From assembly GCF_009696675.1 (NCBI RefSeq), contig NZ_VULN01000002.1, positions 62,001 to 126,000 on the forward strand: a stretch of DNA of 64,000 bases. The letters are read 5' to 3'. This DNA is from Acidaminococcus fermentans (GTDB lineage: Bacteria > Bacillota > Negativicutes > Acidaminococcales > Acidaminococcaceae). Positions 1 through 64,000 of this stretch are shown here, piece after piece. Every line of letters begins with the position of its first letter. Position 1 is the first letter of the stretch. The notes beneath the pieces were generated by a model. The model did no database searches. It saw only the letters and a list, made by a program, of their open reading frames with translations, and was not told the DNA's origin. The translations under genes were made by a program, and so were the position numbers.

Positions 1-295
1 TGGAAGACATCAAAAATGCCGAACAGAAGGCGGATGACCTGAAGAAACAGGCCACCCTGGAAGCCCGGAACACCGTACGGGATGCTCAGGCAGAAGCCCA
101 CAAGGAGGCGGACGCCCTGATTGCGGAAGCCCGGAAACAGGCCGCCGCAGCCATTGCCCAGGCGGAAACCCAGGCCAAACAGGAAGCAGACGCCCTGGTG
201 GAAGAAAACCGGAAACGGGATGAGGCCCAGGCGGCGGAAGCCCGGAAAAATCTGGATGGGGCAGTCCAGTATATTATGAAGAAGGTCGTGATCGA

Positions 296-302
<7 letters not shown>
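1..302 (+). CDS. ntpF: V-type ATPase peripheral-stalk subunit (NtpF/G-H type), 5'-truncated
   Basis: The reading frame is open from base 3 to a TAG at 300-302 and begins outside the window, so only about 99 C-terminal residues are visible. They are almost entirely alpha-helical and charged, rich in Ala, Glu, Lys and Arg with heptad-like spacing, as expected of the coiled-coil peripheral stalk subunit that pairs with subunit E. It is the first visible member of an operon in the Enterococcus hirae order F-I-K-E-C-G-A-B-D. Its stop overlaps the start of ntpI by 7 bases, suggesting translational coupling. The family call rests on composition and position, since a helical stalk has few diagnostic residues. 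Confidence 0.75.
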
Positions 303-2643
<2,341 letters not shown>

Positions 2644-2659
2644 GAAAGGGTGACCCGTC

Positions 2660-3268
2660 GTGTCTGGCGATAAAATCATTCAGAAAATAGAAGAAGAAGC
2701 GAAGCGGGACGCGGCAGCCATCGGAGCAGCAGCCCAGGAAAAGGCCCGGAAGGAAAAGGAACAGATCCTGGCCAAAGCCCAGGAACAGGTCCGGGAAATC
2801 CAGGCCAAATCCCAGGTGGATGCCAAAGAGGCTGCAGGCCGTCTGCAGCTGATTGCCGAACTGCAGAGCCGGAAAGAGAACCTGGCCAGCAAGCGGAAAG
2901 TGCTCCAGGAGGCCTTTGACCGGGCCCGGGAGCAGCTGGAAGCCCTGCCCCAGGAACAATGGGAGAAACTGATCGGGCGGATCATCCTGGAAGCGGATCT
3001 TACCGGCCGGGAAACCCTGGTGGTGCCTGCCAAGGACCGCCCCCGGTATGAAAAGGGATTCCTGGACCGGCTGAACAAAGAGCTGAAGGCCCAGGGCCGG
3101 AACGGGTCCCTGACCCTTTCGGACAAAGAGGCGGAGTTCACCGACGGTGTGCTCATCGAAGGGGAGACCTGTGATTATGACGGCTCCTTCGCCACCCTGC
3201 TGGAAGACGTACGGACCGGGGAGGAATACCGCGTGGCAGAGCTCCTGTTTGGCGCGGAGGTGAAGTAA
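2660..3268 (+). CDS. ntpE: V-type ATPase subunit E (peripheral stalk)
   Basis: A 202-residue protein with a long N-terminal charged helix (about residues 1-100, rich in Glu, Lys, Ala and Gln) and a mixed C-terminal domain that caps the catalytic head, as in NtpE/AtpE stalk proteins. Translation starts at a GTG at 2660, with AAAGGGTG about 8 bases before it. It pairs with the NtpF-type subunit at the window start to form the two-protein stalk. It lies between K and C in the conserved order, and only one base separates it from ntpC. Confidence 0.92.
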   Translation: MSGDKIIQKIEEEAKRDAAAIGAAAQEKARKEKEQILAKAQEQVREIQAKSQVDAKEAAGRLQLIAELQSRKENLASKRKVLQEAFDRAREQLEALPQEQWEKLIGRIILEADLTGRETLVVPAKDRPRYEKGFLDRLNKELKAQGRNGSLTLSDKEAEFTDGVLIEGETCDYDGSFATLLEDVRTGEEYRVAELLFGAEVK

Positions 3269-3269
3269 T

Positions 3270-4265
3270 ATGCCCCAGCCCAGTTATGAATATGCCCTGG
3301 GCCGGATCAGCGTCCTGTCCACCCATCTGCTCACCGCCGCCCAGCTGCGGCGGATCGCGGAAGCGGACAGTACGAAGACAGCCATGAAGCTGCTGCTGGA
3401 AACCGGCTATGGGGAAAACGTGGCCACGGAACAGGAAGTGGTCCGGGGAGAAATCGACCTGATCATCCGGGCCCAGATGCAGCTGACCCGGAAACGGATC
3501 AAGGAACTGACCCCGGATCCGGAGCTTACCGGCCTGTTCCTGCTGCCGGTGGATACCCACAACCTGAAATGCCTGCTGAAGGCACGGCTGCTGGGGATCC
3601 AGGCCGATGACATCCTTCGGGAGGGAGGCAATTTCGACCTGAACCTGCTGAAGGACATGGTCCATACCAAGTATTATGAAGATCTGCCGCCCATTTACTG
3701 CCAGGTGCTCAACGAAATCGAAGGGGACCTGGCCCGGGAAGCGGATCCGTTCCGGCTCAGCGCGCTCCTGGACGGAGCCCTGTTCCGCCAGGCCAAAGAG
3801 GTGCTGGACCGGAAAAAGGAGCGGGGCTTCATCCGAAACTACTTCTCCCTGTGGGCGGATTACCAGAACACCATCAGCCTGATCCGGGCCCAGAACCTCC
3901 ACTGGGAGCTGTCCCAGCTGCGTCTGGTCCTGGTGGACTGTGGGGATATCCCCAAAACGGTGTTCGAGGAAAGCCTGGATGTGCCTCCGGAACAGCTGGG
4001 AGCCCGGCTGAACCAGGGGAGCCATGGAGCCGAACTGGTCCAGGCCATCAATGAATTTGCACAGACCAATGAGCTGGGGGTCATTCCCCGCCGGATGGAA
4101 GAGGGCATGAGCCTGATCCTCCGCCGGGCCAGATGGGACACCCATACCCTGGGACCCATCGTAGGGTATCTGGAAGCCCGGGAAACCGAGGCGGAAGCCC
4201 TGCGGATGATCTTCGGAGCCATCCAGGGCGGTTTTGAACCCCAGCTGCCCAGCGTCTATGCCTGA
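3270..4265 (+). CDS. ntpC: V-type ATPase subunit C (d-type central stalk/rotor coupler)
   Basis: A 331-residue, mostly helical protein of the V-ATPase C/AC39 family. It opens with YEYALGRISVLSTHLLTAAQL, a typical family start, and contains the HNLKCLLKARLLG segment seen in NtpC proteins. It plugs the c-ring and couples it to the D/F shaft. Only one base separates it from ntpE. The length fits the family, and no transmembrane segment or nucleotide site is present or expected. Confidence 0.93.
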   Translation: MPQPSYEYALGRISVLSTHLLTAAQLRRIAEADSTKTAMKLLLETGYGENVATEQEVVRGEIDLIIRAQMQLTRKRIKELTPDPELTGLFLLPVDTHNLKCLLKARLLGIQADDILREGGNFDLNLLKDMVHTKYYEDLPPIYCQVLNEIEGDLAREADPFRLSALLDGALFRQAKEVLDRKKERGFIRNYFSLWADYQNTISLIRAQNLHWELSQLRLVLVDCGDIPKTVFEESLDVPPEQLGARLNQGSHGAELVQAINEFAQTNELGVIPRRMEEGMSLILRRARWDTHTLGPIVGYLEARETEAEALRMIFGAIQGGFEPQLPSVYA

Positions 4266-4291
4266 TCACAGGAAGCATGGGAGGCAGCAAG

Positions 4292-4618
4292 ATGGATAAA
4301 AAGAAAATTGCAGTGATCGGCGATCCCAGCTCTGTGATGATCTTCAAGGCCGTAGGGTTCGATGTATTCTACGAGGAAGAACAGGAACAGATAGAGCGCA
4401 GGATCCACCGTCTGGCCGATGAGGGCTATGCCGTGATTTACATTACGGAAACCGCAGCCCAGAAGGCCCAGACCGTGATCGCAGAATATGCTACCGCTAC
4501 CTTTCCCGCTATCATCCCCATCCCGGCCGGGAACAAATCCCTGGGACTGGGCATGAAGCGTGTCCGGGAAAATGTGGAAAAAGCAGTAGGCGCCGATATT
4601 CTATTCAAGGAAGGGTAG
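4292..4618 (+). CDS. ntpG: V-type ATPase subunit F (NtpG)
   Basis: The central-stalk F subunit, about 108 residues. It begins MDKKKIAVIGD with a small Rossmann-like fold, followed by VIYITETAAQ and AIIPIPAGNKSLGLGMKRV, all typical of the family. An upstream in-frame ATG at 4277 would add five residues, but GGGAGG at 4279-4284 lies 7 bases before the ATG at 4292 and would fall inside that longer reading, so 4292 is chosen. It works with NtpD in the rotating shaft and can modulate ATPase activity. Confidence 0.93.
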   Translation: MDKKKIAVIGDPSSVMIFKAVGFDVFYEEEQEQIERRIHRLADEGYAVIYITETAAQKAQTVIAEYATATFPAIIPIPAGNKSLGLGMKRVRENVEKAVGADILFKEG

Positions 4619-4627
4619 GGAACAATC

Positions 4628-6400
4628 GTGAGTGGAAAGATCGTGAAAGTATCCGGCCCGCTGATTGTCGCCGAAGGCATGAAGGACGTGCAGCTCCATG
4701 ATATGGTCCGCGTCAGTGACAAGCGCCTGATCGGTGAAGTCATCGAGCTTCGTGATGATAAGGCTTCTATCCAGGTATACGAAGAAACGGCCGGCCTGGG
4801 GCCTGGGGAACCGGTGGAATCCACCGGCTCTCCCATGAGCGTGGAACTGGCTCCCGGGCTGATCGAAAGTATCTTCGACGGAATCCAGCGCCCGCTGGAA
4901 AAAATCTATGAACTGGCCGGGGACCGGATCAGCCGTGGGGTGGAAGTCCCCAAACTGGACCGGGAAAAGAAATGGCAGTTCGTGCCGGTGGCCAAAGTGG
5001 GGGACCAGGTGTCCGGCGGCGATGTGATCGGTACCGTCCAGGAAACCCCCGCCGTGCTCCACAAGATCATGGTGCCTCCCGGCCAAAGCGGCACTGTGGA
5101 ATGGGTCTATGAAGGGGAAGCCACCATCCTGGACCCGGTGTACAAACTGAAGGACAGCAAGGGGAATGTGAAGGACTATCCCATGCTTCAGCAGTGGCCG
5201 GTCCGGGTGGCCCGTCCCTACAAGACCAAGCTGCCTCCGGAAGAACCCATGGTTACCGGCCAGCGGGTCATCGATACCCTGTTCCCCATTGCCAAAGGGG
5301 GCGTGGCCGCCGTACCCGGTCCTTTCGGCAGCGGCAAGACCGTGATCCAGCACCAGCTGGCCAAGTGGGCGGATGCGGACATCATCGTGTACGTGGGCTG
5401 CGGAGAACGTGGGAATGAAATGACCGACGTGCTGAACGAATTCCCGGCCCTGAACGACCCCCGCACCGGCCTGCCTCTGATGAAGCGGACCGTGCTGATC
5501 GCCAACACCTCCGACATGCCGGTGGCCGCCCGGGAAGCGTCCATCTATACCGGCATCACCATTGCGGAATATTACCGGGACATGGGGTACAAAGTGGCCA
5601 TTATGGCTGACTCTACCTCCCGCTGGGCAGAAGCCCTCCGGGAAATGTCCTCCCGTCTGGAAGAAATGCCCGGCGAAGAAGGGTACCCGGCGTACCTGTC
5701 TTCCCGTCTGGCCGAATACTACGAACGGGCCGGGGAAGTGGAATGTCTGGGGAAGGACGACCGGGTAGGCGCCGTTTCCGCTATCGGGGCCGTGTCCCCT
5801 CCCGGCGGGGATATTTCCGAACCGGTTTCCCAGGCCACCCTGCGGATTGTGAAGGTGTTCTGGTGCCTGTCTTCGGCTCTGGCCTATGCCCGGCATTTCC
5901 CGGCCATCGACTGGCTCCAGAGCTATTCCCTGTATTCCGACCGGCTCCGGGCCTACTATGATGCCAAAGTGGCTCCCGACTGGTCCAAACTGGTGGGGAC
6001 CGCCATGGAAATCCTCCAGGAAGAATCCAACCTGAACGAAATCGTCCGTCTGGTAGGGATCGATGCCTTGGGCTTCAAGGACCGGATCACCATGGAATGT
6101 GCCCGGTCCATCCGGGAAGACTTCCTGCATCAGAACTCCTTCCACGAAGTGGATACCTACACTTCCCTGGAAAAACAGTACGATATGCTGAAGCTGATCA
6201 TCACCTGGTATGAAAAGGCCCTGGATGCCATGACCAAGCATGTGAAGCTGGACAAGCTGATCGACATGCCCATCCGGGAACAGATCGGCCGTGCCAAGTA
6301 CATTCCGGAAAAAGAACGGAAGGAAAAATTCGGCCAGCTGAACCGGGAACTGGAGCAGGCCTTTGCAGAACTGACGGAAGAGGGTGAAGAAAATGCGTAA
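4628..6400 (+). CDS. ntpA: V-type ATPase catalytic subunit A
   Basis: The 590-residue catalytic subunit. The Walker A loop GPFGSGKT is at residues 231-238, followed by the GCGERGNEM segment and an SRWAEALRE region typical of V-type A subunits. The long insert that separates A subunits from F-type beta lies at about residues 110-200. Translation begins at a GTG at 4628 after GGAAGGGTAGGG. The 3' end runs into ntpB, whose preferred start lies 8 bases before this stop. The family's length and motifs are fully preserved. Confidence 0.97.
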
Positions 6401-7784
6401 GGATTACAAAACCATCCGTGAAGTGGTGGGCCCTCTGATGCTGGTGGACCAGGTAAAAGGCGCAACCTATGACGAACTGGTGGAAATCCACCAGCAGAAC
6501 GGGGAAGTCCGGAACGGGAAGGTGCTTACCGTGGACGGGGACAAAGCCCTGGTCCAGCTGTTCGAGGACTCCCAGGGGCTGCAGCCGGCTACCGCCAAAG
6601 CCCGGTTCCTGGGCCACGGGATCCAGCTGGGGGTGTCCCCTGCCATGCTGGGCCGTGTGTTCGACGGTATGGGCAACCCCATTGACGGAGGCCCGGCCAT
6701 CATTCCGGAAGAATACAAGGACATCAACGGGGAGCCTATGAATCCGGCAGCCCGGGAATATCCTTCGGAATTCATCCAGACCGGGATCAGTGCCATCGAC
6801 GGCCTGAACACCCTGGTCCGGGGCCAGAAGCTGCCGGTGTTCTCCGGCTCCGGTCTGCCCCATGCCCAGCTGGCTGCCCAGATCGCCCGGCAGGCCAGAG
6901 TCCGGGGAACCGATGAAAAATTCGCCGTGGTGTTCGCCGCCGTAGGGATCACCTTCGAAGAAGCCAACTTCTTCATGCAGGACTTCAACCGGACCGGGGC
7001 TCTGAGCCGTGCGGTGATGTTCATCAACCTGGCCAACGACCCGGCGGTAGAACGGATCGCCACCCCTCGTATGGCCATTACCGCAGCGGAATATCTGGCC
7101 TTTGAACTGGATATGCACGTGCTGGTCATCATCACCGACATCACCAACTATGCCGATGCCCTCCGGGAAGTGTCCGCTGCCCGGAAGGAAGTCCCCGGAC
7201 GCCGGGGCTACCCCGGGTATCTGTATACGGACCTGGCCACCATGTACGAACGGGCCGGCCGGATCCGGGGCAAGAAGGGGTCCATTACCATGATCCCCAT
7301 CCTGTCCATGCCGGAAGACGACAAGACCCATCCCATCCCCGACCTGACCGGGTACATCACCGAAGGCCAGATCATCCTGTCCCGGGAACTGTACCGGAAG
7401 GGGCTGACCCCTCCCATCGACGTGCTGCCTTCCCTGTCCCGTCTGAAGGATAAAGGGGTGGGCAAGGGCAAGACCCGGGAAGACCATGCGGATACCATGA
7501 ACCAGCTGTTCGCCGCTTATTCCCGGGGGAAACAGGCCAAGGAACTGGCCACCATCCTGGGGGATTCGGCCCTCAGCAAAGTGGACAAGCTGTATGCCCA
7601 ATTCGCCGATGCCTTTGAAAAGGAATACGTGTCCCAGGGGTACCGGACCAACCGGTCCATCGAAGAGACCCTGGATCTGGGCTGGAAGCTGCTGGGGATC
7701 CTGCCCCGCAGCGAGCTGAAACGGATCCGGGATGAATACCTGGACAAGTACTACAAACCGGCGGACGGCACCAAGGGGGAATAA
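6393..7784 (+). CDS. ntpB: V-type ATPase non-catalytic subunit B
   Basis: The regulatory B subunit, about 463 residues. It has the family core ([19 protein letters not shown], then [19 protein letters not shown] in the position of a P loop but lacking GKT) and the [19 protein letters not shown] segment containing the arginine supplied to the A-subunit site. A GTG at 6384 is in frame, but GGAAGAGGG at 6376-6384 is correctly spaced for the ATG at 6393, so the latter is used. The 8-base overlap with ntpA implies coupled synthesis of the A3B3 head. Confidence 0.97.
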
Positions 7785-7787
7785 CCC

Positions 7788-8423
7788 ATGGCTACCAACG
7801 TAAACCCTACCCGGATGGAGCTGACCCGTCTGAAACGCCGGCTGGCCACCGCCGTCCGGGGGCATAAACTGCTGAAAGACAAACGGGACGAAATGGTCCG
7901 GCAGTTCATGATCTACATCCGCCGGAACCACGAACTGCGGCTGAAAATGGAAAAAGCTCTCCAGAACGTGTCCCACCATTTCGTGGTGGCCCGGGCCCAT
8001 ATGGGATTCCTGACCATGAACGAAGCCCTGCTGTACCCGGCACGGAGTGCCGAGTTCGAAGTGGGAAGCAAGAACGTGATGAGCGTGGATGTGCCCACCC
8101 TGACCTATACCGGGGCCACGGCGGATGATGCGGCCCAGGTGCCTTATTCCTTCGCCTTCACCACCGGGGAACTGGATACGGCGGTGACGGAACTGACCAC
8201 CTGCCTGCCGGATCTCCTGGAACTGGCGGAAGTGGAAAAGACCTGCAACATGCTGGCGGATGAAATCGAAAAGACCCGCCGGCGGGTCAACGCCCTGGAA
8301 TATGTCATGATCCCGGAAATGCAGGAAAGCATCAAGTACATCACCATGAAGCTCAGCGAAAACGAAAGAGCCAGCACCGTACGCCTGATGAAAGCCAAGG
8401 AAATCATGGCGAAACAGGCGTGA
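7788..8423 (+). CDS. ntpD: V-type ATPase subunit D (central shaft)
   Basis: A 211-residue protein with two long antiparallel helices: residues 1-75, beginning NPTRMELTRLKRRLATAVRGHKLLKDKRDEM, a signature of subunit D, and about residues 130-211, containing RRRVNALEYVMIPEM. These form the rotating shaft inside A3B3. It begins three bases after the ntpB stop and is the last gene of the operon. The stop is followed within five bases by a strong intrinsic terminator, so no H or J subunits follow as they do in E. hirae. Confidence 0.95.
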   Translation: MATNVNPTRMELTRLKRRLATAVRGHKLLKDKRDEMVRQFMIYIRRNHELRLKMEKALQNVSHHFVVARAHMGFLTMNEALLYPARSAEFEVGSKNVMSVDVPTLTYTGATADDAAQVPYSFAFTTGELDTAVTELTTCLPDLLELAEVEKTCNMLADEIEKTRRRVNALEYVMIPEMQESIKYITMKLSENERASTVRLMKAKEIMAKQA

Positions 8424-8427
8424 AAAG

Positions 8428-8465
8428 CAGAGTGCTGCAGATTGTCTGCAGCACTCTGTTTTTTT
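8428..8465 (+). terminator. Rho-independent terminator of the V-ATPase operon
   Basis: A perfect 14-bp stem (arms 8428-8441 and 8445-8458, core AGTGCTGCAGA) with a 3-base loop TTG is followed by seven T residues. It lies directly after the ntpD stop and ends the operon. Its stem belongs to the TG(T/C)TGC terminator group that recurs through the window. Confidence 0.95.
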
Positions 8466-8527
8466 ATGCTACAATATCCGTGACCATATATCCTGCTGAA
8501 AAGCAGCACTGAAAGGAGCACGGTTCT

Positions 8528-9880
8528 TTGCTGACCACTTTTAATTTCCGGGCACAGCCGGGGGCGGGTCCCCTTTACCGGCAGCTGGCCGCTTATTTCT
8601 GCCGTGAGATCCGGCTCCACCACCTGGGATCCCAGGACTTCCTCCCTTCCATCCGGAAGCTGACCCGGGACCTGAAACTGAGCCGGACTACCGTGGAGGG
8701 AGCCTATCAGATCCTCATCGACCAGGGAGTGGTGGAAAACCTGCCCAACCGGGGGTACCGGGTGGCTGCCTACCGGCCCCGGGAAGAGGGAGAGGAACCG
8801 AAAACCCCGCCGGATCCGGCCCGGCCGACTGTCCTTTACAATTTTTCCAACAATTACATCGATACCTCCACTTTCGACACGGTGCTCTGGCGCCGGTGCC
8901 TGAACCAGGTGCTCCGGAATCCCGCCTCCATTGCCGGATACGGGGATCCACAGGGAGAACCGGAACTGCGGAAGGTGCTGGCCCGGTACAGCTACGCTTC
9001 CCGGGGGGTGGTGTGCCGGCCGGAACAGATCCTGGTGGGAGCCGGTCTCCAGACCCTGCTGCTGGTGCTGCTGCCCCTGCTGCCTCTGGAACGGAAGGTG
9101 GCGGGACTGGAAGCCCCCGGGTTCCCCCAGGCGGAACAGATTTTCCATCTCATGGGCTGGGAAACCTGTGCCTACGATCCGGCAGACCCCAAAGGGGACT
9201 GGCCCGGCCTTTTGATGATCTCTCCCGCCAATCCCTACAAGGGACGGGCCCTGACGGAAAAAGAACGGAACAACCTGATCGTGGCCACCCAGCTGGAGCG
9301 GGTGTACCTGCTGGAAGACGACTACAACGGGGAATTCCGCTACCTCCACCGGCCCACCCCTGCCCTCCACAGCTTCGGGAACCGGGAACAGATCATCTAT
9401 CTGGGGTCCTTTTCCCGGACCATGCTGCCTTCCCTGCGGATCAGTTTTTTGGTGCTGCCGGAAAAACTGCTGCCTGCCTACCGGGCCATTGCCGGCCGGT
9501 ACAACCAGACCTCGTCCACTGTGGAACAGCTGGCCCTGGCGGCCTATATTGAAGAAGGGCACCTGACCCGGCACATCCGGAAGCTCCGAACCCTGTACCG
9601 GACCAAGAGCCGGCTGCTCCAGGAAGCTCTGACTGCCGTGTTCGGGGACCAGGTACGGCTGCTGGGCTACGGCTCCGGGCTCCATCTCCACATTGCCCTG
9701 GATCGGTCGGGGACAGCAGAAGAACTGGCCGCCCGGGCCCTGGAAAAAGGCGTCCGGGTGATCCCTGTCCGGGGTACGGAACCGGGCCGGCCTCCGGAAT
9801 TCCTCCTGTCCTTTGCCGGCATCGGAGAGGAAAAGATCCGGGCAGGAGTGGAGGCCCTCCGGGAAGCCTTGGAGGAGTAA
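8528..9880 (+). CDS. MocR-type regulator: GntR helix-turn-helix fused to aminotransferase-like domain
   Basis: A 450-residue fusion. Residues 10-80 form a GntR winged helix (FLPSIRKLTRDLKLSRTTVEGAYQIL, NRGYRV). Residues about 105-450 are a fold-type I aminotransferase-like domain (LLEDDYNGEFRY at about 262-271). At the position where MocR/GabR proteins carry the PLP-binding Lys (FSKS/T), this protein reads SFSRTML, with Arg297. If the alignment is right, no internal aldimine can form. Translation begins at TTG 8528, with AAAGGAG upstream. It stands alone after the V-ATPase terminator, so its target is unknown. PdxR, GabR and TauR homologs are the natural comparison, but no such target lies adjacent. 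Confidence 0.9.
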   Translation: MLTTFNFRAQPGAGPLYRQLAAYFCREIRLHHLGSQDFLPSIRKLTRDLKLSRTTVEGAYQILIDQGVVENLPNRGYRVAAYRPREEGEEPKTPPDPARPTVLYNFSNNYIDTSTFDTVLWRRCLNQVLRNPASIAGYGDPQGEPELRKVLARYSYASRGVVCRPEQILVGAGLQTLLLVLLPLLPLERKVAGLEAPGFPQAEQIFHLMGWETCAYDPADPKGDWPGLLMISPANPYKGRALTEKERNNLIVATQLERVYLLEDDYNGEFRYLHRPTPALHSFGNREQIIYLGSFSRTMLPSLRISFLVLPEKLLPAYRAIAGRYNQTSSTVEQLALAAYIEEGHLTRHIRKLRTLYRTKSRLLQEALTAVFGDQVRLLGYGSGLHLHIALDRSGTAEELAARALEKGVRVIPVRGTEPGRPPEFLLSFAGIGEEKIRAGVEALREALEE

Positions 9881-9892
9881 AGGAAAAGACAA

Positions 9893-9922
9893 TTGTCTTC
9901 TTTCCTCTGGGTAGGGTATAAT
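9893..9922 (+). promoter_or_regulatory. Sigma-70-type promoter before the 9975 gene
   Basis: TTGTCT at 9893-9898 and a perfect TATAAT at 9917-9922 are separated by 18 bases. It lies just after the MocR-type regulator stop and would drive the group from 9975 to about 13011. Confidence 0.65.
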
Positions 9923-9974
9923 AAAAAGGATACAGAAAAATCATGAAAGCCCAAACATTGGGGGAGGTGGATGT

Positions 9975-10532
9975 ATGAAAAATACCTGGGAAATTGCCCT
10001 TCTGGCCGTGATGCTGGGGATGGGCGGGCCGGCGGCCGGGGAAGCGGCCCAGTATTTTGCTCCCCGTTACAGCCTCAGCGCCAACGGCCAGCTGCAGCCC
10101 CCTCTGACGGTGGAATTCCAGAAAGGGGTTCCCCAGAAGATCAGTGCCAGCCTTACCGGTGCCGCCGGCAGCGAAAAAGTCCTGGTGCTGGGCTGGCAGG
10201 TGGGAGACGGAGTAGGCCTGTGCACCCTCCAGAAAGGGGTGGAATACGCCCTGTACAAACTGGATTTCCGTCCGGGAAAACAGGATATCTTGGTGCTCAG
10301 CTACGGCCGCCGGGGCACCGGCAAGACCCATCTGAATGAAGTGGCCGTCATCGGGGAGGATTCCCTGGGGGTGATCCGGCAGCTGCCGGTGAACGGCTTT
10401 GTGCCCACCGATGTGTTCAACAGTCCTCTCCAGATCCGCCAGCAGGAAGCGGTGCTGTTCCTGGAACAGGCTCCCCATGTGCTGGCCCTCCGGGCGGACG
10501 GAGAAAACGGCTATGTGGCCGAAGTGGAATAA
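9975..10532 (+). CDS. Secreted protein of unknown function
   Basis: I do not recognise this 185-residue protein. It starts with MKNTWEIALLAVMLGMGGPAAGEA, a probable cleavable signal peptide ending near residue 24, and continues as a mostly beta-strand domain with alternating hydrophobic residues. There is no lipobox. The GTGKT near residue 115 resembles a P-loop only by chance, since it lacks the surrounding GxxxxGK spacing and the protein is exported. GGGGGAGGTGG precedes the ATG. It shares a promoter region with the nitroreductase, flavoprotein and lipoprotein that follow, with 15-27 base gaps or overlaps. Confidence 0.75.
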   Translation: MKNTWEIALLAVMLGMGGPAAGEAAQYFAPRYSLSANGQLQPPLTVEFQKGVPQKISASLTGAAGSEKVLVLGWQVGDGVGLCTLQKGVEYALYKLDFRPGKQDILVLSYGRRGTGKTHLNEVAVIGEDSLGVIRQLPVNGFVPTDVFNSPLQIRQQEAVLFLEQAPHVLALRADGENGYVAEVE

Positions 10533-10547
10533 AAAGGAGTGATTGGA

Positions 10548-11123
10548 ATGGAATTGGCTTCCCTGTATGATACCTGCCGGACCTACCGGCGTTTTGAACA
10601 GAAACCGGTGGATCCGGCCCTGCTGCGGACCCTGGCGGATGTGGCCCGGAAACGGAGCTGCGGCCGGAACGGCCAGAGCCTCCGGTTCACGGTGGTGGCA
10701 AGCCCCGCCAACGTGAAGGCCATGCAGCCGCTGCTCCGGTGGGCGGCAGCCCTGCCCAAAGAAATCGGCACCCCCAGGGAAGGGGAACAGCCGGTGGCCT
10801 TTGTGGTAGTGTCCCGGCCCAAGGAGGCCAACCCCACCATCACCAGCATCGACGTGGGCATCGCCCTGGATGCCATGGCCATCACTGCCTGGACCCAGGG
10901 GGTGGGCAGCGCCATCCTGGCAGCGGTGGACCGGGTAAAGATCGCCGCTCTGCTGGAGATCCCGGAAGACCGGGAAGTGGTCACCGTGCTGGCCCTGGGC
11001 TATCCCGCCCACAAAAGCACCCTGGTGCCCGGGGAAGAAGGGAAACTGGCCTACTATGTGGATGAGGCCCGGGATTATTATGTGCCCAAACTGCCCCTGG
11101 AAAAAGTGGCGGATTTCAAATAA
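10548..11123 (+). CDS. Nitroreductase-family FMN flavoprotein
   Basis: A compact protein of about 191 residues. The N-terminus SLYDTCRTYRRFEQKPVD matches the R-(S/T)-x-R-x-F/Y start of nitroreductases, followed by RKRSCGRNGQSLRF and, near the C-terminus, a VTVLALGYPA segment typical of the fold. These enzymes use FMN and NAD(P)H to reduce nitro compounds, quinones or other acceptors. The natural substrate cannot be read from sequence. A GTG at 10539 is in frame, but AAAGGAG at 10533-10539 is spaced for the ATG at 10548. It is followed by a thioredoxin-reductase-like flavoprotein, so a linked redox role is possible. Confidence 0.85.
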   Translation: MELASLYDTCRTYRRFEQKPVDPALLRTLADVARKRSCGRNGQSLRFTVVASPANVKAMQPLLRWAAALPKEIGTPREGEQPVAFVVVSRPKEANPTITSIDVGIALDAMAITAWTQGVGSAILAAVDRVKIAALLEIPEDREVVTVLALGYPAHKSTLVPGEEGKLAYYVDEARDYYVPKLPLEKVADFK

Positions 11124-11149
11124 ACGGATGAGAAAACAAGGAGAAAGCT

Positions 11150-12007
11150 ATGCTGTATGACATTGCCATTGTAGGGGGCGGCCCTGCAGGCTGCAGTGCG
11201 GCGGTGACCGCCGCCAACCGGTCCCTGTCCGCCCTGCTGCTGGATACCGGGGATTTCGGCCTGGCCCTGCGGAAAAGCACCCTGGTGAAAAACTACCTGG
11301 GGATGCCGGACCGGTCGGGAGCGGAACTGATGGACGCCTTTACCGCCCACATGAAGGCCGCCGGGACCACGGTGGTCCCCCACAAGGTGCTGAGCATCCT
11401 GCCCCGGGAAAAGCACTTCTATCTGGCCACCCCGGGAGAAGTGTACGAGGCCCGGAGCATCCTGCTGTGCCCGGGAGCCTCCCACGGAAAGCCCCTGGAG
11501 GGAGAAACGGCCCTTGTGGGGAAGGGGGTCACCTACTGTGCCACCTGCGACGGGTACCTGTACCGGGGAAAGACCATCGGGGTGGTGACCAATCTGCCCT
11601 CTGCCTGGGAAGAAGTGGAATTCCTGGCGGGGGTGGCTGGAGAAGTGAAGCTGTGGGCGGACTTCCCCCTGCCGGAAAAACGGCCTGCCAATGTGCAGAT
11701 CATGGAAGGCAAACCCCGGAAGGTGCTGGGAGAGGAACGGGTGGAAGCCCTGGAAACCACTGCCGGCACGGAAAAACTGGAGGGGCTGTTCCTGCTCCGG
11801 GAAACGGATCCTCTGGACCGGCTCCTGCCGGGACTCCGGCTGGATGGTCCCTTCATCCGGGTGGATGACAACCTGGCCACCAGTGTGGAGGGAGTTTTTG
11901 CCGCCGGAGATGCGGTGGGCTATCCCTGGCAGATCAACAAAGCGGCGGGAGAAGGCCAGAAGGCTCTGCTGTCTGCGGCTTCCTGGCTCCGGGAGAACCC
12001 GGTATGA
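11150..12007 (+). CDS. Thioredoxin-reductase-like FAD oxidoreductase with a degenerate NADPH site
   Basis: A 285-residue flavoprotein. The FAD motif GGGPAGCSAA lies at residues 8-17, the redox pair CATC (in VTYCATCDGYLYRG) at about 127-130, and the terminal FAD motif GDAVGYPWQINKAAGEG near 258-274. These are the thioredoxin reductase landmarks. The second Rossmann unit instead reads IGVVTNLPSAWEEVEFLA, with neither GGGDSA nor the HRRxxxR phosphate-binding motif. NADPH use is therefore doubtful, and a different electron donor is possible, as in ferredoxin- or other-dependent relatives. It is slightly shorter than TrxB (about 310). Its stop overlaps the next start by four bases. Confidence 0.85.
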   Translation: MLYDIAIVGGGPAGCSAAVTAANRSLSALLLDTGDFGLALRKSTLVKNYLGMPDRSGAELMDAFTAHMKAAGTTVVPHKVLSILPREKHFYLATPGEVYEARSILLCPGASHGKPLEGETALVGKGVTYCATCDGYLYRGKTIGVVTNLPSAWEEVEFLAGVAGEVKLWADFPLPEKRPANVQIMEGKPRKVLGEERVEALETTAGTEKLEGLFLLRETDPLDRLLPGLRLDGPFIRVDDNLATSVEGVFAAGDAVGYPWQINKAAGEGQKALLSAASWLRENPV

Positions 12008-13011
12008 ACGGTGGCAGGATCCGGCATTTCCTGCTGGTCCTGACGGTTCTGGCATTTTTGGGCTGCTTGGCCGGCGGGTGCAGCCGGTCCCAGACGGCAG
12101 AAAGCAGCCAGACCGCCGGAGAAACGGAAGCGGCTTCGGAAACAAAGGCCCTGGCTCCCGGGGAGGGGGAACAGGGAGCAAGGGTGGAATTCGTCAACCG
12201 GGAACACAAAATGGAACGGGTCATATTCAGCGGAGGTTACCTGCGCAGCCTGCCGGAAGAAAAGCCGGAAACCATCCTCCGGCCGGCCCCGGAGGGAGCC
12301 CAGGGGATGATCTTCGGGAAACGGGAGATCAACGGACTGGAATGGGCCAAGGTGGCCACCCGGGACGGGGTCACCGGCTGGTATGCGGTGCCGGCCAAAG
12401 AAGGGGCCGGGCCCCGGGACAAACGGAATCCCCTGCAGATCACCAACGATGGGTATGAGACCACCTTTCCCCAGGTGACCGGCGGTGTGGCTCCTCAGGT
12501 CCAGGACCGGATCAACCAGGAACTGGGGAACTACCTGTCTGTGTACCGGCACATTACCGGCCCGGTGGAAAGCGAGCTCCAGTGCCAGGTCACCTACAAC
12601 CGGCGGCAGATCCTGAGCCTGGTGTTCCAGGGGACCCCCATCCTGTACCGGAGCTATCCGGTGTCGGAAGTGAACAGCCTGGCCAGCTGGACCCGGCTGA
12701 AGAACTACGCTTATGTATCCTCCCTCCAGGGAGGGGCTGATCCCACCCTGCTGGTGGCCCGGATCACGGACCTCCACTATGCCCTGGTGTTCGACCTGGC
12801 CACCGGCAGCCGGCTGACCCTGGAGTATTTCCTGGGAGCCAACCGGCAGGAAGAGCTCCAGGAACGGCTGGCCGGACTGGGCGAAGGAGCCCGGCTCCAG
12901 AAGGATGATTTCTACATCACCACCCAGGGACGTCTGGTGGCCCTGGCCTCCGTCCCGGGCAAAGGACGGGTGGATCTGGATCTGTCGGATCTGGTGATCA
13001 GGGAGTTTTAG
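12004..13011 (+). CDS. Lipoprotein with SH3-like segment and C-terminal domain of unknown function
   Basis: A 335-residue predicted lipoprotein. A basic/hydrophobic start is followed by the lipobox LAGGC at about residues 21-25, then a Ser/Glu/Thr-rich linker to residue 60. Residues 65-125 (ending EWAKVATRDGVTGWYAVP) look like a bacterial SH3-like domain. The C-terminal part (about 140-335) resembles the DUF3298/RsiV-like group only loosely. ATGA joins it to the flavoprotein upstream. Lipidation predicts location in the inner or outer membrane facing the periplasm. The function is not known. Confidence 0.75.
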   Translation: MNGGRIRHFLLVLTVLAFLGCLAGGCSRSQTAESSQTAGETEAASETKALAPGEGEQGARVEFVNREHKMERVIFSGGYLRSLPEEKPETILRPAPEGAQGMIFGKREINGLEWAKVATRDGVTGWYAVPAKEGAGPRDKRNPLQITNDGYETTFPQVTGGVAPQVQDRINQELGNYLSVYRHITGPVESELQCQVTYNRRQILSLVFQGTPILYRSYPVSEVNSLASWTRLKNYAYVSSLQGGADPTLLVARITDLHYALVFDLATGSRLTLEYFLGANRQEELQERLAGLGEGARLQKDDFYITTQGRLVALASVPGKGRVDLDLSDLVIREF

Positions 13012-13020
13012 GGAGGTGCG

Positions 13021-13181
13021 GTGCACCTCCTGTCAGCTGTCAACGGTCAACGGCCGTTGGAAATCAATTTTGCCAATTGATTTTGAACCCTGAACCGTAG
13101 GGGCCGCACGCCGGGCGGCCCGCAAACCCTGCGGACAAACGGTGATTTGGCGGGGGGCCGGGCGGGCCTGCCGCCCCTACA
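13021..13181. repeat. Composite intergenic repeat element, best-preserved copy
   Basis: Three blocks follow each other: TGTCAGC with TCAACGGTCAACGGCCG (about 13031-13055), an AT-rich hairpin built on AATCAATT/AATTGATT ending in TTTTGAA (about 13061-13087), and a GC-rich block 13096-13181 bounded by the perfect 8-base inverted pair GTAGGGGC/GCCCCTAC. A second copy of all three blocks in the same order lies at about 53733-53840. It contains no convincing ORF and fills the gap between the lipoprotein and the cyclophilin. Confidence 0.75.
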
Positions 13182-13235
13182 GAAACGATTTCCAGGGGCT
13201 GCTGAAGGCAGCCCCACAACAACGAGGTGAACAAC

Positions 13236-13703
13236 ATGAACAAAAAAGTGCATTTCCATACGAATCTGGGAGATTTTACTGCGGAGCTGTTTGAGGACAA
13301 GGCTCCCAAAACCGCCGGGAACTTCCGGGAGCTGGTGGAGAAGGGATTCTATGACGGGGTCATTTTCCACCGGGTCATCGACGGCTTCATGATCCAGGGC
13401 GGGGATCCCACCGGCACCGGCATGGGCGGCCCGGGCTACACCATCGACGACGAATTCGGTCCCGGCCTGGCCCACAGCGGGGAAGGGATCCTGTCCATGG
13501 CCAATGCCGGCCCCAACACCGGAGGCAGCCAGTTCTTCATCACCCTGGATGCCACCCCCTGGCTGGACGGCCATCATGCGGTCTTCGGGAAAATCACCCA
13601 AGGGATGGATGTGGTCCATAAAATCGGCTCCACCCCCACGGATTTCGCCGACCGTCCCCTGAAGGACGTGGTGATGGAAAAGGTGGAAATCGTAACAGAA
13701 TGA
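13236..13703 (+). CDS. Peptidyl-prolyl cis-trans isomerase, cyclophilin type
   Basis: A 155-residue single-domain cyclophilin that catalyses proline isomerisation. It shows [30 protein letters not shown] and [10 protein letters not shown], with the catalytic Arg of FHRV and the Phe/Gln binding-pocket residues all present. There is no signal peptide, so it should be cytoplasmic. A GTG at 13227 is in frame, but GAGGTGA at 13224-13230 serves the ATG at 13236. It is joined to the next gene by an ATGA overlap. Confidence 0.95.
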
Positions 13704-13969
13704 CTGCCTACGTCTATATGGTGCGCTGTGCCAACGGCGCCCTGTATACCGGCTGGACAAACGACCTGGTCCACCGGCTGGCCATGCACCGCCGCGGGTC
13801 CGGGGCCAAATACACCCGGGCCTTCAAGGCGGTGGACCTGGCCTATTTTGAGGAACTGCCGGACAAAAGGACGGCCCTTCAGCGGGAATATGCACTGAAA
13901 CAACTGGCAAAAAAACAAAAAGAAGAGCTGGTCCGTCAATTTCCTCGAAAATCTTTGAAAATACCCTGA
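13700..13969 (+). CDS. GIY-YIG domain protein (UPF0213 type)
   Basis: An 89-residue protein consisting of one GIY-YIG nuclease-like domain: [27 protein letters not shown] followed by GAKYTR. The catalytic pattern Tyr...Tyr-Thr-Gly, Arg and His is present. Members of this short family are presumed to act on DNA, but their role is poorly defined. The ATG at 13700 overlaps the cyclophilin stop by four bases, so the two are co-translated. Confidence 0.9.
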
Positions 13970-13997
13970 GTCGTCTGTACTCTCGCAATTCTTTTGC

Positions 13998-14125
13998 TTG
14001 TAAAAGTCCAGGGGTTATGCTAGAATGGAACACAGAAACAACGGACTTACTGAATGTTGAACTCACGCAGGTATCACATATAGTTGGATCGTTTTTCGCA
14101 ATAATTTTTAGGAGGCCAAGTAAAG
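13998..14125 (+). promoter_or_regulatory. csp promoter and long 5' untranslated leader
   Basis: TTGTAA at 13998-14003 and TAGAAT at 14021-14026 are 17 bases apart, with TG at 14018-14019 giving an extended -10 box. Transcription from about 14033 would leave roughly 90 untranslated bases before the cold-shock gene, the layout seen in cspA genes whose leader changes fold with temperature. A TAGGAGG ribosome site lies at about 14109-14115. Confidence 0.6.
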
Positions 14126-14323
14126 ATGACTGGCAAAGTTAAATGGTTTAATGCTGAAAAGGGTTATGGTTTCATTGAACGGGAAGATGGCGGCGATGTA
14201 TTCGTTCATTTCTCCGCAATCCAGGGTGAAGGCTTCAAAACTCTGGAAGAAGGCCAGGCTGTAGAATTCGACGTTGTCGAAGGCAACCGTGGTGAACAGG
14301 CTGCCAACGTTGTGAAACTGTAA
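14126..14323 (+). CDS. Cold-shock protein (CspA family)
   Basis: A 65-residue single cold-shock domain. It has both RNA-binding motifs, KGYGFIE (RNP1) and VFVHFSA (RNP2), and the usual start [13 protein letters not shown]. It binds single-stranded RNA and DNA and acts as an RNA chaperone. Codon choice is strongly biased, typical of a highly expressed gene. It stands alone between its own promoter and a terminator. Confidence 0.97.
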
Positions 14324-14360
14324 GATATAGATATCTGCAAGAACAACAAGCGCAACAAAG

Positions 14361-14395
14361 AGGGGATATCGTGGAAACGGTATCTCCTTTTTTTC
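14361..14395 (+). terminator. Terminator after csp
   Basis: The arms GGGGATATCG and CGGTATCTCC pair (with wobble pairs) around the loop TGGAAA and are followed by seven T residues. The hairpin lies about 40 bases after the csp stop. Confidence 0.85.
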
Positions 14396-14432
14396 TGTTT
14401 GGGGAACAAATTGCAGGAAGGGAGTCGTGGAT

Positions 14433-15188
14433 ATGATCGGATACGGAATGGAGAAGAAAAAAGGGGTCATCAGCGGCGGCACGTCCGGCATCGGCCTGGC
14501 AGCAGCCCGGCTGCTGGTCCAGGACGGAGCCACAGTGTGGCTGGTGGGCCGGGATCCGGAACGGGGCCAAAAGGCAGTGGAGAGCCTCACAGGGCTGCCG
14601 GGAGAAGCCCTGTATCTCCAGGGAGATGTAAGCACCGTGGAAGGCTGCCGGAAAATCGCCGGGGAACTCCAGGCACAGCACCAGGAACTGGATTTTCTGG
14701 TGAACAGCGCCGGGATCTACCAGGAAAAGCCTTTCCAGGACGTAACAGAAGAGGATTATCAGCAGCTGATGGATGTGAATGTGAAGGGGACCATTTTCCT
14801 CACCCAGGCCCTGCTGGACCTTTTTGTCCAGGACGGTCCGTCCATTGTGAACATTGCTTCTGATGCAGCCCTGGAAGGAAATTACGGCTGCTGTCTCTAT
14901 GCCGCTTCCAAGGGAGCTGTGGTGGCCTTTACCCGGTCCCTGGCCCTGGATCTGGCCCCCTGGATCCGGGTGAACTGCCTGTGTCCGGGGGATGTGGATA
15001 CCCCTCTGGTGGAAAAACAGCTGGCGGAAGGGGGCTATTCCCGGGAATCCATGGCTTCTGTATATCCCATGGGACGGATCGGAAAACCGGAGGAAGCGGC
15101 CCATATGATCTGTGCGGTGCTGTCCCCTATGAACGGCTTCATGACCGGCGCCATCATTTCCGTGGATGGCGGCCTGACCGCCAAATAA
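14433..15188 (+). CDS. Short-chain dehydrogenase/reductase (FabG-like)
   Basis: An SDR of about 251 residues. The cofactor motif GGTSGIGLA lies near residue 14, NSAG near 95, and the catalytic Ser and YAASK near 140-160, followed by the SDR C-terminal VNCLCPGDVDTPL and GAIISVDGG. It should carry out NAD(P)-dependent alcohol/ketone interconversion; the substrate is unknown. GTG 14427 is too close to GGAAGGGAG, so the ATG at 14433 is chosen. It is 9 bases upstream of brnQ and probably shares its transcript. Confidence 0.88.
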   Translation: MIGYGMEKKKGVISGGTSGIGLAAARLLVQDGATVWLVGRDPERGQKAVESLTGLPGEALYLQGDVSTVEGCRKIAGELQAQHQELDFLVNSAGIYQEKPFQDVTEEDYQQLMDVNVKGTIFLTQALLDLFVQDGPSIVNIASDAALEGNYGCCLYAASKGAVVAFTRSLALDLAPWIRVNCLCPGDVDTPLVEKQLAEGGYSRESMASVYPMGRIGKPEEAAHMICAVLSPMNGFMTGAIISVDGGLTAK

Positions 15189-15197
15189 GGAGGCACC

Positions 15198-16544
15198 ATG
15201 AACAATCACAAACTGACTTCTGCTGAATATCTTTTTGTGGGCTCCATGCTGTTCGGGATGCTGTTCGGAGCCGGGAACCTGATCTTCCCGGTGCACATGG
15301 GCCAATTGGCCGGTGCCCATTTCTGGAGCGCCAACATCGGCTTCATTGCCACCGGGGTGCTGATGCCCTTCCTGGCGCTCATTGCCTTCGGCCTTTCCGG
15401 CAGCGGCAGCCTGGAAGAACTGGCCGGAAACGTGCACCCTGTCTTTGCCCGGGTCTTTACAGTACTGCTGTATCTGACCATCGGGCCGGCCTTTGCCCTG
15501 CCCCGGACTGCCACCGTGTCCTACCAGATCGGGATCGTGCCCTTTGTAGGAGAGAACCAGACCCTGATCCTGGCCGGGTTTACCTTTCTGTTCATGGGAG
15601 TGGCCCTGCTGTTTTCCCTGAAGCCATCCAAACTGGTGGTGTACATCGGGAAATTCCTGAACCCGGTGTTCCTGGCTTTCCTGGCCATCCTGGTGGCAGT
15701 GGCCCTGGTCCATCCCATGGGGTCCATTGCCGGAAGCCTTCCCCAGGGAGACTATGTGGACCATGCTTTCCTTACCGGGTTCAAGGAAGGGTACAATACC
15801 ATGGACGTACTGGCCATGCTGGCCTTTTCCGTGGTGGTGATCGATACCCTGAAGAATCTGGGCGTCCGGGATGTGGCCACCATTTCTGTGGATCTGCTGA
15901 AGGTAGGGGGCATTGTGGTGTTCCTTATGTCCCTGATCTATACTCTGATCACCTGGCTGGGCACCTCCAGCCTGGGACAGCTGGCGGTATCCGCCAACGG
16001 GGGCATTGCTCTGGCCCAGATCGCCCATGGCTATTTTGGACCGGTAGGAGGTATGCTGCTGGCGGCCATTGTGACCTTCGCCTGCCTGAAGACCGCCATC
16101 GGCCTGATCACTGCCTGCGCCAACACCTTCCAGGAACTGTTCCCCGGGACCCTGGGCTACAAGGCTTACTGTGTGGTCTTTGCAGGGATTTCCTTCCTGA
16201 TCGGGAATGTGGGGCTCACCCAGATCATTGTGCTGGCTGTGCCCATCCTCATGTTCCTGTATCCCATGGCCATTACCCTGATCCTGTCCTCCTTTGCCTC
16301 CGCTCTTTTGGGGAAGGACCGGCGGTTGTACCGGTGGCCCATGGTGCTGGCCGGTGTGGCGGCTTTTGGGGATGCCCTCAGCGTGCTGCCCAAAGGGCTC
16401 CAGGGGACGGCGCCGGTCCAGGCTTTGCTGGGCTGCTACCATCAGCTTCCCCTGTTTTCCCTGGGGATGAGCTGGCTGCTGCCCACCCTGGCGGCCCTGG
16501 CTGCAGCCGCAGCGGCCGTGAAGCTCTCCGGGGGAAAACAGTGA
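15198..16544 (+). CDS. brnQ: Branched-chain amino acid:cation symporter (BrnQ)
   Basis: A 448-residue membrane protein with about 12 hydrophobic segments and the LIVCS family start FVGSMLFGMLFGAGNLIFPVHMGQ. It imports leucine, isoleucine and valine with Na+ or H+. It follows the SDR gene after 9 bases with an AAGGAGG site. Together with AzlCD and the T-box-controlled BASS gene it shows strong investment in branched-chain compounds. Confidence 0.94.
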   Translation: MNNHKLTSAEYLFVGSMLFGMLFGAGNLIFPVHMGQLAGAHFWSANIGFIATGVLMPFLALIAFGLSGSGSLEELAGNVHPVFARVFTVLLYLTIGPAFALPRTATVSYQIGIVPFVGENQTLILAGFTFLFMGVALLFSLKPSKLVVYIGKFLNPVFLAFLAILVAVALVHPMGSIAGSLPQGDYVDHAFLTGFKEGYNTMDVLAMLAFSVVVIDTLKNLGVRDVATISVDLLKVGGIVVFLMSLIYTLITWLGTSSLGQLAVSANGGIALAQIAHGYFGPVGGMLLAAIVTFACLKTAIGLITACANTFQELFPGTLGYKAYCVVFAGISFLIGNVGLTQIIVLAVPILMFLYPMAITLILSSFASALLGKDRRLYRWPMVLAGVAAFGDALSVLPKGLQGTAPVQALLGCYHQLPLFSLGMSWLLPTLAALAAAAAAVKLSGGKQ

Positions 16545-16548
16545 AATT

Positions 16549-16577
16549 TTGCGAAAATTGATGAAAAAGTGTATAAT
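16549..16577 (+). promoter_or_regulatory. Promoter for the outer-membrane barrel gene
   Basis: TTGCGA at 16549-16554 and a perfect TATAAT at 16572-16577 are separated by 17 bases. They lie just after the brnQ stop. Confidence 0.6.
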
Positions 16578-16621
16578 GAAAGAATGATGAATGTTTGAAT
16601 CCATTGAAGGAGGGATTTCCC

Positions 16622-17230
16622 ATGAAAAAAATGATGATGGCCACTGCAGTGCTGAGCCTGCTGCCTTTGACCGTGGCCTGTGCTTCTCCCCTGGCCAAGA
16701 TTGCTCCTGGCGCTGCAAAAGTCGATGCCAACGTCACGGTGGGCAATACTCTCAAATGGAAACAGCACGGAGAGACCAAAGACTTTGGAGGTGATTCCCG
16801 GTACCGGGTGGGGGGTACCATCGGGATCGCCGACAACCTGGGTCTGGATTACCGGTATGCAGCCCATGAAGGGGACCATGATGCTTCGGCCCAGTCCCAT
16901 CAGGTAAGCCTGATCTATCAGTTCAATCCCTATCTGTACGGGTACGGGGGCTATGTGCGGAACCGGCTGAAACAGCATGGCTACCATGACAACAACAGCG
17001 GCTATCAGGTGGGGGCCATAGGCCGGCTGCCCATTACGGACAAGACCACCGGCTGGGCCAAGTTCGGCACCGGCAACAACATCACCCAATATGAACTGGG
17101 CGTGGGCTATGCCTTCACCGACAACTGGGAAGCCAACGTCTCCTACAACGACAGCAAGTACAAAGATTTCAAAGGAGACATCGATGCCAAGACCCATGAA
17201 GTGAATGTGGGGGTATCGTACAAGTTTTAA
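16622..17230 (+). CDS. Small outer-membrane beta-barrel protein
   Basis: A protein of about 202 residues with a signal peptide (KKMMMATAVLSLLPLTVACAS) and a body of alternating polar/aromatic strands (YRYAAHEG, VSLIYQFNPYLYGYGGYV, YELGVGYAFTD). It ends in Phe (VGVSYKF), the signal recognised by BAM for barrel insertion. About eight strands are expected. The AC residues near the cleavage site do not form a clear lipobox. The start at 16622 follows GGAGGG with 7-base spacing; an earlier in-frame start at 16595 has no such site. The function is unknown, but its presence supports a two-membrane cell. Confidence 0.85.
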   Translation: MKKMMMATAVLSLLPLTVACASPLAKIAPGAAKVDANVTVGNTLKWKQHGETKDFGGDSRYRVGGTIGIADNLGLDYRYAAHEGDHDASAQSHQVSLIYQFNPYLYGYGGYVRNRLKQHGYHDNNSGYQVGAIGRLPITDKTTGWAKFGTGNNITQYELGVGYAFTDNWEANVSYNDSKYKDFKGDIDAKTHEVNVGVSYKF

Positions 17231-17272
17231 AAAAAGGAGATGTCATGCGTCCTGTGTGACATCTCCTTTTTT
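17231..17272. terminator. Bidirectional terminator between convergent genes
   Basis: The arms GGAGATGTCA and TGACATCTCC (17236-17245 and 17257-17266) are flanked by A-rich and T-rich tracts on either side. It can therefore terminate the barrel gene on the + strand and the LuxR-type gene on the - strand. Confidence 0.9.
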
Positions 17273-19530
17273 CACATTTTCTCCACCGCATGGAGCAGCT
17301 GGGTCCTGTTCTTTACCTGGAAACGCTGATAGAGCAGGCTCAGTTGTTTTTTTACGGTGATTTCCGCCACGTTCAGTTCTTGGGCGATTTCTTTGTTGGT
17401 CCGGCCTTCTTTCACCCGCCGGATCACCAGCTTTTCCCGGGCAGTGAAGGATGCCTCCTTCAACGGGCGGCCTTTGGCCGGAGTGAGGGAATAGGACAGG
17501 ACCGCCTGCAGGAATGCGGCAAATTCCGGCTGCCGGGCGGCTTTCACCAGCAGGGGACCCAGCAGGGACTGGTGCTCAACAAAAGGCAGGTACAGTCTGT
17601 CTTTCAGGGCTTCAGCCAGGGTGGACCGGAGCAGGGCGGCCGCTTCTTCCCCAAGGCCCGTATGCTCCAGGGCCGCAATCTGGACAATGGCATCGTAGCA
17701 CCGGCACATTTGGGAAGAAGTGGGAGCTGGGACGGCATCCTGGGGACGGGTGGAAAGGAGCAGCAGCTGGTATCTGCCCATGGTCAGCTGGAGACGGTGC
17801 CGGGTGGACTGGCGCATCCCCTGGAGGGAAGGATAATCCGGCAGGCTGTTCATCCGTTCCAGATGTTTTGCCAGGCTGGGAGAAGGCTGTTCCAAAAGGC
17901 TCTGGACGAAAATCCCCACCAGATCCAGGTCCGTCCGGGTCAGGGGGTCTGTAATCAGCTGGGACAGCTTCTGGTAATGCTTTTTCCAGCCTAGGAACTG
18001 TTCCTGGTCCTGCCGGATCAGGGCGATCCGGGGCATCAGGAACAGAGCGATGATGGCCCGCTGCTGTTCATCCAGGGTCCGGCAGGGAGCATCCAGAAAA
18101 GCCTGGAGCACTTCTTCGGCCGTGGACAGTTCCCCCTGGAGATAGGCCAGCTCCGCCGCCACTGTGGAACGCCACAGGGGACCGCTGACGCCCTGGAGGG
18201 CTTCTCCGCAGCCGTCATAGAGGGCCTGGAGCTGGCGGGTGTTCCGGGCCAGGCTGCCGGCCCGGCGGTAGTACAGCACCAGTTGACCTGAGACACCCCG
18301 GTGGATGCCTTGGAAATAATCCCGGGGCAGCCGGATACGGTGCTCCCGGCAATAGGTGAAGAACTGCCGGAAGGCCGGCTCCATGGCGCCCAGGTCCGGC
18401 AGGCTGTCCAGGGCCGTAAGGAAAAGGATCCGGGCTTGGTCTTCCGGGGTACAGGTCCAGGCATCGGGCAGGGAGGCCAGCAGGATTTCCCGTTCTTCCC
18501 GGGCGGTCTGAGGGGACTGGAGCAGGTTCAGGGCCAGGAGGATCAGGCCGCAGCCAGCAAAATGCCGGGCTTTTTCCTCCTGAGGGCATTTCCGGAGCAG
18601 CTGGATCAGCAGGGAGGGAGGCTGCTGGTATAAAATGGCAAGGCCCGCCTGTTCTACGGCCTGGAGGGCCTGGGGCCAGGCTTTTCCCCTGAGAGCCAGG
18701 GCAAGGGCCTGGGCAAAATCTCGGCTGCGGAGCTGCCACCGGGCGGCCTGGAGACAGGCTTTCTTCTGCCAGTTCCAGGATTCACACTGGAACTGGCTCT
18801 GGAGATATTCCTGGAACACCGGATGGAAGGCAAAGGTCCCCTGGAAAGGCTCGTAGGTCAGGAAGGGGCTGCGCTTCCAGTGTTCTTCCAGCCGGGCTAG
18901 GGTGTCCGGGTGGGGGCAGAGGAATTCCGCCTGGGCCCGGGAAAAACGGGGGAACAGGGAAAGAATCAGGCAGACCTGCTGTTCTTCCCGGGAAAGGGGA
19001 TGGAACAGTTTCCGGATCAGCTGGTACATCAGTTCCTTGTCGTGGGGGGTGAACAGGTCCGGATCCGCCGTCTTCAGCTTCCGGAAGTTCCGGATTCCCT
19101 GGCTGATGGCAAACAGCTCGTTTTCCCGGACGGCCTCATAGGCCATGGAATGGTTCAGATAGGTGATTTCCCAGCGGCCGGCGGCGTTTTTCCGGAAACA
19201 GAAGGCACAGCGCTGGTAGCCCTGGAGATACATTTTGTAGGAGGGATCCGTTTCCACCAGGGAAGACACCTGGACCAGCCACAGTCCCTCTGCCAGAGGA
19301 CGCACCAGGGACCGTTCCTGGCTCTGCCGGCAGGGAATCAGCTGATCCTGGCCCTTCCGGAAAATGGCGGCAACCCTGTCCCGGCCTTCCACCTCCATTT
19401 CCTGCCCGGCCCCCAGCCAGATCACATCAGGAGCCAGATGGGCCAGCAGAGGATCCGGATCCGTTTTTTCAAAATAGGCATGGAGGATGGTGCGGGCCAG
19501 CTGGAGCAGTTCCTGTTCGATGGCTGTCAT
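17272..19530 (-). CDS. LuxR-family regulator: NTF2/SnoaL-like domain + MalT-like helical region + LuxR HTH
   Basis: A 752-residue protein. Residues 1-130 look like a SnoaL/NTF2-type pocket (LAPDVIWLGAGQEMEVEGRDRVAAIF, then GRWEITYLNHS). Residues about 150-680 are helical repeats similar to the winged-helix and TPR region of MalT/LAL regulators (FAFHPVFQEYLQSQ). Residues 688-752 are a LuxR helix-turn-helix (FTAREKLVIRRVKEGRTNKEIAQELNVAEITVKKQL). The NB-ARC/P-loop domain that normally precedes the MalT repeats is absent. GGAGGAATTCCC precedes the ATG. No target is adjacent; the tRNA and aspartase genes lie beyond it. Confidence 0.85.
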   Translation of the reverse strand: MTAIEQELLQLARTILHAYFEKTDPDPLLAHLAPDVIWLGAGQEMEVEGRDRVAAIFRKGQDQLIPCRQSQERSLVRPLAEGLWLVQVSSLVETDPSYKMYLQGYQRCAFCFRKNAAGRWEITYLNHSMAYEAVRENELFAISQGIRNFRKLKTADPDLFTPHDKELMYQLIRKLFHPLSREEQQVCLILSLFPRFSRAQAEFLCPHPDTLARLEEHWKRSPFLTYEPFQGTFAFHPVFQEYLQSQFQCESWNWQKKACLQAARWQLRSRDFAQALALALRGKAWPQALQAVEQAGLAILYQQPPSLLIQLLRKCPQEEKARHFAGCGLILLALNLLQSPQTAREEREILLASLPDAWTCTPEDQARILFLTALDSLPDLGAMEPAFRQFFTYCREHRIRLPRDYFQGIHRGVSGQLVLYYRRAGSLARNTRQLQALYDGCGEALQGVSGPLWRSTVAAELAYLQGELSTAEEVLQAFLDAPCRTLDEQQRAIIALFLMPRIALIRQDQEQFLGWKKHYQKLSQLITDPLTRTDLDLVGIFVQSLLEQPSPSLAKHLERMNSLPDYPSLQGMRQSTRHRLQLTMGRYQLLLLSTRPQDAVPAPTSSQMCRCYDAIVQIAALEHTGLGEEAAALLRSTLAEALKDRLYLPFVEHQSLLGPLLVKAARQPEFAAFLQAVLSYSLTPAKGRPLKEASFTAREKLVIRRVKEGRTNKEIAQELNVAEITVKKQLSLLYQRFQVKNRTQLLHAVEKM

Positions 19531-19659
19531 GGGAATTCCTCCTTTCAGGGATACAGAGGACCGCCCCTGGGATAAAAGGACGGAATAAACTGTTAATTTA
19601 TATTATAAGGGAGAATCAGGAAAAATGTCTACATTTCCTGACAAAAGCAGGGGTATACC

Positions 19660-19688
19660 TTGCTTCCGGGGACGGCAGTTGTTATAAT
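19660..19688 (+). promoter_or_regulatory. tRNA promoter
   Basis: TTGCTT at 19660-19665 and a perfect TATAAT at 19683-19688 are 17 bases apart. The -10 box ends 11 bases before the tRNA. Confidence 0.75.
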
Positions 19689-19699
19689 AATCATGTTAT

Positions 19700-19776
19700 G
19701 CGGTTGTAGCTCAGTTGGATAGAGCATCTGCCTCCTAAGCAGAGGGTCGCGCGTTCGACTCGCGCCAATCGCACCA
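19700..19776 (+). tRNA. tRNA-Arg (anticodon CCT)
   Basis: A 77-base cloverleaf with acceptor GCGGTTG/CAATCGC, a D arm with AGTTGGATA, an anticodon loop CTCCTAA (anticodon CCT, reading AGG) and a T loop TTCGACT. The 3' CCA is encoded. Every stem is paired, with one G-U pair in the acceptor. Confidence 0.96.
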
Positions 19777-19782
19777 TATGAT

Positions 19783-19812
19783 AAAAAAAGCTGCCGCAAG
19801 GCAGCTTTTTTA
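19783..19812. terminator. Terminator shared by tRNA-Arg and aspA
   Basis: AGCTGCC, the loop GCAA and GGCAGCT are flanked by seven A on the left and six T on the right. It can work on both strands and overlaps the 3' end of aspA. Confidence 0.85.
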
Positions 19813-21213
19813 TTTCGCCACCGGCGTGGTCATCTTATAGGGATCCAGGACTCTGTCCAGCTGGGTGTCGCTGAGGTAATGGCGGCTCCGGGCCAGTTCC
19901 ACCACCGGGATGTTCTTGGCCAGGGATTCCTTGGCCAGCTTGGCGGCTTTTACGTAGCCGATGTAGGGGCTCAGGGCCGTTACGATGCCGGCGCTCATTT
20001 TCAGCAGGTGCTGGCAGTGTTCCCGGTTGGCGGTGATCCCTTCCACACAGTTGATCCGCAAGGTGTCCGCCGCTTCCCGGAGCATGTCGATGCTCTGGAA
20101 CAGGGAATAGAAGATCACCGGTTCAAAGGCGTTCAGTTCCAGCTGTCCCGCCTCCACGGCCATGGCGATGCAAGTGTCGTTGCCCACCACCCGGAAGGCC
20201 ACCTGGCTCACCACTTCCGGGATCACCGGGTTCACTTTCCCGGGCATAATGGAAGATCCGTTCTGCTTGGCAGGCAGGTTGATCTCTTCCAGGCCGGTCC
20301 GGGGACCGGAAGACATGAGCCGCAGGTCATTGGAAATCTTGGACAGGGCGATGGCACAGTCCTTCAGGCTGCCGGATACGGCGGCGAAACTGTCGATGTT
20401 CTGGGTGGCATCGATCAGGTCCGCGGCCTGGGTAAAAGAAAAGCCGGTCAGCCGGGAAAGATCTTCGGCAATATGGCGGGAGTAGGCAGGGGCTGCATTG
20501 ACTCCGGTACCGATGGCGGTACCGCCCATATTGATTTCGGTCATTTCTCTGGCTGCCGACTGGATCCGTCTGAGCCCTCTGTCCAGGGCGGTGGCATAGG
20601 CTTTGAATTCCTGGCCCAGGCGGATGGGCACTGCGTCCTGGAGCTGGGTCCGGCCCATTTTCAGGATCGGGTCGAATTCCACTCCTTTTTGGGCAAAGGC
20701 CTCTTTCAGGGCTTTCAGGCTTTTGTACAGGTCTTCCAGCAGGAAAAGGGCGGTCAGTTTCCCGGCGGTGGGGATCACGTCATTGGTGGACTGGCCCCGG
20801 TTCACATCATCGTTGGGATGGACCAGGGTGTAATCTCCCTTTTCCCCGCCTAAAATCTCGATGGCGATGTTGGCGATTACTTCATTGGCATTCATGTTCA
20901 GGGAGGTGCCGGCGCCGCCCTGGATGGGATCCTGGATGAACTGGTCCTGGTATTTCCCTTCCAGGAGCTGATCGCAGGCGGCCACAATGGCATCTGCGGT
21001 TTTGGGAGTCAGGGTGCCTGCCTGCCGGTTGGCCAGGGCGCAGGCTTTTTTGATGTACGCCAGGCTGCGGATCATGACGGGATGAGTGGACTGACCGGTG
21101 ATGTGGAAGTTCTTATGGGCACGGAGAGACTGCACCCCATAATAGGCGTCCCGGGGGACGTACTTCTTGCCGATAGAATCACTTTCCAAACGTTCGAGTT
21201 TTTGCTCACTCAT
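19810..21213 (-). CDS. aspA: Aspartate ammonia-lyase
   Basis: A 467-residue member of the aspartase/fumarase superfamily, converting aspartate to fumarate and ammonia. GGAGTSLNMNANEVIAN is the aspartase form (fumarases have GSGTQxNMN). The mobile loop GSSIMPGKVNP carries the catalytic Ser, and TLVHPNDDVNRGQSTND is also present. The length is typical. GGAGGAAACAGGCA precedes the ATG. A clear promoter lies upstream. It feeds fumarate into the reductive or fermentative branch, and its own divergent neighbour is the lrgAB pair. Confidence 0.93.
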   Translation of the reverse strand: MSEQKLERLESDSIGKKYVPRDAYYGVQSLRAHKNFHITGQSTHPVMIRSLAYIKKACALANRQAGTLTPKTADAIVAACDQLLEGKYQDQFIQDPIQGGAGTSLNMNANEVIANIAIEILGGEKGDYTLVHPNDDVNRGQSTNDVIPTAGKLTALFLLEDLYKSLKALKEAFAQKGVEFDPILKMGRTQLQDAVPIRLGQEFKAYATALDRGLRRIQSAAREMTEINMGGTAIGTGVNAAPAYSRHIAEDLSRLTGFSFTQAADLIDATQNIDSFAAVSGSLKDCAIALSKISNDLRLMSSGPRTGLEEINLPAKQNGSSIMPGKVNPVIPEVVSQVAFRVVGNDTCIAMAVEAGQLELNAFEPVIFYSLFQSIDMLREAADTLRINCVEGITANREHCQHLLKMSAGIVTALSPYIGYVKAAKLAKESLAKNIPVVELARSRHYLSDTQLDRVLDPYKMTTPVAK

Positions 21214-21249
21214 TGCCTGTTTCCTCCTTGGAAATCAATTTATGGTCCC

Positions 21250-21277
21250 ATTATAAACCTTTTTCTCGAACAATCAA
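21250..21277 (-). promoter_or_regulatory. aspA promoter
   Basis: Read on the - strand, TTGATT (21277-21272) and TATAAT (21255-21250) are 16 bases apart, about 37 bases upstream of the aspA ATG. Confidence 0.75.
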
Positions 21278-21500
21278 GCATAAATTCTTCATAGCGTTCT
21301 AAAAATATTGAACGGCAATGTAAAACTCAATGACGTATGTTCGATAAAATTTGAATTCGTACAGAAGAATTGTCAGCTAATTAAGTAAAAATAAGTCAGA
21401 TTTTACAGTAAACATCTTCCCTTCCGGCCGTTGATACTATATACTATTAATATTGTGTGTTGCGGAACGTCTTGTATTTGCAGTGTAGTTGGGGGGAGTC

Positions 21501-21869
21501 ATGAATATTGTCATGGAATTGGCGCTGATTTTCGGCGTCTGTCTGATCGGCATCGGCATCGCGGAGCTGCTGCCCTTTACGGTACCCTACAGTGTGATCA
21601 GTCTGCTGGTGCTGACTTTTCTGCTGTACCGGAAAATCCTGAAACCGGAGCAGATTAAAGATGCCGGCGGGTTCTTCATCCGGAATATGGGTATTTTTTT
21701 CGTCCCGGCGGTGGTGGGGACCCTGGAATATGTGGAAACCCTGAAAAACTATCTGATCCCCTTCCTGGTGATCACCCTGGTGACCACGCCTCTGGTGTAT
21801 TTCATTACCGGCTGGAGTGTCCAGATTTGTTTGAAACTGTGGAGAAAGAAAGGAGCCTCCCATGCCTGA
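21501..21869 (+). CDS. lrgA: CidA/LrgA-family membrane protein
   Basis: A protein of about 122 residues with four hydrophobic helices and the family motif LLPFTVPYSVISLLVL / FFVPAVVGTLEY. These proteins were described as holin-like murein hydrolase regulators, and in some species the LrgAB pair transports pyruvate or related acids. TTG 21489 is in frame, but GGGGGGAG at 21491-21498 is placed too close to it and fits the ATG at 21501 only loosely. It overlaps lrgB by eight bases. The 275-base gap to aspA holds the divergent promoters. Confidence 0.88.
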   Translation: MNIVMELALIFGVCLIGIGIAELLPFTVPYSVISLLVLTFLLYRKILKPEQIKDAGGFFIRNMGIFFVPAVVGTLEYVETLKNYLIPFLVITLVTTPLVYFITGWSVQICLKLWRKKGASHA

Positions 21870-22545
21870 TGCATTTACCCGTACCCCGTTTTTCGGCCTG
21901 ACCCTGATCTTCATTTGCTGGGTCCTGGGGGTGAAACTCCAGAAAAAGACCGGCTGGCTCCTGTGCAACCCGGTGCTCACGTCAGCCCTGATGATCGTGG
22001 TGATCCTGACGGTCACCGGGGTGCCCCTGAAGCATTTCAATATGGGCGGGTCGGTGATCACCATGCTCCTGGGACCGGCCACGGCGGTGCTGGCCCTGAA
22101 TATTTATCAGCAGCGGAAGGTACTCCAGGAGAACTTCCTGCCCATCCTGGTGGGCTGCACCATCGGCAGCCTGGGGAGCATCATTGCGGCTCTGGCCCTG
22201 TGCCATCTGTTCGGTACCAATTCCGTCTTTTCCGCCTCCATGCTGCCCAAAAGCGTCACCACGGCCATTGCCCTGGGGATTTCGGAAAACGGCGGGGGCA
22301 TCCCGGGCATCACCGCAGGAGCGGTGGTGATCACCGGCATCGAAGGGGCGGTATTGGCTCCCTTCCTGAGCAAACTGTTCCATATTACGGATCCGGTGGC
22401 GGAAGGGGTGGCCATCGGTGCCTGCAGCCACGCTGTAGGCACCAGCAAGGCCCTGGAAATCGGCAAGATCCAGGGTGCCATGAGTTCCATATCCCTGTGT
22501 GTGTGCGGGATCATAACCACGGCAATGGCGCTGTTTTTTATGTGA
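21862..22545 (+). CDS. lrgB: LrgB-family membrane protein
   Basis: A 227-residue protein with about seven membrane helices. It has the LrgB hallmarks SVTTAIALGISENGGGIPGITA and the C-terminal GVAIGACSHAVGTSKALE. It partners LrgA and is read from the same transcript with an AAAGGAG site. Next to aspartase, a role in moving a C3/C4 organic acid is possible but is only inferred from position. Confidence 0.92.
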   Translation: MPDAFTRTPFFGLTLIFICWVLGVKLQKKTGWLLCNPVLTSALMIVVILTVTGVPLKHFNMGGSVITMLLGPATAVLALNIYQQRKVLQENFLPILVGCTIGSLGSIIAALALCHLFGTNSVFSASMLPKSVTTAIALGISENGGGIPGITAGAVVITGIEGAVLAPFLSKLFHITDPVAEGVAIGACSHAVGTSKALEIGKIQGAMSSISLCVCGIITTAMALFFM

Positions 22546-22548
22546 AAA

Positions 22549-22581
22549 AGGGGGTGTGAAAGAATTCACACCCCCTTTTTT
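22549..22581 (+). terminator. Terminator after lrgB
   Basis: GGGGGTGTGAA, the loop AGAA and TTCACACCCCC form a perfect 11-bp stem followed by T6. Confidence 0.93.
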
Positions 22582-22684
22582 CTATTGCCAACTCCGAAGA
22601 TTTTCGATAAAATAAAAATTAATATACACTATATCTGTATAAAATATCGATGATAAGTTGCTGTATTGTACAAAGGAGAAACCC

Positions 22685-23839
22685 ATGGAGCAGCAAAACA
22701 AACAAATCCAGGAAGCGGTGGAAAGCTTCCGGCAGGACATGCTGGATTTTTGGAAGGATCTGATCAACTTCCAGGCCGGCAGCAAGGAAAAAGAACGGAT
22801 GGAGACCCTGATGGAAAAGGTGTCTGCCTATCTCCAGAAGCTGGGAATGGAAAGCGAACTGGTGGAAACCGGGGCGGTCCCCCTGATCCGGGCCTGGTCC
22901 GGGAAGGAAAGGGCCGGCCAGCCCATCCTCCTGAGCGGACACCTGGATACGGTGTTCCCCAACGGCAGCTACCCGGAAAATCCCTTCACCATCAAGGAAG
23001 GAAAGGCCTATGGCCCCGGGGTCTGCGACATGAAGGGGGGGATTGTCATGGCGGTCTACCTGGCCAAAGTGCTGGAAAAAATCGGCTATGACCGGCATCC
23101 CATCAAACTGCTTTTCGTCCCCGATGAGGAAATCACCCACCAGGGGTCCCGGGCGGACCAGCTGCTGGCGGAAGAAGCCAAGGGCTGCCTGTGCGCCTTC
23201 AACTTGGAAACCGGCCGGATGGACAACTGCCTCACCGTAGGCCGAAAAGGCTGCATGGATGTGTGGATCACCGTCCACGGGAAGGCCGGCCATGTGGGCA
23301 ATGCCTACACCAAATCCGCCAACGCCATTGAAGAAATGGCCCACAAAATCGTGGCCCTCCGGGCTCTTACGGACCTGGACAAAGGCCGGATCGTCAGCAC
23401 GGACATCATTTCCGGGGGCACGGCCTCCAATGCGGTGCCGGATACCTGCCGGATCGAAGTGGACTGCCGGTACGATTACAATGAGGACAAGGACAAGCTC
23501 CAGGAAGCCATCCGGGCCATCTGCGCCGAGACCCATGTGGCCGGCACCCGGACAGAAGTGGAATTCCCGGCCTTCATGCCCGTCTTTGAACGGACCGAAG
23601 GCAATGACCACCTGCTGGCCCTGGTGAACCAGGCGGCTGCGGAATTCGGGATCCCGGCTTTCGGTGCGGCTCATCCCGGGGGCTGTTCCGATGCCTCCTT
23701 CATGGCCCAGGCGGGGATCCCCATCCTGGATTCCGTGGGGGTCCAGGGGGATGGAGCCCATACTCTCCAGGAATATGCCATCGTTGAAACCATGTTTGAA
23801 CGGACCATGCTGCTGACCGCAGCCATCTGCCGTCTGTAA
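22685..23839 (+). CDS. M20-family metallopeptidase (glutamate carboxypeptidase-like)
   Basis: A zinc amidohydrolase/peptidase of about 384 residues. Ligand motifs are visible: GHLDTVF (His, Asp), GPGVCDMKGG (bridging Asp), VPDEE (Glu base and ligand), GGCSDASF and the terminal GDGAHTLQEY (His). It should remove C-terminal residues from short peptides or acyl-amino acids, and carboxypeptidase G2-like enzymes cleave glutamate. The ATG at 22685 has AAAGGAGA upstream; TTG 22658 is in frame without one. The YfcC transporter follows 21 bases on, so substrate uptake and hydrolysis are probably coupled. Confidence 0.9.
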   Translation: MEQQNKQIQEAVESFRQDMLDFWKDLINFQAGSKEKERMETLMEKVSAYLQKLGMESELVETGAVPLIRAWSGKERAGQPILLSGHLDTVFPNGSYPENPFTIKEGKAYGPGVCDMKGGIVMAVYLAKVLEKIGYDRHPIKLLFVPDEEITHQGSRADQLLAEEAKGCLCAFNLETGRMDNCLTVGRKGCMDVWITVHGKAGHVGNAYTKSANAIEEMAHKIVALRALTDLDKGRIVSTDIISGGTASNAVPDTCRIEVDCRYDYNEDKDKLQEAIRAICAETHVAGTRTEVEFPAFMPVFERTEGNDHLLALVNQAAAEFGIPAFGAAHPGGCSDASFMAQAGIPILDSVGVQGDGAHTLQEYAIVETMFERTMLLTAAICRL

Positions 23840-23860
23840 CTGCTGTAAAGGGGAGTTGTT

Positions 23861-25300
23861 ATGACAGAAAACAAACAGGACACCGTCCAGAAACCGGTGA
23901 ACAAAAAAGTATCGGTACCCAGCCCGATCATTATCATCTTCTTTATCCTGATCCTTACCGCCATTGCCACCTATCTGATCCCGGCCGGGATCTTTGACCG
24001 GGTGAAGGATGCGGCCAGCGGCCGTATGGTGGTGGATCCCAACACCTTCCATTTCATCGCCAAGCATCCTGCCGGCTTCTTCGACGTGTTCAAGGCGGTG
24101 CCCCGGGGCGTCAAAGGGGCCAGCGGTATTGTAGGTTTCCTGATGATCATCGGGGGAGCTTTGAACGTAATGGCGGCCACCGGGGCCATCAACGGGGCTC
24201 TGGGCCATGTGGTCACCAAGGTGAAGGGTCGGGAAATGCTGCTGATCCCGGTGCTGCTCACCATTATGACCTGTCTCAGCACCTTTGCCGGCTGCAGCGA
24301 GGAATACATCGCCTTTGTGCCCCTGATCATGGCCGTATGCTATGCCCTGGGGTTCGACTCCATTGTGGCGGTGGCCATGCCTCTGGCCGCTGTAAGCGGG
24401 GGCTACGGAGCCGGGGTGACCAACGCCTTTACCGTAGGGGTGGCCCAGAGCATTTCCGGCCTGCCCATGTTCTCTGGCATCCAGGTCCGGGTGGCCATGC
24501 TGGTGGTGCTGATTGTGATCAATGTGGTGTATACCATGTGGTATGCCCGGAAGATCAAGAAGAATCCGGAAAGCAGCTACATGTACGATTATGACCAGAT
24601 CTACCGTCCCCAGATGGATCTGAGTGCCTATGAAGGGGATAATGTGCTCATGACCGGCCGTCAGAAGATCATCATGGGCGGCTTTGTGGTCACCGTGGCC
24701 GCCATCCTGGTGGGGGTCATCAAATACGGCTTCTACATGGATGAACTGGCCGCCCTGTTCCTGATGATGGCGGTGTTCGCCGGCATTGTGGGACGGCTCA
24801 GCGTCAACGACTTTGCCAACGCCTTCATCGGCGGAGTGAAGAACATGGCCATGCCCTGCATGATGGTTTCCCTGTGCAAAGGGGTGACCCTGCTCATGGG
24901 GGACAGCAAGATCCTGGATACCATTATCTACTACCTGGCGGCCGGGCTGAATGTATTCCCTCATTCTCTGCTGGGCTTCGGCATGTTCATCGTCCAGGAC
25001 GTGTTCAACCTGGTGGTGCCTTCCGGCTCCGGCCAGGCAGCCATCACCATGCCCATTATGGCACCGCTGGCGGATCTGGTGGGGCTCACCCGGCAGACCG
25101 CCGTCCTGGCCTTCCAGATGGGGGACGCCTTCACCAACATGATCACCCCGGCCAGCGGCACCACCATGACCGTGCTCACCGTAGCCGGTGTGCCTCTCCG
25201 GCGCTGGTGGAAGTTTGCCTTCCCTCTTTTGGGGCTGGAATGGATCTTTGCCTTCGTGGTGATGTGGTACGCTTCCGCTACCCATCTGGGACCCTTCTGA
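23861..25300 (+). CDS. YfcC-family transporter
   Basis: A 479-residue membrane protein with about 12 helices, beginning VPSPIIIIFFILILTAIATYLIPAG, a YfcC/DcuC-like family start. Further signatures are FAGCSEEYIAFVPL, GVTNAFTVGVAQ and the C-terminal GDAFTNMITPASGTTM. The family carries C4-dicarboxylates, basic amino acids or small peptides; the substrate cannot be read from sequence. Being co-transcribed with an M20 peptidase favours a peptide or N-acyl amino acid. Confidence 0.88.
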   Translation: MTENKQDTVQKPVNKKVSVPSPIIIIFFILILTAIATYLIPAGIFDRVKDAASGRMVVDPNTFHFIAKHPAGFFDVFKAVPRGVKGASGIVGFLMIIGGALNVMAATGAINGALGHVVTKVKGREMLLIPVLLTIMTCLSTFAGCSEEYIAFVPLIMAVCYALGFDSIVAVAMPLAAVSGGYGAGVTNAFTVGVAQSISGLPMFSGIQVRVAMLVVLIVINVVYTMWYARKIKKNPESSYMYDYDQIYRPQMDLSAYEGDNVLMTGRQKIIMGGFVVTVAAILVGVIKYGFYMDELAALFLMMAVFAGIVGRLSVNDFANAFIGGVKNMAMPCMMVSLCKGVTLLMGDSKILDTIIYYLAAGLNVFPHSLLGFGMFIVQDVFNLVVPSGSGQAAITMPIMAPLADLVGLTRQTAVLAFQMGDAFTNMITPASGTTMTVLTVAGVPLRRWWKFAFPLLGLEWIFAFVVMWYASATHLGPF

Positions 25301-25344
25301 TGGACGTATGGATGTCCGCGTATTGAGGACTTGAAAAAAACTTG

Positions 25345-25372
25345 TTGACAAATTTTCTCAAAAGCGTATAAT
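25345..25372 (+). promoter_or_regulatory. Consensus promoter of the T-box transcript
   Basis: A perfect TTGACA (25345-25350) and a perfect TATAAT (25367-25372) are 16 bases apart, about 30 bases upstream of the T-box leader. Confidence 0.85.
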
Positions 25373-25394
25373 AAAGCCCATAACAAAACATCAG

Positions 25395-25670
25395 ACAGTG
25401 TTGAATGGGAAAAGTACTTGTCCAGTCTCACATTCCAGAGAACCTGCCGCTTGGTGCGAGGCAGGATGCTGAGAGGAGAAGGAAAATCACCCAGGAGCTG
25501 CCCGCTGAAAGATTCCAAGTAAGTGGGGCCGGCTGACAGCCGTTATTCTGTCCGGCATTGGAAGGGAAATCCGGAGATGCTAGTAAAGAGGTCGCAGCAG
25601 CGACAACAAGAGTGGTACCGCAGAGCACAGCGCTTTGTCTCTTACAGGAGACAAAGCGCTTTTCTTTTTC
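25395..25670 (+). ncRNA. T-box leader, predicted isoleucine specifier (AUC)
   Basis: The T-box sequence AAGAGTGGTACCGC lies at 25608-25621. The terminator arms AGCGCTTTGTCTC and GAGACAAAGCGCT (25629-25641, 25648-25660) precede a T-rich tract. In stem I, TGGG (25406-25409) pairs with CCCA and AGTA (25413-25416) faces GAA (25482-25484). CTTGTCC pairs with GGAGAAG above the loop. The triplet after GAA-A is ATC at 25486-25488, followed by A. The UGGU bulge implies a tRNA with discriminator A, which fits tRNA-Ile and not tRNA-Asn (the alternative AAT reading). Uncharged tRNA should favour readthrough into the BASS gene. Confidence 0.85.
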
Positions 25671-25730
25671 TCCCAGGGAAGCCATCAGCCGTTTGATTTT
25701 TGCAGAAAACATTTTTTGGAGGGGTAAAAC

Positions 25731-26711
25731 ATGAATCTGTTGACAAAAGTAAGTGGCTTTGTAGGGAAAAATCTCACCTGGCTGGTGCTGGCTACCATCG
25801 TGGGCGGCTATTTTGTTCCGGGGGCCTTTTCCTGGTCCGTCCATTACACTGTATGGCTCCTGGGTGTGGTGATGTTCGGCATGGGCATGACCCTCCATTT
25901 GTCCGATTTCAAACTGGTGCTCCAGCGGCCTAAGGAAGTCCTGGCCGGTACGGTGTGCCACTACACCATCATGCCTCTGGTGGCCTTTGCTCTCACCAAG
26001 GTGTTCCATCTGAGCCCGGATCTGGCGGTGGGCATGGTGCTCCTGGGTTCCTGCCCCAGCGGCACCGCTTCCAATGTGATGAGCTTCCTGGCCAAAGGGG
26101 ATGTGCCTCTGGCCGTATCCGTCACCACTGTTTCCACCCTGCTGGCTCCTGTGATGATGCCCTTCCTGGTATGGGCCCTGGCCGGTGAATATGTGAATGT
26201 TTCCTTTGTTTCCATGGCTCTCACGGTGATGAAAGTGATCCTGGTGCCTCTGGTGCTGGGGCTCCTGGTCCACAAAGCCGTAGGGGAAAAGTTCCTGGCC
26301 CAGATCCAGAAAGTGCTGGTGCTGCTGTCCGCTTTTGCGGTGCTGTCCATCCTGGGCGGCGTGGTGGCTGTGAACGGAGCCAAGATCGTGGCCCTGGGTG
26401 CCTTTGTGGTGGTGCTGGTGCTGCTCCATAACCTGGTGGGCTTCGGCATGGGATATTTTATCACCGGGAAACTGGGTATGGGCAAACCCCAGCAGCATTC
26501 CGTGACCCTGGAAGTGGGGATGCAGAATGACGCCCTGGCCCTGTCCATCTGCGCCGTGTACTTCGCTCCTGCCGTGGCCATCCCGGCTGCTGTAGGCGCC
26601 GCCGTCCATCAGATCACCGGTTCCTTCCTGGCCGGCCTCTTCGCCCGGAATATGGACCGGTACGAAGCCAGAAAAGCCGCCAAAAAAGCAGCGGTGGCAG
26701 TGGGGGACTGA
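25731..26711 (+). CDS. Bile acid:sodium symporter (BASS) family transporter
   Basis: A 326-residue protein of about ten helices. BASS signatures are visible: MFGMGMTLHLSDF, LLGSCPSGTASNVMSFLAKGDVPLAVSVTT (the crossover region binding Na+) and the C-terminal EVGMQNDALA. Bacterial members move ketopantoate or other organic acids as well as bile acids. It sits alone behind a T-box leader with a predicted isoleucine specifier. Control by aminoacyl-tRNA suggests a substrate related to isoleucine, for example its 2-oxo acid. That is inference; the sequence does not fix the substrate. Confidence 0.9.
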   Translation: MNLLTKVSGFVGKNLTWLVLATIVGGYFVPGAFSWSVHYTVWLLGVVMFGMGMTLHLSDFKLVLQRPKEVLAGTVCHYTIMPLVAFALTKVFHLSPDLAVGMVLLGSCPSGTASNVMSFLAKGDVPLAVSVTTVSTLLAPVMMPFLVWALAGEYVNVSFVSMALTVMKVILVPLVLGLLVHKAVGEKFLAQIQKVLVLLSAFAVLSILGGVVAVNGAKIVALGAFVVVLVLLHNLVGFGMGYFITGKLGMGKPQQHSVTLEVGMQNDALALSICAVYFAPAVAIPAAVGAAVHQITGSFLAGLFARNMDRYEARKAAKKAAVAVGD

Positions 26712-26715
26712 GTTA

Positions 26716-26758
26716 AAGGGAGTGCTGCACGTTCTGTGCAGCACTCCCCTTTTTTTTT
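26716..26758 (+). terminator. Terminator after the BASS gene
   Basis: GGGAGTGCTGCAC, the loop GTTCT and GTGCAGCACTCCC form a 13-bp perfect stem, followed by C and T9. It is one of the TG(T/C)TGC-core terminators. Confidence 0.95.
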
Positions 26759-26797
26759 ATGCTATAATATTCCCGTATCAGAAAGGCGGGAAATCGT

Positions 26798-27553
26798 ATG
26801 TTGAAGAAAATCATGCTCCTTGGCTGCCTGCTGGCCCTTTTCCTGGGGGCCGGGTGCGGCAAAGAGACCAATAAAACAGAACAGGTCCATGTGGCTTCCT
26901 ATCCGGGCTGGGTAGAAATCCAGGCCGGGGATCAGGGATCCTTTGCGGTGCCTCCGGAAATGATCCTCCAGAGCCAGGAAACCCGGGATGGACTGCTGAA
27001 GGCTCCAGACCTGGATCCGCTCCTGAAAAAATGGCTGGAAGCGGACCAGGAAGTGGTGAAGAGCCCCGGGTCCGTCATCGTCCAGAGCGGGAAACTGGAT
27101 CCGGTGCCCTGGAATACCGATGAACACCTGGTGTGGGTGGAATTCAAGACCGTGGCCAGCCCGGAAAAAATGCCCCGGTATGGCCAGAACATCGGCCTGA
27201 AAGGGGACCAGATCAAAGAATTCGGGGACATTACCCAAAAAAGCATCCAGGGGATCTACACCAAGATGCTGCCGGAAGGCTATTCCCTGAAATTCACCAA
27301 CTGGCAGCCCATGGCCAGCAATATCGTGAACGGAGTGGAAAGCCTCCATACCAGCTATGACATGGAAGTGCTCCAAAAGGGACAGCACCTGATGACCTTC
27401 CACGCGGAACGGTGGACTCTGTTCAACCTGGACCGGGTCCATACTCTGACTGTGGTGTGGAACAAGGCAGATGACGGCTACTGGAAGGAAGACACCCACA
27501 AGCTCACCAACATCATCAATACTCTGAAGATCACCCCCAGCAAGGGGAAATAG
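26798..27553 (+). CDS. Lipoprotein of unknown function
   Basis: A 251-residue predicted lipoprotein: MLKKIMLLGCLLALFLGAGC has its lipobox LGAGC at about residues 16-20. The mature part is a mixed alpha/beta domain with many Trp and Tyr residues and no motif I recognise. A perfect TATAAT lies at 26763-26768, overlapping the end of the preceding terminator, so it has its own promoter and probably forms a single-gene unit. Confidence 0.75.
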   Translation: MLKKIMLLGCLLALFLGAGCGKETNKTEQVHVASYPGWVEIQAGDQGSFAVPPEMILQSQETRDGLLKAPDLDPLLKKWLEADQEVVKSPGSVIVQSGKLDPVPWNTDEHLVWVEFKTVASPEKMPRYGQNIGLKGDQIKEFGDITQKSIQGIYTKMLPEGYSLKFTNWQPMASNIVNGVESLHTSYDMEVLQKGQHLMTFHAERWTLFNLDRVHTLTVVWNKADDGYWKEDTHKLTNIINTLKITPSKGK

Positions 27554-27683
27554 GGGGATGTGAGGTTTTGTCAACGGTCAGCTGACAATCCAATTCCCTC
27601 TTGCGCGCCTCCATTCTCATAAATTATAATGATTCTAAATGATGTGGTTTTGTTTTGCATTTTTCCGGAAAGAAGGGGTTTGT

Positions 27684-28559
27684 ATGACGGAAATCCGTGA
27701 TATTGGTTTTATCGGTACGGGTATTATGGGGAAATCCATGCTGCGGAATCTGGGAAAGGCGGGCTATGCCATGCACTGCTATGCCCGGCATCCGGAAAAA
27801 GTGGCGGATCTGAAGGCAGAAGGGGTTACCTTTCATCCTTCCATCTCCGATCTGGCCGGTGCCTGCCAGTGCCTGATCACCATTGTGGGCTTTCCCCGGG
27901 ATGTGGAGGAAGTCTATCTGGCCCCCGGGGCTCTTATGGACAGCGCCCGGCCCGGCAGCTTCCTCATTGACATGACCACCACCAGTCCCACCCTGGCCCG
28001 GAAACTGTATGAAGAAGGGACCAAACGGGGCTTCCATGTGCTGGATGCACCGGTGACCGGCGGGGATACCGGCGCCCGGAACGGCACCCTGTCCATCCTG
28101 GTGGGCGGAAAAAAGGAAGATTTCGATGTGCTCCAGCCGGTGTTCCAGGGCATGGGTACCAACATCAACTACATGGGAGAAGCGGGGATGGGCCAGCACG
28201 CCAAAATGGCCAACCAGATCATGATTGCCGGTGCCTTGTCCGGGGTCTGCGAAGCCCTCCGGTACGCCCAGGCCAACGGCCTTGATCTGGAAACCCTGTT
28301 GAAGGCAGTGTCCACCGGGGCGGCGGGCAGTGCCCAACTGAACGCCTTCGGGCCCAAGATCATCCAGGGAGACTATGCTCCCGGCTTCTTCCTGAAGCAT
28401 TTCATCAAGGACATGGGCCTGGCGGAAGAAGAAGCGGAAAAGAAGGAACTGAAGCTGCCGGTGCTCCACCAGGTGCTGAAGGAATACCGTTCCCTGGCCA
28501 AGGAAGGAAAGGGAGATCTGGGGACCCAGGCTCTGTTCACCTATTATGAAAAAAAGTAA
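27684..28559 (+). CDS. Beta-hydroxyacid dehydrogenase (GarR / 3-hydroxyisobutyrate dehydrogenase family)
   Basis: A protein of about 291 residues. The NAD(P) motif GFIGTGIMGKSMLRNL opens the protein. DAPVTGGDTGARNGTLSILVGG is the family substrate motif, and the catalytic Lys lies in GQHAKMANQIM. These enzymes oxidise or reduce 3-hydroxyacids such as 2-hydroxy-3-oxopropionate or 3-hydroxyisobutyrate. An in-frame ATG at 27639 lacks a ribosome site; AGAAGGGG at 27671-27678 supports 27684. TATAAT at 27625-27630 with TTGCGC at 27601-27606 gives its own promoter. Confidence 0.9.
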   Translation: MTEIRDIGFIGTGIMGKSMLRNLGKAGYAMHCYARHPEKVADLKAEGVTFHPSISDLAGACQCLITIVGFPRDVEEVYLAPGALMDSARPGSFLIDMTTTSPTLARKLYEEGTKRGFHVLDAPVTGGDTGARNGTLSILVGGKKEDFDVLQPVFQGMGTNINYMGEAGMGQHAKMANQIMIAGALSGVCEALRYAQANGLDLETLLKAVSTGAAGSAQLNAFGPKIIQGDYAPGFFLKHFIKDMGLAEEEAEKKELKLPVLHQVLKEYRSLAKEGKGDLGTQALFTYYEKK

Positions 28560-28687
28560 TGGACAAAACTGATTTTTGACGTTTTTCCGGATGAAAACGG
28601 ATATACTGAAAGAAATCATCCCTGACAGGCATCAGGGCATCACAAATTATCAGAATAGAAAAAATCATCAGGAAAGGACGGGATTGT

Positions 28688-29731
28688 ATGAGCAGCAAGA
28701 AATGGCTGGCCGCGGCAGCGGCTCTGCTGGCCTGCGGAACCCTCCTCCTGGCCGGCTGCGGCGGGGGAGACAAAAAGGCGGCGGATGGGAAGAAAGGGGT
28801 ATCCGGGAATGTAATGGTCTACACCTCCATGTATCCGGATATCGTCAATTCCATGTGCAAACCAAAAGTCCAGAAAGCCTTCCCGGATCTGAAAGTCAGC
28901 TGGTTCCAGGGCGGAACGGAAAAGATCAAGACCAAGATCGCCGGGGAAGTAAAGGCCAACAAGATCAGCGACGATGTGCTGATGGTGGCGGATCCTTCCT
29001 ATTACATCTATCTGAAGGAAAAAGGTCTGCTGCTGGATTACAAATCGCCGGAAACCAAGCATCACATCATGGAAGTGGACAAGGACGGAGCCTGGGCTGC
29101 CGTCCGGGTGTGCAACATGATCATCGCCTACAACAAGGACAAACTGAAACCGGAAGATGTGCCCACCAGCTGGCAGGACCTGACCAATCCCAAGTACAAG
29201 GGGCGCATCGCCATGCCCAACCCGCTGCTGTCCGGTACCGCCTATGTGGCCGTAGGGACCCTGGCGGACAAATTCGGCTGGGAATACTTTGATGCCCTGA
29301 AAGCCAACGGACTCAGGGTGGAAGAAGGGAACAGCGCCATTCAGAACAAGCTCCTGACCGGAGAATACATGGCCGCCATCATCCTGGAAGAAAACATCCT
29401 GAAGCTCCAGCAAACCAAGAAGGAACCTCTGGAAGTGGTCTATCCCAAGGAAGGCTGCATCCTGATTTCTTCCCCCATCGGGATCTTCAAGGCCACCAAG
29501 AACCCGGAAGGGGCCAAAGCCCTCACCGACTGGTGGCTGAGCAAGGAAGGCCAGGCGGCGGTAACAGCCGGCTGGATGCATTCTGTGCGGGATGATGTGG
29601 AAAAACCCAAAGGGGCCAAGTACAGTCTGAAGGAACTGCTGAAGAACGCTCTGAAAGTGGATTGGGAAAAACTCACCCGGGACGAATCCAAGATCAAGGA
29701 AGAATTCCGGTCCAGAGTCATGGATGCCTGA
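28688..29731 (+). CDS. ABC transporter substrate-binding lipoprotein (ferric/AfuA-FbpA type)
   Basis: A 347-residue predicted lipoprotein (lipobox LLAGC near residue 24). The type II binding-protein fold shows as VMVYTSMYPDIV at the start of the mature domain, FQGGTEKIKTKIAGE, PTSWQDLTNPKYKGRIAMPNP and EGCILISSPIGI. It heads an operon with a double-domain permease and an ATPase, the layout of FbpABC/AfuABC ferric uptake. Related systems carry phosphonates or polyamines, so the metal call is moderate. Confidence 0.87.
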   Translation: MSSKKWLAAAAALLACGTLLLAGCGGGDKKAADGKKGVSGNVMVYTSMYPDIVNSMCKPKVQKAFPDLKVSWFQGGTEKIKTKIAGEVKANKISDDVLMVADPSYYIYLKEKGLLLDYKSPETKHHIMEVDKDGAWAAVRVCNMIIAYNKDKLKPEDVPTSWQDLTNPKYKGRIAMPNPLLSGTAYVAVGTLADKFGWEYFDALKANGLRVEEGNSAIQNKLLTGEYMAAIILEENILKLQQTKKEPLEVVYPKEGCILISSPIGIFKATKNPEGAKALTDWWLSKEGQAAVTAGWMHSVRDDVEKPKGAKYSLKELLKNALKVDWEKLTRDESKIKEEFRSRVMDA

Positions 29732-29774
29732 TCCGGCGTGTTGCGGGACATGATGCCCAAGTATGCCTGGAGAC

Positions 29775-29813
29775 AAAAGGAGTCAGGGTCGGGAATCCAG
29801 CCCTGGCTCCTTT
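29775..29813 (+). terminator. Intra-operon hairpin between binding protein and permease
   Basis: AAAGGAGTCAGGG and CCCTGGCTCCTTT form a stem with one mismatch around a 12-base loop. The T run is only three long, so it is more likely a processing or partial-termination element that lowers permease mRNA relative to the binding protein. Confidence 0.55.
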
Positions 29814-29840
29814 CCTGCCTCATTGTGTCCAAAGGAGTGT

Positions 29841-31526
29841 ATGGTGAAAAAGTGGAATTTGCCTCGAATCGACAGTAAGTTTGCGGTCATTGCCCTTACC
29901 GTCCTGGCTCTGTTGTATTTTATCGTGCTGCCTCTGGCGGTACTGATCTGGGACAGCGTGATGGTGGAGGGGACCTTTGACCTGAGCAATTATGCAGCGG
30001 TGTACAGCCAGAAAGTGAACCTGAAAGCCCTGCGGAACACCGTGGAGATTTCCCTTCTGGTGATGCTGCTCAGCGTGCTGATCACCTTTCCCCTGGCCTG
30101 GCTCATTGGCCGGACGGACCTGCCGGGACGGAAAAAGTTCCGGACCATCCTGGTGGCCAGTTACATGATCCCACCCTATGTGGGAGCCATTGCCTGGACC
30201 CAGCTGCTGAACCCGGATGTGGGCTATCTGAACCAGCTGCTGAAAACCCTGTTTTCCCTGTCCCAGGCGCCTTTCAACATCTATACCCGGGGCGGGATGA
30301 TCTGGGTCCTGACCTTATTCTATTCTCCCTTTGCCTTCATTACCATTTCCCGGGCCATGGAAAAAATGGATCCTACCCTGGAGGAGGCTTCCCGGATCGC
30401 CGGAGCGTCTCCCCTCAAAGCCCTGTGGGATGTGACTCTGCCTCTTATGGCTCCCAGCATCTTGGCCGGGGGACTCCTGGTGTTCATCGGTGCCGGTTCC
30501 TGTTTCGGGATCCCGGCCATAGTGGGGATGCCCGGGAACATCGAAGTGCTCACCACCCGGATCGTATCCTTCGTGTACATGGGGGATGACCAGGGAATCC
30601 GGGACGCCACCACGTTAGCGGTTTCTCTGATGTTTCTGGCCAACGGGCTGCTGTTCTTCATGAGCTGGCTCATGGGCCGGAAGGACTACACCACCATCAG
30701 CGGCAAAAGCACCCGTCCGGTGCTGGTGGAACTGGGCCGTTGGAAAGGACTGGCCACTTTCTTTGTGGGGCTCTACGCCTTCCTTTCCGTGATCCTGCCC
30801 CTGGGGTCCATTGTGATGACCTCCTTCATGGTCAGCATGTCCAAGGGCATCCGGCTGGACAATTTCGGCATCGACGCCTGGATCCCGGTGCTGGAAAACA
30901 GCCAGTACCTGGACTGCATTTGGCGGTCCCTGGGCTATGCCTTCATTTCCGCCTGTGTGGGTACCCTGCTGGCCCTGTTTGTAGCCTATCTGTCCGTAAA
31001 GACCCGGGTGCCCGGCCGGTCCCTGCCGGATATCCTGGTGATGGTGGGGGGCAGTACCCCCAGTGTGGTCATTGCCCTGGCCCTGATCATCTTCTTTTCC
31101 GGCAACTATGGGCTGAACCTGTATTCCAGCATGTGGATCCTGATCGTCAGCTATCTGGTGAAATACATGACCATGAGTGTCCGGACCATTGCCGCTTCCC
31201 TGAGCCAGGTCTCCAGCAGTCTGGAAGAGGCGGGGCTCAACGCCGGGGCCGACTGGCTGCGGGTGTGCCGGGACATTATCATGCCCCTGATCGCCCCCTC
31301 CATTGTGGCCGGCTGGTTCCTGATCTTCATGCCCAGCTTTTATGAACTGACCATGTCCAACCTGCTCTACGGCAGTGACACCCAGACCATCGGGGTGCTG
31401 CTTTACGAGCTCCAGACCTATGCGGATACCCAGAATGCCTCCGTGCTGTCGGTGATCATCCTGGTGATCGTCATGGTGGGGAACCTGATCCTGAACAAGG
31501 TATCCAAGGGCAATATTGCCATTTGA
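29841..31526 (+). CDS. ABC transporter permease, two fused membrane domains (FbpB type)
   Basis: A permease of about 561 residues with two homologous halves of about six helices each. Both ATPase-contact loops are present: EEASRIAGASPLKALWDVTLPLMAPS (first half) and EEAGLNAGADWLRVCRDIIMPLIAPS (second half). This fused form is typical of ferric transporters. The reading frame extends upstream to 29763, but AAAGGAG at 29831-29837 points to the ATG at 29841 or the GTG at 29844. It is followed by the ATPase gene with no gap. Confidence 0.9.
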   Translation: MVKKWNLPRIDSKFAVIALTVLALLYFIVLPLAVLIWDSVMVEGTFDLSNYAAVYSQKVNLKALRNTVEISLLVMLLSVLITFPLAWLIGRTDLPGRKKFRTILVASYMIPPYVGAIAWTQLLNPDVGYLNQLLKTLFSLSQAPFNIYTRGGMIWVLTLFYSPFAFITISRAMEKMDPTLEEASRIAGASPLKALWDVTLPLMAPSILAGGLLVFIGAGSCFGIPAIVGMPGNIEVLTTRIVSFVYMGDDQGIRDATTLAVSLMFLANGLLFFMSWLMGRKDYTTISGKSTRPVLVELGRWKGLATFFVGLYAFLSVILPLGSIVMTSFMVSMSKGIRLDNFGIDAWIPVLENSQYLDCIWRSLGYAFISACVGTLLALFVAYLSVKTRVPGRSLPDILVMVGGSTPSVVIALALIIFFSGNYGLNLYSSMWILIVSYLVKYMTMSVRTIAASLSQVSSSLEEAGLNAGADWLRVCRDIIMPLIAPSIVAGWFLIFMPSFYELTMSNLLYGSDTQTIGVLLYELQTYADTQNASVLSVIILVIVMVGNLILNKVSKGNIAI

Positions 31527-31540
31527 TGAGGAGGACTATT

Positions 31541-32611
31541 GTGGCTCAAGTAAAATTGGAACATCTCTACAAACGGTTCGGTGCCGTGACGGCCGTGGGG
31601 GATTTCAACCTGGAGGTGGCGGATGGGGAATTCATATCCTTCCTGGGACCCTCCGGATGCGGCAAATCCACTACCCTGCGGATGATCGCCGGCTTTGAAC
31701 GGCCCACGGAAGGGAACATCCTGCTGGGGGACACCCTGGTGAGCAGTGCGGAATCCCATGTGTTCGTACCCCCGGAAAAGCGGAACATCGGCATGGTGTT
31801 CCAGTCCTATGCGGTATGGCCCCATATGACTGTGGCGGAAAACGTGGCTTATCCCCTGAAGATCCAGAAGGTCCCCAAAGAGGAACGGGACAAACGGGTG
31901 GCCGAGGCTCTTTCCATGGTCCATCTGGACAAGTACGGGGAACGGTATCCCAGCCAGCTGTCCGGAGGCCAGCAGCAGCGGGTGGCTCTGGCCCGGGCTC
32001 TGATCGCCCAGCCGGGTCTGCTGCTTCTGGACGAACCGCTGTCCAACCTGGATGCCAAACTCCGGGAAAGCATGCGGTTCGAAATCTCCTCCCTCCAGAA
32101 ACGGCTGGGGATCACGGTGATCTACGTGACCCACGACCAGTCGGAAGCCATGACCATGAGTGACCGGATCGTGGTGATGAACGGAGGCGTGGTCCAGCAG
32201 GTGGGACGGCCTTATGAAGTGTATACCCATCCGGTGAACCGGATGGTGGCGGATTTCATCGGCCTGGTGAATTTCCTGCCGGCGGAAGTCCGGGGCGAAC
32301 GGGTCTTTGTCCAGGGCACCCAGGTGTCCTTCCCCAATAAGGCGAACCTGCCGGCAGGGCCGGCCATCATCGGGGTCCGTCCGGAAAACATCACCCTGTC
32401 CAAAACCGGTGGGATGCTCCAGGGAACGGTGAAGCACCGGTTTTACATGGGAGATGCGGTGGATTACCGGATCCAGGTGGGAGACCATGTCCTCCGGGTG
32501 ATGACCCACGGCAGCGCCTACCACCAGTGGGCTGACGGAGAGAACCTGTACCTGGACCTGGAGGACGTGATCCTCCTGAACAACGAAAAGAGCAATTATG
32601 TGATTACGTGA
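31541..32611 (+). CDS. ABC transporter ATP-binding protein (FbpC/PotA type)
   Basis: An ATPase of about 356 residues: Walker [10 protein letters not shown], signature [15 protein letters not shown], Walker [17 protein letters not shown] and the H-loop THDQ. A C-terminal TOBE-like regulatory domain lies from about residue 240 ([11 protein letters not shown]). An ATG at 31526 overlaps the permease stop, but GAGGAGG at 31528-31534 is spaced 6 bases before GTG 31541, which is preferred. It energises the permease upstream. Confidence 0.93.
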
Positions 32612-32614
32612 AAG

Positions 32615-32648
32615 AGGGGGTGTTGCACGTTTCGTGCAACACCCCCTT
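32615..32648 (+). terminator. Terminator-like hairpin after the ferric-type ABC operon
   Basis: GGGGGTGTTGCACG, the loop TTT and CGTGCAACACCCCC form a perfect stem, but only two T residues follow. Its stem sequence belongs to the TG(T/C)TGC group. Confidence 0.7.
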
Positions 32649-32672
32649 AGCTGTAGAGCCGCATAGCGGCTC

Positions 32673-32860
32673 AAGTCTGGAGTCGGAAGTCTGGAGCCGA
32701 AGGTTAAATTTGCAGGCAAATTTTTTGAATGTGTAGAACCTTTGGACGAAATGATCGCTCAGATTGATTTCGATTCTGGTTTTACATAATCAAAAGGATC
32801 CGTCCAGCCAGACGGATCCTGTCCTGAGGCTTCCGACTTCAGACTCCCGACTTCCGACTA
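32673..32860. repeat. Intergenic inverted-repeat element, about 190 bp
   Basis: The left arm (AAGTCTGGAGTCGGAAGTC, 32673-32691) is mirrored by the right arm (GACTTCAGACTCCCGACTTCCGACT region, 32831-32860). Inside lie an AT hairpin AAATTTGCAGGCAAATTT with TTTTGAAT after it, which resembles the middle block of the 13.1 and 53.8 kb repeats, and a small hairpin GGATCCGTC/GACGGATCC. No ORF is credible. The 325-base gap holds only this element and the two flanking hairpins. Confidence 0.6.
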
Positions 32861-32903
32861 AGGGGCTGTTGCGCATGCAACAGCCCCTTTTCCATGGTAT
32901 AAT
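32861..32903 (+). promoter_or_regulatory. Hairpin plus -10 box upstream of ridA
   Basis: GGGGCTGTTGC and GCAACAGCCCC with T4 (32862-32889) form a terminator-type hairpin. It is followed directly by a perfect TATAAT at 32898-32903, the likely -10 of ridA. The -35 region would therefore lie inside the hairpin. Confidence 0.5.
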
Positions 32904-32936
32904 ACCCCTATCCCAACTTTTAAGGAGGTTTTTCCC

Positions 32937-33317
32937 ATGAACAAACAGATTGCAACTCCCAAAGCCCCCGGTGCCATCGGACCTTATTCCCAGGGTATCG
33001 AAGCGTCCGGCAAGACCGTGTATGTTTCCGGCCAGATCCCCATCGACCCGGCTACCGGTGAATTTGCCGGGACAGATATTGTGACCCAGACCCGCCAGTC
33101 CCTGACCAATGTGAAAAACATCCTGGAAGCCGCCGGCTACACCATGGAGGATGTGGTGAAGACTACAGTGCTTCTCAGCGACATTGCCGATTTCGGTCCC
33201 ATGAACGAAGTGTACGGCACCTTCTTCACCGGCGTATGCCCGGCCCGTGCCTGCTTCCAAGTGGCCGCTCTGCCCAAAGGGGCCCTGGTGGAAATCGAAG
33301 CTTTTGCGTGCAAGTGA
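32937..33317 (+). CDS. ridA: RidA-family reactive enamine/imine deaminase
   Basis: A 126-residue protein of the YjgF/RidA fold: APGAIGPYSQGIEASGKTVYVSGQIP at the start and the conserved Arg in CPARACFQVAALPKGALVEIEA. It hydrolyses 2-aminoacrylate and related imines made by PLP dehydratases, protecting PLP enzymes. In an amino-acid fermenter this is a general housekeeping role. AAGGAGG precedes the ATG. It forms a single-gene unit between two hairpins. Confidence 0.95.
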   Translation: MNKQIATPKAPGAIGPYSQGIEASGKTVYVSGQIPIDPATGEFAGTDIVTQTRQSLTNVKNILEAAGYTMEDVVKTTVLLSDIADFGPMNEVYGTFFTGVCPARACFQVAALPKGALVEIEAFACK

Positions 33318-33321
33318 TAAA

Positions 33322-33356
33322 AGGGGGCTGTTGCCATGGGCAACAGCCCCCTTTTT
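33322..33356. terminator. Bidirectional terminator between ridA and the IclR gene
   Basis: GGGGGCTGTTGCC, the loop ATG and GGCAACAGCCCCC form a 13-bp perfect stem with T5 on the right and A-rich bases on the left. It lies between the convergent genes. Confidence 0.92.
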
Positions 33357-34108
33357 CACTCTTCCAACAATGCACTTTTCCGCTCCAGCCGGGTTACCGT
33401 TTCTTCCAGTCCCTGCCGGAGCACCGGGTAGGTGATGGCCCGAAGCCGGTCCACTGGACCGGAAATGGTCAGGACGAACCGTTTATCCTTCAGATGGAGG
33501 GGCATGGCGATGGCGGCCACCCCCTGGTCCACTTCTCCTTCCGAAATACAGTATCCGTCCTGGAGGATCTTCAGCAGCTGGTTCTTCAGGATCCGTTGCT
33601 TCGTCCGGTCCGGTTCCAGTTCCTGGAGCAGCTGCTCCCGCAGTTCTTCCGGCTGGGCGGCCAGCAGGGTCTTGCCTGTGGCGCCGCTGCGCAGAGGGAC
33701 GATGTAGCCCCGTTCTCCCGCCACCCCCAGACGGTGCCGGCTTTTGGCCAGGTCCGCACAAATCCCCGTATGGCCCAGGAGCACGGACAGTACCACGGTT
33801 TCGTTGAACTTTTCCGCCAGCCGGTGCATTTCTTCCGACAGCAGATCCCGGGAGGTGTTGTGGACGGAAACGGCGGAAGCCACCAGCAGGATCCCGGTTC
33901 CCAGGTAGTACTTTCCGGTTTTGGCGGATTGTTCCATCCATCCAGCCTGCTGGAGGGTCCGGAGGATCCGGTAGACCGTGGTCTTGTGGAGCCCCAGGGC
34001 TTTGCTGATTTCCGTAAGGCTCAGGGTTTCCCGGCGCTGGGCGGCATACAGCTCAAGGATCCGGATGGCATGGAGGACGGAATGGACCGCCGGTGTGGTT
34101 TCTGCCAT
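33356..34108 (-). CDS. IclR-family transcriptional regulator
   Basis: A regulator of about 250 residues: winged helix at residues 5-65 (LSLTEISKALGLHKTTVYRILRTLQQAGW) and the IclR effector domain from about residue 80 (GATGKTLLAAQPEE, GYCISEGEVDQGVAAIAMP). The frame extends upstream to 34372, but the added stretch has no family similarity. The ATG at 34108 has GGAAAGGAAG upstream and the usual IclR length. It is divergent from the ureohydrolase-like gene, with candidate operators between, so it probably controls that operon. Confidence 0.92.
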   Translation of the reverse strand: MAETTPAVHSVLHAIRILELYAAQRRETLSLTEISKALGLHKTTVYRILRTLQQAGWMEQSAKTGKYYLGTGILLVASAVSVHNTSRDLLSEEMHRLAEKFNETVVLSVLLGHTGICADLAKSRHRLGVAGERGYIVPLRSGATGKTLLAAQPEELREQLLQELEPDRTKQRILKNQLLKILQDGYCISEGEVDQGVAAIAMPLHLKDKRFVLTISGPVDRLRAITYPVLRQGLEETVTRLERKSALLEE

Positions 34109-34193
34109 AACATTGAACTTCCTTTCCCAATGGATCTTGTTTTCCCTCATTATACGGAGAACCAAAAACAGGGTCAAGGAAAATTGTTTCGTT

Positions 34194-34257
34194 ATAGTGT
34201 CCGTATTGCGAAATAGTGTCCAATTTCGTTGACTTCCCAGAGGGGTCTTCCTATAAT
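34194..34257 (+). promoter_or_regulatory. Promoter and candidate IclR operator of the ureohydrolase-like operon
   Basis: TTGACT at 34229-34234 and a perfect TATAAT at 34252-34257 are 17 bases apart. Directly upstream lie two copies of ATAGTGTCC (34194-34202, 34213-34221; 19 bases start to start) and an inverted pair CGAAAT/ATTTCG (34209-34214, 34223-34228). IclR proteins bind such palindromes as dimers. Confidence 0.55.
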
Positions 34258-34307
34258 GGTCCCAAGAGAAGGGAAAACCCAAGTACAGAAAGAAGAGGAG
34301 ATTGCAC

Positions 34308-35276
34308 ATGGACAACTTCAGCCTGCAGAAACCTTTGAATATGGCCCCTACGGGCATTGCCACCTTTGCCAAAACCGACCTGGCGCCGGATATTTACAAC
34401 CTGAATGCGGATATCGCCATCCTGGGAGCGCCGTTTGACCTGGCTATCCAGGGACGTACTGGCTGCCGGCTGGGGCCCCGGGGCATCCGTCTGGGTTCCA
34501 CCCGGTTTACCTACAAAAAAGGCGGCACCTACGATTCCGAACGGAAAGAATTCTACATGGATACGGACAAATGGAAGGTGGTGGACTGCGGGGATGCGGA
34601 TTATATCCCCGGGGACCTGATGGGTACCATGGCCAACCTCCGGGAAGCGGTCCGGATCATCCAGAGCCAGGGTACCATGCCGGTGGTGCTGGGTGGGGAC
34701 TGCGCCGTGGACTTCCCTATGCTTCAGGGCATGGAAGGGGCCGGCAAGTTTGACATCATCCACATTGATGCCCATCTGGACTGGACCAAGCCTCTGGACG
34801 GGCAGAAATATTTCAATGGGTCTCCCATGCGGAACGCAGCCAGCCTGCCCTATGTGGGACGGATCCTCCATCTGGGGATCCGGGGCATCGGCAGCAGCGG
34901 CCCGGAAGACTTTGCAGAAGCCCGGGAACACGGGGACGGGATCTACTCCGTCCGGGACGTGCGGAAAAAGGGCATCGAGGCCATCCTGGACGAATTCCAG
35001 CCGGCGGACAAAGTGGTGCTCTGCTTCGACATCGATGCCATGGATGCGGTGTACGCTCCGGCCACCGGTTCTCCCATGTTTGGGGGCTTCAACTACGACG
35101 ATGCGGTGGATATCCTGGAAGCCATTGCCAACCATACGGAACTGGTGGGGATGGTGCTGACGGAAGTGGCCCCTCCTTTTGACGATGTGGGGGGCACCAC
35201 CGGGTATCTGGCGGCCCGGCTGATTTCTGACATGCTGGGGTTTGCCACCAAGGCCCGGGAAAAGAAACAGGAGTAA
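34308..35276 (+). CDS. Ureohydrolase-superfamily protein (agmatinase-like) with altered metal-site residues
   Basis: A protein of about 322 residues with the arginase/agmatinase fold. Metal-ligand motifs are partly intact: DAHLD (154-158) and DIDAMD (241-246), plus Glu286 in LTEVAPP. The first ligand motif GGDH reads GGDC (Cys132), and the catalytic HGxP motif reads FNGSP (Asn170). Metal content and substrate may therefore differ from agmatinase. GAGGAG lies 7 bases before the ATG at 34308. The stop is 3 bases before an ECF folate-type S component, and an IclR gene is divergent. Guanidino-compound or formimino hydrolysis is possible but unproven. Confidence 0.82.
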   Translation: MDNFSLQKPLNMAPTGIATFAKTDLAPDIYNLNADIAILGAPFDLAIQGRTGCRLGPRGIRLGSTRFTYKKGGTYDSERKEFYMDTDKWKVVDCGDADYIPGDLMGTMANLREAVRIIQSQGTMPVVLGGDCAVDFPMLQGMEGAGKFDIIHIDAHLDWTKPLDGQKYFNGSPMRNAASLPYVGRILHLGIRGIGSSGPEDFAEAREHGDGIYSVRDVRKKGIEAILDEFQPADKVVLCFDIDAMDAVYAPATGSPMFGGFNYDDAVDILEAIANHTELVGMVLTEVAPPFDDVGGTTGYLAARLISDMLGFATKAREKKQE

Positions 35277-35279
35277 GCC

Positions 35280-35798
35280 ATGACAGGGCTGCAGAAAAGG
35301 CGGCCCGGACAGTGGATCACCATGATCGGGTTCTGTGTGGCCATGGAGGTGATCCTGGCCCGGTTCCTGTCTCTCCATACCTGGAATCTGAAAATCGGCT
35401 TCAGCTTTCTGCCGGTGGCGGCGGCTGCCCTGTGGGGCGGGCCTCTGGCCGGCGGCATCACCGGGGCCCTGGGGGATCTGATTGGAGCCCTGCTGTTTCC
35501 GGTGGGAGCTTATTTCCCCGGATTTACCCTGTCCAGCTTCCTGGATGGGGTGGTGTACGGCTGGTGCTTCCGCCGGGGCATCGGCAAGCGGCAGATCCTG
35601 TTGGCGGTGCTGGTGGTCCAGGTGGCCATCAGCCTGCTGCTGAACACCTTTTGGCTCACGGTATTGTTCCAGGTCCCCTGGAAAGACCTGGCCACTCTCC
35701 GGCTGTTCCAGTGCGCTGCCGGGATCGTGATCAAGTTCGGGATCCTGAGCCTGGTACTGCCGGTATTGAAGAAACATCTGGTTCCCTTAGGAAAATAA
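35280..35798 (+). CDS. ECF transporter S component, folate (FolT) family
   Basis: A 172-residue membrane protein with about six helices: ARFLSLHTWNLKIGFSFLPVAAAALWGGPLAGGITGALGDLIGA and YFPGFTLSSFLDGVVYG match the FolT-type S component. It would bind folate or a related vitamin and borrow a shared EcfAT module, which is not in this window. It is co-transcribed with the ureohydrolase-like gene, which is unusual for FolT and may mean a different ligand. Confidence 0.85.
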   Translation: MTGLQKRRPGQWITMIGFCVAMEVILARFLSLHTWNLKIGFSFLPVAAAALWGGPLAGGITGALGDLIGALLFPVGAYFPGFTLSSFLDGVVYGWCFRRGIGKRQILLAVLVVQVAISLLLNTFWLTVLFQVPWKDLATLRLFQCAAGIVIKFGILSLVLPVLKKHLVPLGK

Positions 35799-35841
35799 AA
35801 GATGGGTGTGCTGCACGTCTTGTGCAGCACACCCATCTTTT
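35797..35841. terminator. Bidirectional terminator, 19-bp perfect stem
   Basis: AAAGATGGGTGTGCTGCAC (35798-35816) pairs perfectly with 35822-35840 around the loop GTCTT. The arms carry AAA and TTT at their outer ends. It separates convergent genes. Confidence 0.92.
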
Positions 35842-37244
35842 CAATCTGCTCCTAAAGGTATTTCTTCTTTTTCTTTCTTTTCCTGGATCTCCTTCCAAAG
35901 TTTTGCAGCCATAGGAGCCCAGGCTTTGGCATAAGCTTGGCAGCTGCCGCAGAGGGTATCCACGTCTTCCGGCGACTGGAGGTCGGTGGAACGGGCACCG
36001 GAGCGATGGACCATGGCTTTCAGGCAGTCAGGGTTCTCCAGCATGGGACAGGGCCGCAGGTGGTTTGCATTGAAAGGCTGCCCTTTGGCATATTCCTGGA
36101 ACAGGGGCTGGCGCAGGCAGGTGAGCAGGTCGTCCCGGTTGATATTGGCACTGGAATAGTGGATGAATACACAAGGTTCCACATCCCCGGCCGGGTTGAT
36201 GTGGCAGTAGTTCCGACCCCCGGCGATGCAGCCGCCGATGAATTCCCCGTCGTTCTGGAAGTCGATGGGGAACAGAGCGATGGGATTTTCGCTGCTGCGG
36301 ATCTCCCGGATCCGCCGGACCATATAGGCACGCTGTTCCGGGGTGGGCAGCAGATCCAGAGAGGCTTCATTGCCTACAGGCATGTAATGGAAGAACCAGC
36401 TGTACCAGGCTCCGTTGTCCACCAGCATCTGGAGGAAACGGTCACTGGTGACGGTTTCGATGTTCTTCCGGGTGTAGCAGATGGAAGTCCCGAAGAAAAT
36501 CCCATATTTCTTCAAGAGAGCCATGGCGTGCATCACTTTATCGAAATCACCTTTGCCACGGCGGCTGTCATTGACTTCCCGATAGCCTTCGATGCTGATG
36601 GAGAAGCTCAGGTTCCCCACGTCCACTACCTGGCGGCAGAAATCCTCATCGATCAGGGTGCCGTTGGTGAAGGCGTGGAATTCACAGTCCGGATGGGCCC
36701 GGCAGAGCTTCAGGATATCCCCTTTCCGGACCAGAGGTTCGCCCCCGGTCATCATGAAGGTATGGACCCCCAGGGCTTTCCCCTGAGTCACGATCTTGTC
36801 CATGGTTTCATAGGAAAGGTTCAGGGTATGGCCGTATTCCGCCGCCCAGCAGCCGATGCAGTGCATGTTGCAGGCACTGGTAGGGTCGAACAGGATGGTC
36901 CAGGGAATGTTGCAGTGGTATTTTTCCCGGCAGGCTTTCCGGGTCTTCAGTCCATAAAATCCCGATTCAAAACCCAGATTCATGATCCCGGTTTTCAGGA
37001 TATGGGGATTCAGGGTATCCAGGCCCCGTTCCACAAACTTCCACCATTTTCCGTCCTGGCGAATCAGTTCCCGGGCACCGGCAAAGGAGGAAGGGGCGAA
37101 AAAGCTCCCAAAGAATTTCTCCATCAGATAGGAAAGACGGAGCAGGGATTTCTTCCGTTCTTCCGGATCTTTTACAGACAGTACATGATCAACCACCGTT
37201 TCCACGGCTTTCCGTTCAGCATCATGGATCAGCTTGCTTTCCAT
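35841..37244 (-). CDS. Radical SAM protein with SPASM-like C-terminal domain
   Basis: A 467-residue protein with the [4Fe-4S]/SAM motif CNMHCIGCW at about residues 125-133 and MTGGEPLVRKGDIL as the SAM-binding GGE motif. The C-terminal part carries further cysteines (GGCIAGGRNYCHINPAGDVEPCVFIHYS and CPMLENPDCL, plus CGSCQ), as in SPASM domains that bind extra clusters. The first 110 residues are helical and not typical of peptide maturases. No small precursor peptide gene is visible nearby. The reaction is unknown. It has its own promoter. Confidence 0.85.
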   Translation of the reverse strand: MESKLIHDAERKAVETVVDHVLSVKDPEERKKSLLRLSYLMEKFFGSFFAPSSFAGARELIRQDGKWWKFVERGLDTLNPHILKTGIMNLGFESGFYGLKTRKACREKYHCNIPWTILFDPTSACNMHCIGCWAAEYGHTLNLSYETMDKIVTQGKALGVHTFMMTGGEPLVRKGDILKLCRAHPDCEFHAFTNGTLIDEDFCRQVVDVGNLSFSISIEGYREVNDSRRGKGDFDKVMHAMALLKKYGIFFGTSICYTRKNIETVTSDRFLQMLVDNGAWYSWFFHYMPVGNEASLDLLPTPEQRAYMVRRIREIRSSENPIALFPIDFQNDGEFIGGCIAGGRNYCHINPAGDVEPCVFIHYSSANINRDDLLTCLRQPLFQEYAKGQPFNANHLRPCPMLENPDCLKAMVHRSGARSTDLQSPEDVDTLCGSCQAYAKAWAPMAAKLWKEIQEKKEKEEIPLGAD

Positions 37245-37279
37245 GATCCCTCATCTCCTTCATTACAACTTCAGATATA

Positions 37280-37307
37280 AGTATAGCAGACGGAGATTAA
37301 AAGTCAA
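37280..37307 (-). promoter_or_regulatory. Promoter of the radical SAM gene
   Basis: Read on the - strand, TTGACT (37307-37302) and TATACT (37285-37280) are 16 bases apart, about 36 bases before the ATG. Confidence 0.75.
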
Positions 37308-37369
37308 AAAGACAAATCAATTTCACAATTAAAAAATAAACAAAGAGAAAAGTGTAACATGGTGTTACA

Positions 37370-37410
37370 AAAAAAGCTGTGAAGAAATGAGGATCCATTT
37401 CTTCACAGCT
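37370..37410 (-). terminator. Terminator of azlCD
   Basis: AGCTGTGAAGAAATG and CATTTCTTCACAGCT form a 15-bp stem around GAGGATC-type loop bases. On the - strand it is followed by a run of T (plus-strand A run 37370-37375), just past the azlD stop. Confidence 0.88.
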
Positions 37411-37412
37411 CC

Positions 37413-37736
37413 TTACAAAAAGTGCTCCAACAACGCAAACACGCCGCCTCCGGCCAGCACTGCTACGCCCAGGGATTTGGTCTTCAATACCAGGGGAGTG
37501 ATCAGCAGGGTGGTCAGCAGGGGAATGTTGTGGAGGGACAGGTTCAGGCGGCCTTCTGTCAGGAAAATATCCGGGAACACCAGGGCTCCGAAAATGGCCG
37601 GAGGCACAAAATTCAGCCACACCTTGAACCAGTGGGGAATGGGATGTTTCCGGATAATGGCCATGGGGATCACCCGGGGCAGGAAGCCGGTCAGGGCCAT
37701 GATCAGGATTACACAGAGAATATAAGTCTGGTTCAT
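37413..37736 (-). CDS. azlD: AzlD-family small membrane subunit
   Basis: A 107-residue, four-helix protein. ALTGFLPRVIPMAIIRKHPIPHWFKVWLNFVPPAIFGALVFPDI is the AzlD signature. Together with AzlC it exports branched-chain amino acids or analogues. It overlaps azlC by four bases (ATGA). Confidence 0.92.
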   Translation of the reverse strand: MNQTYILCVILIMALTGFLPRVIPMAIIRKHPIPHWFKVWLNFVPPAIFGALVFPDIFLTEGRLNLSLHNIPLLTTLLITPLVLKTKSLGVAVLAGGGVFALLEHFL

Positions 37737-38485
37737 GCTTCACTGCCTCCTTCCACAGGCCCGCAGTCTTCTTCCGCTTCCGGCGCTTTTTCCGGCTGGA
37801 TTTTCTTTTCATGCTTCAGGTATACCCAGGCGGCCAGTCCGGAAGGGATCAGGGACGCCAACACAATATGGAGCTTGTAGGGTACCACCTGGGACAGCAC
37901 CACAGCCAGGATCCCGGCAGTCAGGCCGGTGATCACCATGGTCCGGTTCTTCAGGTAGTTGGACCAGATCCCCAGGAACATGGCGGTAAGGATGTAGGAC
38001 ACCAGGGACAGATCCAGGTGGATCAGCCGGGAGGCATAGCAGCCGAAGGCGTTGGCTACTGCCCACACCCCCATGCTGAGGATATCCAGGCCCAGCGCTT
38101 CTTCATGGGTCCAGTGGTCCTGCCCTTCCTGGAAGGAAGAAAGGTTCACCGCAAAGGTCTCATCGGTGGTACCGTAGGCGAACAGCCCGGTGTAGAGTCC
38201 TGATTTTTGAGAGACCAGAGGAGCCAGAGTGGAGGTGAACAGGGAATACCGGAGGTTCACCATCAGGATGGTGAGAGCAATGGAAATATAGGAGGCACTC
38301 TGGAGCATCATGGCGATCCCGATGAACTGGGAACTGCCGGCAAAGGCCAGCACGCTCATAATGAACATATGGAAGGGATTCAGGCCGGCCTTTTCTCCCA
38401 ACATGCCGCAGGCCATTCCCAGCACCCAGTACCCCAGGATGATGGGAGCGTCTTTCTGCAGTACACGTCGTGTAATATAAGCCAT
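37733..38485 (-). CDS. azlC: AzlC-family branched-chain amino acid exporter subunit
   Basis: A protein of about 250 residues with about seven to eight helices. APIILGYWVLGMACGMLGEKAGLNPFHMFIMSVLAFAGSSQFIGI and NLRYSLFTSTLAPL are AzlC hallmarks. The frame is open to 38635, but GAGGGG on the - strand supports the ATG at 38485. The charged tail (PEKAPEAEEDCGPVEGG) is an addition. The pair may balance BrnQ import during amino-acid fermentation. Confidence 0.92.
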   Translation of the reverse strand: MAYITRRVLQKDAPIILGYWVLGMACGMLGEKAGLNPFHMFIMSVLAFAGSSQFIGIAMMLQSASYISIALTILMVNLRYSLFTSTLAPLVSQKSGLYTGLFAYGTTDETFAVNLSSFQEGQDHWTHEEALGLDILSMGVWAVANAFGCYASRLIHLDLSLVSYILTAMFLGIWSNYLKNRTMVITGLTAGILAVVLSQVVPYKLHIVLASLIPSGLAAWVYLKHEKKIQPEKAPEAEEDCGPVEGGSEA

Positions 38486-38670
38486 GAACAAAACCCCTCT
38501 TTCTATGTATAATGGATACAGAATTCTTTGTCCCATATTATATACCAGTTTACGAATTTTTACTATAAAAACGCAAATATGGTATAATGAACCTATGACA
38601 CAATATTGCAGAGGGACTTTTGTTACGAAAAGCACCCAAAAATCAAAGCTATCATTCGGGAGTGATAATT

Positions 38671-39936
38671 ATGGCAGAAATCAGACCTTTTGCTGCCCTG
38701 CGTCCGGTTCCGGAACTGGTCAGTCAGATTGCTGAATTACCTTATGATGTAATGAGCACCCAGGAAGCACGGGATATCCTGAAAAAGAATCCTCTGAGTT
38801 TCGTCCGGGTCACCCGGGCGGAAGCGGATCTGCCGGAAAATGTGGCAGAATCGGATCCCAGGGTTTATGCCAAAGCCCGGGAAAACCTGGAGAACTATGT
38901 GGCCAAAGGCCAGATGAAACAGGATCCCCAGCCCTGCTACTATATCTACCGGCAGCAGATGGGGGCCTATATCCAGATCGGTCTGGTGGCTGCCGCCTCT
39001 CTGAAGGAATATAAAGAAGGGATCATCAAACGCCATGAACTGACCCGCCAGGTGAAGGAAACGGACCGGGTGAATCACATTCTGTCCACCAAAGCCCAGA
39101 CCGGGCCGGTGTTCCTGGCCTACCGAAGCAAGGGGCTTTTGACCGCCTTCCTGCTGGAATACATGGGCAGCCATACGCCGGTGTACAATTTTGTAGGGGA
39201 TGACAAGATCCGCCACACCCTGTATGTAATCAGCGAACCCCTGAAGGTAAAGGAAGTGACCCGTCTGTTCCAACAGGTGCCGGAACTGTACATCGCCGAT
39301 GGCCATCACCGGTGCGCCGCAGCCCTGCGGGTGGCGGAAGAACTGGCCAAACGGCCGGGTCAGACCGGAAAGGAAGAATACAACTACGTGCTGTCCGTGA
39401 TCTTCCCCTCCAACATGCTCCATATCCTGCCCTACAACCGGGTTGTCCGGGATCTGGGAGAACTGAGCGAAGAGAAGTTCCTGGAAATGGTCCAGGAAAA
39501 CTTCCTGTTGGAAAAGGACGACCGGCCGGTGGAACCTCAGGTTCCTCACACCTTCGGCATGTATATCAGCGGCCAGTGGTACCGGCTGACCGCCAAACCG
39601 GATACCTATCCCACCGCTGACCCCATCCATTCCCTGGATGTAAGCATCCTCCAGGACAATCTGCTGGCACCGGTGCTGGGCATCGACGATCCCCGGACGG
39701 ATCCCCGGATCGACTTTGTGGGAGGCGTACGGGGGCTGGGAGCCCTGGAAGACGCGGTGGACGGGGAAGATGCCACCGTGGCTTTCTCCCTGTACCCCAC
39801 TTCCATGGATCAGCTGATGACGGTGGCGGACAAGGGACTGGTGATGCCTCCCAAATCCACCTGGTTTGAACCGAAGCTCCGGGACGCACTGACTGTACAC
39901 TTAATAGGAGATGAACAAGATGGGAAGAATCTTTAA
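38671..39936 (+). CDS. DUF1015-family protein
   Basis: A protein of about 421 residues beginning MAEIRPFAALRPVPELVSQIAELPYDVMSTQEA, the standard start of DUF1015, with the later motif YIADGHHRCAAAL. The family function is unknown. Members often lie beside serine-synthesis genes, as here with serC. Upstream in-frame starts to 38620 are disfavoured because GGGAG at 38658-38662 serves 38671. It overlaps serC by 17 bases, so the two are tightly co-expressed. Confidence 0.9.
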   Translation: MAEIRPFAALRPVPELVSQIAELPYDVMSTQEARDILKKNPLSFVRVTRAEADLPENVAESDPRVYAKARENLENYVAKGQMKQDPQPCYYIYRQQMGAYIQIGLVAAASLKEYKEGIIKRHELTRQVKETDRVNHILSTKAQTGPVFLAYRSKGLLTAFLLEYMGSHTPVYNFVGDDKIRHTLYVISEPLKVKEVTRLFQQVPELYIADGHHRCAAALRVAEELAKRPGQTGKEEYNYVLSVIFPSNMLHILPYNRVVRDLGELSEEKFLEMVQENFLLEKDDRPVEPQVPHTFGMYISGQWYRLTAKPDTYPTADPIHSLDVSILQDNLLAPVLGIDDPRTDPRIDFVGGVRGLGALEDAVDGEDATVAFSLYPTSMDQLMTVADKGLVMPPKSTWFEPKLRDALTVHLIGDEQDGKNL

Positions 39937-41005
39937 TTTCGGGGCAGGGCCCTCCATGATGCCCCTGCCGGTGCTGGAACAGGCCCAGCGGGAACTGCTG
40001 GATTACAAGGGAAGCGGCATGTCCATGCTGGAAATCAGCCACCGGAGCCCCCTGTTCGAGGAAGTGAACGACCAGGCCCAGGACCATATCAAAAAACTTC
40101 TGGGCATGGATGACAGCTGGAGCGTAATGTTCATGGGCGGCGGGGCCACCCTGCAGTTCTCCATGATCCCCATGAACTTTCTGACCCCCGGGAAGACCGC
40201 GGCTTATGCCATTACCAGTACCTTCTCTGAAAAGGCCATCAAGGAAGCCCATAAAGTGGGAAATGCGGTGGAAGTGTACAGCAGCAAAGCCACGGGCCTG
40301 GACCGGGTGCCCCGGCCGGAAGAACTGGTGCTGCCGGACAACTGCGCCTATCTCCATCTTACCGGGAACTGCACCGCAGAAGGCCTGGAATATTTTGACT
40401 ATCCGGATACGGGAGATGTGCCCCTGATCGTGGACATGTCTTCTGACATCCTCAGCCGGCCCATCCCCCTGGACAAGTTTTCCCTGATCTACAACGGGGC
40501 TCAGAAGAACATCGGCCCTGCAGGGGTCACGGTGGTCATGGCCAAAAAGGATTTCCTGAAGGGACGGGATCCCCAGCTGCCCATTATGATGAACTACGAA
40601 ACCTATGCGGACCACGATTCCACCTACAATACCCCGCCGGTATTCGGCATCTATCTGGTGGATCTCATGTCCCAGTGGCTGCTGGACCAGGGAGGCCTGG
40701 AGAAGGTGGAACAGCGGAACATCGCCAAGGCCAGAAAGGTCTATGACGTGCTGGATGCCCATCCGGACTTCTACAAGGGCCATGCCCAGAAAGACAGCCG
40801 GTCTCTGATGAACGTAACCTTCAACCTGCCCTCCAAAGATCTGGAAGGCAAATTTGTGGAAGAGGCCAAGGCTCGCGGTATGGCAGGGCTGAAGGGCCAC
40901 CGGGCCGTAGGCGGCATCCGGGCTTCCATCTACAACGCCATGCCGCTGGAAGGCGTCCAGAAGCTAGTGGACTTTATGGAAGATTTCTGGAAGAAAAATC
41001 GCTAA
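39920..41005 (+). CDS. serC: Phosphoserine aminotransferase
   Basis: A class V aminotransferase of about 361 residues that makes 3-phosphoserine from 3-phosphohydroxypyruvate and glutamate. FNFGAGPSMMPLPVLEQAQ opens the protein, and the PLP Lys lies in YNGAQKNIGPAGVTVV. The C-terminal RAVGGIRASIYNAMP completes the family pattern. The ATG at 39911 directly abuts the TAGGAG site, so 39920 is chosen. No serA or serB is in the window. Confidence 0.96.
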   Translation: MGRIFNFGAGPSMMPLPVLEQAQRELLDYKGSGMSMLEISHRSPLFEEVNDQAQDHIKKLLGMDDSWSVMFMGGGATLQFSMIPMNFLTPGKTAAYAITSTFSEKAIKEAHKVGNAVEVYSSKATGLDRVPRPEELVLPDNCAYLHLTGNCTAEGLEYFDYPDTGDVPLIVDMSSDILSRPIPLDKFSLIYNGAQKNIGPAGVTVVMAKKDFLKGRDPQLPIMMNYETYADHDSTYNTPPVFGIYLVDLMSQWLLDQGGLEKVEQRNIAKARKVYDVLDAHPDFYKGHAQKDSRSLMNVTFNLPSKDLEGKFVEEAKARGMAGLKGHRAVGGIRASIYNAMPLEGVQKLVDFMEDFWKKNR

Positions 41006-41017
41006 GGACGTGACACC

Positions 41018-42268
41018 ATGTTTATTTCCCTGTCCGAGGGAATATTGACCATCCGGGCGGATGGCATCTGCACCACCGCCCTGGCAGCGGTGATGCTGCT
41101 TTTGGGGGTGTGGCTGAAGGGACAGAGCCGGCTGCTGCGGAAATACTGCCTTCCTGCACCGGTGGTAGGGGGCACCCTGGCCATGCTCCTGGTGTTCCTG
41201 GGCCACGAAACCGGGCTGTTCCAGATGGAATTCGATACCCAGTTCCAGATCCCCTTTATGATTTCCTTCTTTACGGCGGTGGGACTGGGCGCCAAGCTGT
41301 CTGCCTTCAGCAAAGGGGTGAACAAAGGCGGGAAACTGCTGCTGATCTACTGGCTGATCACCGCCTTCATCTCCCTGTGCCAGAATCTCATCGGCCTCAC
41401 CGTAGGCCGTGTGATCGGCCTGGAACCGGCCTATGCCCTGCTGTCTTCTGCCATTTCCATGGTGGGAGGCCATGGGGCCGCCGGGGCCTATGGGAGCACC
41501 TTCCTGAAAATGGGGTATCCCGCCAGTATGGAAGTGGGGGCCTCCGCCGCTACCTTCGGGCTCATTGCGGCGGTGATGTGCGGAGGGCCCATGGGCCGTT
41601 TCCTCATTGAAAAATACCATCTCCATTCGGAAGATATGGAAGAGGTCCGGCCCCTTCCGGAAAAGCCCAGGGAACTGACCCATCAGCAGATGGCCAAACT
41701 GGACATCCTGATCAATGTGGCGGTGATCCTGATCTGCATGGGCCTGGGGGTATGGCTGGCCCAGGGGGTGGGAATCCTGCTGAACATGACCTTCCCCAGT
41801 TATGTGTGCGCCATGTTTGTGGGGGTGCTGGTCCGGAATCTGAATGAAAAGTTCCAGGTATACCGGTTCAGTGAATCCCTGGTGGGGTCCTTCGGGGAAA
41901 TCATGCTGAACCTGTATCTGGCCATTGTGCTCATGTCCCTGAAACTGTGGGAAATGGCCGGGATCCTCAGCGGGGTCATGCTCATTGTGCTGGCCCAGGT
42001 GGCCTTCATGCTGACCATGTGCTATTTTGTGGTGTTCCGGCTGCTGGGGAGCAACTACGATGCGGCGGTGATGTGCGCCGGTCTCTGCGGCCACGGGCTG
42101 GGGGCGGTGCCCTCTGCCATGGTGAACATGACGGTGCTGGCGGACCAGTACGGCATGAGCCGGAAAGCCTTCCTGATCGTGCCGGTGGTGGGGTCCTGCC
42201 TGGCTGATCTGGCCTATCAGCCCCACACCCTGCTGTTGATCAAGCTTTTTGTGGAGAATCTGGATTAG
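41018..42268 (+). CDS. gltS: Sodium/glutamate symporter (GltS), copy 1
   Basis: A 416-residue carrier with about ten to twelve helices. LPAPVVGGTLAMLLVF, SAISMVGGHGAAGAYGSTF and the second re-entrant repeat MCAGLCGHGLGAVPSAMVNMTVL are GltS landmarks. It imports glutamate with Na+, fitting a glutamate fermenter with a Na+ economy. It follows serC by 12 bases, so a link between glutamate supply and SerC transamination is plausible. A second GltS is at 53880. Confidence 0.93.
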   Translation: MFISLSEGILTIRADGICTTALAAVMLLLGVWLKGQSRLLRKYCLPAPVVGGTLAMLLVFLGHETGLFQMEFDTQFQIPFMISFFTAVGLGAKLSAFSKGVNKGGKLLLIYWLITAFISLCQNLIGLTVGRVIGLEPAYALLSSAISMVGGHGAAGAYGSTFLKMGYPASMEVGASAATFGLIAAVMCGGPMGRFLIEKYHLHSEDMEEVRPLPEKPRELTHQQMAKLDILINVAVILICMGLGVWLAQGVGILLNMTFPSYVCAMFVGVLVRNLNEKFQVYRFSESLVGSFGEIMLNLYLAIVLMSLKLWEMAGILSGVMLIVLAQVAFMLTMCYFVVFRLLGSNYDAAVMCAGLCGHGLGAVPSAMVNMTVLADQYGMSRKAFLIVPVVGSCLADLAYQPHTLLLIKLFVENLD

Positions 42269-42296
42269 GGGGTGCTGCTGAGCAGCACCCCCCTTA
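42268..42296 (+). terminator. Terminator after gltS
   Basis: GGGGGTGCTGCT and AGCAGCACCCCC pair around GA. Only a short T pair follows, so it may be weak. It belongs to the TG(T/C)TGC-core group. Confidence 0.7.
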
Positions 42297-42402
42297 ATTC
42301 ACAAGAAGTTTGACTTTTGACATTGACAGGGTTACAAAAATCGGATACCATGCAGAGTAGAGAAGGAAATTTTGACAGTTCTTTACAAGGAGGAACGGAC
42401 AG

Positions 42403-42957
42403 ATGAAAAAAGGTCTGGTGATTTTCTTTGCGGTGGTCCTGCTGCTGGCCGGGTGGATCTTCGGGTCCTACAACGGGGTGGTCACCGCCAACGAAAATGT
42501 CAATGGAAAATGGAGCCAGGTGGAAACCCAGCTCCAGCGGCGGAGTGATCTGATCCCCAACCTGGTGAATACGGTGAAAGGATATTCCGCTCATGAAAGC
42601 CAGGTGTTCACCGATGTGGCCAATGCCCGGGCCAAACTGGCAGGGGCCCAGAACGTCAGCGAAGCGGCCCAGGCCAATGGGGAACTGAGCAGTGCTTTGA
42701 GCCGGCTTCTGGCCATTTCCGAAAACTATCCCCAGCTGAAGGCCAATACCAACTTCATCCAGCTCCAGGATGAACTGGCCGGGACGGAAAACCGGCTGGC
42801 GGTGGCCCGTAAGGACTACAACGATGCGGCCCAGGCCTACAACGCCAAGATCAAAAGCTTCCCCACGGTGCTGGTGGCCCGGATGATGGGCTTCCAGGAA
42901 CGGAGCTATTTCAAGGCGGATCCCCAGGCCCAGAAGGCGCCCCAGGTGAAGTTTTAA
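42403..42957 (+). CDS. lemA: LemA-family protein
   Basis: A 184-residue protein. One N-terminal membrane helix (KKGLVIFFAVVLLLAGWIFGSYNG) is followed by a long helical bundle (VNGKWSQVETQLQRRSDLIPNLVNTVKGY), the LemA signature. The role is structural or regulatory at the envelope. It is followed 30 bases later by a TPM-domain protein, a very common pairing. TTGACA at 42323-42328 is the likely -35 of its promoter. Confidence 0.95.
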   Translation: MKKGLVIFFAVVLLLAGWIFGSYNGVVTANENVNGKWSQVETQLQRRSDLIPNLVNTVKGYSAHESQVFTDVANARAKLAGAQNVSEAAQANGELSSALSRLLAISENYPQLKANTNFIQLQDELAGTENRLAVARKDYNDAAQAYNAKIKSFPTVLVARMMGFQERSYFKADPQAQKAPQVKF

Positions 42958-42987
42958 CCGGGGGAACACCATGAAAGGAGGAGGCCT

Positions 42988-43770
42988 ATGAAACAGCTGC
43001 TGCTGCTTCTGGTGCTGGTCTGCCAAATGGTCTTTGCCCCGCTCCAGGCAGGAGCGGCAGCCCAGGTCCCGCCCCGGCCCACATCCAGCATCTATGTCCA
43101 GGACCAGGCGGGGGTCCTGTCCCGGAGCACCCGGGACACTATCCGTGCCTACAGTACGGCCCTGGCTCAAAAGACCAAGGCCCAGATTGTGGTTCTGACG
43201 GTGCCCAGCCTCCGGGGCCAGTCCCTGGAGGACTACTCCCTGACGGTGCTCCGTCAGTGGGGGATCGGGGACAAGGAAAAGAACAACGGGGTCCTGCTGC
43301 TGGTGGCAGTCCAGGATCGGAAAAGCCGGATCGAAGTGGGGTATGGGCTGGAAGGCGCCCTGCCGGACGGGCTCACCGGACGGATCCAGGACCAGGCCAT
43401 GCTGCCCTATTTCCGTCAGGGGGATTATGACCGGGGCATCCTGAATGCCTATTCGGCCATCCTCCAGACGGTGCTGAAAGAGTACAATCTTACCCCTCAG
43501 GACCTGCAGGTGGAAAAGACCCTGCCGGCCAAACAGGGGGACAGTGTGACCGTATCTCCCTTGATGGCAGGGGCCGGGCTCCTGGGGATCCTGATCCTGT
43601 TTCTCCTGGACCGGGTGCTTTTGGGAGGCGCCCTGTTCCGGTTCCTCTTTTATCTGTTCTTCTTCCGGGGCGGCGGCCGCGGAGGCGGCGGCTTCGGCGG
43701 AGGAGGCTTCGGAGGCGGCAGCTACGGGGGCGGCTCCGGAGGCGGCGGGGGCTCCAGCAGGAGTTGGTAG
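42988..43770 (+). CDS. TPM-domain (YgcG-type) membrane protein
   Basis: A 260-residue protein: signal peptide to about residue 24, TPM phosphatase-like domain about residues 30-170 (VYVQDQAGVLSRSTRDTI, NNGVLLLVAVQDRKSRIEVGYGLEGALPDG), one membrane helix near 195-225, and a Gly/Ser-rich tail ending SSRSW. This is the standard partner of LemA. Its phosphatase activity, where shown in relatives, is metal-dependent. The low-complexity tail is typical. Confidence 0.92.
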   Translation: MKQLLLLLVLVCQMVFAPLQAGAAAQVPPRPTSSIYVQDQAGVLSRSTRDTIRAYSTALAQKTKAQIVVLTVPSLRGQSLEDYSLTVLRQWGIGDKEKNNGVLLLVAVQDRKSRIEVGYGLEGALPDGLTGRIQDQAMLPYFRQGDYDRGILNAYSAILQTVLKEYNLTPQDLQVEKTLPAKQGDSVTVSPLMAGAGLLGILILFLLDRVLLGGALFRFLFYLFFFRGGGRGGGGFGGGGFGGGSYGGGSGGGGGSSRSW

Positions 43771-43808
43771 GGGCTGCGGAGCAGCCCCCTGGACAACGGT
43801 CAGCTGAC

Positions 43809-43848
43809 AAAAAAGGGTGTTGCACGCAACGTGCAACACCCTTTTTTT
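43809..43848. terminator. Bidirectional terminator between TPM gene and hydG
   Basis: GGGTGTTGCACG, the loop CAA and CGTGCAACACCC form a perfect stem with A6 before and T7 after. TCAACGGTCAGCTGACA-like bases lie immediately upstream. Confidence 0.94.
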
Positions 43849-43852
43849 ACTA

Positions 43853-45274
43853 TTAGAACCGGAAATCCCGTTCCCCTCCATCGATTTTCTGGAGATAGGA
43901 TTCGCAGGTGGCTCTTACTTGCGGGTTGGGAATGTGGTTCAGTTCTCTTTGGATGGCTTCCATGCCTTTCTGGCGGGTTTCCGGGGAGGCGTAGTCGTCC
44001 AGGTATTCCCGGAGGGTCAGCAGGGCATTGGGCTGGCAGCAGTTGGAGATTTCTCCCGTTTTGGCCAGGCTCATGAACCGGTCCCCGGTGCGGCCGGCCC
44101 GGTAGCAGGCGGTGCAGAAGCTGGGGATGTACCCGTCGGTGAGGAGCCAGTTGATCACCTGGTCCAGGGTCCGGTTGTCATTTACTTCAAACTGGGCGGA
44201 ATCTTCTTCTTCCTCTTCTGCATAGCCTCCTACGCTGGTCCGGGAAGCGCCGCTGATCTGGGAAACCCCCACTTCCAGTACAGCTTTCCGGGTGGCAGCG
44301 GATTCCCGGGTGGAAATGATGATCCCGGTGTAGGGAACGGTGATCCGCAGGATGGCCACGATCTTCTTGAACATGGCATCGGAAATGGCGTTGGGGAAGG
44401 ATTGGACGGAAATGTCGTCGGCCGGACGGATCCGAGGCACGCTGATGGTGTGGGGCCCTACCCCGAACATGGCTTCCAGGTGTTCCTTGTGCATCAGCAG
44501 GCCGGCAAAGTCATACCGGTACATATTGAGGCCGAACAGCACCCCGACTCCCACGTCGTCGATGCCCCCCTCCATGGCCCGGTCCATGGCTTCCGTATGG
44601 TAGGCATAGTCATGTTTGGGACCGGTGGGATGGAGCTTTTCGTAGTTTTCTTTATGGTAGGTTTCCTGGAACAGGATGTAGGTGCCGATACCGGCTTCCT
44701 TCAGCTTCCGGTAGTTTTCCACGGTGGTGGCGGCGATGTTCACGTTCACCCGGCGGATGGCGCCGTTTTTGTGTTTGATGCTGTAGATGGTATGGATGCA
44801 TTCCAGGATGTAGTCAATGGGGTTGTTCACCGGATCTTCCCCGGCTTCCAGGGCCAGCCGTTTGTGGCCCATGTCCTGGAGGGCAATGACTTCTTTCCGG
44901 ATTTCGTCCTGGGTGAGCTTCTTCCGGGCAATGTGTTTGTTCTTCATGTGATAGGGGCAGTACACACAGCCGTTGACGCAGTAGTTGGACAGATACAGAG
45001 GGGCAAAGAGCACGATCCGCTGGCCGTAGATCTTGTCCTTGATTTCCCGGGCCAGGTCATAGATCCCTTCCAGGATGGAGGGGTCTTCGCAGGCCAGGAG
45101 CACGGAAGCTTCCCGGTGGGTGAGGCCTTTCAGGGTCCGGGCCTTTTCCAGCAGGCTCCGGCAGTAGTCCAGGTCTTTGCTCTGCTTATCCGCAAAGGCC
45201 AGGGTGTCCAGGATTTCCTGGTGGTTGATGAATTCATCCGCTTTCGGAGATGCAGGATTGTACGGTATGGTCAT
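43853..45274 (-). CDS. hydG: [FeFe]-hydrogenase maturase HydG (tyrosine lyase)
   Basis: A 473-residue radical SAM enzyme that cleaves tyrosine to CO and CN- for the H-cluster. The SAM cluster motif CVNGCVYC spans residues 99-106. The C-terminal motif CTACYRAGRTGDRFM with a later CC pair carries the second, dangler-iron cluster site. All features needed for activity are visible. GAGGAAAAA precedes the ATG. It stands alone here, without hydE, hydF or hydA, behind a structured leader with its own promoter. Confidence 0.96.
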   Translation of the reverse strand: MTIPYNPASPKADEFINHQEILDTLAFADKQSKDLDYCRSLLEKARTLKGLTHREASVLLACEDPSILEGIYDLAREIKDKIYGQRIVLFAPLYLSNYCVNGCVYCPYHMKNKHIARKKLTQDEIRKEVIALQDMGHKRLALEAGEDPVNNPIDYILECIHTIYSIKHKNGAIRRVNVNIAATTVENYRKLKEAGIGTYILFQETYHKENYEKLHPTGPKHDYAYHTEAMDRAMEGGIDDVGVGVLFGLNMYRYDFAGLLMHKEHLEAMFGVGPHTISVPRIRPADDISVQSFPNAISDAMFKKIVAILRITVPYTGIIISTRESAATRKAVLEVGVSQISGASRTSVGGYAEEEEEDSAQFEVNDNRTLDQVINWLLTDGYIPSFCTACYRAGRTGDRFMSLAKTGEISNCCQPNALLTLREYLDDYASPETRQKGMEAIQRELNHIPNPQVRATCESYLQKIDGGERDFRF

Positions 45275-45304
45275 TTTTTCCTCCCCTTCGCTCCCTCTGA
45301 AATA

Positions 45305-45437
45305 GAAAAAAGGAGCCCGGCCTGAAAAAGGCCCAGCTCCCCCTGTGATTCGTTCCTGTACTGCCTTAGTACTCGGTTCACCTTGTACGCAGGGAGCAGA
45401 TTATGGATATTGTAACGTGTGGAACAAAAAAAAGCAA
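45305..45437 (-). ncRNA. hydG promoter and structured leader RNA with competing terminator
   Basis: On the - strand, TTGCTT (45437-45432) and TACAAT (45414-45409) are 17 bases apart. Transcription would start near 45402. The RNA can fold as a stem GCTCCCT/AGGGGGAGC (plus positions 45391-45397 with 45336-45344) enclosing GTGA/TCAC and a hairpin GTACT-AAGGC-AGTAC. The 3' arm of this stem is also the 5' arm of a terminator (plus 45312-45323 with 45329-45340, then T6). The two folds exclude each other, the layout of a riboswitch or attenuator. I recognise no known class. Confidence 0.65.
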
Positions 45438-45451
45438 GGTCATAAAACAAC

Positions 45452-45484
45452 GATCCCAGGAGCCAGCTTACCGCTCCTGGGATC
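45452..45484 (-). terminator. Hairpin after the 45616 gene
   Basis: GATCCCAGGAGC and GCTCCTGGGATC form a perfect 12-bp stem around a 9-base loop. On the - strand it is followed by GTTGTTTTAT, a weak T tract. Confidence 0.6.
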
Positions 45485-45531
45485 ATTCTCTGTATTCAGT
45501 TGTCAAAGTTTCCAGGTCTTTCTCACTCAAT

Positions 45532-45603
45532 TGTATTTTGGACTCACCCCAATAATCATTTCTGTTCGTACTTACACGATCCTGTATTTTGGACTCACCC
45601 CAA
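45532..45603. repeat. Pair of 21-bp direct repeats
   Basis: The same 21 bases, beginning TGTATTTTGGACTC, occur at 45532-45552 and 45583-45603 with 30 bases between. They lie just after the stop of the - strand gene at 45616. There is no third copy nearby and no cas gene. The origin is unknown. Confidence 0.85.
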
Positions 45604-45615
45604 AAGCCAATTGGC

Positions 45616-46143
45616 TTACTTGAATTTCAATTCCTGATAACCGATCAACGCAGTTGCCGGGTTCAAAAGAGCAGTCCCGGTAAGGGTTGCAGTTTCGAAA
45701 GTGGCTTTGTAAATCACAAACGGTGTACCGCTTTTATCGTCTGTATATTTCGTGACCACAATATTCTTGGCATCCGGATAGTCTGCCAATATGGTTCCTT
45801 TCACATCAGCTTCCGTTTTGTTCACCGTAACGGATCCAGGATAGTTGCTCGTCTTGATGACGGCACTCTGTACCTTGCTGGTGGCCCGGTCCACAACGAT
45901 TTCGTACCGCTGCAGAGTATCGGGAACCAGATACTCCAGATCAAACTTTGCATCATCCGTCTTCGCACTTGTCAGCACCGCTTCAGGCGGTACGACCTTC
46001 GCTGCAGCATCAATCGCAGCCTGTTTGCTGGCAATGGTATCTTTTACGGTTGGTGCAGCCATTGCGGGAACAACCGTACCAAAAGAGGAAGCAACAACCA
46101 ATCCGGCAACGATTGCTTTCGCGATCTTTTTATCTAGGCCCAT
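45616..46143 (-). CDS. Secreted protein of unknown function (PepSY-like)
   Basis: A protein of about 175 residues. The signal peptide GLDKKIAKAIVAGLVVASSFGTVVPAMAA ends in a clear AxA-type site near residue 30. The mature part (FDLEYLVPDTLQRYEIVVDRATSKVQSAVI, repeated in style by YPDAKNIVVTKYTDDKSGTPFVIYKATF) resembles two PepSY-like units. GGAGGGG precedes the ATG at 46143; the longer frame to 46218 is not supported. The DNA is visibly richer in AT than its neighbours. It has its own promoter. Confidence 0.75.
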   Translation of the reverse strand: MGLDKKIAKAIVAGLVVASSFGTVVPAMAAPTVKDTIASKQAAIDAAAKVVPPEAVLTSAKTDDAKFDLEYLVPDTLQRYEIVVDRATSKVQSAVIKTSNYPGSVTVNKTEADVKGTILADYPDAKNIVVTKYTDDKSGTPFVIYKATFETATLTGTALLNPATALIGYQELKFK

Positions 46144-46213
46144 TGGAAACCCCTCCTGTCTTTCGGAACTTCCAACCTTCCCTGTCTTTGGTTGGATTTC
46201 CTTTCTTGGCTTT

Positions 46214-46241
46214 ATCATAGCATTTTTCTAAAAATATGCAA
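46214..46241 (-). promoter_or_regulatory. Promoter of the 45616 gene
   Basis: On the - strand, TTGCAT (46241-46236) and TATGAT (46219-46214) are 16 bases apart. Confidence 0.65.
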
Positions 46242-46296
46242 GAAAAATCAGAAAGCGGCTGAAAAAGTTACAGTTTTTGTATAAAATGGTACGGCA

Positions 46297-46331
46297 CAAA
46301 AAAAGAAGCTGTTGCATTTGCAACAGCTTCC
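46297..46331 (-). terminator. Terminator of tRNA-Arg(ACG)
   Basis: GAAGCTGTTGC and GCAACAGCTTC pair around ATTT. On the - strand T7 follows. It has the TG(T/C)TGC core. Confidence 0.9.
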
Positions 46332-46343
46332 TGTACATTCAAT

Positions 46344-46420
<77 letters not shown>

Positions 46421-46556
46421 ATTACCGAACAGTCATTATTATACGGGAAAGGGGAAAATCTGTCAAGGTGTTTTTGAAAAAACGGAAGAAAATCGGAGAT
46501 ATCCGGGAGGAAAGCCGGGACCCTCTAGGCATTTCCGCCCTGATATTATATAATAA

Positions 46557-47882
<1,326 letters not shown>

Positions 47883-47938
47883 GGGGAAGCGGGGCCTGAA
47901 AAGCAGGTTCTGTCTGTATGCACAAAGGGGTTGATTCC

Positions 47939-49063
47939 ATGGATCGCGCCAAAATGGCAGAAGTCAAACGTGTGGTGGTGAAAGTCGGGACCAGTACCAT
48001 TACTTATCCCAACGGCAAGATCAACTATGAAAAAATCGAGAAACTGGCCCGGATCATGACGGACCTCCAGAACCAGGGGAAAGAAATGATCCTGGTGTCT
48101 TCCGGGGCCGGAGCAGCCGGGGTGGGCCGGATGGGCCTGGACGCCAAGCCTTCCACCATTCCCGGGAAACAGGCCTGTGCCGCTGTGGGCCAGGGCATCC
48201 TGATGCATATTTACGAACGGCTTTTCGGGGAATACGGCCAGGTGGTGGCTCAGGTACTGCTGACCAAGTCGGACATGGTGAACCGGCACAGCTATGCCAA
48301 TGCCCGGAATGCGCTCCAGGAGATGATTTCTTGGGGGGTGATTCCCATCATCAACGAAAACGACGTGGTGGCCATCGATGAATTCAAGATCGGGGACAAC
48401 GACAACCTGTCCGCCCTGGTGGCCAGCCTGGCGGATGCGGATCTGGACATCCTGCTGTCGGACATTGACGGACTCTATACCGCCAATCCCAAGACCCATC
48501 CTGAGGCCAAACTGGTTTCTGTGGTGGAGGAAGTGACGCCGGAAATCGAAGCCACTGCCGGAGGAGCCGGATCCAAGAATGCCACCGGCGGCATGCTCAC
48601 CAAGCTCCAGGCGGCCAAGAATGCCATGAGCGCCGGCATTGCCCTGATCATTGCCAACGGAGAGGATCTGGAAATCCTTCGTCGGATCATGAGAGGAGAA
48701 CCAGTGGGGACTCTGTTCGTCCCTCGGGAAAACCATCTCCGGTTCCGGAACCAGTGGCTGGCTTTCGGGTCCAAGATCAGCGGAAAGATCATTGTGGATG
48801 AGGGGCTGGCCAAAGCCCTGCGTCAAAAGGGGAGCTGCAGCATCCTGCCGGTGGGCATTACCGCTGTGGAAGGCAGCTTCGACAGCGGGGACACGGTGAG
48901 TGTCCGGGATCAGGAAGGCCATGAACTGGCCCGGGGCATGACCAACTACAACGCGGAAGACCTGAATCTGATCAAAGGCTGCAAGACCAGCCAGATCGAA
49001 GAAAAGATCGGCTACAAACATTATGATGAAGTCATCCACCGGGACAACCTGGTGGTATTGTAA
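47939..49063 (+). CDS. proB: Glutamate 5-kinase
   Basis: A kinase of about 374 residues that makes glutamyl-5-phosphate, the first step of proline synthesis. VVVKVGTSTITYPNGK, LVSSGAGAAGVGR, and INENDVVAIDEFKIGDND form the kinase core. The C-terminal PUA domain (GSCSILPVGITAVEGSFDSGDTVSV) is present. An in-frame ATG at 47918 lacks a ribosome site; AAAGGGG before 47939 is preferred. It is followed by proA after 15 bases. Confidence 0.96.
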   Translation: MDRAKMAEVKRVVVKVGTSTITYPNGKINYEKIEKLARIMTDLQNQGKEMILVSSGAGAAGVGRMGLDAKPSTIPGKQACAAVGQGILMHIYERLFGEYGQVVAQVLLTKSDMVNRHSYANARNALQEMISWGVIPIINENDVVAIDEFKIGDNDNLSALVASLADADLDILLSDIDGLYTANPKTHPEAKLVSVVEEVTPEIEATAGGAGSKNATGGMLTKLQAAKNAMSAGIALIIANGEDLEILRRIMRGEPVGTLFVPRENHLRFRNQWLAFGSKISGKIIVDEGLAKALRQKGSCSILPVGITAVEGSFDSGDTVSVRDQEGHELARGMTNYNAEDLNLIKGCKTSQIEEKIGYKHYDEVIHRDNLVVL

Positions 49064-49078
49064 GAGGGGGCGGAAACC

Positions 49079-50335
49079 ATGTATGAAGTGGGAATGGTGC
49101 GGACTCAGGGAGAAGCCGCCAAAAAGGCTTCTCTGGAACTGGGCATCCTGAATACCCGGGTAAAGAATGCGATCCTGGAAAGTATGGCGGACGGGCTCTT
49201 GGCGGAAGAAAAGGCCATCCTGGAAGCCAATGCCGTGGATATGGAAGAAGGCCGGAAATCCGGGCTCCGGGACTCTCTCCTGGACCGGCTGCTGTTGACC
49301 CATGACCGGCTGGCCCAGATGGCCAAAGGCATCCGGCAGGTGGCCGGGCTGCCGGATCCGGTGGGGCGGATCCTCAGCGGGGCCAATCTGGCCAACGGAC
49401 TGACCATCACCAAGATTTCCGTGCCTCTGGGGGTGATCGGGATCATCTATGAAGCCCGGCCCAATGTGACCGCCGACGCCATTGCCCTGTGCGTGAAAAG
49501 CGGCAATGCTGTGATCCTGAAGGGGGGCAGGGAAGCCCTCCATTCCAACAAGGCCGTCAGCGATGTGCTGATTGCCTACGGGGAAAAGGCGGGACTGCCC
49601 CAGGGATCGGTTCAGTTCGTCAATGTGCCGGACCGGGCTGCGGTGGATGAACTGATCCATCTGGAAGGCCTGGTGGATGTGGTGATTCCCCGGGGCGGGG
49701 CCGGACTGATCAAAAACGTGGTCCACAATGCCTCTGTACCGGTGATCGAAACAGGTGCCGGGGTGTGCCACACCTATGTGGATGCCTATGCCAATGTGCC
49801 CATGGCGGTGGAAATCGCCATGAACGCCAAAGTGAACCGGCCTTCCACCTGTAATGCCATGGAAACACTGCTGGTCCACAAGGACATTGCGGACGCTTTC
49901 CTGCCGGCCATGCTGGAGGCTTACAAAAAGGCCCATGTGACCATCCTGGGGGATGCCCGGACCCAGGGCTACAGCGGAGACGTGCAGCCTGCCACGGACG
50001 AGGACTGGGCCACGGAATACGGTGACCTGCGGCTTTCCGTGAAGGTGGTGGACAGCCTGGAAGAGGCCGTGGCCCACATCCGCCGGTACGGCACCGGCCA
50101 TTCGGAAGCCATTGTCACGGACAACTACGAAAATGCCCGGAAGTTCCAGCAGCTGGTGGATGCGGCAGCGGTGTATGTGAACGCCTCCACCCGGTTCACT
50201 GACGGGTTCGAATTCGGCTTCGGGGCGGAAATCGGCATCAGCACCCAGAAGCTCCATGCCAGAGGGCCCATGGGCCTGCCGGAACTGACCACCACCAAAT
50301 ATCTGGTCAACGGCAATGGCCAGGTCCGGAAATGA
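49079..50335 (+). CDS. proA: Glutamate-5-semialdehyde dehydrogenase (gamma-glutamyl phosphate reductase)
   Basis: A 418-residue member of the aldehyde dehydrogenase fold that reduces glutamyl phosphate with NADPH. PLGVIGIIYEARPNVTADAIALCVKSGNAVILKGG and NRPSTCNAMETLLVH, containing the catalytic Cys, are ProA landmarks. The length is normal. Together with ProB it gives glutamate semialdehyde for proline. proC is not in the window. Confidence 0.97.
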   Translation: MYEVGMVRTQGEAAKKASLELGILNTRVKNAILESMADGLLAEEKAILEANAVDMEEGRKSGLRDSLLDRLLLTHDRLAQMAKGIRQVAGLPDPVGRILSGANLANGLTITKISVPLGVIGIIYEARPNVTADAIALCVKSGNAVILKGGREALHSNKAVSDVLIAYGEKAGLPQGSVQFVNVPDRAAVDELIHLEGLVDVVIPRGGAGLIKNVVHNASVPVIETGAGVCHTYVDAYANVPMAVEIAMNAKVNRPSTCNAMETLLVHKDIADAFLPAMLEAYKKAHVTILGDARTQGYSGDVQPATDEDWATEYGDLRLSVKVVDSLEEAVAHIRRYGTGHSEAIVTDNYENARKFQQLVDAAAVYVNASTRFTDGFEFGFGAEIGISTQKLHARGPMGLPELTTTKYLVNGNGQVRK

Positions 50336-50444
50336 CCGAAACGACCATGCATAGACAGTAAGAATTTCTGAGTTGTTTACAGACTGTTCATGGGAGATTC
50401 ATAAATCTTTTATACAATAGCAGTATCCATAAGAGAATGAGGGA

Positions 50445-50488
50445 ACGGATGTATGGAGAGCCATTCTCTGTACATCCGTGCTTTTTTT
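50445..50488 (+). terminator. Terminator-type hairpin in front of the MacA-like gene
   Basis: ACGGATGTA (50445-50453) pairs with TACATCCGT (50471-50479), and GAGA/TCTC pairs inside with two wobble pairs between. T7 follows. It lies 37 bases before the next start, too close for another promoter between them. Confidence 0.85.
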
Positions 50489-50524
50489 CCTGCAGGAGCA
50501 GGAGGATGATGGAGGGAAAACAGC

Positions 50525-51598
50525 GTGAACATCGTGCAGAAGCATAAAGTGCTGCTGATAGTCCTGGCAGTCCTGATTGCCGGCGGGGCCGGCGGCTACA
50601 AGTACTACCAGGTCAAAAAGACCCAGGAGGCCGTGGCGGCCACCCGGACCGATGCCGTGCAGCGGGGGGATCTGCGGAAGACCATTTCCGCCACCGGGGC
50701 CCTGAAAGCTCTGGACAACGTGGATATCAACTCCAAGATCACCGGCCGTATCGTCCAGGTCTATGTAACGGAAAACCAGCATGTGACCGCGGGCCAGGCT
50801 CTGGTGAAACTGGATGACACCTCTTTAAAGGCCACCCAGGAAATGAAGCGGGCTGCTCTGGCGGACAAACAGGCCACCTACGAACGGGACCAGGCACTGC
50901 TGGAACAGGGGGCCATTGCCCAAAGCGTATTCGATACGGCAGAAGCCAATTATCGGGTGGCCAAAGCAGAATATGAACAGGCTACGTCCAATGTGAATGA
51001 TACGGTGATCAGCACTCCCATTGACGGGTATGTGATCGGTAAACCCACTCCTGTGGGGCAGACCGTATCCTCCGGTATTTCCACGCCTCAGGTACTGATG
51101 AGTGTGGCCAACCTGGACAAAATGCAGATCTACCTGATGGTGGATGAATCGGATATCGGCCAGATCAAACAGGGGCAGACAGTGGAGTTCACCGTGGACG
51201 CCTATCCCAATGAAACCTTCAAGGGAACCATCAGCCTGATCGGCCGCAGCGCCACCACCACCAACAACGTAAACTACTACACCTGCTATGTGGATGTGGA
51301 AAATTCGGAAGGGAAGCTGCTGCCCACCATGACCGCCCGGGCCAATGTGATCGTGGATGAAATCCAGGATGCCCTGACTGTTTCCAACAAGTGCCTCCAT
51401 ACGGAGAATGGGGAAAAGTATGTGCTGGTCTATGACAAGGCCACCAACACCAGCCGGAAGGTGCCGGTGCAGGTGCTGCTTACCGGGGAAGACCGGGTGG
51501 CGGTCCAGGGGGATCTCCAGCCTGGGGATGAACTGGTGGTGAAGACCACCAAGGCCACCGGCGGCACCAACAACAGACGGATGGGGCCTCCGATCTAA
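50525..51598 (+). CDS. macA: Periplasmic adaptor subunit (MacA/HlyD-type membrane-fusion protein)
   Basis: A 357-residue protein. It has one N-terminal helix anchor (KVLLIVLAVLIAGGAGGYKYY), then a lipoyl half (DINSKITGRIVQVYVTENQHVTAGQALVKLDD), a short helical hairpin of about 70 residues, the second lipoyl half and a beta-barrel domain. It bridges the inner-membrane MacB-type pump to an outer-membrane channel. Translation starts at GTG 50525 after GGAGGG. No TolC gene is in the window. The symbol denotes family; the substrate is unknown. Confidence 0.88.
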   Translation: MNIVQKHKVLLIVLAVLIAGGAGGYKYYQVKKTQEAVAATRTDAVQRGDLRKTISATGALKALDNVDINSKITGRIVQVYVTENQHVTAGQALVKLDDTSLKATQEMKRAALADKQATYERDQALLEQGAIAQSVFDTAEANYRVAKAEYEQATSNVNDTVISTPIDGYVIGKPTPVGQTVSSGISTPQVLMSVANLDKMQIYLMVDESDIGQIKQGQTVEFTVDAYPNETFKGTISLIGRSATTTNNVNYYTCYVDVENSEGKLLPTMTARANVIVDEIQDALTVSNKCLHTENGEKYVLVYDKATNTSRKVPVQVLLTGEDRVAVQGDLQPGDELVVKTTKATGGTNNRRMGPPI

Positions 51599-51615
51599 GA
51601 GACGGGAGGACAGCC

Positions 51616-52314
51616 ATGAACGTCATTGAACTGAAAGACATTGTAAAAAGCTATCAGATGGGGGATACCATCGTCTATGCCCTGAACCATGTAACAGTGG
51701 ATTTCGAACAGGGCAAATTCACTTCCATTGTGGGGCCTTCCGGCAGCGGAAAATCCACCATGATGAACATCCTGGGCTGTCTGGACCGGCCTACTTCCGG
51801 GGAATATTATCTGGAGGGAAAGAACATCGCCAACTACACTGACGATGAACTGGCCCGGACCCGGAACCGGCGGATTGGATTCGTGTTCCAGAGCTTCAAC
51901 CTGCTGAACCGGCTGACGGCGGTGGAAAATGTGGCCCTGCCCCTGATTTACGCCGGGGTGAACCTGGAAGAGCGGACCAAAAGGGCGGAACAGGCCCTGA
52001 CCAATGTGGGGCTGGGGTCCCGGATGTATCACAAACCCAACGAAATGTCCGGGGGCCAGCGGCAGCGGGTGGCCATTGCCCGGGCCCTCATCAACAATCC
52101 GGCCATCATCATGGCCGACGAACCCACCGGGAACCTGGACACCAAATCCACCCTGGAGATCATCGACATCTTCGAGAAGCTGAACCAGGAGGGGAAAACA
52201 GTGATCATGGTTACTCACGAACCGGAACTGGCGGCCATGACCCAGCGGATCCTGGTGATGCGGGACGGCCGGCTGACGGAAGAGAAAGAGGGAGGAGGTC
52301 AGGTGGTTGTTTAG
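51616..52314 (+). CDS. ABC ATPase of MacB/LolD type
   Basis: A 232-residue ATPase: Walker [10 protein letters not shown], family Q-loop region [19 protein letters not shown], signature [15 protein letters not shown], Walker [13 protein letters not shown] and H-loop VTHEPELA. It powers the FtsX-type permease encoded next, with which it overlaps by eight bases. The two are split here, whereas E. coli MacB is a single chain. Confidence 0.94.
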
Positions 52315-53521
52315 AGAATGTGTGAAAATGGCCTTTGAAGGGATGCTGGCCAACAAGATCCGGACCTTCCTGACTATGCTGGGGATCATCATCGGGGTGG
52401 GCGCCGTCATCGCCATGGTATCTCTGGGACTGGGGATGCAGCAGAAGGTCAAGGAAAACATCACCAGCATGGGCAGCAACCTGCTGATCGTTATGAGCGG
52501 CGGCCGGACGGCCAATGGCCAGCGGATCGCCAGCGGCAGCGGGGCCAAACTGACCTACGAGGATGCCAAGGCCATCGAAAAGAACGTGGACGGCATCAAG
52601 TATGTGGCCCCGGGGGTGCAGGCCAGCTATCAGCTGGTGGCCGGGAACCAGAACTGGACCTCCCAGGTCCAGGGTGTCACACCCAACATCCTGTCCATCC
52701 GGAACTATTCCATCGATCAGGGCCGGATGTACAGCCAGCGGGATATGAACGGACGGGAACGGGTGTGCGTCATCGGGAAGACCGTGGTGGATACCCTGTT
52801 CCCGGACGGGAATGCTGTGGGGCAGATCATGCGGATCAACAAGGCTCCCTTTACGGTGATCGGGGTGCTGGCTTCCAAGGGACAGTCGGCTATGGGACAG
52901 GACCAGGATGACATTGTGTTCGTTCCCCTGACCACAGCCATGCAGCGGCTCATGGGGCTCACCTATATCCGGAACATCACCATCCAGTGTGAAAATGAAA
53001 ACACAGTGTCCCAGGTCCAGTCCGATGTGGTGACGCTCCTCCGGACCCGGCACAAGATCAAGACGGGAATGGATGACGACTTTTCCGTCCGGGATCTGAC
53101 GGAAATCATCAAGACCGCCCAGGAGACCACTGGGTCCATTACCCTGCTGCTGGCCATTGTGGCCGGAATCAGCCTCCTGGTGGGGGGCATCGGTATCATG
53201 AACATCATGCTGGTGTCCGTTACGGAACGGACCCGGGAAATCGGCATCCGAAAAGCCCTGGGGGCCACCTATCACGATATCCTGCTCCAGTTCCTGGTGG
53301 AATCCATGGTAATCGGGGTCACCGGGGGCACCACTGGCATGATCCTGGGGACGGTGATTTCGGTGATTGCTGCCAAGATCATTGGCTGGCCCATTGTGAT
53401 TTCCATTGCAGCCACCATTATTTCTGTGGTGTTCTCCGTGGGCATCGGCCTGTTTTTCGGCCTCTATCCGGCCAAGAAGGCAGCCCTTCTGGACCCCATC
53501 GACGCCTTGCGCTATGAATGA
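52307..53521 (+). CDS. macB: MacB-type permease (FtsX/MacB core)
   Basis: A 404-residue protein: N-terminal helix (KIRTFLTMLGIIIGVGAVIAMVSLG), periplasmic MacB core domain to about residue 280, then three helices (LLLAIVAGISLLVGGIGIMNIMLVSVTERTREIGIRKALGA). It works by mechanotransmission with MacA. TTG 52307 is the start, with GAGGAGGT 8 bases upstream. A small membrane ORF overlaps its 3' end. Confidence 0.93.
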   Translation: MFRECVKMAFEGMLANKIRTFLTMLGIIIGVGAVIAMVSLGLGMQQKVKENITSMGSNLLIVMSGGRTANGQRIASGSGAKLTYEDAKAIEKNVDGIKYVAPGVQASYQLVAGNQNWTSQVQGVTPNILSIRNYSIDQGRMYSQRDMNGRERVCVIGKTVVDTLFPDGNAVGQIMRINKAPFTVIGVLASKGQSAMGQDQDDIVFVPLTTAMQRLMGLTYIRNITIQCENENTVSQVQSDVVTLLRTRHKIKTGMDDDFSVRDLTEIIKTAQETTGSITLLLAIVAGISLLVGGIGIMNIMLVSVTERTREIGIRKALGATYHDILLQFLVESMVIGVTGGTTGMILGTVISVIAAKIIGWPIVISIAATIISVVFSVGIGLFFGLYPAKKAALLDPIDALRYE

Positions 53522-53681
53522 GGCTCCAAAGCCCACCCTCCGGCAGAAATGGAGAGGGTTCCAAGAATTCCTCCGCCGTCCCAAGACCCGCTTCGACATT
53601 AAAGACCGGGGCCGGGCCCTGGTCCTGTTCCTGACAATTGTGGCAGGACTTATGTGGGTGGTGGAGAAAATAGGAGAATAA
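53514..53681 (+). CDS. Small membrane protein, 55 residues
   Basis: This ORF starts at an ATG eight bases before the macB stop and would be coupled to it. It encodes a basic N-terminal half (KPTLRQKWRGFQEFLRRPKTRFD) and one hydrophobic helix (ALVLFLTIVAGLMWVV). A terminator follows directly. There is no separate ribosome site. I do not recognise a family. The coding call rests on frame, position and composition. Confidence 0.5.
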   Translation: MNEAPKPTLRQKWRGFQEFLRRPKTRFDIKDRGRALVLFLTIVAGLMWVVEKIGE

Positions 53682-53685
53682 AAAA

Positions 53686-53731
53686 GCTTGCTGTCCGTGG
53701 ATGTCTTCCACACGGGCAGCAGGCTTTTTTT
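53686..53731 (+). terminator. Terminator of the MacAB-like operon
   Basis: AAGCTTGCTGTCCGTGGA and TCCACACGGGCAGCAGGCTT pair with small mismatches and are followed by T7. Confidence 0.88.
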
Positions 53732-53732
53732 G

Positions 53733-53840
53733 TCAGCGGCAAACGGTTAACGGTCAACGGCCGGATGATAAAATCTGCAGGCAGATTTTTTGAATAGGGA
53801 ACTCGGAATCCGTAGAGGACGCACTTCGGGCGGCCAGCAA
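53733..53840. repeat. Composite intergenic repeat, second copy
   Basis: It repeats the order seen near 13.1 kb: TGTCAGC with AACGGTCAACGGCCG, an AT-rich hairpin AAATCTGCAGGCAGATTT with TTTTGAAT after it, then CCGTAGAGG with CGCAC and CGGGCGGCC. The third block is shorter and more diverged than at 13.1 kb. Confidence 0.7.
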
Positions 53841-53879
53841 GTTTAACGGATACAAAGGCGAAAAGAGAGAGCATCTGTC

Positions 53880-55079
53880 TTACAGCAGATTCATGAACAG
53901 GGTGATGATCAGCGAGTTTACGATATCCGTAAAAAATCCTCCGCAGATGGGAATGATCAGATAAGCCTTTTCCGAAGGACCATAGACCTTTGTCAGGGAA
54001 TCCATATTGGCCATGGCATTGGGGGTGGCCCCCATACCAAATCCGCAGTGGCCGGAGGACAGGACAGCTGCATCATAATCCCGTCCGCAGCAGGAAAAGG
54101 TGATAAAATAACAGAATGCGGCACAAATGCCTGTCTGGATCAGGAGAATCACCAGCATGGGCAGAGCCAGCCCTGCCAGCTGTTGGAGTTTCAGCCCCAT
54201 CATGGCCAGGGCCAGGAAGAAATTCAGACAGATGGAACCTATGGTGCTGATTTCCGGGACGGGAATATTCTGCCCCTGGCTGTCACTGATATTGCGGATC
54301 AGGATCCCGATAATCATGGAGCCTACATAAGAGGCCATGGTCAGGTGGATCTGGTTGAAAAAGTACGTGATAAAGGTGCCTGCTCCAGAGGCCAGGAATA
54401 AAAGAGCAAGGGCCCAGGTCCCTCGTTCTGGATCCAGCGTTTGTCGAAAATGCGTGTTTTTCTCCAGTTCTGCTTTGGCTTCTTCGTTCTTGAAACCTGA
54501 AGAACTGGTTGTCAGGTGAAGAGAAACAATGCGTTTTCTGGCAACCGGATTGCCAATGAGATTTCCTGCAATCAGGCCATAGGTGGCTGCAGCAATGGCA
54601 ACTGTTAAAGCATTGCTGATGCCCATGTCTTCCAGCAGAGGAGCGAAAGCAGCAGAAGTTCCATGGCCTCCTGTCAGGGGCAGAGAACCCAACGCCAATC
54701 CCAGCAGAGGCGGAAGACCGAAGAAGTGACACAGCAGGGCACCGGCCGTATTCTGGAGAACTATCAGAACAGCTACAACCGCCATAAAGACAATCAGTGT
54801 CTTACCTCCTTTTTTAACCATGGAAATGCTGGCGGAAAACCCCACACTGGTAAAAAAGAGATTCATGAAAACACTTTGAAGACTGGTGTCCAGAGTCAGA
54901 TTCAGCAGGTTGAGTTCAAAAAGGGAAAACTGGAGAAGTGCAAAAACAATTCCTCCGATTACCGGACTGGGAATACAGTATGTCTGGAAAAATGCAATTC
55001 TCTTTTTCAGGACGGATCCCAGATAGAATACGATAACGGCCAAAGCCATGGTATGATAAAGATTCAGGGATATAGTCAT
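53880..55079 (-). CDS. GltS-family Na+/amino acid carrier, copy 2
   Basis: A 399-residue carrier with about ten to twelve helices. The two re-entrant repeat motifs are GSLPLTGGHGTSAAFAPL and SSGHCGFGMGATPNAMANM. It is well diverged from the GltS at 41018, and codon use is more AT-rich, with more AGA and TTT than in neighbours. It follows the FolD-like gene on the same strand with a 58-base gap. The substrate may be glutamate or another acidic or hydroxy amino acid. Confidence 0.9.
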   Translation of the reverse strand: MTISLNLYHTMALAVIVFYLGSVLKKRIAFFQTYCIPSPVIGGIVFALLQFSLFELNLLNLTLDTSLQSVFMNLFFTSVGFSASISMVKKGGKTLIVFMAVVAVLIVLQNTAGALLCHFFGLPPLLGLALGSLPLTGGHGTSAAFAPLLEDMGISNALTVAIAAATYGLIAGNLIGNPVARKRIVSLHLTTSSSGFKNEEAKAELEKNTHFRQTLDPERGTWALALLFLASGAGTFITYFFNQIHLTMASYVGSMIIGILIRNISDSQGQNIPVPEISTIGSICLNFFLALAMMGLKLQQLAGLALPMLVILLIQTGICAAFCYFITFSCCGRDYDAAVLSSGHCGFGMGATPNAMANMDSLTKVYGPSEKAYLIIPICGGFFTDIVNSLIITLFMNLL

Positions 55080-55137
55080 GGTAATACCTCCTTTTCAAGA
55101 GATGGAAGGACAGTGTCTTTTTGCTGCCGTCATTCTT

Positions 55138-56028
55138 TTATCCATTTTCAGGGGATGGGCGGCCAAGGACCAGGAACGGTCTGGATGCTTTTTCAGCTGC
55201 TTCCAGTACATGCCGGGCCAGTATGGCTGTAGTGACGGAACCGACGCCGCCGGGAACCGGGGTGATGGCGTCCACAATAGGGGATACGTTGGAAAAATCC
55301 ACATCGCCGCAGATTCCCCCGTTTTCTGCAGGGTTGATGCCCACATCGATGAGGGTCTGTCCTGGACGGACCATGGAGGCGGTAACCAGGTTCCGGCAGC
55401 CGGCGGCGGAAACGATGATGTCAGCGGACCGGCAGTACTTCCCCACATCTTTTGTCCGGATGTGGCAGATGGTGACGGTGGCTTCCCGTTTCAGAAATTC
55501 CATGGCAACAGGCCGGCCGATGACCAGGCTGGATCCGATTACCACCACATCCCTGCCTTTGACAGGGATATCGTAATGATCCAGGATTTCCATACAGGCA
55601 GCGGCGGTGCAGGGGGAATATCCGGTGGGAGCTCCGGTAAAAAGCCCGGCCAGAGATGCATCCGTGATTCCGTCCACGTCTTTTTCAGGGGCAAGAGAAG
55701 CCCGGATCAGAGCATCATCAAAAGCCGGTGGGAAAGGACGAAAAATCAGGCATCCGTGAATGGACATATCCTGATTGACCTGGCGGATCAGACGGAGCAG
55801 ATCCTGCTGTCGGCAGTTTTCCGGAAGGATCTGGGGACGGCAGGTGATGCCGATGCTGCTGCAGCGTTTCTGGATGCTGGTCTGATACCGTACATCACTG
55901 AGCCGGTTTCCAATCCGGATCAGGGCCAGGACCGGTTCCACACCTTTTTCTTTCAGCAGGGAAGCCTGGTTCTGCAGAGAGGGCAGCAGGGCTGCGCTTA
56001 CGGTTTTACCAATCAGTAATCTGGACAT
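55138..56028 (-). CDS. FolD-like methylenetetrahydrofolate dehydrogenase lacking cyclohydrolase residues
   Basis: A 296-residue FolD-family protein. NADP site IGSSLVIGRPVAM, KDVDG (folate Asp) and TPVPGGVGSVT are kept. The position of the catalytic Lys (E. coli Lys54, in YVxxK) holds Ile52 (YQTSI). The partner Gln of VQLPLP (E. coli Gln98) is Phe96 (LIFRPFP). In characterised FolD proteins this Lys is needed for cyclohydrolase but not for dehydrogenase, so a dehydrogenase-only or altered function is inferred. GGAGGAATATCC precedes the ATG. It has a leader with a terminator upstream. Confidence 0.88.
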   Translation of the reverse strand: MSRLLIGKTVSAALLPSLQNQASLLKEKGVEPVLALIRIGNRLSDVRYQTSIQKRCSSIGITCRPQILPENCRQQDLLRLIRQVNQDMSIHGCLIFRPFPPAFDDALIRASLAPEKDVDGITDASLAGLFTGAPTGYSPCTAAACMEILDHYDIPVKGRDVVVIGSSLVIGRPVAMEFLKREATVTICHIRTKDVGKYCRSADIIVSAAGCRNLVTASMVRPGQTLIDVGINPAENGGICGDVDFSNVSPIVDAITPVPGGVGSVTTAILARHVLEAAEKASRPFLVLGRPSPENG

Positions 56029-56057
56029 TGGATATTCCTCCTTGGCCTGACAGGAAA

Positions 56058-56192
56058 TAAAAAAGCCTGACGGCAGCTGCAGTGCAGTTGGTCAGGCCTT
56101 CTAAACAGAGGGTAATGAAGGAGATTCAGTACCCTGTCTATAAGGGGTTTGAAATTTGTTATACTATACCACAGCAAACAGGAATCCTGCAA
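56058..56192 (-). promoter_or_regulatory. Promoter and attenuator-like leader of the FolD-like/GltS-like transcript
   Basis: On the - strand, TTGCAG (56192-56187) and TATAGT (56168-56163) are 18 bases apart. The leader contains a hairpin built on TACCC...GGGTA (plus 56105-56114 with 56130-56137). It then has a 14-bp terminator (plus 56065-56071 with 56091-56097, CAGCTGC/GCAGTTG inside) followed by T7 before the ribosome site. The terminator precedes the coding start by about 30 bases. Confidence 0.7.
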
Positions 56193-56229
56193 GTGGTATT
56201 TTCTGAAAAATCGATTTTCCAAAATATTC

Positions 56230-56354
56230 TTGACAGAATAGCCGGACCATGCTATGATTCACCTAAATCGTCGAGTATATGGGTTGCAGGATAACCTTCT
56301 GGAACCGACATATGGGAGGCTGACAAAAGAGTTTTCTTTTTGTCGGCTTTTTTT
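56230..56354 (+). promoter_or_regulatory. Promoter and attenuator-like leader of the DUF3870/SHMT-like transcript
   Basis: A perfect TTGACA (56230-56235) and TATGAT (56253-56258) are 17 bases apart. The leader, from about 56265, can pair TATATG with CATATG around GGTT-GCAGGAT-AACC. A terminator GCTGACAAAA/TTTTTGTCGGC with T7 follows (56319-56354). CCGACA (56305-56310) can pair with TGTCGG (56341-56346) of the terminator, giving an alternative fold. I recognise no known riboswitch class. Confidence 0.7.
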
Positions 56355-56377
56355 GTACCTGAAAAGAGGGCAGAGCT

Positions 56378-56716
56378 ATGAGAGAATGTATCTATCCGGA
56401 AGATTCGGTCTTTGTGACCGGGGTGGCCAAAGTTACCCGGGAAGACGCCATCAATGCCATGTATGGTACGTTCAGCCTGAGCCTGATCATCGATGGACAC
56501 ACCGGGATGATCCTCAATGCCAGTGCCAATATGGTGATGCAGGATACGGTGGAGTTCCTGAAAGACATCCTGATAGGGCGCAATCTGCTGACAGATGGGG
56601 AAGCCGTTACGTTGATCTTAAAGAAACGGTTCCTGGCACTGTCACAAAAAGCCGTTATTACCGCTTTCAAGGATGCCCAGAATCATTTTCTGCTGGTGTA
56701 CCCACAGGCGAAATAA
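56378..56716 (+). CDS. DUF3870-domain protein
   Basis: A 112-residue protein. VFVTGVAKVTREDAINAMYGTFSLSLIIDGHTGMILNASANMVMQDTVEFLKDILIGRN and LSQKAVITAFKDAQNHFLLVY match the DUF3870 pattern. The function is unknown. It is the first gene after a terminator-containing leader and lies upstream of the SHMT-like gene in the same direction. Its base composition is more AT-rich than that of the flanking operons. Confidence 0.85.
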   Translation: MRECIYPEDSVFVTGVAKVTREDAINAMYGTFSLSLIIDGHTGMILNASANMVMQDTVEFLKDILIGRNLLTDGEAVTLILKKRFLALSQKAVITAFKDAQNHFLLVYPQAK

Positions 56717-56777
56717 GCACTCTTCTGCAGATTCTTTTTTAATGGGACTGGGATGACCTCTCAGTACTGTCTTGGGG

Positions 56778-56824
56778 AAGAACAGGCAGCTGTTGGATTT
56801 CAGCTGTATTGTTCTTCTTTTTTC
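56778..56824 (+). terminator. Intra-cassette terminator-like hairpin
   Basis: AAGAACA (56778-56784) pairs with TGTTCTT (56810-56816), and CAGCTG (56787-56792) with CAGCTG (56801-56806). CTTTTTTC follows. It would lower readthrough from the DUF3870 gene into the SHMT-like gene. Confidence 0.6.
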
Positions 56825-56863
56825 TTGTGTTCTCAACCTCTCATGCTGGAAAGGAGTCCTGAA

Positions 56864-58192
56864 ATGAAACCTGTAAAACAAGATGCTGTAAAACTGCTGG
56901 ATATTTTCGATCCTGAAATGGCCAGTCTGCTGCATAGAGAAGAAAAAAGGCAGTTCGAAACCATTGGCCTGATCGCCTCTGAGAATGTGGCATCTCCGTT
57001 GTCCACCTGCCTGGAAGGATCCGTATTCACCAACAAAAATACGGAAGGGTATCCGGGAAAACGGTTCGTGGGAGGCTGTGAACTGGCGGATCAGGCGGAA
57101 CTGCTGGCCTTGGAAAGAGTCAAAAAAGTCTTTGGGGCAGAACATGCCAATATCCAGTCTGGCAATGCGACGATTGCCAATTGCGCCGTACTGACCGGTC
57201 TTCTGGAAAGAGGAGATACTTTTTTAGGATTGACTCTGGATAATGGAGGCCATTTAAGCCATGGAGCCAAATTCCATTACAGTGGGCGGGAGTTCAATGC
57301 CCTTCACTATGGTGTCAACCGGGAAACAGAACGGATCGATATGGATCAGGTTCGCCAGATGGCGTTGGAACATCATCCCAAACTGATTGTTACCGGGGCT
57401 TCTTCTTATCCCCGTATGATTGACTATGCAGGATTCCGGTCCATCTGTGACGAAGTGGGGGCCTATTTCTGGGTTGACTGTGCTCACGATATCGGGCTCA
57501 TTGCAGGCGGTGCCATTCCCAGTCCCGTACCCTATGCGGATGTGGTGACATTCTCTACCCAGAAAACGCTCCGGGGGCCCCGGGGCTGTGGAGTGATCCT
57601 GTGCAAAGAGGCTCTGGGGAAGAAAATCGACAGAGGGGTCTTTCCCCGTATCCAGGGCGGGCCCAAAGGGGATATGCTGGCCGCCAGAGGCGTGCTGTTT
57701 TTGGAACTGATGCAGCCGGAATTCCGGACCTATGCCCATCAGGTGGTGAAAAATGCCAAGGCACTGGCCAAAGGCTGTGCGGATGAAGGGATGCGGCTGA
57801 TTACCGGCGGGACGGATACCCACATGGTTATGCTGGATGTGACGCCGGTCATTGCCAATGGACAGCTGGCGGAGACACTGCTGGCCAGCGTGGGAATCAT
57901 CACCAACAAGAACATGATCCCCTATGATACGCTGCCTCCCAGTCTTGGCAGTGGGCTGCGCATCGGTTCTCCCACCATGACCACCCGGGGTGCAAAGGAA
58001 GAGGAGATGTATGAAATCGGCCGGCTGCTGGGAAAGGTGTTGAAGAACAAAGACAATGAAGAGTTGCTGGAACAGGTAAAGCAGGAAGTCCGTCAGCTGG
58101 CCGTCAGCCATCCCATGTTTTCCAGTGAATGGATGCCGGAAAAAATCAGGGCCCAGTTCGATGCCATGTACTGTCACGAAACCTTTGAATAA
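56864..58192 (+). CDS. Serine hydroxymethyltransferase-like PLP enzyme with altered active site
   Basis: A protein of about 442 residues with the SHMT fold: IGLIASENVASP, EGYPGKR, GGHLSHGAKFHYSG, the PLP Asp/His in VDCAHDIGL, the PLP Lys in STQKTLRGPRG (Lys234) and the carboxylate Arg in GLRIGSPT. Residues that differ from E. coli GlyA are Tyr55 to Asn59, Tyr64-Tyr65 to Phe68-Val69, and His228 to Gln233 beside the Lys. The enzyme is therefore likely active on an amino acid but not necessarily as a serine-THF transferase. AAAGGAG is spaced for the ATG at 56864. A normal GlyA is not in the window. Confidence 0.85.
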   Translation: MKPVKQDAVKLLDIFDPEMASLLHREEKRQFETIGLIASENVASPLSTCLEGSVFTNKNTEGYPGKRFVGGCELADQAELLALERVKKVFGAEHANIQSGNATIANCAVLTGLLERGDTFLGLTLDNGGHLSHGAKFHYSGREFNALHYGVNRETERIDMDQVRQMALEHHPKLIVTGASSYPRMIDYAGFRSICDEVGAYFWVDCAHDIGLIAGGAIPSPVPYADVVTFSTQKTLRGPRGCGVILCKEALGKKIDRGVFPRIQGGPKGDMLAARGVLFLELMQPEFRTYAHQVVKNAKALAKGCADEGMRLITGGTDTHMVMLDVTPVIANGQLAETLLASVGIITNKNMIPYDTLPPSLGSGLRIGSPTMTTRGAKEEEMYEIGRLLGKVLKNKDNEELLEQVKQEVRQLAVSHPMFSSEWMPEKIRAQFDAMYCHETFE

Positions 58193-58234
58193 GGATCAGG
58201 TCAGGATGCATAAACGGCCGATGACCGCTGACAA

Positions 58235-58283
58235 AAAGAAGGTGCTGCCTGTATGCGTTTTTGCACAGGCAGCACCTCTTTTT
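58235..58283. terminator. Bidirectional terminator between SHMT-like gene and hutD
   Basis: AGGTGCTGCCTGT and ACAGGCAGCACCT (58240-58252, 58265-58277) pair around a 12-base loop. There are A-rich bases on the left and T5 on the right. The preceding bases CGGCCGATGACCGCTGACA resemble the first block of the composite repeat. Confidence 0.9.
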
Positions 58284-58845
58284 ACTTCACCACAATATAC
58301 AACACGGCCACCCCTTCCGGCAGGACCAGCTCACAGGTCCCTTCCGGGGGAAGAACATAGAGAGTGTCCGGTTCTAGGGGCTTCCCGTCCAGAGTGGCGC
58401 CTTTCAGCTGGGCTTCCGTCCAGAAGGGAACGTAGACGAAACGCCGGGGAGCGGGCTGGAGCGGCTTGTTCCCAGTGATCTTTTCGCAGTGGGCCGTCAG
58501 GCCTTTCCGGGTCATCACGTTGAAATCCACCGCTTTTCCCATGGAGTGGGTATGCCAGGCTCCGTCAAAAGAAGCCTGTTCCAGGGGCCCCAGGGTCACC
58601 TGCCGGTTCCCGTCTTCCGGGAAGGTGAGGGTAAAACCACCCTTCAGGGGCAGGATGATCCGGTCGTAATCAGGGAGCAGGGTAAAATCCGAGGCTTCCA
58701 GATCCACCGTGGCGGAACTGATCCGGACGGCGAAATCCCGTCGGGCATAGGCGCTGCCAGGGGGATCGATGTAAAATTCCGTGGTGGTGCCTCCGGACCA
58801 GCGGGTGGTCACCGCCTGGGCCCGGGACAGTTTCAGGATGTCCAT
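58282..58845 (-). CDS. hutD: HutD/Ves-family protein
   Basis: A 187-residue cupin-like protein. VTTRWSGGTTTEFYIDPPGSAYARRDFAVRISSATVD fits the HutD/Ves start, where WxGGxT and a later cluster of acid-binding residues are conserved. HutD proteins occur beside histidine-utilisation genes and are thought to sense or limit a pathway intermediate. Its closeness to ftcD-fhs-fchA fits this. GAGGTGAT precedes the ATG. Confidence 0.88.
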   Translation of the reverse strand: MDILKLSRAQAVTTRWSGGTTTEFYIDPPGSAYARRDFAVRISSATVDLEASDFTLLPDYDRIILPLKGGFTLTFPEDGNRQVTLGPLEQASFDGAWHTHSMGKAVDFNVMTRKGLTAHCEKITGNKPLQPAPRRFVYVPFWTEAQLKGATLDGKPLEPDTLYVLPPEGTCELVLPEGVAVLYIVVK

Positions 58846-58970
58846 AGTATCACCTCATTGCAAGAGTCTTTTCCAGTTTCATCCTAGGGAAAGAACGTCC
58901 AGAAAGTGTCAAAAAATAAAAATATCGGAAAAAATTGATTTCAGACGTTTTTTAGGCGAAGAATTCATAC

Positions 58971-58976
58971 TATAAT
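58971..58976 (+). promoter_or_regulatory. -10 box upstream of ftcD
   Basis: A perfect TATAAT lies 68 bases before the ftcD ATG. No good -35 is visible at the usual distance, which may indicate activator dependence. Confidence 0.5.
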
Positions 58977-59044
58977 AGCAAACAGGGGCATAAAGATGCC
59001 TTTCAGCTGTTACCAAACTATAACTGTCTGATGGAGGTGCCATT

Positions 59045-59950
59045 ATGGCGAAAAAATTGGTTGAATTTGTTCCGAATTTCAGTGAAGGCCGGGATAAGGA
59101 AAAGGTTGAAAAGATCGTTGACGAAGCCCGCAAGATCAAAGGGCTGAAGATCCTGGATTACTCCAGCGATGCTGACCACAACCGTTCTGTCGTCACCATC
59201 ATCGGTTCTCCTGAAGCGGTTACGGAAGCAGCCATCAACATGGCCAAAGTTGCCATCCAGCTGATCGATATGCGGACCCACCATGGGGCTCATCCCCGGT
59301 TCGGTGCCGTGGACGTGGTTCCCTTCACTCCGGTGATGGGCGTGACCATGGACGAATGCGTGGCCATTGCCAATGCTGTGGGCAAGGCTTATGGGGAAAT
59401 GGGCATCCCTGTGTATCTGTATGAAGATGCCTGCACCAAGGAAGCCCGCCGGAACCTGGCTGCAGTACGGAAAGGCCAGTACGAAGGCTTCTTTGAAAAG
59501 ATCAAGGATCCGGAATGGAAACCGGATTACGGCCCTGCCGTCATGAACGAAAAATCCGGCTGTTCCGCTGTAGGCGCCCGGGTGCCTCTGGTGGCCTTCA
59601 ACGTGAACCTGGACTGCAGCGACAAAGCGGTAGCCGATGCCATTGCCCGGAAAGTCCGGAACATCGGCGGCGGTCTCCACTATGTAAAGGCCATGGGCGT
59701 GAAACTGGAAGAACGGAACCAGGTACAGGTTTCCATGAACTTGGTGAACTACGAAAAATCCGCTGTGTACCAGGCTTTTGAAATGATCAAGATGGAAGCC
59801 CGCCGGTACGGCGTCAATGTGGTGGGCAGCGAAGTCATCGGGACCGTTCCCATGAAGGCCCTGCTGATGGCTGCAGAATATTATCTGCAGATTGAAAACT
59901 TCAACCTGGACGAAATCCTGGAAAAACGGCTGCTGGAACTGGAAGAGTAA
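59045..59950 (+). CDS. ftcD: Glutamate formimidoyltransferase
   Basis: A 301-residue enzyme that moves the formimino group of N-formiminoglutamate, the product of histidine breakdown, to tetrahydrofolate. VEFVPNFSEGRDKEKVEKI at the start and LDYSSDADHNRSVVTIIG are family signatures, with HHGAHPRFGAVDVVPFTP in the folate and substrate site. Only the transferase domain is present; the cyclodeaminase part is the separate gene at 61668. It heads the three-gene operon. Confidence 0.95.
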   Translation: MAKKLVEFVPNFSEGRDKEKVEKIVDEARKIKGLKILDYSSDADHNRSVVTIIGSPEAVTEAAINMAKVAIQLIDMRTHHGAHPRFGAVDVVPFTPVMGVTMDECVAIANAVGKAYGEMGIPVYLYEDACTKEARRNLAAVRKGQYEGFFEKIKDPEWKPDYGPAVMNEKSGCSAVGARVPLVAFNVNLDCSDKAVADAIARKVRNIGGGLHYVKAMGVKLEERNQVQVSMNLVNYEKSAVYQAFEMIKMEARRYGVNVVGSEVIGTVPMKALLMAAEYYLQIENFNLDEILEKRLLELEE

Positions 59951-59977
59951 CAAGTCGGTCCACAAGGAGGAAATTCG

Positions 59978-61648
59978 ATGCTGAGCGATATCGAGATTGC
60001 GCAAAAGAATGTGATGGAACCCATCAGCAAGATTGCTGACAAAGTGGGGATCCTGCCGGAAGAACTGGAACAGTACGGTCATTACAAAGGAAAAATTTCT
60101 CTGGATGTGCTGAAACGTCTGGAAAACAAACCCAACGGGAAACTGGTGCTGGTCACTGCCATTACCCCTACCCCTGCCGGGGAAGGAAAATCCACCACCA
60201 GCATCGGCCTGGCCCAGGCTCTGAACCGGGTGGGCAAAAAGGCTGTGGTGGCCCTTCGTGAACCGTCCCTGGGACCTGTGTTCGGGATCAAGGGCGGGGC
60301 TGCCGGCGGCGGTTATGCCCAGGTGGTTCCCATGGATGACATCAACCTCCATTTCACCGGAGACATGCATGCCATTACTGCAGCCAACAACCTGCTGTCC
60401 GCTATGATCGACAACCACATCCATCACGGCAACGAACTGCGGCTGGATGCCCGTCAGATCACCTGGCGCCGGGTCATGGACATGAACGACCGTGCCCTGC
60501 GGAACGTGGTGGTGGGCCTGGGGGGCAAAGTCTGCGGGTTCCCCCGTCAGGATGCCTTCACCATTACCGTGGCTTCTGAAATCATGGCCATCCTGTGCCT
60601 GGCCAAAGACCTGGAAGACCTGAAAGCCCGGTTCGGCCGGATCGTCATCGGCTGCGACCTGGACGGGAATCCGGTCCATGTACACCAGCTGGGCTGCGAA
60701 GGGGCCATGGCCATGCTCATGAAGGATGCCATCAAACCGAACCTGGTCCAGACCCTGGAACACACTCCGGCCATTATCCACGGGGGGCCTTTTGCCAACA
60801 TCGCCCACGGGTGCAACTCCCTCCTGGCCACCAAGATGGCCCTGAAACTGGGCGACATTGCCATTACGGAAGCCGGCTTCGGTGCTGACCTGGGTGCTGA
60901 AAAATTCATGGACATCAAATGCCATTACGGCAACATCTATCCGGATGCAGTGGTGCTGGTTGCCACCATCCGTGCCCTGAAGATGCACGGGGGCGTCGCC
61001 AAGGCTGATCTGAGCCAGGAAAATGTCCAGGCTGTCAGCGACGGGTTCTCCAACCTGGCCAAACAGGTGGAAAACATGCGGACCTTCGGGCTGCCGGTCC
61101 TGGTGGCCATCAACAAGTTCGCCACGGATACTCCGGCGGAAATCGACATGCTGCTCCAGAAATGCGCCAGCTACGGAGTGGAAGTCAGCCTGAACGAATG
61201 CTGGGAAAAAGGCGGCGAAGGCGGCATCGACATGGCCAACAAACTGGTGGCCATGCTGGAAGAACAGGCTCCGGAAAAAGTGGAACTGTACGATGTGAAC
61301 GATACCATCCCCAACAAGCTGAAGGCCATTGTGACCAAGATCTATGGCGGTGACGGAGTGACCTTTACCCCCAATGCCAAGAAACAGATCAAACAGCTGG
61401 AAGACTGGGGACTGGACAAACTGCCGGTGTGCGTGGCCAAGACCCAGTATTCCCTCAGTGACAATCCGGCTCTCCTGGGCGCTCCCAAAGGGTTCAAGAT
61501 CAATGTCCAGGATGTGCGGGTATCCAACGGGGCAGGGTTCATTGTCTGCCAGACCAGCAACATCATGGTAATGCCCGGCCTGCCCAAGAAACCGGCGGCC
61601 CTGAAGATGGACATCGACAACAACGGCAAGATCTACGGCCTGTTCTGA
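59978..61648 (+). CDS. fhs: Formate-tetrahydrofolate ligase
   Basis: A 556-residue enzyme. [21 protein letters not shown] carries the ATP site, and [35 protein letters not shown] is the family signature. In this setting it would run from 10-formyl-THF to formate with ATP synthesis, though the reverse direction is equally catalysed by the family. GAGGAAATTCG precedes the ATG. It lies 27 bases after ftcD. Confidence 0.97.
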
Positions 61649-61667
61649 GCAGGGAGGAAAGGATCCT

Positions 61668-62288
61668 ATGGAATTACGCAAACTGACAGTGGAAGGATTC
61701 ATCAATGAAACGGCCTCGTCTTCTCCGGCTCCCGGAGGGGGCAGCATTGCAGCCCTGAACGCTTCTTCTTCCGCCGCCCTGATCGCGATGGTGGCCAACC
61801 TGACCCTGGGCAAGGAAAAGTATGCGGCTGTGGAAGGGGACATGAAGGATGTGGCGGCCAAAGCCACGGCCCTGAAAGATGATTTCCTGGCCCTCATTGA
61901 TGAGGACAGCAACGCTTTCAATAAAATCATGGCAGCCTTCAAGCTGCCGAAGGATACGGACGAAGCCAAGAAAGCCCGGAGCGCGGCCATCCAGGAAGCC
62001 ACCAAGGGCGCAGCCCTGGTGCCCTTCAAGGTGGGCCAGAAAGCCAACGAGCTGTTTGCTCTGGCAGAAACCGTGATCACCAAAGGCAACCAGAACGCCA
62101 TCACCGATGGGGCAGTGGCGGCCATGAATGCACGGGCTGCCGTACGGGGAGCCTTCCTGAACGTAAAGATCAACCTGGGCAGCATCAAGGATGCTCTGTT
62201 CGTGGAAGATCTGAAAAAGAGAATGGCTGAAATCGAAGCCGATGTGGATGCCAGAGAACAGGCACTGCTGGGCAAGGTGAAGCTGTAA
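61668..62288 (+). CDS. fchA: Cyclodeaminase/methenyltetrahydrofolate cyclohydrolase (FchA family)
   Basis: A 206-residue helical protein. FINETASSSPAPGGGSIAALNASSSAALIAMVANLTLG is the family signature. It would turn 5-formimino-THF to 5,10-methenyl-THF and/or methenyl-THF to 10-formyl-THF, linking FtcD to Fhs. It lies 19 bases after fhs. Because the FolD-like protein at 55138 lacks cyclohydrolase residues, this enzyme may also supply that step for it. Confidence 0.95.
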   Translation: MELRKLTVEGFINETASSSPAPGGGSIAALNASSSAALIAMVANLTLGKEKYAAVEGDMKDVAAKATALKDDFLALIDEDSNAFNKIMAAFKLPKDTDEAKKARSAAIQEATKGAALVPFKVGQKANELFALAETVITKGNQNAITDGAVAAMNARAAVRGAFLNVKINLGSIKDALFVEDLKKRMAEIEADVDAREQALLGKVKL

Positions 62289-62289
62289 G

Positions 62290-62325
62290 AAAAGGGGCTG
62301 TTGCACAGGCAACAGTCCCTTTTGG
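62290..62325 (+). terminator. First terminator after fchA
   Basis: AGGGGCTGTTGC and GCAACAGTCCCTTTT pair around ACAG. It has the TG(T/C)TGC core. Confidence 0.85.
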
Positions 62326-62343
62326 GTCGCGGGCCGCGGCCGG

Positions 62344-62373
62344 GGGTGTGGATCTTTCCACACCCTTTTTTTA
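62344..62373 (+). terminator. Second terminator after fchA
   Basis: GGGTGTGGA, the loop TCTT and TCCACACCC are followed by T7. It is oriented for the + strand and overlaps the end of the convergent gene. Confidence 0.88.
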
Positions 62374-63816
62374 CACCTCGATCCCGTATTTCCTGATCCG
62401 GTACTGGAGATTTTGACGCTGGATCCCCAGCTCTTTGGCGCTGCGGGTAATGTTCCCCTGGTTCCGGCGGAGGGTTTCCTCCAATAGGTACATTTCGTAG
62501 CTGGCCATTTTTTCCGCCAGGGTACGGCCCGGCATATCCGGAGGCGGGTCCTGGCGCCCGGACCGGGGCAGGGCGGATCTCTTCCGGCTGGTCTCCCTGA
62601 GGGAGGGGGCCGTCCAGGGGGCACGGATAAAGTCCGGAAGCAGGTCATCGGTGAGCTCGTTGCCTTCCGCCAGGTTCATGGCATAGTCCAGTACATGGAA
62701 CAGCTCCCGGACATTTCCCGGCCAGCTGTACTGCTGCAGCTGCCACAGGGCTTTGGGGGCAATATGGGTAAGGGGATAGGCATAGCGGCTGGCGCAGCGG
62801 CGGAGGTAGAAATGGCACAGGGCTTCCAGATCATCGATCCGATCCCGGAGCGGGGGAATCTGGAGCACCATGGTGGCCAGCCGGTAAAACAGGTCTTCCC
62901 GAAGCCGGCCGGCCCGGACCAGCTGGAAGGGGTCCTTGTTGCAGGTGGAGATCACCCGCACATCCACTTCCCGTTCCCGGGTCTCTCCCACCCGGCGGAA
63001 AACACCTTCCTGGAGTACCCGGAGAAGCTTGGCCTGCATGGCCGGACTCATGGAATTCAGTTCGTCCAGGAACAGGGTCCCTTCATGGGCGGTTTCCAGC
63101 AGACCTTTCCGGTTGGTGGAACCGGTATAGGCCCCGGCTACGGTACCGAACAGGATGCTTTCAATGAGGCTTTCGGGAACGGCGGCGCAGTTGAACACCA
63201 CCAGGGGCTTGTCTTTCCGGCGGCTCAGCTGGTGGATGCTTTGAGCCAGGATTTCCTTGCCGGTGCCCGTCTCTCCGTAGATCATGATGTTGCTGTCCTG
63301 GGGAGCCACCTTTCGGACCGTCTTTTTCAGTTCCTGCACGGATGGAGCTTCTCCAATGAAATCCTCCAGGTCATAGCTGCGCTTTTTCTTTTCCTGTCCC
63401 TGAGCCAGGGCCAGGTTCTGGGCCCGGTTCTGGAGCTGTTCCAGCAGCTGCCGCCGTTTGTCCAAGAGAAACACGTCTTCTTCAAAGTCGATGGCCGCCG
63501 TCAAAGTCCTGTTCTCAAAGACCGGATGGGCGGTGTTGAAAGTGTAGTGTTCCTTTCCGTCCATGGTTTTGTACCGGCAGAGCCGGTTCCGGATCTCTTT
63601 CTGTTCCCGGATGCAGGACAGGGTGGTGCTTTCTTCTGAAGTCACATTGACCACGGACAGCAGAGCTTCTCCCCGATACGGACTGTTTTCCGGCACACCC
63701 ATCATCTGCCGGGCCTTCCGGTTCATGAAAATGGCTTTCCCCAGAGGAGAATAAATGTAGACTGCTTCATCCAAAAGGTCCAGGGCTTTTTCCAGAAAAT
63801 GGATATAAGATGTCAT
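62371..63816 (-). CDS. Sigma-54-dependent transcriptional activator (PAS + AAA + Fis HTH)
   Basis: An activator of about 481 residues: PAS-like sensor about 8-120 (DEAVYIYSPLGKAIFMNRKARQMMGV), AAA+ domain about 150-390 (GETGTGKE Walker A, GTLFLDELN Walker B) and a Fis-type HTH at the C-terminus (GNITRSAKELGIQRQNLQYRIRKYG). The sigma-54 contact loop, usually GAFTGA, reads GAYTGS. Two ATGs are adjacent; GGAGGG suits the second, at 63816. It has no receiver domain. Its target may lie across the right edge of the window. Confidence 0.93.
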   Translation of the reverse strand: MTSYIHFLEKALDLLDEAVYIYSPLGKAIFMNRKARQMMGVPENSPYRGEALLSVVNVTSEESTTLSCIREQKEIRNRLCRYKTMDGKEHYTFNTAHPVFENRTLTAAIDFEEDVFLLDKRRQLLEQLQNRAQNLALAQGQEKKKRSYDLEDFIGEAPSVQELKKTVRKVAPQDSNIMIYGETGTGKEILAQSIHQLSRRKDKPLVVFNCAAVPESLIESILFGTVAGAYTGSTNRKGLLETAHEGTLFLDELNSMSPAMQAKLLRVLQEGVFRRVGETREREVDVRVISTCNKDPFQLVRAGRLREDLFYRLATMVLQIPPLRDRIDDLEALCHFYLRRCASRYAYPLTHIAPKALWQLQQYSWPGNVRELFHVLDYAMNLAEGNELTDDLLPDFIRAPWTAPSLRETSRKRSALPRSGRQDPPPDMPGRTLAEKMASYEMYLLEETLRRNQGNITRSAKELGIQRQNLQYRIRKYGIEV

Positions 63817-63842
63817 CATGCCCTCCTTTTATGCGCAGAAAA

Positions 63843-63870
63843 ATTTTGCAGATGCAGAATGATTTTGCAT
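63843..63870. promoter_or_regulatory. Candidate binding site upstream of the sigma-54 activator
   Basis: ATTTTGCA-GA-TGCAGAAT (63843-63860) is a near-perfect palindrome. It overlaps ATGCA-N9-TGCAT (63852-63870). These would suit a dimeric Fis-type HTH. No -24/-12 element is visible up to 64000; the last 130 bases show no gene. Confidence 0.4.
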
Positions 63871-64000
63871 TTCTCTTTTCATTATGCCTGTTTCCCAGGG
63901 CAAAGGCAAGAGAAATCTGCTTCAGAAAGGCAGAAATTTGTTGTAAATGAAATAAAACAGGGTGAGAAGAAAAAGTATGCAGTATACATAGGAGATTTTT

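Follow-up and report, generated by a model that had tools for sequence, protein, structure and literature searches.

To our knowledge, most bacterial members of the BASS family have no known substrate, and the usual annotation for them is bile acid symporter. Predicting what a transporter carries from its T-box is a long-established practice, and the T-box-controlled transporter families tabulated in one such study are ABC, APC, DAACS, LIVCS, MFS, NHAC and NSS, with BASS absent (Wels 2008, PMC2494555). In ASBT_NM, carboxylate and 2-hydroxyl are bound through main-chain NH groups, the terminal hydroxyl of pantoate is held by N295 and H294, and a contact between Ile207 and pantoate has been suggested for the inward-facing state (PMC10645422). 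Pantoate, a 2-hydroxy acid, stabilises ASBT_NM whereas ketopantoate does not, and N265 has been blamed for shutting out the keto form (PMC10645422). We describe here a BASS gene of Acidaminococcus fermentans, BASS-A, for which tRNA-Ile-dependent regulation is strongly supported by the leader sequence and its relatives.

The window, a stretch of 64,000 nucleotides of contig NZ_VULN01000002.1, contains the complete BASS-A transcription unit (Table 1). The original prediction had described a T-box sequence, a terminator and stem I features, and had proposed a scan with a T-box model. All are borne out by the visible motifs, a covarying switch and a full-length match to RF00230 of Rfam (E 7e-26, 119.5 bits with a gathering threshold of 93), which a whole-genome Rfam search returns as well. 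The bounds first given need adjusting, as their start at 25395 lies 3 bases inside the Rfam match and the element proper starts at the promoter.

Table 1. Features of the BASS-A transcription unit (positions in the window).
Feature	Position	Strand	Evidence
Sigma-70-type promoter TTGACA-N16-TATAAT	25345..25372	+	consensus 12/12; shuffles average 0.7 promoter-like sites
T-box leader RF00230	25392..25645	+	Rfam covariance model
AGTA of stem I	25413-25416	+	sequence
CAGAGA (GA) motif, stem I	25436..25441	+	sequence; kept in orthologous leaders
Specifier codon AUC (Ile)	25486..25488	+	register calibration on the genome's other T-boxes; AUC/GUC/CUC in orthologs
Antiterminator	25608..25643	+	covariation across 17 orthologous leaders
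Bulge UGGUACC (TGGTACC) in antiterminator	25613-25619	+	sequence
Intrinsic terminator hairpin, then U tract	25629..25660	+	folding energy and covariation
Ribosome binding site GGAGGGG	25718..25724	+	sequence; 6 bases 5' of ATG
BASS transporter gene (BASS-A), 326 aa	25731..26711	+	Pfam SBF, ASBT_NM, AlphaFold
Terminator 3' of BASS-A gene	26718..26748	+	14-bp stem and T tract

The leader terminator has a 14-bp stem with a folding energy of -23.2 kcal/mol (z -8.2 vs. shuffles), and it is mutually exclusive with the antiterminator, the two overlapping at 25629-25643. On 17 distinct orthologous leaders, both helices were given three measures (the share of cells paired, the number of double-change cells and a covariation score) and compared with 500 shuffles and with slid versions. 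The terminator has 97.5% of cells paired and 22 double-change cells, the antiterminator 99% and 9, and for neither did any of the shuffles (0/500) equal the observed values; both also beat every slid version in all three measures. Since the gene has a terminator of its own, with the promoter and T-box upstream, the unit is monocistronic, and the leader is the control region of a one-gene BASS-A unit. A shared operon with the upstream genes for an M20 peptidase and a DcuC-type carrier (22658-25300) is ruled out by the intervening promoter and T-box; moreover, these neighbors are not conserved in Phascolarctobacterium, where pth and prs lie upstream. That upstream operon, whose carrier is of the DcuC/YfcC type, has no T-box. 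On the other side, 3' of the BASS-A terminator, a predicted lipoprotein-like ORF (26798-27553) has no Pfam or NCBIfam match.

The amino acid sensed by the leader was read in a register calibrated within the same genome (G000), which carries 17 T-boxes by the Rfam whole-genome search, by aligning the 3' strands of their stems I. The calibrators gave specifiers of AUC for ileS and ilvC, GUC for valS, UUC for pheS, CUC for leuC and CUG for leuA, as well as AUG for metA, UGC for cysE, UGG for trpE, UCC for serA and ACC for thrS. In this register the BASS-A leader reads AUC, as do its nearest orthologs, which supports the isoleucine (ATC) specifier first proposed; four AUC T-boxes are read in the genome, those of ileS, ilvC, BASS-A and a second BASS gene, BASS-B. 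Among the calibrating T-boxes, the variable base of the UGGN bulge matches the tRNA discriminator (UGGA for the U73 of Cys, Thr and Gly, UGGC for the G73 of Ser), and the UGGU of the window fits A73. The original argument that UGGU needs discriminator A is therefore consistent and excludes Ser, but it is weak: A73 is found in the tRNAs for Ala, Arg, Glu, Leu, Lys, Met, Phe, Pro, Tyr and Val (tRNA-Ile was not among the tRNAs recovered from the genome), and because ten or more tRNA families share it, UGGU cannot single out Ile. We dropped the bulge as an uninformative means of fixing the amino acid. The only shifted-register reading that all orthologs would share, UCN (Ser) at +1, is ruled out by the G73 of tRNA-Ser and the UGGC bulge of the serA T-box. 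Control of the BASS-A leader by tRNA-Ile is thus well supported at the level of sequence.

Two other transporter genes of this genome also have T-boxes. One, encoding a MetN-like ABC transporter (L010, G000:C12:154605-154822), has a specifier read as UGC (Cys) and a leader 66% like that of cysE; a reading of AUG is ruled out by its UGGA bulge, and the assignment suggests a cysteine/cystine importer rather than a methionine importer. The other (L006, G000:C2:9644-9885) is a CUG (Leu) T-box on a permease that appears YkvI-like by eye.

The genome has three BASS genes: BASS-A in the window, BASS-B (C1:16962-17912) and BASS-C (C8:29972). BASS-A and BASS-B each have an AUC T-box, while BASS-C has none and lies directly 3' of panC. 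With 17 T-box genes in a set of 2,200, the chance that two of the three BASS genes carry a T-box is nominally ~2e-4. In the BASS-B locus, taken as gene plus T-box (G000:C1:16962-18209), the leader is 71% identical to the ilvB2 leader and 74% identical to the ilvC leader, the latter suggesting leader duplication within the ilv regulon. Acidaminococcus has ilvBNC, ilvD, ilvE (G000:C1:108907) and leuABCD, so uptake would only supplement synthesis; a search for citramalate synthase returned only a LeuA-like gene with a score under the cut-off.

That the downstream gene belongs to the BASS family, as originally stated, holds: BASS-A scores 151.9 bits against Pfam SBF (PF01758, cut-off 24.3) and 253.6 bits against ASBT_NM in the PDB, and its AlphaFold model (pLDDT 84.5) superposes on the ASBT_NM structure 8oyf with a TM score of 0.90. 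It falls below the curated cut-off of the bile acid:sodium symporter subfamily (TIGR00841, 242.9 vs. 326.3 bits) and below the PanS equivalog cut-off (NF047939, 231.4 vs. 400 bits). The Na+-site residues are kept (S114, N115, E261 and Q265, for S114, N115, E260 and Q264 of ASBT_NM), as are T112, A113, N265 and H294 (ASBT_NM numbering) of the substrate site, where A268, V292 and Q294 replace G267, W293 and N295 of ASBT_NM. The same changes run through the clade of BASS-A orthologs (A clade): in 22/22 proteins G267 has become Ala, W293 Val or Ile, and N295 Gln, with H294 kept, whereas N295 is Asn in 76/78 unlinked BASS proteins. The pantoate-site set of PanS (G267, H294, N295) accordingly reads A, H, Q in the A clade, and branched-chain 2-oxo acids lack the terminal hydroxyl that N295 and H294 hold in pantoate.

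We sampled the A clade in Acidaminococcus (5 genomes), Phascolarctobacterium (6) and Megasphaera and relatives. Every copy found has a T-box (15 of these loci are confirmed by Rfam), and the specifiers are limited to AUC, GUC or CUC, i.e., Ile, Val or Leu. Four Megasphaera-type genomes (G331, G334, G337 and G341) have two A copies each, one Ile and one Val or Leu. As gene neighbors differ between genera, leader and gene have been kept together without synteny. In one Phascolarctobacterium genome (G016, L027/L100), the BASS-A leader seems to lack the distal half of stem I and has no GA motif, and it keeps the specifier, antiterminator and terminator, reflecting either a deletion or an assembly fault.

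Linkage of BASS genes to branched-chain amino acid (BCAA) supply extends well beyond this clade. Units of ilvD followed by BASS-B, with the BASS gene 19-104 bases 3' of ilvD, are found in Acidaminococcus G003, G005, G006 and G007 and in G029, and each unit is headed by a T-box, with an AUC specifier in three cases and CUC in the other two. Pectinatus has an Ile T-box followed by BASS and ilvD, adjoining leuA with a CUC T-box, and Sporolactobacillus has an ilvD-BASS pair (the ilvD link only). An AUC T-box lies directly 5' of BASS in Dielma, seven Erysipelotrichales and Terrisporobacter; at the level of orders, comparable pairings are seen in Erysipelotrichales and Peptostreptococcales. In G868 (L303 2326-2871), an Ile T-box precedes BASS and ilvE; this BASS gene lacks its N-terminal half and appears to be either a pseudogene or the product of an assembly gap. 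On a tree of 148 BASS proteins, BCAA linkage needs 7 changes vs. 34 in shuffles, and well-supported branches force at least five origins, with pan-linked BASS falling elsewhere. The Rfam pan motif (RF01749) lies near three BASS loci (L263, L264 and L280), consistent with PanS-type members under a different RNA control.

Three specifier changes suffice to explain the A-clade tree, and in the last of them a Megasphaera lineage reverted from Val to Ile (support 100/99). Among the 326 columns, 16 split the original Ile proteins from the Val/Leu ones, 10 of them exactly and the others nearly so, and of seven columns that changed uniformly on the return branch, three are among these sixteen: 75, 207 and 293 (ASBT_NM numbering). 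The overlap has a hypergeometric P of 0.003, or 0.016 with exact columns only; these values are nominal, since columns and branches were picked after the data were seen, and a single reversal is available. At positions 207 and 293 this branch restored the ancestral residue, and position 293 adjoins H294. We tentatively suggest, at somewhat less than even confidence, that specifier codon and transporter pocket evolve together, so that the codon would report the preferred acid of tRNA-controlled BASS scavengers of branched-chain 2-oxo acids that arose repeatedly in Bacillota.

For the locus as a whole, we think it rather probable that a class I, transcription-terminating tRNA-Ile T-box drives a one-gene operon whose product imports branched-chain 2-oxo acids, chiefly 3-methyl-2-oxovalerate. 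When Ile is short, uncharged tRNA-Ile would pair with the AUC specifier and the UGGU bulge, the antiterminator would form, and the Na+-coupled BASS transporter would be made. Imported 3-methyl-2-oxovalerate would then be converted to isoleucine by a transaminase, presumably the ilvE product. Starvation induction points to uptake rather than export, and BASS-A would be one of a wider BASS set recruited to BCAA supply, distinct from the panC-linked, PanS-type paralog. The earlier proposal of an Ile-related cargo, for example its 2-oxo acid, agrees with the Ile/Val/Leu specifiers, the ilvD and ilvE operons and the pocket covariation, but appears too narrow, as these suggest branched-chain acids more generally. 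Counting against the oxo-acid reading, BASS-A keeps N265, ASBT_NM disfavours the keto form of pantoate, and BASS-A does not share the Ser/Gln pair that plant keto-acid BASS have at positions 265/112. In addition, no typical IlvE was found in Phascolarctobacterium, so amination there would need another enzyme; its PF01063 protein is of the D-amino-acid-transaminase type and was dropped as proof of an IlvE.

An alternative under the same regulation is a cargo of branched-chain 2-hydroxy acids, or of the 2,3-dihydroxy acids used by IlvD. The preference of ASBT_NM for pantoate over ketopantoate (PMC10645422) fits such a cargo, since 2,3-dihydroxy-3-methylvalerate is an isomer of pantoate with the same hydroxy-acetate group; so do the ilvD adjacency and the retention of N265, T112 and H294, to which the ilvD-linked B clade adds G267, W293 and N295. 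However, ilvD is absent yet Ile-T-box BASS is kept in Phascolarctobacterium (6/6 genomes, one of them rated 100% complete), Dielma and G280, where dihydroxy acids would be useless, which disfavours an IlvD substrate, and the order BASS then ilvE in G868 points to an oxo acid. We consider hydroxy acids an unlikely cargo on balance, though they and the free amino acids are serious rivals.

Import of the branched-chain amino acids themselves, again under the same regulation, seems less likely still: we know of no BASS protein that carries amino acids, and the units of BASS with ilvE and with ilvD fit precursors better, favoring a 2-oxo acid. The Ile/Val/Leu specifiers fit such a cargo, ilvD-less genomes would gain from it directly, and in most cases a transporter under a T-box carries the amino acid that the T-box senses (Wels 2008, PMC2494555), but main-chain NH binding of carboxylate and 2-hydroxyl in the BASS site (PMC10645422) disfavours an ammonium group. 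We regard as improbable that the cargo is a branched-chain fatty acid, for instance 2-methylbutyrate, from which intracellular carboxylation would yield the 2-oxo acid: such a compound has no 2-oxygen for the BASS site to recognise, and ilvD/ilvE adjacency would not be predicted. Some rumen anaerobes do use this carboxylation route to 2-oxo acids, and such a cargo would also explain the Ile/Val/Leu set. Finally, a PanS-like ketopantoate/pantoate carrier that acquired its Ile T-box either accidentally or to serve cross-regulation, though both family models match and the nearest solved structure binds pantoate, is highly improbable given the missed PanS cut-off, the separate panC-linked BASS without a T-box in the same genome, the changes at G267, W293 and N295 in all A-clade members, and an association that recurs with BCAA codons only.

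Together, these comparisons suggest that T-box-linked orphan BASS proteins probably scavenge the carbon skeletons of branched-chain amino acids, the pairing being found in many gut bacteria, and that BASS-A most likely takes up branched-chain 2-oxo acids, above all those of the Ile type, in response to starvation. The leader RNA thereby tells which metabolite need such BASS proteins may serve and splits them from the pan-linked kind, and specifier codons together with two pocket positions would predict Ile-type vs. Val/Leu-type acids. If this is true, the common gut anaerobes Acidaminococcus, Phascolarctobacterium and Megasphaera would scavenge branched-chain oxo acids, a route of cross-feeding for which we know of no assigned bacterial carrier.

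Neither T-boxes nor BASS proteins are new as such. We found no report of a T-box-controlled BASS in a search confined to open-access literature, which establishes no priority. The BASS-A leader resembles the Ile-type transcriptional T-boxes of ileS and ilv leaders (RF00230) in its AGTA and GA motifs of stem I, its bulges for specifier and UGGN, its antiterminator that competes with a terminator and, as read here, its Ile specifier; it differs in controlling a BASS transporter. The protein shares its fold (~41% identity) and its Na+-site and kept substrate-site residues with ASBT_NM of Neisseria meningitidis (PDB 8oyg with pantoate), but has G267A, W293V and N295Q at the pantoate site in addition to T-box control. 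PanS is likewise a BASS protein, with a substrate scaffold related to branched 2-oxo acids, whereas BASS-A is not beside pan genes, a different paralog being pan-linked. Transport of 2-oxo acids by BASS proteins is known from plants, where BASS5/BAT5 takes chain-elongated 2-keto acids and BASS2 takes pyruvate (cited in PMC10645422), but these are proteins of plastids, and in place of N265/T112 they have Ser/Gln, where BASS-A has Asn/Thr. BCAA carriers under T-box control, such as LIVCS (BrnQ), also place BCAA transport under a BCAA T-box (PMC2494555), but LIVCS is an unrelated protein family that carries amino acids, whereas BASS-A is predicted to carry oxo acids.

Follow-up and report, generated by a model that had tools for sequence, protein, structure and literature searches.

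A conserved hairpin in the hydG leader of Acidaminococcus, with features of a transcription attenuator, and a similar hairpin in related bacteria

The hydG gene of Acidaminococcus fermentans is preceded by a 40-nt core hairpin at the predicted transcription start site, and one strong copy of this hairpin lies before hydG in all nine Acidaminococcus genomes examined, each of which contains the gene. On balance we favour a reading of the leader as a transcription attenuator acting in cis, in which stabilisation of the core by an effector would shut hydG off. Most probably the core is a diverged form of a more widespread RNA element, so far undescribed, found before hydG or hydE-hydG-hydF operons. 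HydG makes carbon monoxide and cyanide ligands from tyrosine, and gating hydG alone, even within maturation operons, would therefore be chemically sensible. The features of the leader in the window (the whole stretch of 64,000 nucleotides that was analysed) are as follows.

43853-45274, minus strand: hydG, the putatively controlled gene (TIGR03955, E 7.7e-274)
45432-45437, minus strand: -35-like TTGCTT; TTGN at the same place in nine of nine species (by eye)
45409-45414, minus strand: -10 TACAAT, 17 nt from the -35; TAnAAT in nine of nine species (by eye)
~45402, minus strand: predicted transcription start site
45359-45398, minus strand: core hairpin UGCU C CCU [GC] GUAC [AA] GG UGAA CC [GA] GUAC [UA] AGG C AGUA (R2 match, invariant columns, pair counts)
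45391-45397, minus strand: core 5′ arm GCUCCCU (DNA GCTCCCT), which can instead pair with the terminator 5′ arm
45336-45344, minus strand: AGGGGGAGC, shared by the terminator (as its 5′ arm) and the antiterminator (as its 3′ arm) (folds; shuffle control)
~45312-45344, minus strand: intrinsic terminator hairpin, with a T6 tract at 45306-45311 (fold)
45290-45296, minus strand: second copy of AGGGAGC, immediately preceding the ribosome site and complementary to GCUCCCU (folds, sequences)
45280-45286, minus strand: hydG Shine-Dalgarno sequence GGGGAGG

Along the minus strand the promoter is followed by the hairpin, a few bases past the predicted start, then by the terminator and hydG. The R2 covariance model matches the leader at 45351-45404 with 72.4 bits. 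The promoter had been described in the initial annotation as clean, which is too generous, as the -35 matches three of six consensus bases and a simple promoter scan did not list it. We nevertheless accept the promoter because TTGN, a spacer of 17 or 18 nt and TAnAAT recur at the same place in all nine species (by eye). The same annotation placed a terminator directly before the hydG ribosome site; this terminator was missed by a simple terminator scan and is visible on folding. The arm shared between two pairings also has the geometry claimed for it, in that AGGGGGAGC is both the terminator 5′ arm and the complement, with a bulge, of GCTCCCT.

Two other sequences were noted near hydG. TTGTTCCACACGTTACAA (45410-45427, minus strand), which we take to resemble a site for Rex, an NADH-sensing repressor, overlaps the promoter spacer and the -10; genome G008 has TTGTTACACACGTTACAA, and the sequence is not conserved genus-wide. 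Upstream of hydG, TGTATTTTGGACTCACCCCA occurs twice, at 45532-45551 and 45583-45602, 51 bases apart; the paired copies are perhaps remnants of a mobile element.

The stability of the leader fold is unremarkable (z -1.9, reached by 8 of 200 shuffles, with promoter DNA included in the folded stretch). Across the eight distinct cores 26 columns are invariant, with the consensus GCU-C-CCU-[GC]-GUAC-[RA]-GG-loop-CC-[RA]-GUAC-[UA]-AGG-C-AGU. When genomes G000, G001, G004 and G008 were compared with G003, G005 and G007, identity at 4-fold sites of hydG was 0.33-0.44, as against 0.76-0.87 in the core; owing to its longer loop, G002 was omitted when cores were compared. G006, to which these ranges do not apply, has 4-fold-site identities to the others of 0.37-0.52 and core identities of 0.79-0.92. 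Conservation, not fold stability, is therefore what exceeds chance. Nine of the 13 core pairs are invariant, two vary on one side and two are changed on both sides (G-C to A-U and U-A to C-G). Core cells are paired in 95% of cases, compared with 21-45% in slid controls. Because so many pairs are invariant, and because 26 of 500 shuffles equalled the observed covariation, covariation within Acidaminococcus is thin. A tree of HydG supports the groupings G003+G005 and G006+(G004,G000,G001), and gives no resolution for G002, G007 and G008.

The initial annotation had proposed a covariance-model search of related leaders. Such searches found the structure conserved in nine of nine Acidaminococcus species, and a like hairpin in relatives (see below). 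The R1 model gave ten matches in 380 genomes of the class, namely the nine Acidaminococcus genomes and one weak match (G180, E 0.007) that we judged to be chance. The next-best R2 scores within the nine Acidaminococcus genomes had E values of 0.4 or worse. In 398 genomes of the phylum the R2 model found the window's own genome (1.5e-17) and eight others at E 5.8e-4 to 0.08; these eight looked like chance, and two of them lie within coding frames, presumably trpC and cheD. Applied to 46 other Negativicutes hydG loci, the same model gave no credible match (best E 0.11). Scanning with a strict pattern returned 13 stretches from genome contigs, five from Acidaminococcus and eight others lacking the inner helix, and none from viral contigs. 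One intergenic R2 match, at L094 1501-1564 in G656 (21.9 bits), has GCAC/GUGC in place of GUAC/GUAC and a UAAGGC motif, and is followed by a frame that we take to be AbrB/SpoVT. It was not found in two family members of G656, and is probably a chance match.

Other interpretations of the core sequence were considered. An alternative pairing of CUGC with GCNG, leaving a UAAG bulge, was 2.2-5.5 kcal/mol less stable in the seven cores tested, and its pair counts were no better. A direct-repeat DNA operator (GTACAAGG/GTACTAAGG) is disfavoured by G002, in which both members of a pair are altered (GUAC/GUAC to AUAC/GUAU) and the loop is extended. A leader peptide was set aside, as the core has no conserved start codon (by eye). 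The G005 genome contains a sequence matching model positions 15-38 at 18 scattered places, which looks like an interspersed repeat.

The terminator arm can pair with the core in two different ways within the genus. In group A (G000, G001, G004, G006 and G008) the core 5′ arm GCUCCC can pair with GGGAGC in the terminator 5′ arm. The terminator of group B (G002, G003, G005 and G007) is of a GCAUGCC type unrelated to that of group A, and the opposite arm of the core is used: the 3′ arm AAGGC plus GYGAA pairs with UUYGC-A-UGCCUU, or in G002 AGGC with GCCU. The GCUCCCU/AGGGGGAGC stem is thus found in five of the nine species, and CUCCC is invariant even in the four that lack it. Either antiterminator disrupts the core. 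Ensemble folds of progressively longer transcripts gave the core, then the antiterminator as the first arm of the terminator emerged, then the core together with the terminator, in eight of nine species. The exception was G006, where the probability of the core was 0.10 alone and at most 0.05 in all longer transcripts; the full-length ensemble of G005 was split 0.50/0.44.

To gauge this competition, terminator arms were shuffled and those reaching the observed level were counted. In group A the counts out of 400 were 29 (G000), 30 (G001), 87 (G004), 41 (G008) and 3 (G006), and in group B 14 (G002), 7 (G003), 13 (G007) and 5 (G005); the counts of the nine species are not mutually independent. 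As 29 of 400 shuffles match the arm pairing of the window's genome, a single sequence is no more than suggestive, and arm complementarity is weak in single group-A species, as the count for G004 illustrates. In G006 (L007) a strong hairpin is inserted between core and terminator, with arms around ACAGCAGGAAATGTGC and GCACACATCCTGTC, and the GCUCCC/GGGAGC complementarity is kept. Counterparts of the second AGGGAGC (45290-45296) are present in all five group-A species and are favoured in their full-leader folds; its pairing with GCUCCCU may provide an extra, translational layer.

Since both antiterminators destroy the sole conserved structure, stabilisation of that structure should favour termination, making the folded core the predicted OFF state. 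In the attenuator we propose, the conserved 5′ core would fold first. If unstabilised, it would be invaded by the 5′ arm of the terminator, giving the antiterminator and transcription of hydG; a bound, stabilised core would release the arm, so that the terminator would form and hydG would be off. The overall logic would be that of a PyrR-like anti-antiterminator. Conservation, covariation, linkage to the gene and the mutual exclusion of the pairings are observed; the sign, the kinetics, the tie between the two forms of the element and the existence of an effector belong to the proposal. In other Acidaminococcaceae and other families the element would work from a position abutting the hydG ribosome site or preceding a terminator. 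The putative binder would report that H-cluster maturation is sufficient. The genus offers a natural experiment, one sensor hairpin with two antiterminators on opposite arms, and it is extended by sister genera in which a hairpin of like design lies at the ribosome site.

This second hairpin, R3, emerged from reading the leaders of the 46 other Negativicutes hydG loci, and is conserved directly before hydG in six other Acidaminococcaceae genera. It has the structure CU[RA]N4[GA]AGN-loop-NCU[GA]N4[NA]AG, and its ribosome site overlaps the hairpin or immediately follows it (by eye). Cells of R3 are paired in 95% of cases and none of 500 shuffles reached its covariation score; the number of pairs changed on both sides is not unusual (378 of 500 shuffles). 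The R3 model matched 17 of the 380 class genomes at E<=1e-5, and tblastn located hydG immediately behind the element in 16 of these, the L154 piece giving no hydG match. Among 348 phylum genomes there were eight matches at E<=1e-3, against about 0.35 expected by chance. Five of them (L162, L163, L164, L167 and L168), elsewhere in the phylum, lie directly before hydG. The other three, all from one genus, precede a HydE-like gene, and the gene order in G480 is element, terminator, hydE, hydG, hydF (NCBIfam). In the genus with hydE leaders the 3′ arm of the element is predicted to compete with the terminator arm, to values of 0.80, 0.69 and 0.19 in three leaders. In four of the phylum hydG cases a TM1266 gene is located about 1.1-1.2 kb upstream, a distance that would accommodate one intervening gene, and the element is right before hydG. 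From this placement hydG itself seems to be the target of the R3-type element. Neither form is present at most hydG genes of Negativicutes: R3 was found in 17 genomes and R1 in nine, compared with hydG in 187 of 380.

Matches to R3 with E > 1e-3 were dropped as chance (four in the class and six in the phylum), apart from L171. L175 lies inside a hydG-like coding region. A pattern-perfect hairpin in G399 (L171; L184 9870-9905, minus strand) lies about 165 nt before SsuA/NMT1-like ABC-transporter genes, by birA. Its E value of 0.0023 is one that chance could yield in 348 genomes, and it is doubtful as a genuine element; if real, it would hint at a transported ligand.

The two forms are alike in position, the Acidaminococcus core lying directly before hydG and R3 before hydG or a hydE-hydG-hydF operon. 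The same gene, the same place and equal lengths of helices and loops as far as the cap all speak for common descent, and folds of hydE leaders also contain the CCU/AGG outer stem of the core. The R3 model, run with filters off, gave no match at the nine Acidaminococcus leaders, and the R2 model gave none at the element in nine R3-type loci. As neither model detects the other form, we regard common descent as likely yet unproven. A joint structural pattern was composed of CU/AG outer pairs, a 2x2 loop, a 4-bp helix, an RA x RA loop and a cap with a 2-bp stem, A-U or G-C then G-C. All nine cores fit this pattern, which was written after both forms were known and is relaxed to accept GC x UA for RA x NA in loop 1 and C-G for G-C at the inner pair. 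It had no match in 2.56 Mb of Markov sequence, and 226 kb of real sequence yielded nothing but the elements already known. Helix P1 was paired in 96 of 100 cells over 25 sequences (18 R3-type and seven Acidaminococcus, identical and near-identical rows being omitted), where whole-strand shuffles averaged 58 (0 of 2000), a result inflated by the difference in composition between the two forms. The 18 R3-type sequences alone gave 68 of 72 cells paired, against 58.7 in shuffles (0 of 2000).

The conserved bases form a near-palindrome, CURA-N4-RAAG-loop-CUGA-N4′-NAAG, with two-fold pseudo-symmetry. Judged from the sequences, two copies of one module appear to face each other across a 4-bp variable helix. 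Given the pseudo-symmetry, the likely reader of the element is an RNA-binding protein acting as a homodimer, or a ligand bound in two copies.

Within the attenuator reading, binding by a protein is a serious possibility, though we stop short of calling it probable. Such binding might be autogenous, by HydG or another maturase, or involve a protein of the TM1266 family. The pseudo-dyad of the RNA would suit it, as would the hydG-specific placement inside operons with TM1266 upstream and the presence of the TM1266 family in nine of nine Acidaminococcus genomes. Against this, many loci that lack the element also have TM1266 adjoining hydG, and in Acidaminococcus and the hydE-operon pieces the two genes are not neighbours; adjacency therefore fails to track the element and does not single out TM1266. 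HydG, other maturases and the TM1266-family protein are not known to bind RNA. The other form of the attenuator, a riboswitch turned off by a small metabolite of H-cluster maturation with no protein involved, is a more tentative proposal. It is consistent with conserved internal loops between variable flanking pairs, with the linkage to hydG and hydE, and with the one doubtful importer of SsuA/NMT1 kind. For an aptamer, however, a rod-like hairpin of 30 nt with symmetric loops is small, and two like half-modules would suit a dimeric protein equally.

We think it unlikely that the 5′ hairpin is constitutive and the terminator leaky, with no effector, or that the terminated RNA of about 95 nt is a trans-acting sRNA. 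CUCCC could pair with Shine-Dalgarno sequences, but the internal-loop bases and the antiterminator potential are conserved, and like elements recur before hydG with another platform. Of the initial annotation's interpretation, a structured hydG leader controlling a terminator has stood. Its closing stem and its sign have not. In that model the form sensed would be a domain with GCUCCCU/AGGGGGAGC as closing stem, whose stabilisation allows read-through. This is improbable: the stem does occur in group A, including G006 with its long insertion between the arms, and in G008 and G006 the inner hairpin persists within it, but the stem is absent from group B, where another antiterminator exists, and it disrupts the CCU/AGG pairing, invariant in all nine species, so that the opposite sign is predicted. 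The signals suggested in that annotation, tyrosine, SAM, iron and redox state, are conjectural candidates.

Taken as a whole, the element may tentatively be viewed, at less than even confidence, as a new class of regulatory RNA for [FeFe]-hydrogenase maturation, present in several families, which would sense H-cluster assembly through two like half-sites and stop hydG expression by termination or a block to translation. The form in Acidaminococcus would then be a divergent one, its antiterminator having moved from one arm to the other within the genus. The signal might be, for example, a product of HydG such as an Fe-CO-CN synthon, or a maturase protein. A sensor of H-cluster assembly would add a novel type of signal and would be of use as a tool for anaerobes that produce hydrogen.

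The initial annotation recognised no known class, and Rfam 15, searched at lax thresholds, likewise gave no plausible match at the Acidaminococcus leaders (seven of nine by locus) or at R3-type loci. Searches of the published literature, a limited negative since subscription journals were mostly uncovered, returned no description of structure in a hydG or hydE leader, nor of RNA-level control of [FeFe]-hydrogenase maturation. The single matching passage of PMC8632094 was unrelated. The leader is not assigned to the PyrR RNAs, as the PyrR binding loop is absent from the Rfam matches and the gene is hydG.

Several known systems nonetheless resemble the proposed attenuator. In the pyr operons a stabilised 5′ hairpin containing the PyrR binding loop is likewise an anti-antiterminator leading to termination; the hydG element differs in its symmetric 2x2 loops, its linkage to hydG and hydE and its lack of an Rfam match. 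The RAT hairpins of BglG/LicT systems are also pseudo-symmetric, about 30 nt long, with two internal loops, and compete with a terminator; binding there prevents termination, whereas here it should cause it. Another leader of this kind lies in the same window, a T-box (RF00230, 25392-25645, plus strand, 119.5 bits in Rfam), which shares with the hydG leader a terminator switch, and which, unlike it, is matched by Rfam. Small riboswitches with transcriptional and translational platforms similarly place one sensor hairpin before a terminator or a ribosome site according to the genome; the hydG element stands outside Rfam 15 and is tied to one gene system, and its ligand is hypothetical.

Follow-up and report, generated by a model that had tools for sequence, protein, structure and literature searches.

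One-carbon (C1) metabolism has serine hydroxymethyltransferase (SHMT) at its center. In TRIS degraders, cassettes have been described that join alpha-methylserine hydroxymethyltransferase (mSHMT, EC 2.1.2.7) to FolD, PurU and a transporter, at times with a D-serine dehydratase (PMC10848231), and such cassettes are seen in Pseudomonas, Shinella and Ensifer. These cassettes of TRIS/2-hydroxymethylserine degraders are the closest known analogue of the locus analyzed here; the gene-set idea is therefore not wholly new, and the earlier note went too far in knowing of no described pathway with this set. As in TRIS cluster II, an SHMT paralogue is changed at Tyr55/Tyr64/Tyr65, folD, a C1 exit and an amino-acid carrier are linked to it, and the setting is plausibly movable DNA. 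The two differ in that (i) mSHMT carries Thr/Phe/His at the three sites, whereas the SHMT of our locus carries Asn/Phe/Val and falls in a separate clade; (ii) PurU is found there, and Fhs/FchA, DUF3870 and GltS here; and (iii) our block has a FolD without cyclohydrolase residues and no D-serine dehydratase.

A four-gene block in Acidaminococcus

The locus lies in a 64,000-nucleotide stretch of the Acidaminococcus fermentans genome (the window). The four genes named in the earlier note are present, each matching its family, and the gap of 349 bases between the divergent pairs is real:

53695..58269: block that is present or absent as a whole (blastn/tblastn, junction sequences, GC3)
53880..55079, - strand: GltS-type carrier of the Na+/glutamate symporter family, transcribed second on this strand (TIGR00210, PF03616)
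55138..56028, - strand: FolD-like methylene-THF dehydrogenase (PF00763/PF02882)
56029..56377: divergent regulatory region of 349 bases (sequence)
56378..56716, + strand: DUF3870 protein, 112 aa (PF12986)
56864..58192, + strand: SHMT-like PLP enzyme (PF00464)
59045-59950, + strand: FtcD (TIGR02024)
59978-61648, + strand: Fhs (PRK13505)
61668-62288, + strand: FchA (FTCD_C)

The SHMT frame is open from 56753, and the ATG at 56864, 3' of GGAAAGGAG, is the likelier start. The block was said to be more AT-rich than its surroundings, which is true of GltS (48.8% GC), DUF3870 (49.6%) and SHMT (52.8%) against a window mean of 56.8%, but not of FolD (56.7%). GC3 is 54-63% in all four genes, 73-79% in the genes just upstream (proA/macAB/permease), 66% in FTCD and 74% in Fhs.

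The four genes form a unit. They recur in a second species (genome G106), with gltS and folD swapped in order and again adjoining hutD-ftcD-fhs-fchA, and in the closest relative, G073, the site is empty, the block being absent in one piece (blastn/tblastn of L138 against the window); a terminator hairpin stands at each edge. Doubt as to whether the genes co-occur outside this genome is thereby removed, although the full block was found in only two genomes, the window's own (G000) and G106, out of nine in the genus. The SHMT-like clade occurs in 4 of 380 genomes of the class, and a search of 398 phylum-sampled genomes gave a single positive, the window's own. Plasmid relatives were all below 60% identity, and viral contigs held no relatives of DUF3870 or the SHMT-like protein.

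Both halves of the block are preceded by leaders in the divergent region:

56050..56165, - strand: folD-gltS leader with an intrinsic-terminator-like hairpin (GGCCTGAC...GTCAGGC + T6) at its end (fold, z -3.0)
56230..56258, + strand: sigma-70-type promoter, TTGACA-17-TATGAT with extended TG (11/12 consensus bases)
56276..56352, + strand: DUF3870-SHMT leader, a 40-nt stem-loop (ATATGGGTTnCAGGATnACCTnCTGnAA...) followed by a terminator hairpin + T7 (fold, z -2.8)

A promoter and a terminator-containing leader had been proposed for each side; the terminators are found on both, the promoter on the + side, and the scan gave no consensus site 5' of folD on the - side. Both leaders recur in G106, where a similar hairpin + T7 precedes gltS. 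Of the 31 pairs in the + leader fold, 27 are preserved in the two species; the changes are one-sided only, and the two sequences compared show no two-sided pair changes. Searches of Rfam gave no match at the gathering threshold, with weak matches at chance level only, and a known riboswitch was rejected on this ground. The + leader motif occurs once in G000, once in G106 and nowhere else among the nine genus genomes; with no other copy in the genus, the leader gives no hint of a ligand. The terminators may gate expression of each half of the block.

An SHMT paralogue with replaced donor-site residues

The SHMT-like protein scores 409 bits against PF00464 (cut-off 27) and 495 bits against the general SHMT model PRK00011 (cut-off 335). 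It is not the only SHMT of the genome, which also encodes a canonical GlyA (EC 2.1.2.1) ~47% identical to it. In the tree the SHMT-like clade is monophyletic (support 100/100, branch length 0.99), and the mSHMT group is found elsewhere (support 99/97). Like GlyA in fold family, PLP lysine and catalytic and THF-site residues, the enzyme retains Lys226, His122, Asp197, His200, Glu53 and Arg357, and of the THF contacts both Asn341 and Glu53 (alignment; B. stearothermophilus numbering for the first set), from which PLP/THF chemistry would be expected. Unlike GlyA, it has lost the donor-site tyrosines: Tyr55/Tyr64/Tyr65 are Asn/Phe/Val (E. coli numbering), and Leu265 to Lys and His267 to Asp are clade-wide changes near the PLP site. 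Tyr55 and Tyr65 are tyrosine in all 14 GlyA sequences compared and replaced by Asn/Val, not by the Thr/His of mSHMT, in five of five clade members. These two positions are published donor-specificity residues, Thr/His in mSHMT, and an SHMT Tyr55Thr variant acquires use of D-Ser (PMC6411801). Because the residues that choose the substrate are changed, its cleavage substrate is probably some amino acid besides serine, and we consider it likely that the enzyme does not act as an ordinary serine hydroxymethyltransferase. The Asn/Val pair matches neither GlyA nor mSHMT and therefore does not reveal the specificity.

A rival reading takes the gene for a duplicate of serine/glycine SHMT whose active site has relaxed; the cassette would then ferment serine, or build it from glycine and a histidine-derived C1 unit, with the block FolD adding dehydrogenase capacity. 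The retention of every catalytic PLP residue, the PRK00011 score and the adjacency of the block to the histidine C1 module in both species fit such an enzyme; we nevertheless regard it as unlikely, since the donor-site tyrosines invariant in GlyA, together with Leu265 and His267, are replaced, a canonical GlyA is already in the genome, and the block brings a GltS carrier where one for serine would be expected.

Partner genes and the one-carbon exit

The block FolD matches both dehydrogenase/cyclohydrolase domains (PF00763, PF02882) and keeps Tyr50 and the DVDG aspartate, with K54 replaced by Ile and Q98 by Phe (residue table). In E. coli FolD, K54 is essential for cyclohydrolase activity, and K54N leaves ~19% of the dehydrogenase and none of the cyclohydrolase activity (PMC5688156). 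As judged by its residues, the block FolD is predicted to be a dehydrogenase without cyclohydrolase, and the neighboring FchA is predicted to supply the missing step. The change itself is ordinary, because K54 and Q98 are lost as well in the second, housekeeping FolD of the genome and across the whole FolD clade of fhs-fchA-folD operons, within which the block FolD falls (tree); we therefore rejected the idea that it points to a different substrate. Altered active sites had been correctly noted for both enzymes (alignments, residue table); the new substrate suggested from them remains probable for the SHMT-like enzyme, changed at donor-specificity residues, while the FolD change is uninformative on substrate.

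Operons of the fhs-fchA-folD type in Coriobacteriia, Clostridia and Erysipelotrichaceae MAGs share this FolD subclade (41-51% identity, without K54/Q98), and in most of their loci folD stands beside FchA and Fhs. In the window, by contrast, folD belongs to a divergent block with gltS, and hutD/ftcD separate it from fhs-fchA. Fhs and FchA, proposed earlier as the C1 exit, are indeed nearby (2-4 kb from the block) but lie inside the histidine (FtcD/HutD) module. The FtcD-Fhs-FchA run is present in seven of seven genus loci examined, and FtcD in all nine genus genomes, so Fhs/FchA are shared and not dedicated to the block; FtcD-Fhs-FchA is likely a C1 exit shared with histidine degradation.

The carrier passes the equivalog cut-off for the sodium/glutamate symporter (TIGR00210, 338.8 bits vs 310.75; PF03616, 2e-110), as does its orthologue in G106 (358.2 bits, 70% identical), and glutamate transport is a prediction from sequence models; the carrier could simply import glutamate. 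Carriers beside these SHMTs are of the glutamate/dicarboxylate type. In G147 the SHMT relatives adjoin SDF (GltP/DctA-type) carriers, a glutamate racemase, a CuyB/Asp-racemase-type protein and an aspartate ammonia-lyase-family gene. DUF3870 (95.5 bits against PF12986) elsewhere has glutamate racemase as a neighbor in 11 genomes and Ala-Glu-epimerase-like genes in 10. A sequence search of the PDB found no DUF3870 structure, the literature held no report of its function, and a single-sequence AlphaFold2 model had a pLDDT of 36 and was set aside.

Since DUF3870 pairs with racemases and epimerases elsewhere, the SHMT may stand in a racemase's place, and it could be a THF-independent racemase, transaminase or aldolase acting on a D- or beta-hydroxy amino acid, with the block FolD merely co-resident. 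Chlamydial GlyA has been characterized as a potential D-alanine source (PMC3935232), and folD is not beside the SHMT in G147 and G034. Against this, both full-block genomes keep folD despite the changed order, the FolD belongs to a C1-catabolic clade, and the SHMT-like enzyme keeps its THF contacts; we judge such an activity improbable. Still less probable is a true alpha-methylserine or 2-hydroxymethylserine hydroxymethyltransferase of a new lineage, a known reaction that would explain why the same sites are altered, with Tyr64 to Phe in common, and why the partners are of the same kind (FolD, transporter), but which is opposed by the position outside the mSHMT clade, Asn/Val in place of Thr/His, the acidic type of the carriers, and the lack of a linked D-serine dehydratase. 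The latter gene is present in G000, G147, G082 and G114, with no match above cut-off in G106 and G034; as D-serine dehydratase (ammonia-lyase) does not track the SHMT clade, D-serine is not supported as a product.

Proposed function and significance

Gene content, synteny, residue changes and distribution are observed; from these we infer the direction of cleavage, the substrate and the C1 route as follows. The GltS-type carrier would import an amino acid, perhaps an acidic one; the SHMT-like enzyme, a GlyA paralogue remodeled where mSHMT is, would strip a hydroxymethyl unit from this non-serine substrate, whose alpha-carbon most likely bears a substituent, and hand the unit to THF, with the matching amino acid, probably in the D-form, as the other product; the block FolD would oxidize CH2-THF, FchA and Fhs nearby would carry the unit on to formate with ATP, and the leader terminators would gate each half. 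We give this explanation as a whole, in which the block serves amino-acid catabolism and is horizontally mobile (or has been lost repeatedly), about an even chance. Within it, a catabolic direction is modestly favored, an alpha-substituted or D-amino acid as substrate is an evenly balanced proposal, and an acidic side chain of the glutamate/aspartate type, suggested by the carriers and by the racemase and epimerase neighbors, is tentative and rather doubtful; the literature searched held no mention of a natural acidic amino acid with an alpha-hydroxymethyl group.

In the boldest form, which we think unlikely, the clade would be a new THF-dependent hydroxymethyltransferase converting an alpha-substituted acidic amino acid to D-Glu/D-Asp, DUF3870 a recurrent D-amino-acid/racemase partner, and the cassette a novel fermentation that runs through C1 units to formate and ATP, under a new leader RNA. 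We know of no earlier functional lead for DUF3870, and its neighborhoods now provide one (racemase/epimerase, D-glutamate context). The SHMT-like clade represents a natural third solution (Asn/Val) at donor-specificity sites known from the literature, and it comes with its own carrier and C1 enzymes; it offers a direct lead both to an unrecognized amino acid used by anaerobes and to biocatalysis of quaternary amino acids.

Composition and edges of the block

We located four genes at 53880–58192 of the window, each by family match, and all four had been correctly named in the earlier note:

53880–55079, minus strand, GltS-type carrier
55138–56028, minus strand, FolD-like gene (folD', encoding FolD')
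56378–56716, plus strand, DUF3870 gene
Frame open from 56753, probable start at 56864, plus strand, SHMT-like gene

Neither of the outcomes that the earlier note named as refuting its reading was observed: the genome (G000; 2.35-Mb assembly, 99.9% complete) has a second, canonical SHMT on contig C23 and a second FolD on contig C4; the SHMT-like gene is not its sole SHMT, and the four genes recur elsewhere, in another member of the genus (G106). In the closest relative, G073 (FtcD 99.7% identical), proA-macA-macB-permease directly joins hutD-ftcD-fhs-fchA with only ~26 bases between the aligned parts, and the 4.57 kb at 53695–58269 occupies exactly this empty site, with a terminator-like hairpin, read by eye, on each edge. 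GC3 of the four block genes is 54–63%, versus 73–79% for proA, macAB and the permease; on the other side FTCD has 66% and Fhs 74%. The G106 block likewise adjoins hutD-ftcD-fhs-fchA, with the gltS/folD order swapped, and the SHMT-like gene and FolD' are absent from the remaining seven genomes of the genus. The empty site, the recurrence and this absence therefore identify the four genes as moving together, gained or lost as one unit.

On the plus strand, the leader runs from a near-consensus promoter through a 40-nt stem-loop to a terminator. Its stem-loop sequence recurs within the genus only in G106, with 93.5% of pair cells kept across the two species and one-sided changes only; the minus-strand leader has a terminator in both. 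Neither leader matched Rfam. Elsewhere in the window, a T-box leader (25392–25645, plus strand) scores 119.5 bits, over the Rfam threshold, and a Sigma-54-dependent regulator (62371–63819, minus strand; best NCBIfam score PrdR, 315 bits, far below the model cut-off) lies convergent with fchA and may control the histidine C1 module.

FolD-like and SHMT-like enzymes

FolD' retains Tyr50 and the DVDG motif, and carries Ile at Lys54 and Phe at Gln98. In Escherichia coli FolD, K54N leaves cyclohydrolase activity undetectable and ~19% of dehydrogenase activity (PMC5688156). The nearest relatives of FolD' (41–51%), from Coriobacteriia, Clostridia and Erysipelotrichaceae MAGs, share both losses and adjoin FchA, usually also Fhs. 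The housekeeping FolD of G000 (locus L087, 8851–9900, contig C4) has, as read by eye, Leu at both sites (motifs YKRSL and GILPLVPFP). We consequently reject the FolD' changes as a pointer to an unusual substrate; the simple reading is that FolD' would act as a dehydrogenase partnered with a separate cyclohydrolase, FchA.

The SHMT-like clade is present in only 4 of 380 genomes of the class (G000, G106 and two large genomes, G034 and G147) and, in a phylum sample of 398 genomes, only in the window's own. G147 has two copies, giving five members, which form a monophyletic, fully supported group on a long branch outside the α-methylserine hydroxymethyltransferase (mSHMT) group. The PLP lysine is retained, as are the catalytic residues His, Asp, Glu and Arg. 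All five share the following changes (E. coli numbering): Tyr55/Tyr64/Tyr65 to Asn/Phe/Val; Leu265 to Lys; and His267 to Asp. The mSHMT-type sequences, recovered from Pseudomonas, Shinella and Ensifer plasmids, instead have Thr, Phe and His at the three tyrosine positions. As judged by these residues, the window clade is thus a third state of the same donor-specificity switch, arrived at along a branch of its own. The mSHMT-type genes adjoin folD, purU and amino-acid transporters, matching the described TRIS route (PMC10848231). D-serine ammonia-lyase also lies beside two of them; its distribution does not track the window clade, and in G000 (L144, G000:C10:15500–31000) it is found outside the cassette, next to a gene for a GntP-like carrier.

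DUF3870 neighborhoods and candidate substrate

DUF3870 lies immediately 5' of the SHMT in all four clade-bearing genomes (four of the five SHMT genes). We surveyed 48 DUF3870 loci of the class, drawn from the best-scoring matches and partly overlapping. Glutamate racemase genes are nearby in 11 genomes (one such DUF3870 being a 68% identical paralogue in G000 itself), enolase-superfamily genes in 10 (best model L-Ala-D/L-Glu epimerase, below cut-off) and 2,4-diaminopentanoate-dehydrogenase-like genes in 3. Downstream of the SHMT relatives in G147 lie GltP/DctA-type SDF carriers, which score below the equivalog cut-offs, together with a glutamate racemase and a CuyB/Asp-racemase-type double-domain protein (both over cut-off); an aspartate ammonia-lyase-family gene lies upstream of the second copy. 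GltS exceeds the equivalog cut-off in both block carriers (G000 and G106). Together, the DUF3870 neighborhoods, the G147 carriers and racemases, and the GltS scores suggest that: (i) the substrate may be an acidic amino acid and (ii) the product may be D-configured.

The G147 region (L074 and L108; G147:C1:942000–981800) holds three different SHMT variants inside ~25 kb, the third with Thr/Phe/Gln at the donor-specificity sites. The accompanying genes encode two SDF carriers and a pair of racemase-type proteins (one double-domain, CuyB-like), as well as D-serine ammonia-lyase, a GntP carrier resembling DsdX and an aspartate ammonia-lyase-family protein. A second DUF3870 type in the window's genus (loci L069, L088, L018 and L028) accompanies an Ala-Glu-epimerase-like enolase-superfamily gene and a DUF819 membrane protein, in some species also a class-A-beta-lactamase-like gene, an arrangement reminiscent of peptidoglycan-peptide recycling.

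Proposed route

The analysis directly establishes the gene set, its presence or absence across genomes, the residue states, the phylogeny and the neighborhoods. We infer the reaction, its direction and the substrate class as follows: the carrier would import an amino acid, the SHMT-like enzyme would transfer a hydroxymethyl group to THF, FolD' would dehydrogenate and FchA then hydrolyze the product, and Fhs would yield formate and ATP. This route, of which the TRIS mSHMT route is a close published analogue, fits every gene except DUF3870. The finding is of value because it names one specific enzyme that can be tested, and with it a lead to the substrate.

Follow-up and report, generated by a model that had tools for sequence, protein, structure and literature searches.

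We asked which kind of regulatory RNA precedes the operon for a DUF3870 protein and a second SHMT paralog in a 64,000-nt stretch of Acidaminococcus fermentans DNA (the window). A first-pass annotation had proposed a new riboswitch or attenuator here, made up of a consensus promoter, a compact foldable region and an intrinsic terminator before the first gene. All three parts were found, and the foldable element occurs in three copies:

55138..56028, minus strand: gene for FolD (methylene-THF dehydrogenase/cyclohydrolase)
56056..56101, minus strand: intrinsic terminator 3, -20.2 kcal/mol, sharing the final 6 nt of element copy 3
56096..56146, minus strand: RNA element copy 3, before FolD, loop UCUCC, P0 CCUU/AAGG
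56230..56258, plus strand: sigma-70-type promoter of the DUF3870-SHMT operon, TTGACA-17-TATGAT, 11/12 consensus positions
56270..56320, plus strand: RNA element copy 1 (candidate antiterminator), 51 nt, with covariation in alignments A4 and A12, co-transcriptional folds and 57.1 bits with covariance model R3 (training member)
56316..56354, plus strand: intrinsic terminator 1, GAGGCUGACAAAAGAGUUUUCUUUUUGUCGGCUUU then U run, -15.4 kcal/mol
56378..56716, plus strand: gene for the DUF3870 protein (PF12986, E 2.3e-27), 112 aa
56732..56782, plus strand: RNA element copy 2, in the DUF3870-SHMT gap, loop UGACC, R3 52.4 bits (training member)
56776..56823, plus strand: intrinsic terminator 2, -22.4 kcal/mol, sharing the final 7 nt of element copy 2
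56864..58192, plus strand: second SHMT paralog, sharing 47-48% identity with the other SHMT copy of the genus

The promoter carries a TG before its -10, which ends 11 nt upstream of element copy 1, and this promoter-element arrangement is kept in two relatives (alignment A6). The 90-nt leader from about 56265 was predicted to fold at -30.1 kcal/mol (z -4.06), a value equalled by none of 200 dinucleotide shuffles. Terminator 1 was overlooked by a simple terminator scan. Copy 1 consists of P0 (56270-56272/56318-56320, 5′ GUC with GGC), P1 (56277-56281/56309-56313), a 2-nt GA bulge on the 3′ side (56307-56308), a 10-bp P2 (56282-56291/56297-56306) and a 5-nt loop, UAACC (56292-56296). Its GGC at 56318-56320 is both the 3′ strand of P0 and the foot of terminator 1, the 5′ arm of which takes up the final 5 nt of the element; because of these shared nucleotides, the two structures exclude each other. 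The first-pass annotation had likewise proposed two exclusive states, resting on a pairing of CCGACA (56305-56310) with TGTCGG (56341-56346). These motifs are present and complementary, but the pairing has no counterpart in the two closest homologous leaders, those of Acidaminococcus provencensis and of a record named Clostridium transplantifaecale (A6), and we rejected it as a conserved switch. The idea of exclusive states was borne out with another pair, the conserved one being GUC 56270-56272 with GGC 56318-56320.

These two leaders came from searches with DUF3870, which identified two further loci with the same gene order, one in A. provencensis (L045/L002) and one in the C. transplantifaecale record (L046). 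Their SHMT and DUF3870 proteins show 84-86% and 66-72% identity, respectively, and an ungapped 51-nt block (GUCGA...AGGC) is kept in all three orthologous leaders. In the alignment of the three (A4), 95.6% of the cells were paired and three compensatory pairs were found, against 0-1 in slid controls. Several G-U changes were found beside the compensatory ones. In stepwise folding of the three leaders, the GUC-GGC pair was predicted before the terminator emerges and was lost afterwards. The L046 locus lies in a 5.7-Mb record and is Acidaminococcus-like, with genes for GltS, MurI, FolD, DUF3870, SHMT and glutamate dehydrogenase; it reflects either transfer or a mixed assembly.

A geometric scan of the window for a hairpin plus T run gave three such hairpins, all within 56.05-56.83 kb, which precede DUF3870, SHMT and, on the opposite strand, FolD. 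Copy 2 ranked top among 128k window positions for the exact geometry, and its UUCUUUUUUAA pairs with UUGGGGAAGAA, the terminator foot. Copy 3 scored 17.8 bits with R2, a covariance model trained only on the leaders of the window, A. provencensis and C. transplantifaecale, and 52.5 bits with R3, of which it is a training member. In the genome that the window comes from, R3 found the three window copies and no others. Alignment A12 is one gapless 51-column frame, one inserted base having been removed from each of the G030 copy and the C. transplantifaecale SHMT copy, and shows a double-sided change in 16/22 pairs. Three of its training sequences (window SHMT, window FolD and G030) were first spotted by the hairpin scan, so that its P2 covariation is inflated, and random sequence attained similar pair counts. 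As part of A12 was picked by the hairpin scan, our case does not rest on its pair counts; A4 and the untrained set described below are free of this selection bias.

Two other features of the window were recorded. A T-box leader (RF00230) lies at 25392-25645 on the plus strand (119.5 bits). Downstream of the operon, genes for FtcD, formate-THF ligase and FchA are grouped at 59045-62288 on the plus strand, with a HutD-like gene on the opposite strand; this group is a one-carbon/histidine degradation neighbourhood.

In A. provencensis, R2 matched the gap between DUF3870 and SHMT (E 3e-5); it also matched a leader in G030, which belongs to a different family within the class (E 2e-4). These E-values, like those of all our covariance-model searches, rest on a shortened calibration. 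Searches of the family and class with R1 and R2 gave close copies only, and broader recovery required R3. Across 380 genomes of the class, R3 gave 15 matches in 10 genomes at E<=0.01, including untrained copies in G310, G292 (two), G307, G304 (two), G312, G314 and G315; a third G304 copy scored 22.6 bits. Among 398 sampled genomes from the phylum, R3 additionally matched G711, outside the class (E 6e-7). The untrained copies span four other Negativicutes families and this one genome outside the class. A DUF3870 gene adjoins every listed copy. In an alignment of 11 untrained sequences (A14), which was fitted to the model, 92.9% was paired and double-sided changes were counted in 7 pairs, where shuffles gave 1.8 (0/500). 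De novo RNAalifold prediction on a MAFFT alignment of the same sequences, which was not fitted, returned the same hairpin, including the 3′ GA bulge. Across families, primary sequence is kept in P0/P1 and the bulge beyond the needs of pairing. The bulge purines (GA/AA) and the lower helix are kept in most copies, the well-conserved unpaired positions number only two, and beyond the window's group neither the length nor the sequence of the apical loop is constant.

A search of Rfam 15 gave no match over the window elements at either the gathering threshold or a relaxed E-value, the stray best matches being attributable to chance, and none near the untrained copies; the first-pass annotation had likewise seen no fit to purine, THF, glycine, SAM, ZTP or preQ1 consensus patterns. 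In the main texts of openly accessible papers, we found no description of the element, and DUF3870 appeared there only in an unrelated context. We are highly confident that a conserved attenuator exists as described. The RNA family is real, absent from Rfam and apparently undescribed.

Leaders of similar appearance were seen before murI in other Acidaminococcus (L006, L007, L008 and L033) and before gltS in A. provencensis (L002, about 1762-1810), with CCUUA...UAAGG around a hairpin and then a GGCCUGA-type terminator. The R3 genome search did not recover them (best 14.7 bits), and since they are not significant with R3 we left them out of the count. In G026, a genome of the same order, two near-identical tandem hairpin-plus-terminator leaders lie before a DUF3870 gene (L022, 1882-1946 and 2052-2116, minus strand), with loop CAAAA, a 10-bp upper helix and a weak R2 score.

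In each of the 20 copies examined, a hairpin follows with its 5′ arm overlapping the element. By script, the terminator 5′ arm begins within the final 3-14 nt of the element in 18/20; the remaining two, before DUF3870 and murI in G304, have this hairpin too, by inspection, but their U tract is interrupted. P0 was closed in 20/20 when the element was folded alone, and the predicted minimum-free-energy structure opened it fully or partly in most copies once downstream sequence was added. A point against the antiterminator reading is that P0 in the DUF3870 leaders amounts to just 3 bp with mismatches. In several copies, a promoter lies upstream, its -10 ending 7-19 nt before the element. None precedes the SHMT copies in the window group, which are probably transcribed from the DUF3870 promoter.

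In our reading, the element belongs to a conserved cis-regulatory RNA family that probably acts by antitermination. The RNA, about 51 nt long, starts near the transcript 5′ end and folds as a single hairpin, with up to 12 bp in P0/P1, a 3′ bulge of 2 nt, about 10 bp in P2 and a loop that most often has 5 nt. The P0 3′ strand doubles as the terminator foot, so that hairpin and terminator are mutually exclusive. Fold, covariation, terminator overlap, recurrence and gene association are shown by the analysis, and the direction of control and the factor are inferred. When no signal is present, the terminator, as the more stable structure, would win and the gene would be off, while a factor keeping the hairpin closed would allow readthrough, as in BglG/RAT systems. 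On balance we favour the reading that the element is an antiterminator stabilised by a factor. A protein looks likelier as this factor than a metabolite, because it is the lower helix and bulge that are conserved, and the loop is variable.

The genes that follow the copies are mostly SHMT, diaminopentanoate-dehydrogenase (DAPDH)-like, gltS or murI. SHMT is downstream in G307 and G304, and a DAPDH-like gene (PF19328) in G030, G310, G292, G312/314/315 and G711. Where scanned, the DAPDH-like proteins do not reach the NCBIfam cut-off that marks true Ord; in G310, G312, G314, G315 and G711, the call is based on the protein start only, matched by eye to the scanned ones. Other downstream genes encode glutamate racemase (G304), GltS (G292) and DUF3870 itself (G304). 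The apparent regulon is thus wider than folate and includes gltS, murI, DAPDH-like genes and DUF3870 itself, and the shared hairpin probably decides the transcription of these amino-acid/one-carbon genes in several Bacillota families. A Pfam match places a member of the FlK (fluoroacetyl-CoA thioesterase) family near DUF3870-[RNA]-DAPDH-like in G315, and G314 and G312 encode a similar protein at the corresponding position (loci L096, L097 and L099).

Since DUF3870 adjoins every listed copy, it is a candidate, if a weak one, for the factor that stabilises the hairpin. DUF3870 had no match among PDB sequences, and its AlphaFold model resembles IscU/SufU folds (best Z 9.0). This predicted IscU-like fold is no RNA-binding signature, and we derive no function from it; DUF3870 could just as well serve the pathway as an enzyme or accessory protein. 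The bolder proposal, that DUF3870 proteins are RNA-binding antitermination regulators of a hitherto unrecognised family which bind the GA-bulged hairpin, sense a glutamate/serine one-carbon metabolite and turn on their own cluster, is in our judgement improbable.

Other explanations of the same leaders were weighed against an antiterminator stabilised by a factor. If the element were a metabolite riboswitch, the bulged hairpin would be a very small aptamer for an amino acid or one-carbon metabolite, and binding would close P0 and block termination. The arrangement of the leader is in the style of aptamer and terminator, the regulon is metabolic (SHMT, FolD, GltS, MurI and DAPDH-like), the purine bulge and lower helix are kept in most copies, and very small terminator-coupled riboswitches are known, e.g. 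HMP-PP (PMC6478431). However, only two unpaired positions are well conserved, the apical loop is variable outside the window's group, and no known riboswitch in Rfam matches. Of the first-pass proposal of a new riboswitch or attenuator, the attenuator thus stands, with conserved structure, exclusive states and no Rfam match, while a strict riboswitch is neither shown nor favoured, because the core is a bulged helix and not an aptamer built of several stems and rich in conserved unpaired bases; we estimate its chance at about one in four. That no sensing takes place, and hairpin and terminator merely set a fixed readthrough ratio, would agree with a sensor that is so far only postulated and with a terminator that dominates the predicted folds of most copies. 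The conservation of P0/P1 and bulge sequence across families beyond the pairing requirement and the specific gene association speak against such a constitutive partial attenuator, which we consider unlikely.

The inverted repeat could also act as DNA, as a transcription factor site downstream of the promoter, and its position near the start site fits this. But the one-sided changes that preserve pairing in the three orthologous leaders are all to or from G-U, as expected for RNA, and a terminator hairpin accompanies the repeat in every copy, making a DNA operator very unlikely. Attenuation by a translated leader peptide has almost no probability in our view: by inspection, the window leader does contain a short open reading frame (ATG GGT TGC AGG ... 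TGA), but there is no ribosome-binding site in the 5′ end of about 16 nt, the peptide is not conserved, and the C. transplantifaecale leader has no ATG (A6, by inspection). Two smaller ideas were dropped, a pseudoknot between the loop CC and AGG, as the loop is variable outside the window's group, and a CsrA-like GGA site, as the GGA is paired.

The element unites DUF3870, an extra SHMT, a DAPDH-like enzyme, GltS and MurI in one apparent regulon that spans Acidaminococcus and other Bacillota, under an RNA family outside Rfam. It offers a short, testable handle on the role of DUF3870 and its clusters, and may lead to a new sensing protein or a small aptamer.

Among known systems, the THF, ZTP, glycine, SAM, purine and preQ1 models of Rfam 15 were not reached by the elements at the gathering threshold. 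The pfl/ZTP (PMC2864571) and tetrahydrofolate riboswitches share the association with glyA, folD and one-carbon genes, but cmscan gave no match of either to the element, relaxed thresholds included. The HMP-PP (thiS) riboswitch is likewise very compact, coupled to an intrinsic terminator and read through when bound (PMC6478431); its aptamer sits inside the terminator stem, whereas our hairpin lies upstream, competes for the terminator foot and has no Rfam match. The gltD and ldh2 motifs are also rare candidate cis-regulatory RNAs of Negativicutes, but they are proposed to hide a ribosome-binding site and precede gltD and Ldh_2 genes, and the ldh2 motif is a three-stem junction, unlike the element (PMC8632094).

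In ANTAR systems (EutV, NasR and AmiR), as here, a hairpin before the terminator excludes it and a regulon has multiple copies. Each of their leaders has a pair of hairpins, the hexanucleotide loops of which carry A in position 1 and G in position 4 (PMC3369931), whereas the element is one long hairpin with a loop of usually 5 nt (UAACC, UGACC, UCUCC) and without A1/G4. The RAT leaders of BglG, SacY and LicT resemble the element in their imperfect hairpin, the 3′ end of which is the intrinsic terminator foot, in their exclusive states, in tandem copies within an operon and in a regulator gene beside the target (PMC9981650, PMC12628678). The RAT consensus GGATTGTTACTG-N6-CAGGCRARACC (PMC12628678) had 0 matches in the window at up to 3 mismatches, no BglG-type protein was found among the neighbour genes examined, and RAT leaders serve PTS sugars where our genes are amino-acid/one-carbon. 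An antiterminator hairpin overlapping the terminator foot is common to both as shared logic, not as membership. If the proposed role of DUF3870 were true, it would add another type to the hairpin-binding antiterminators, alongside the BglG and ANTAR proteins. The element itself shows the structural trait of a transcription attenuator, with conserved alternative folds that exclude each other ahead of an intrinsic terminator.
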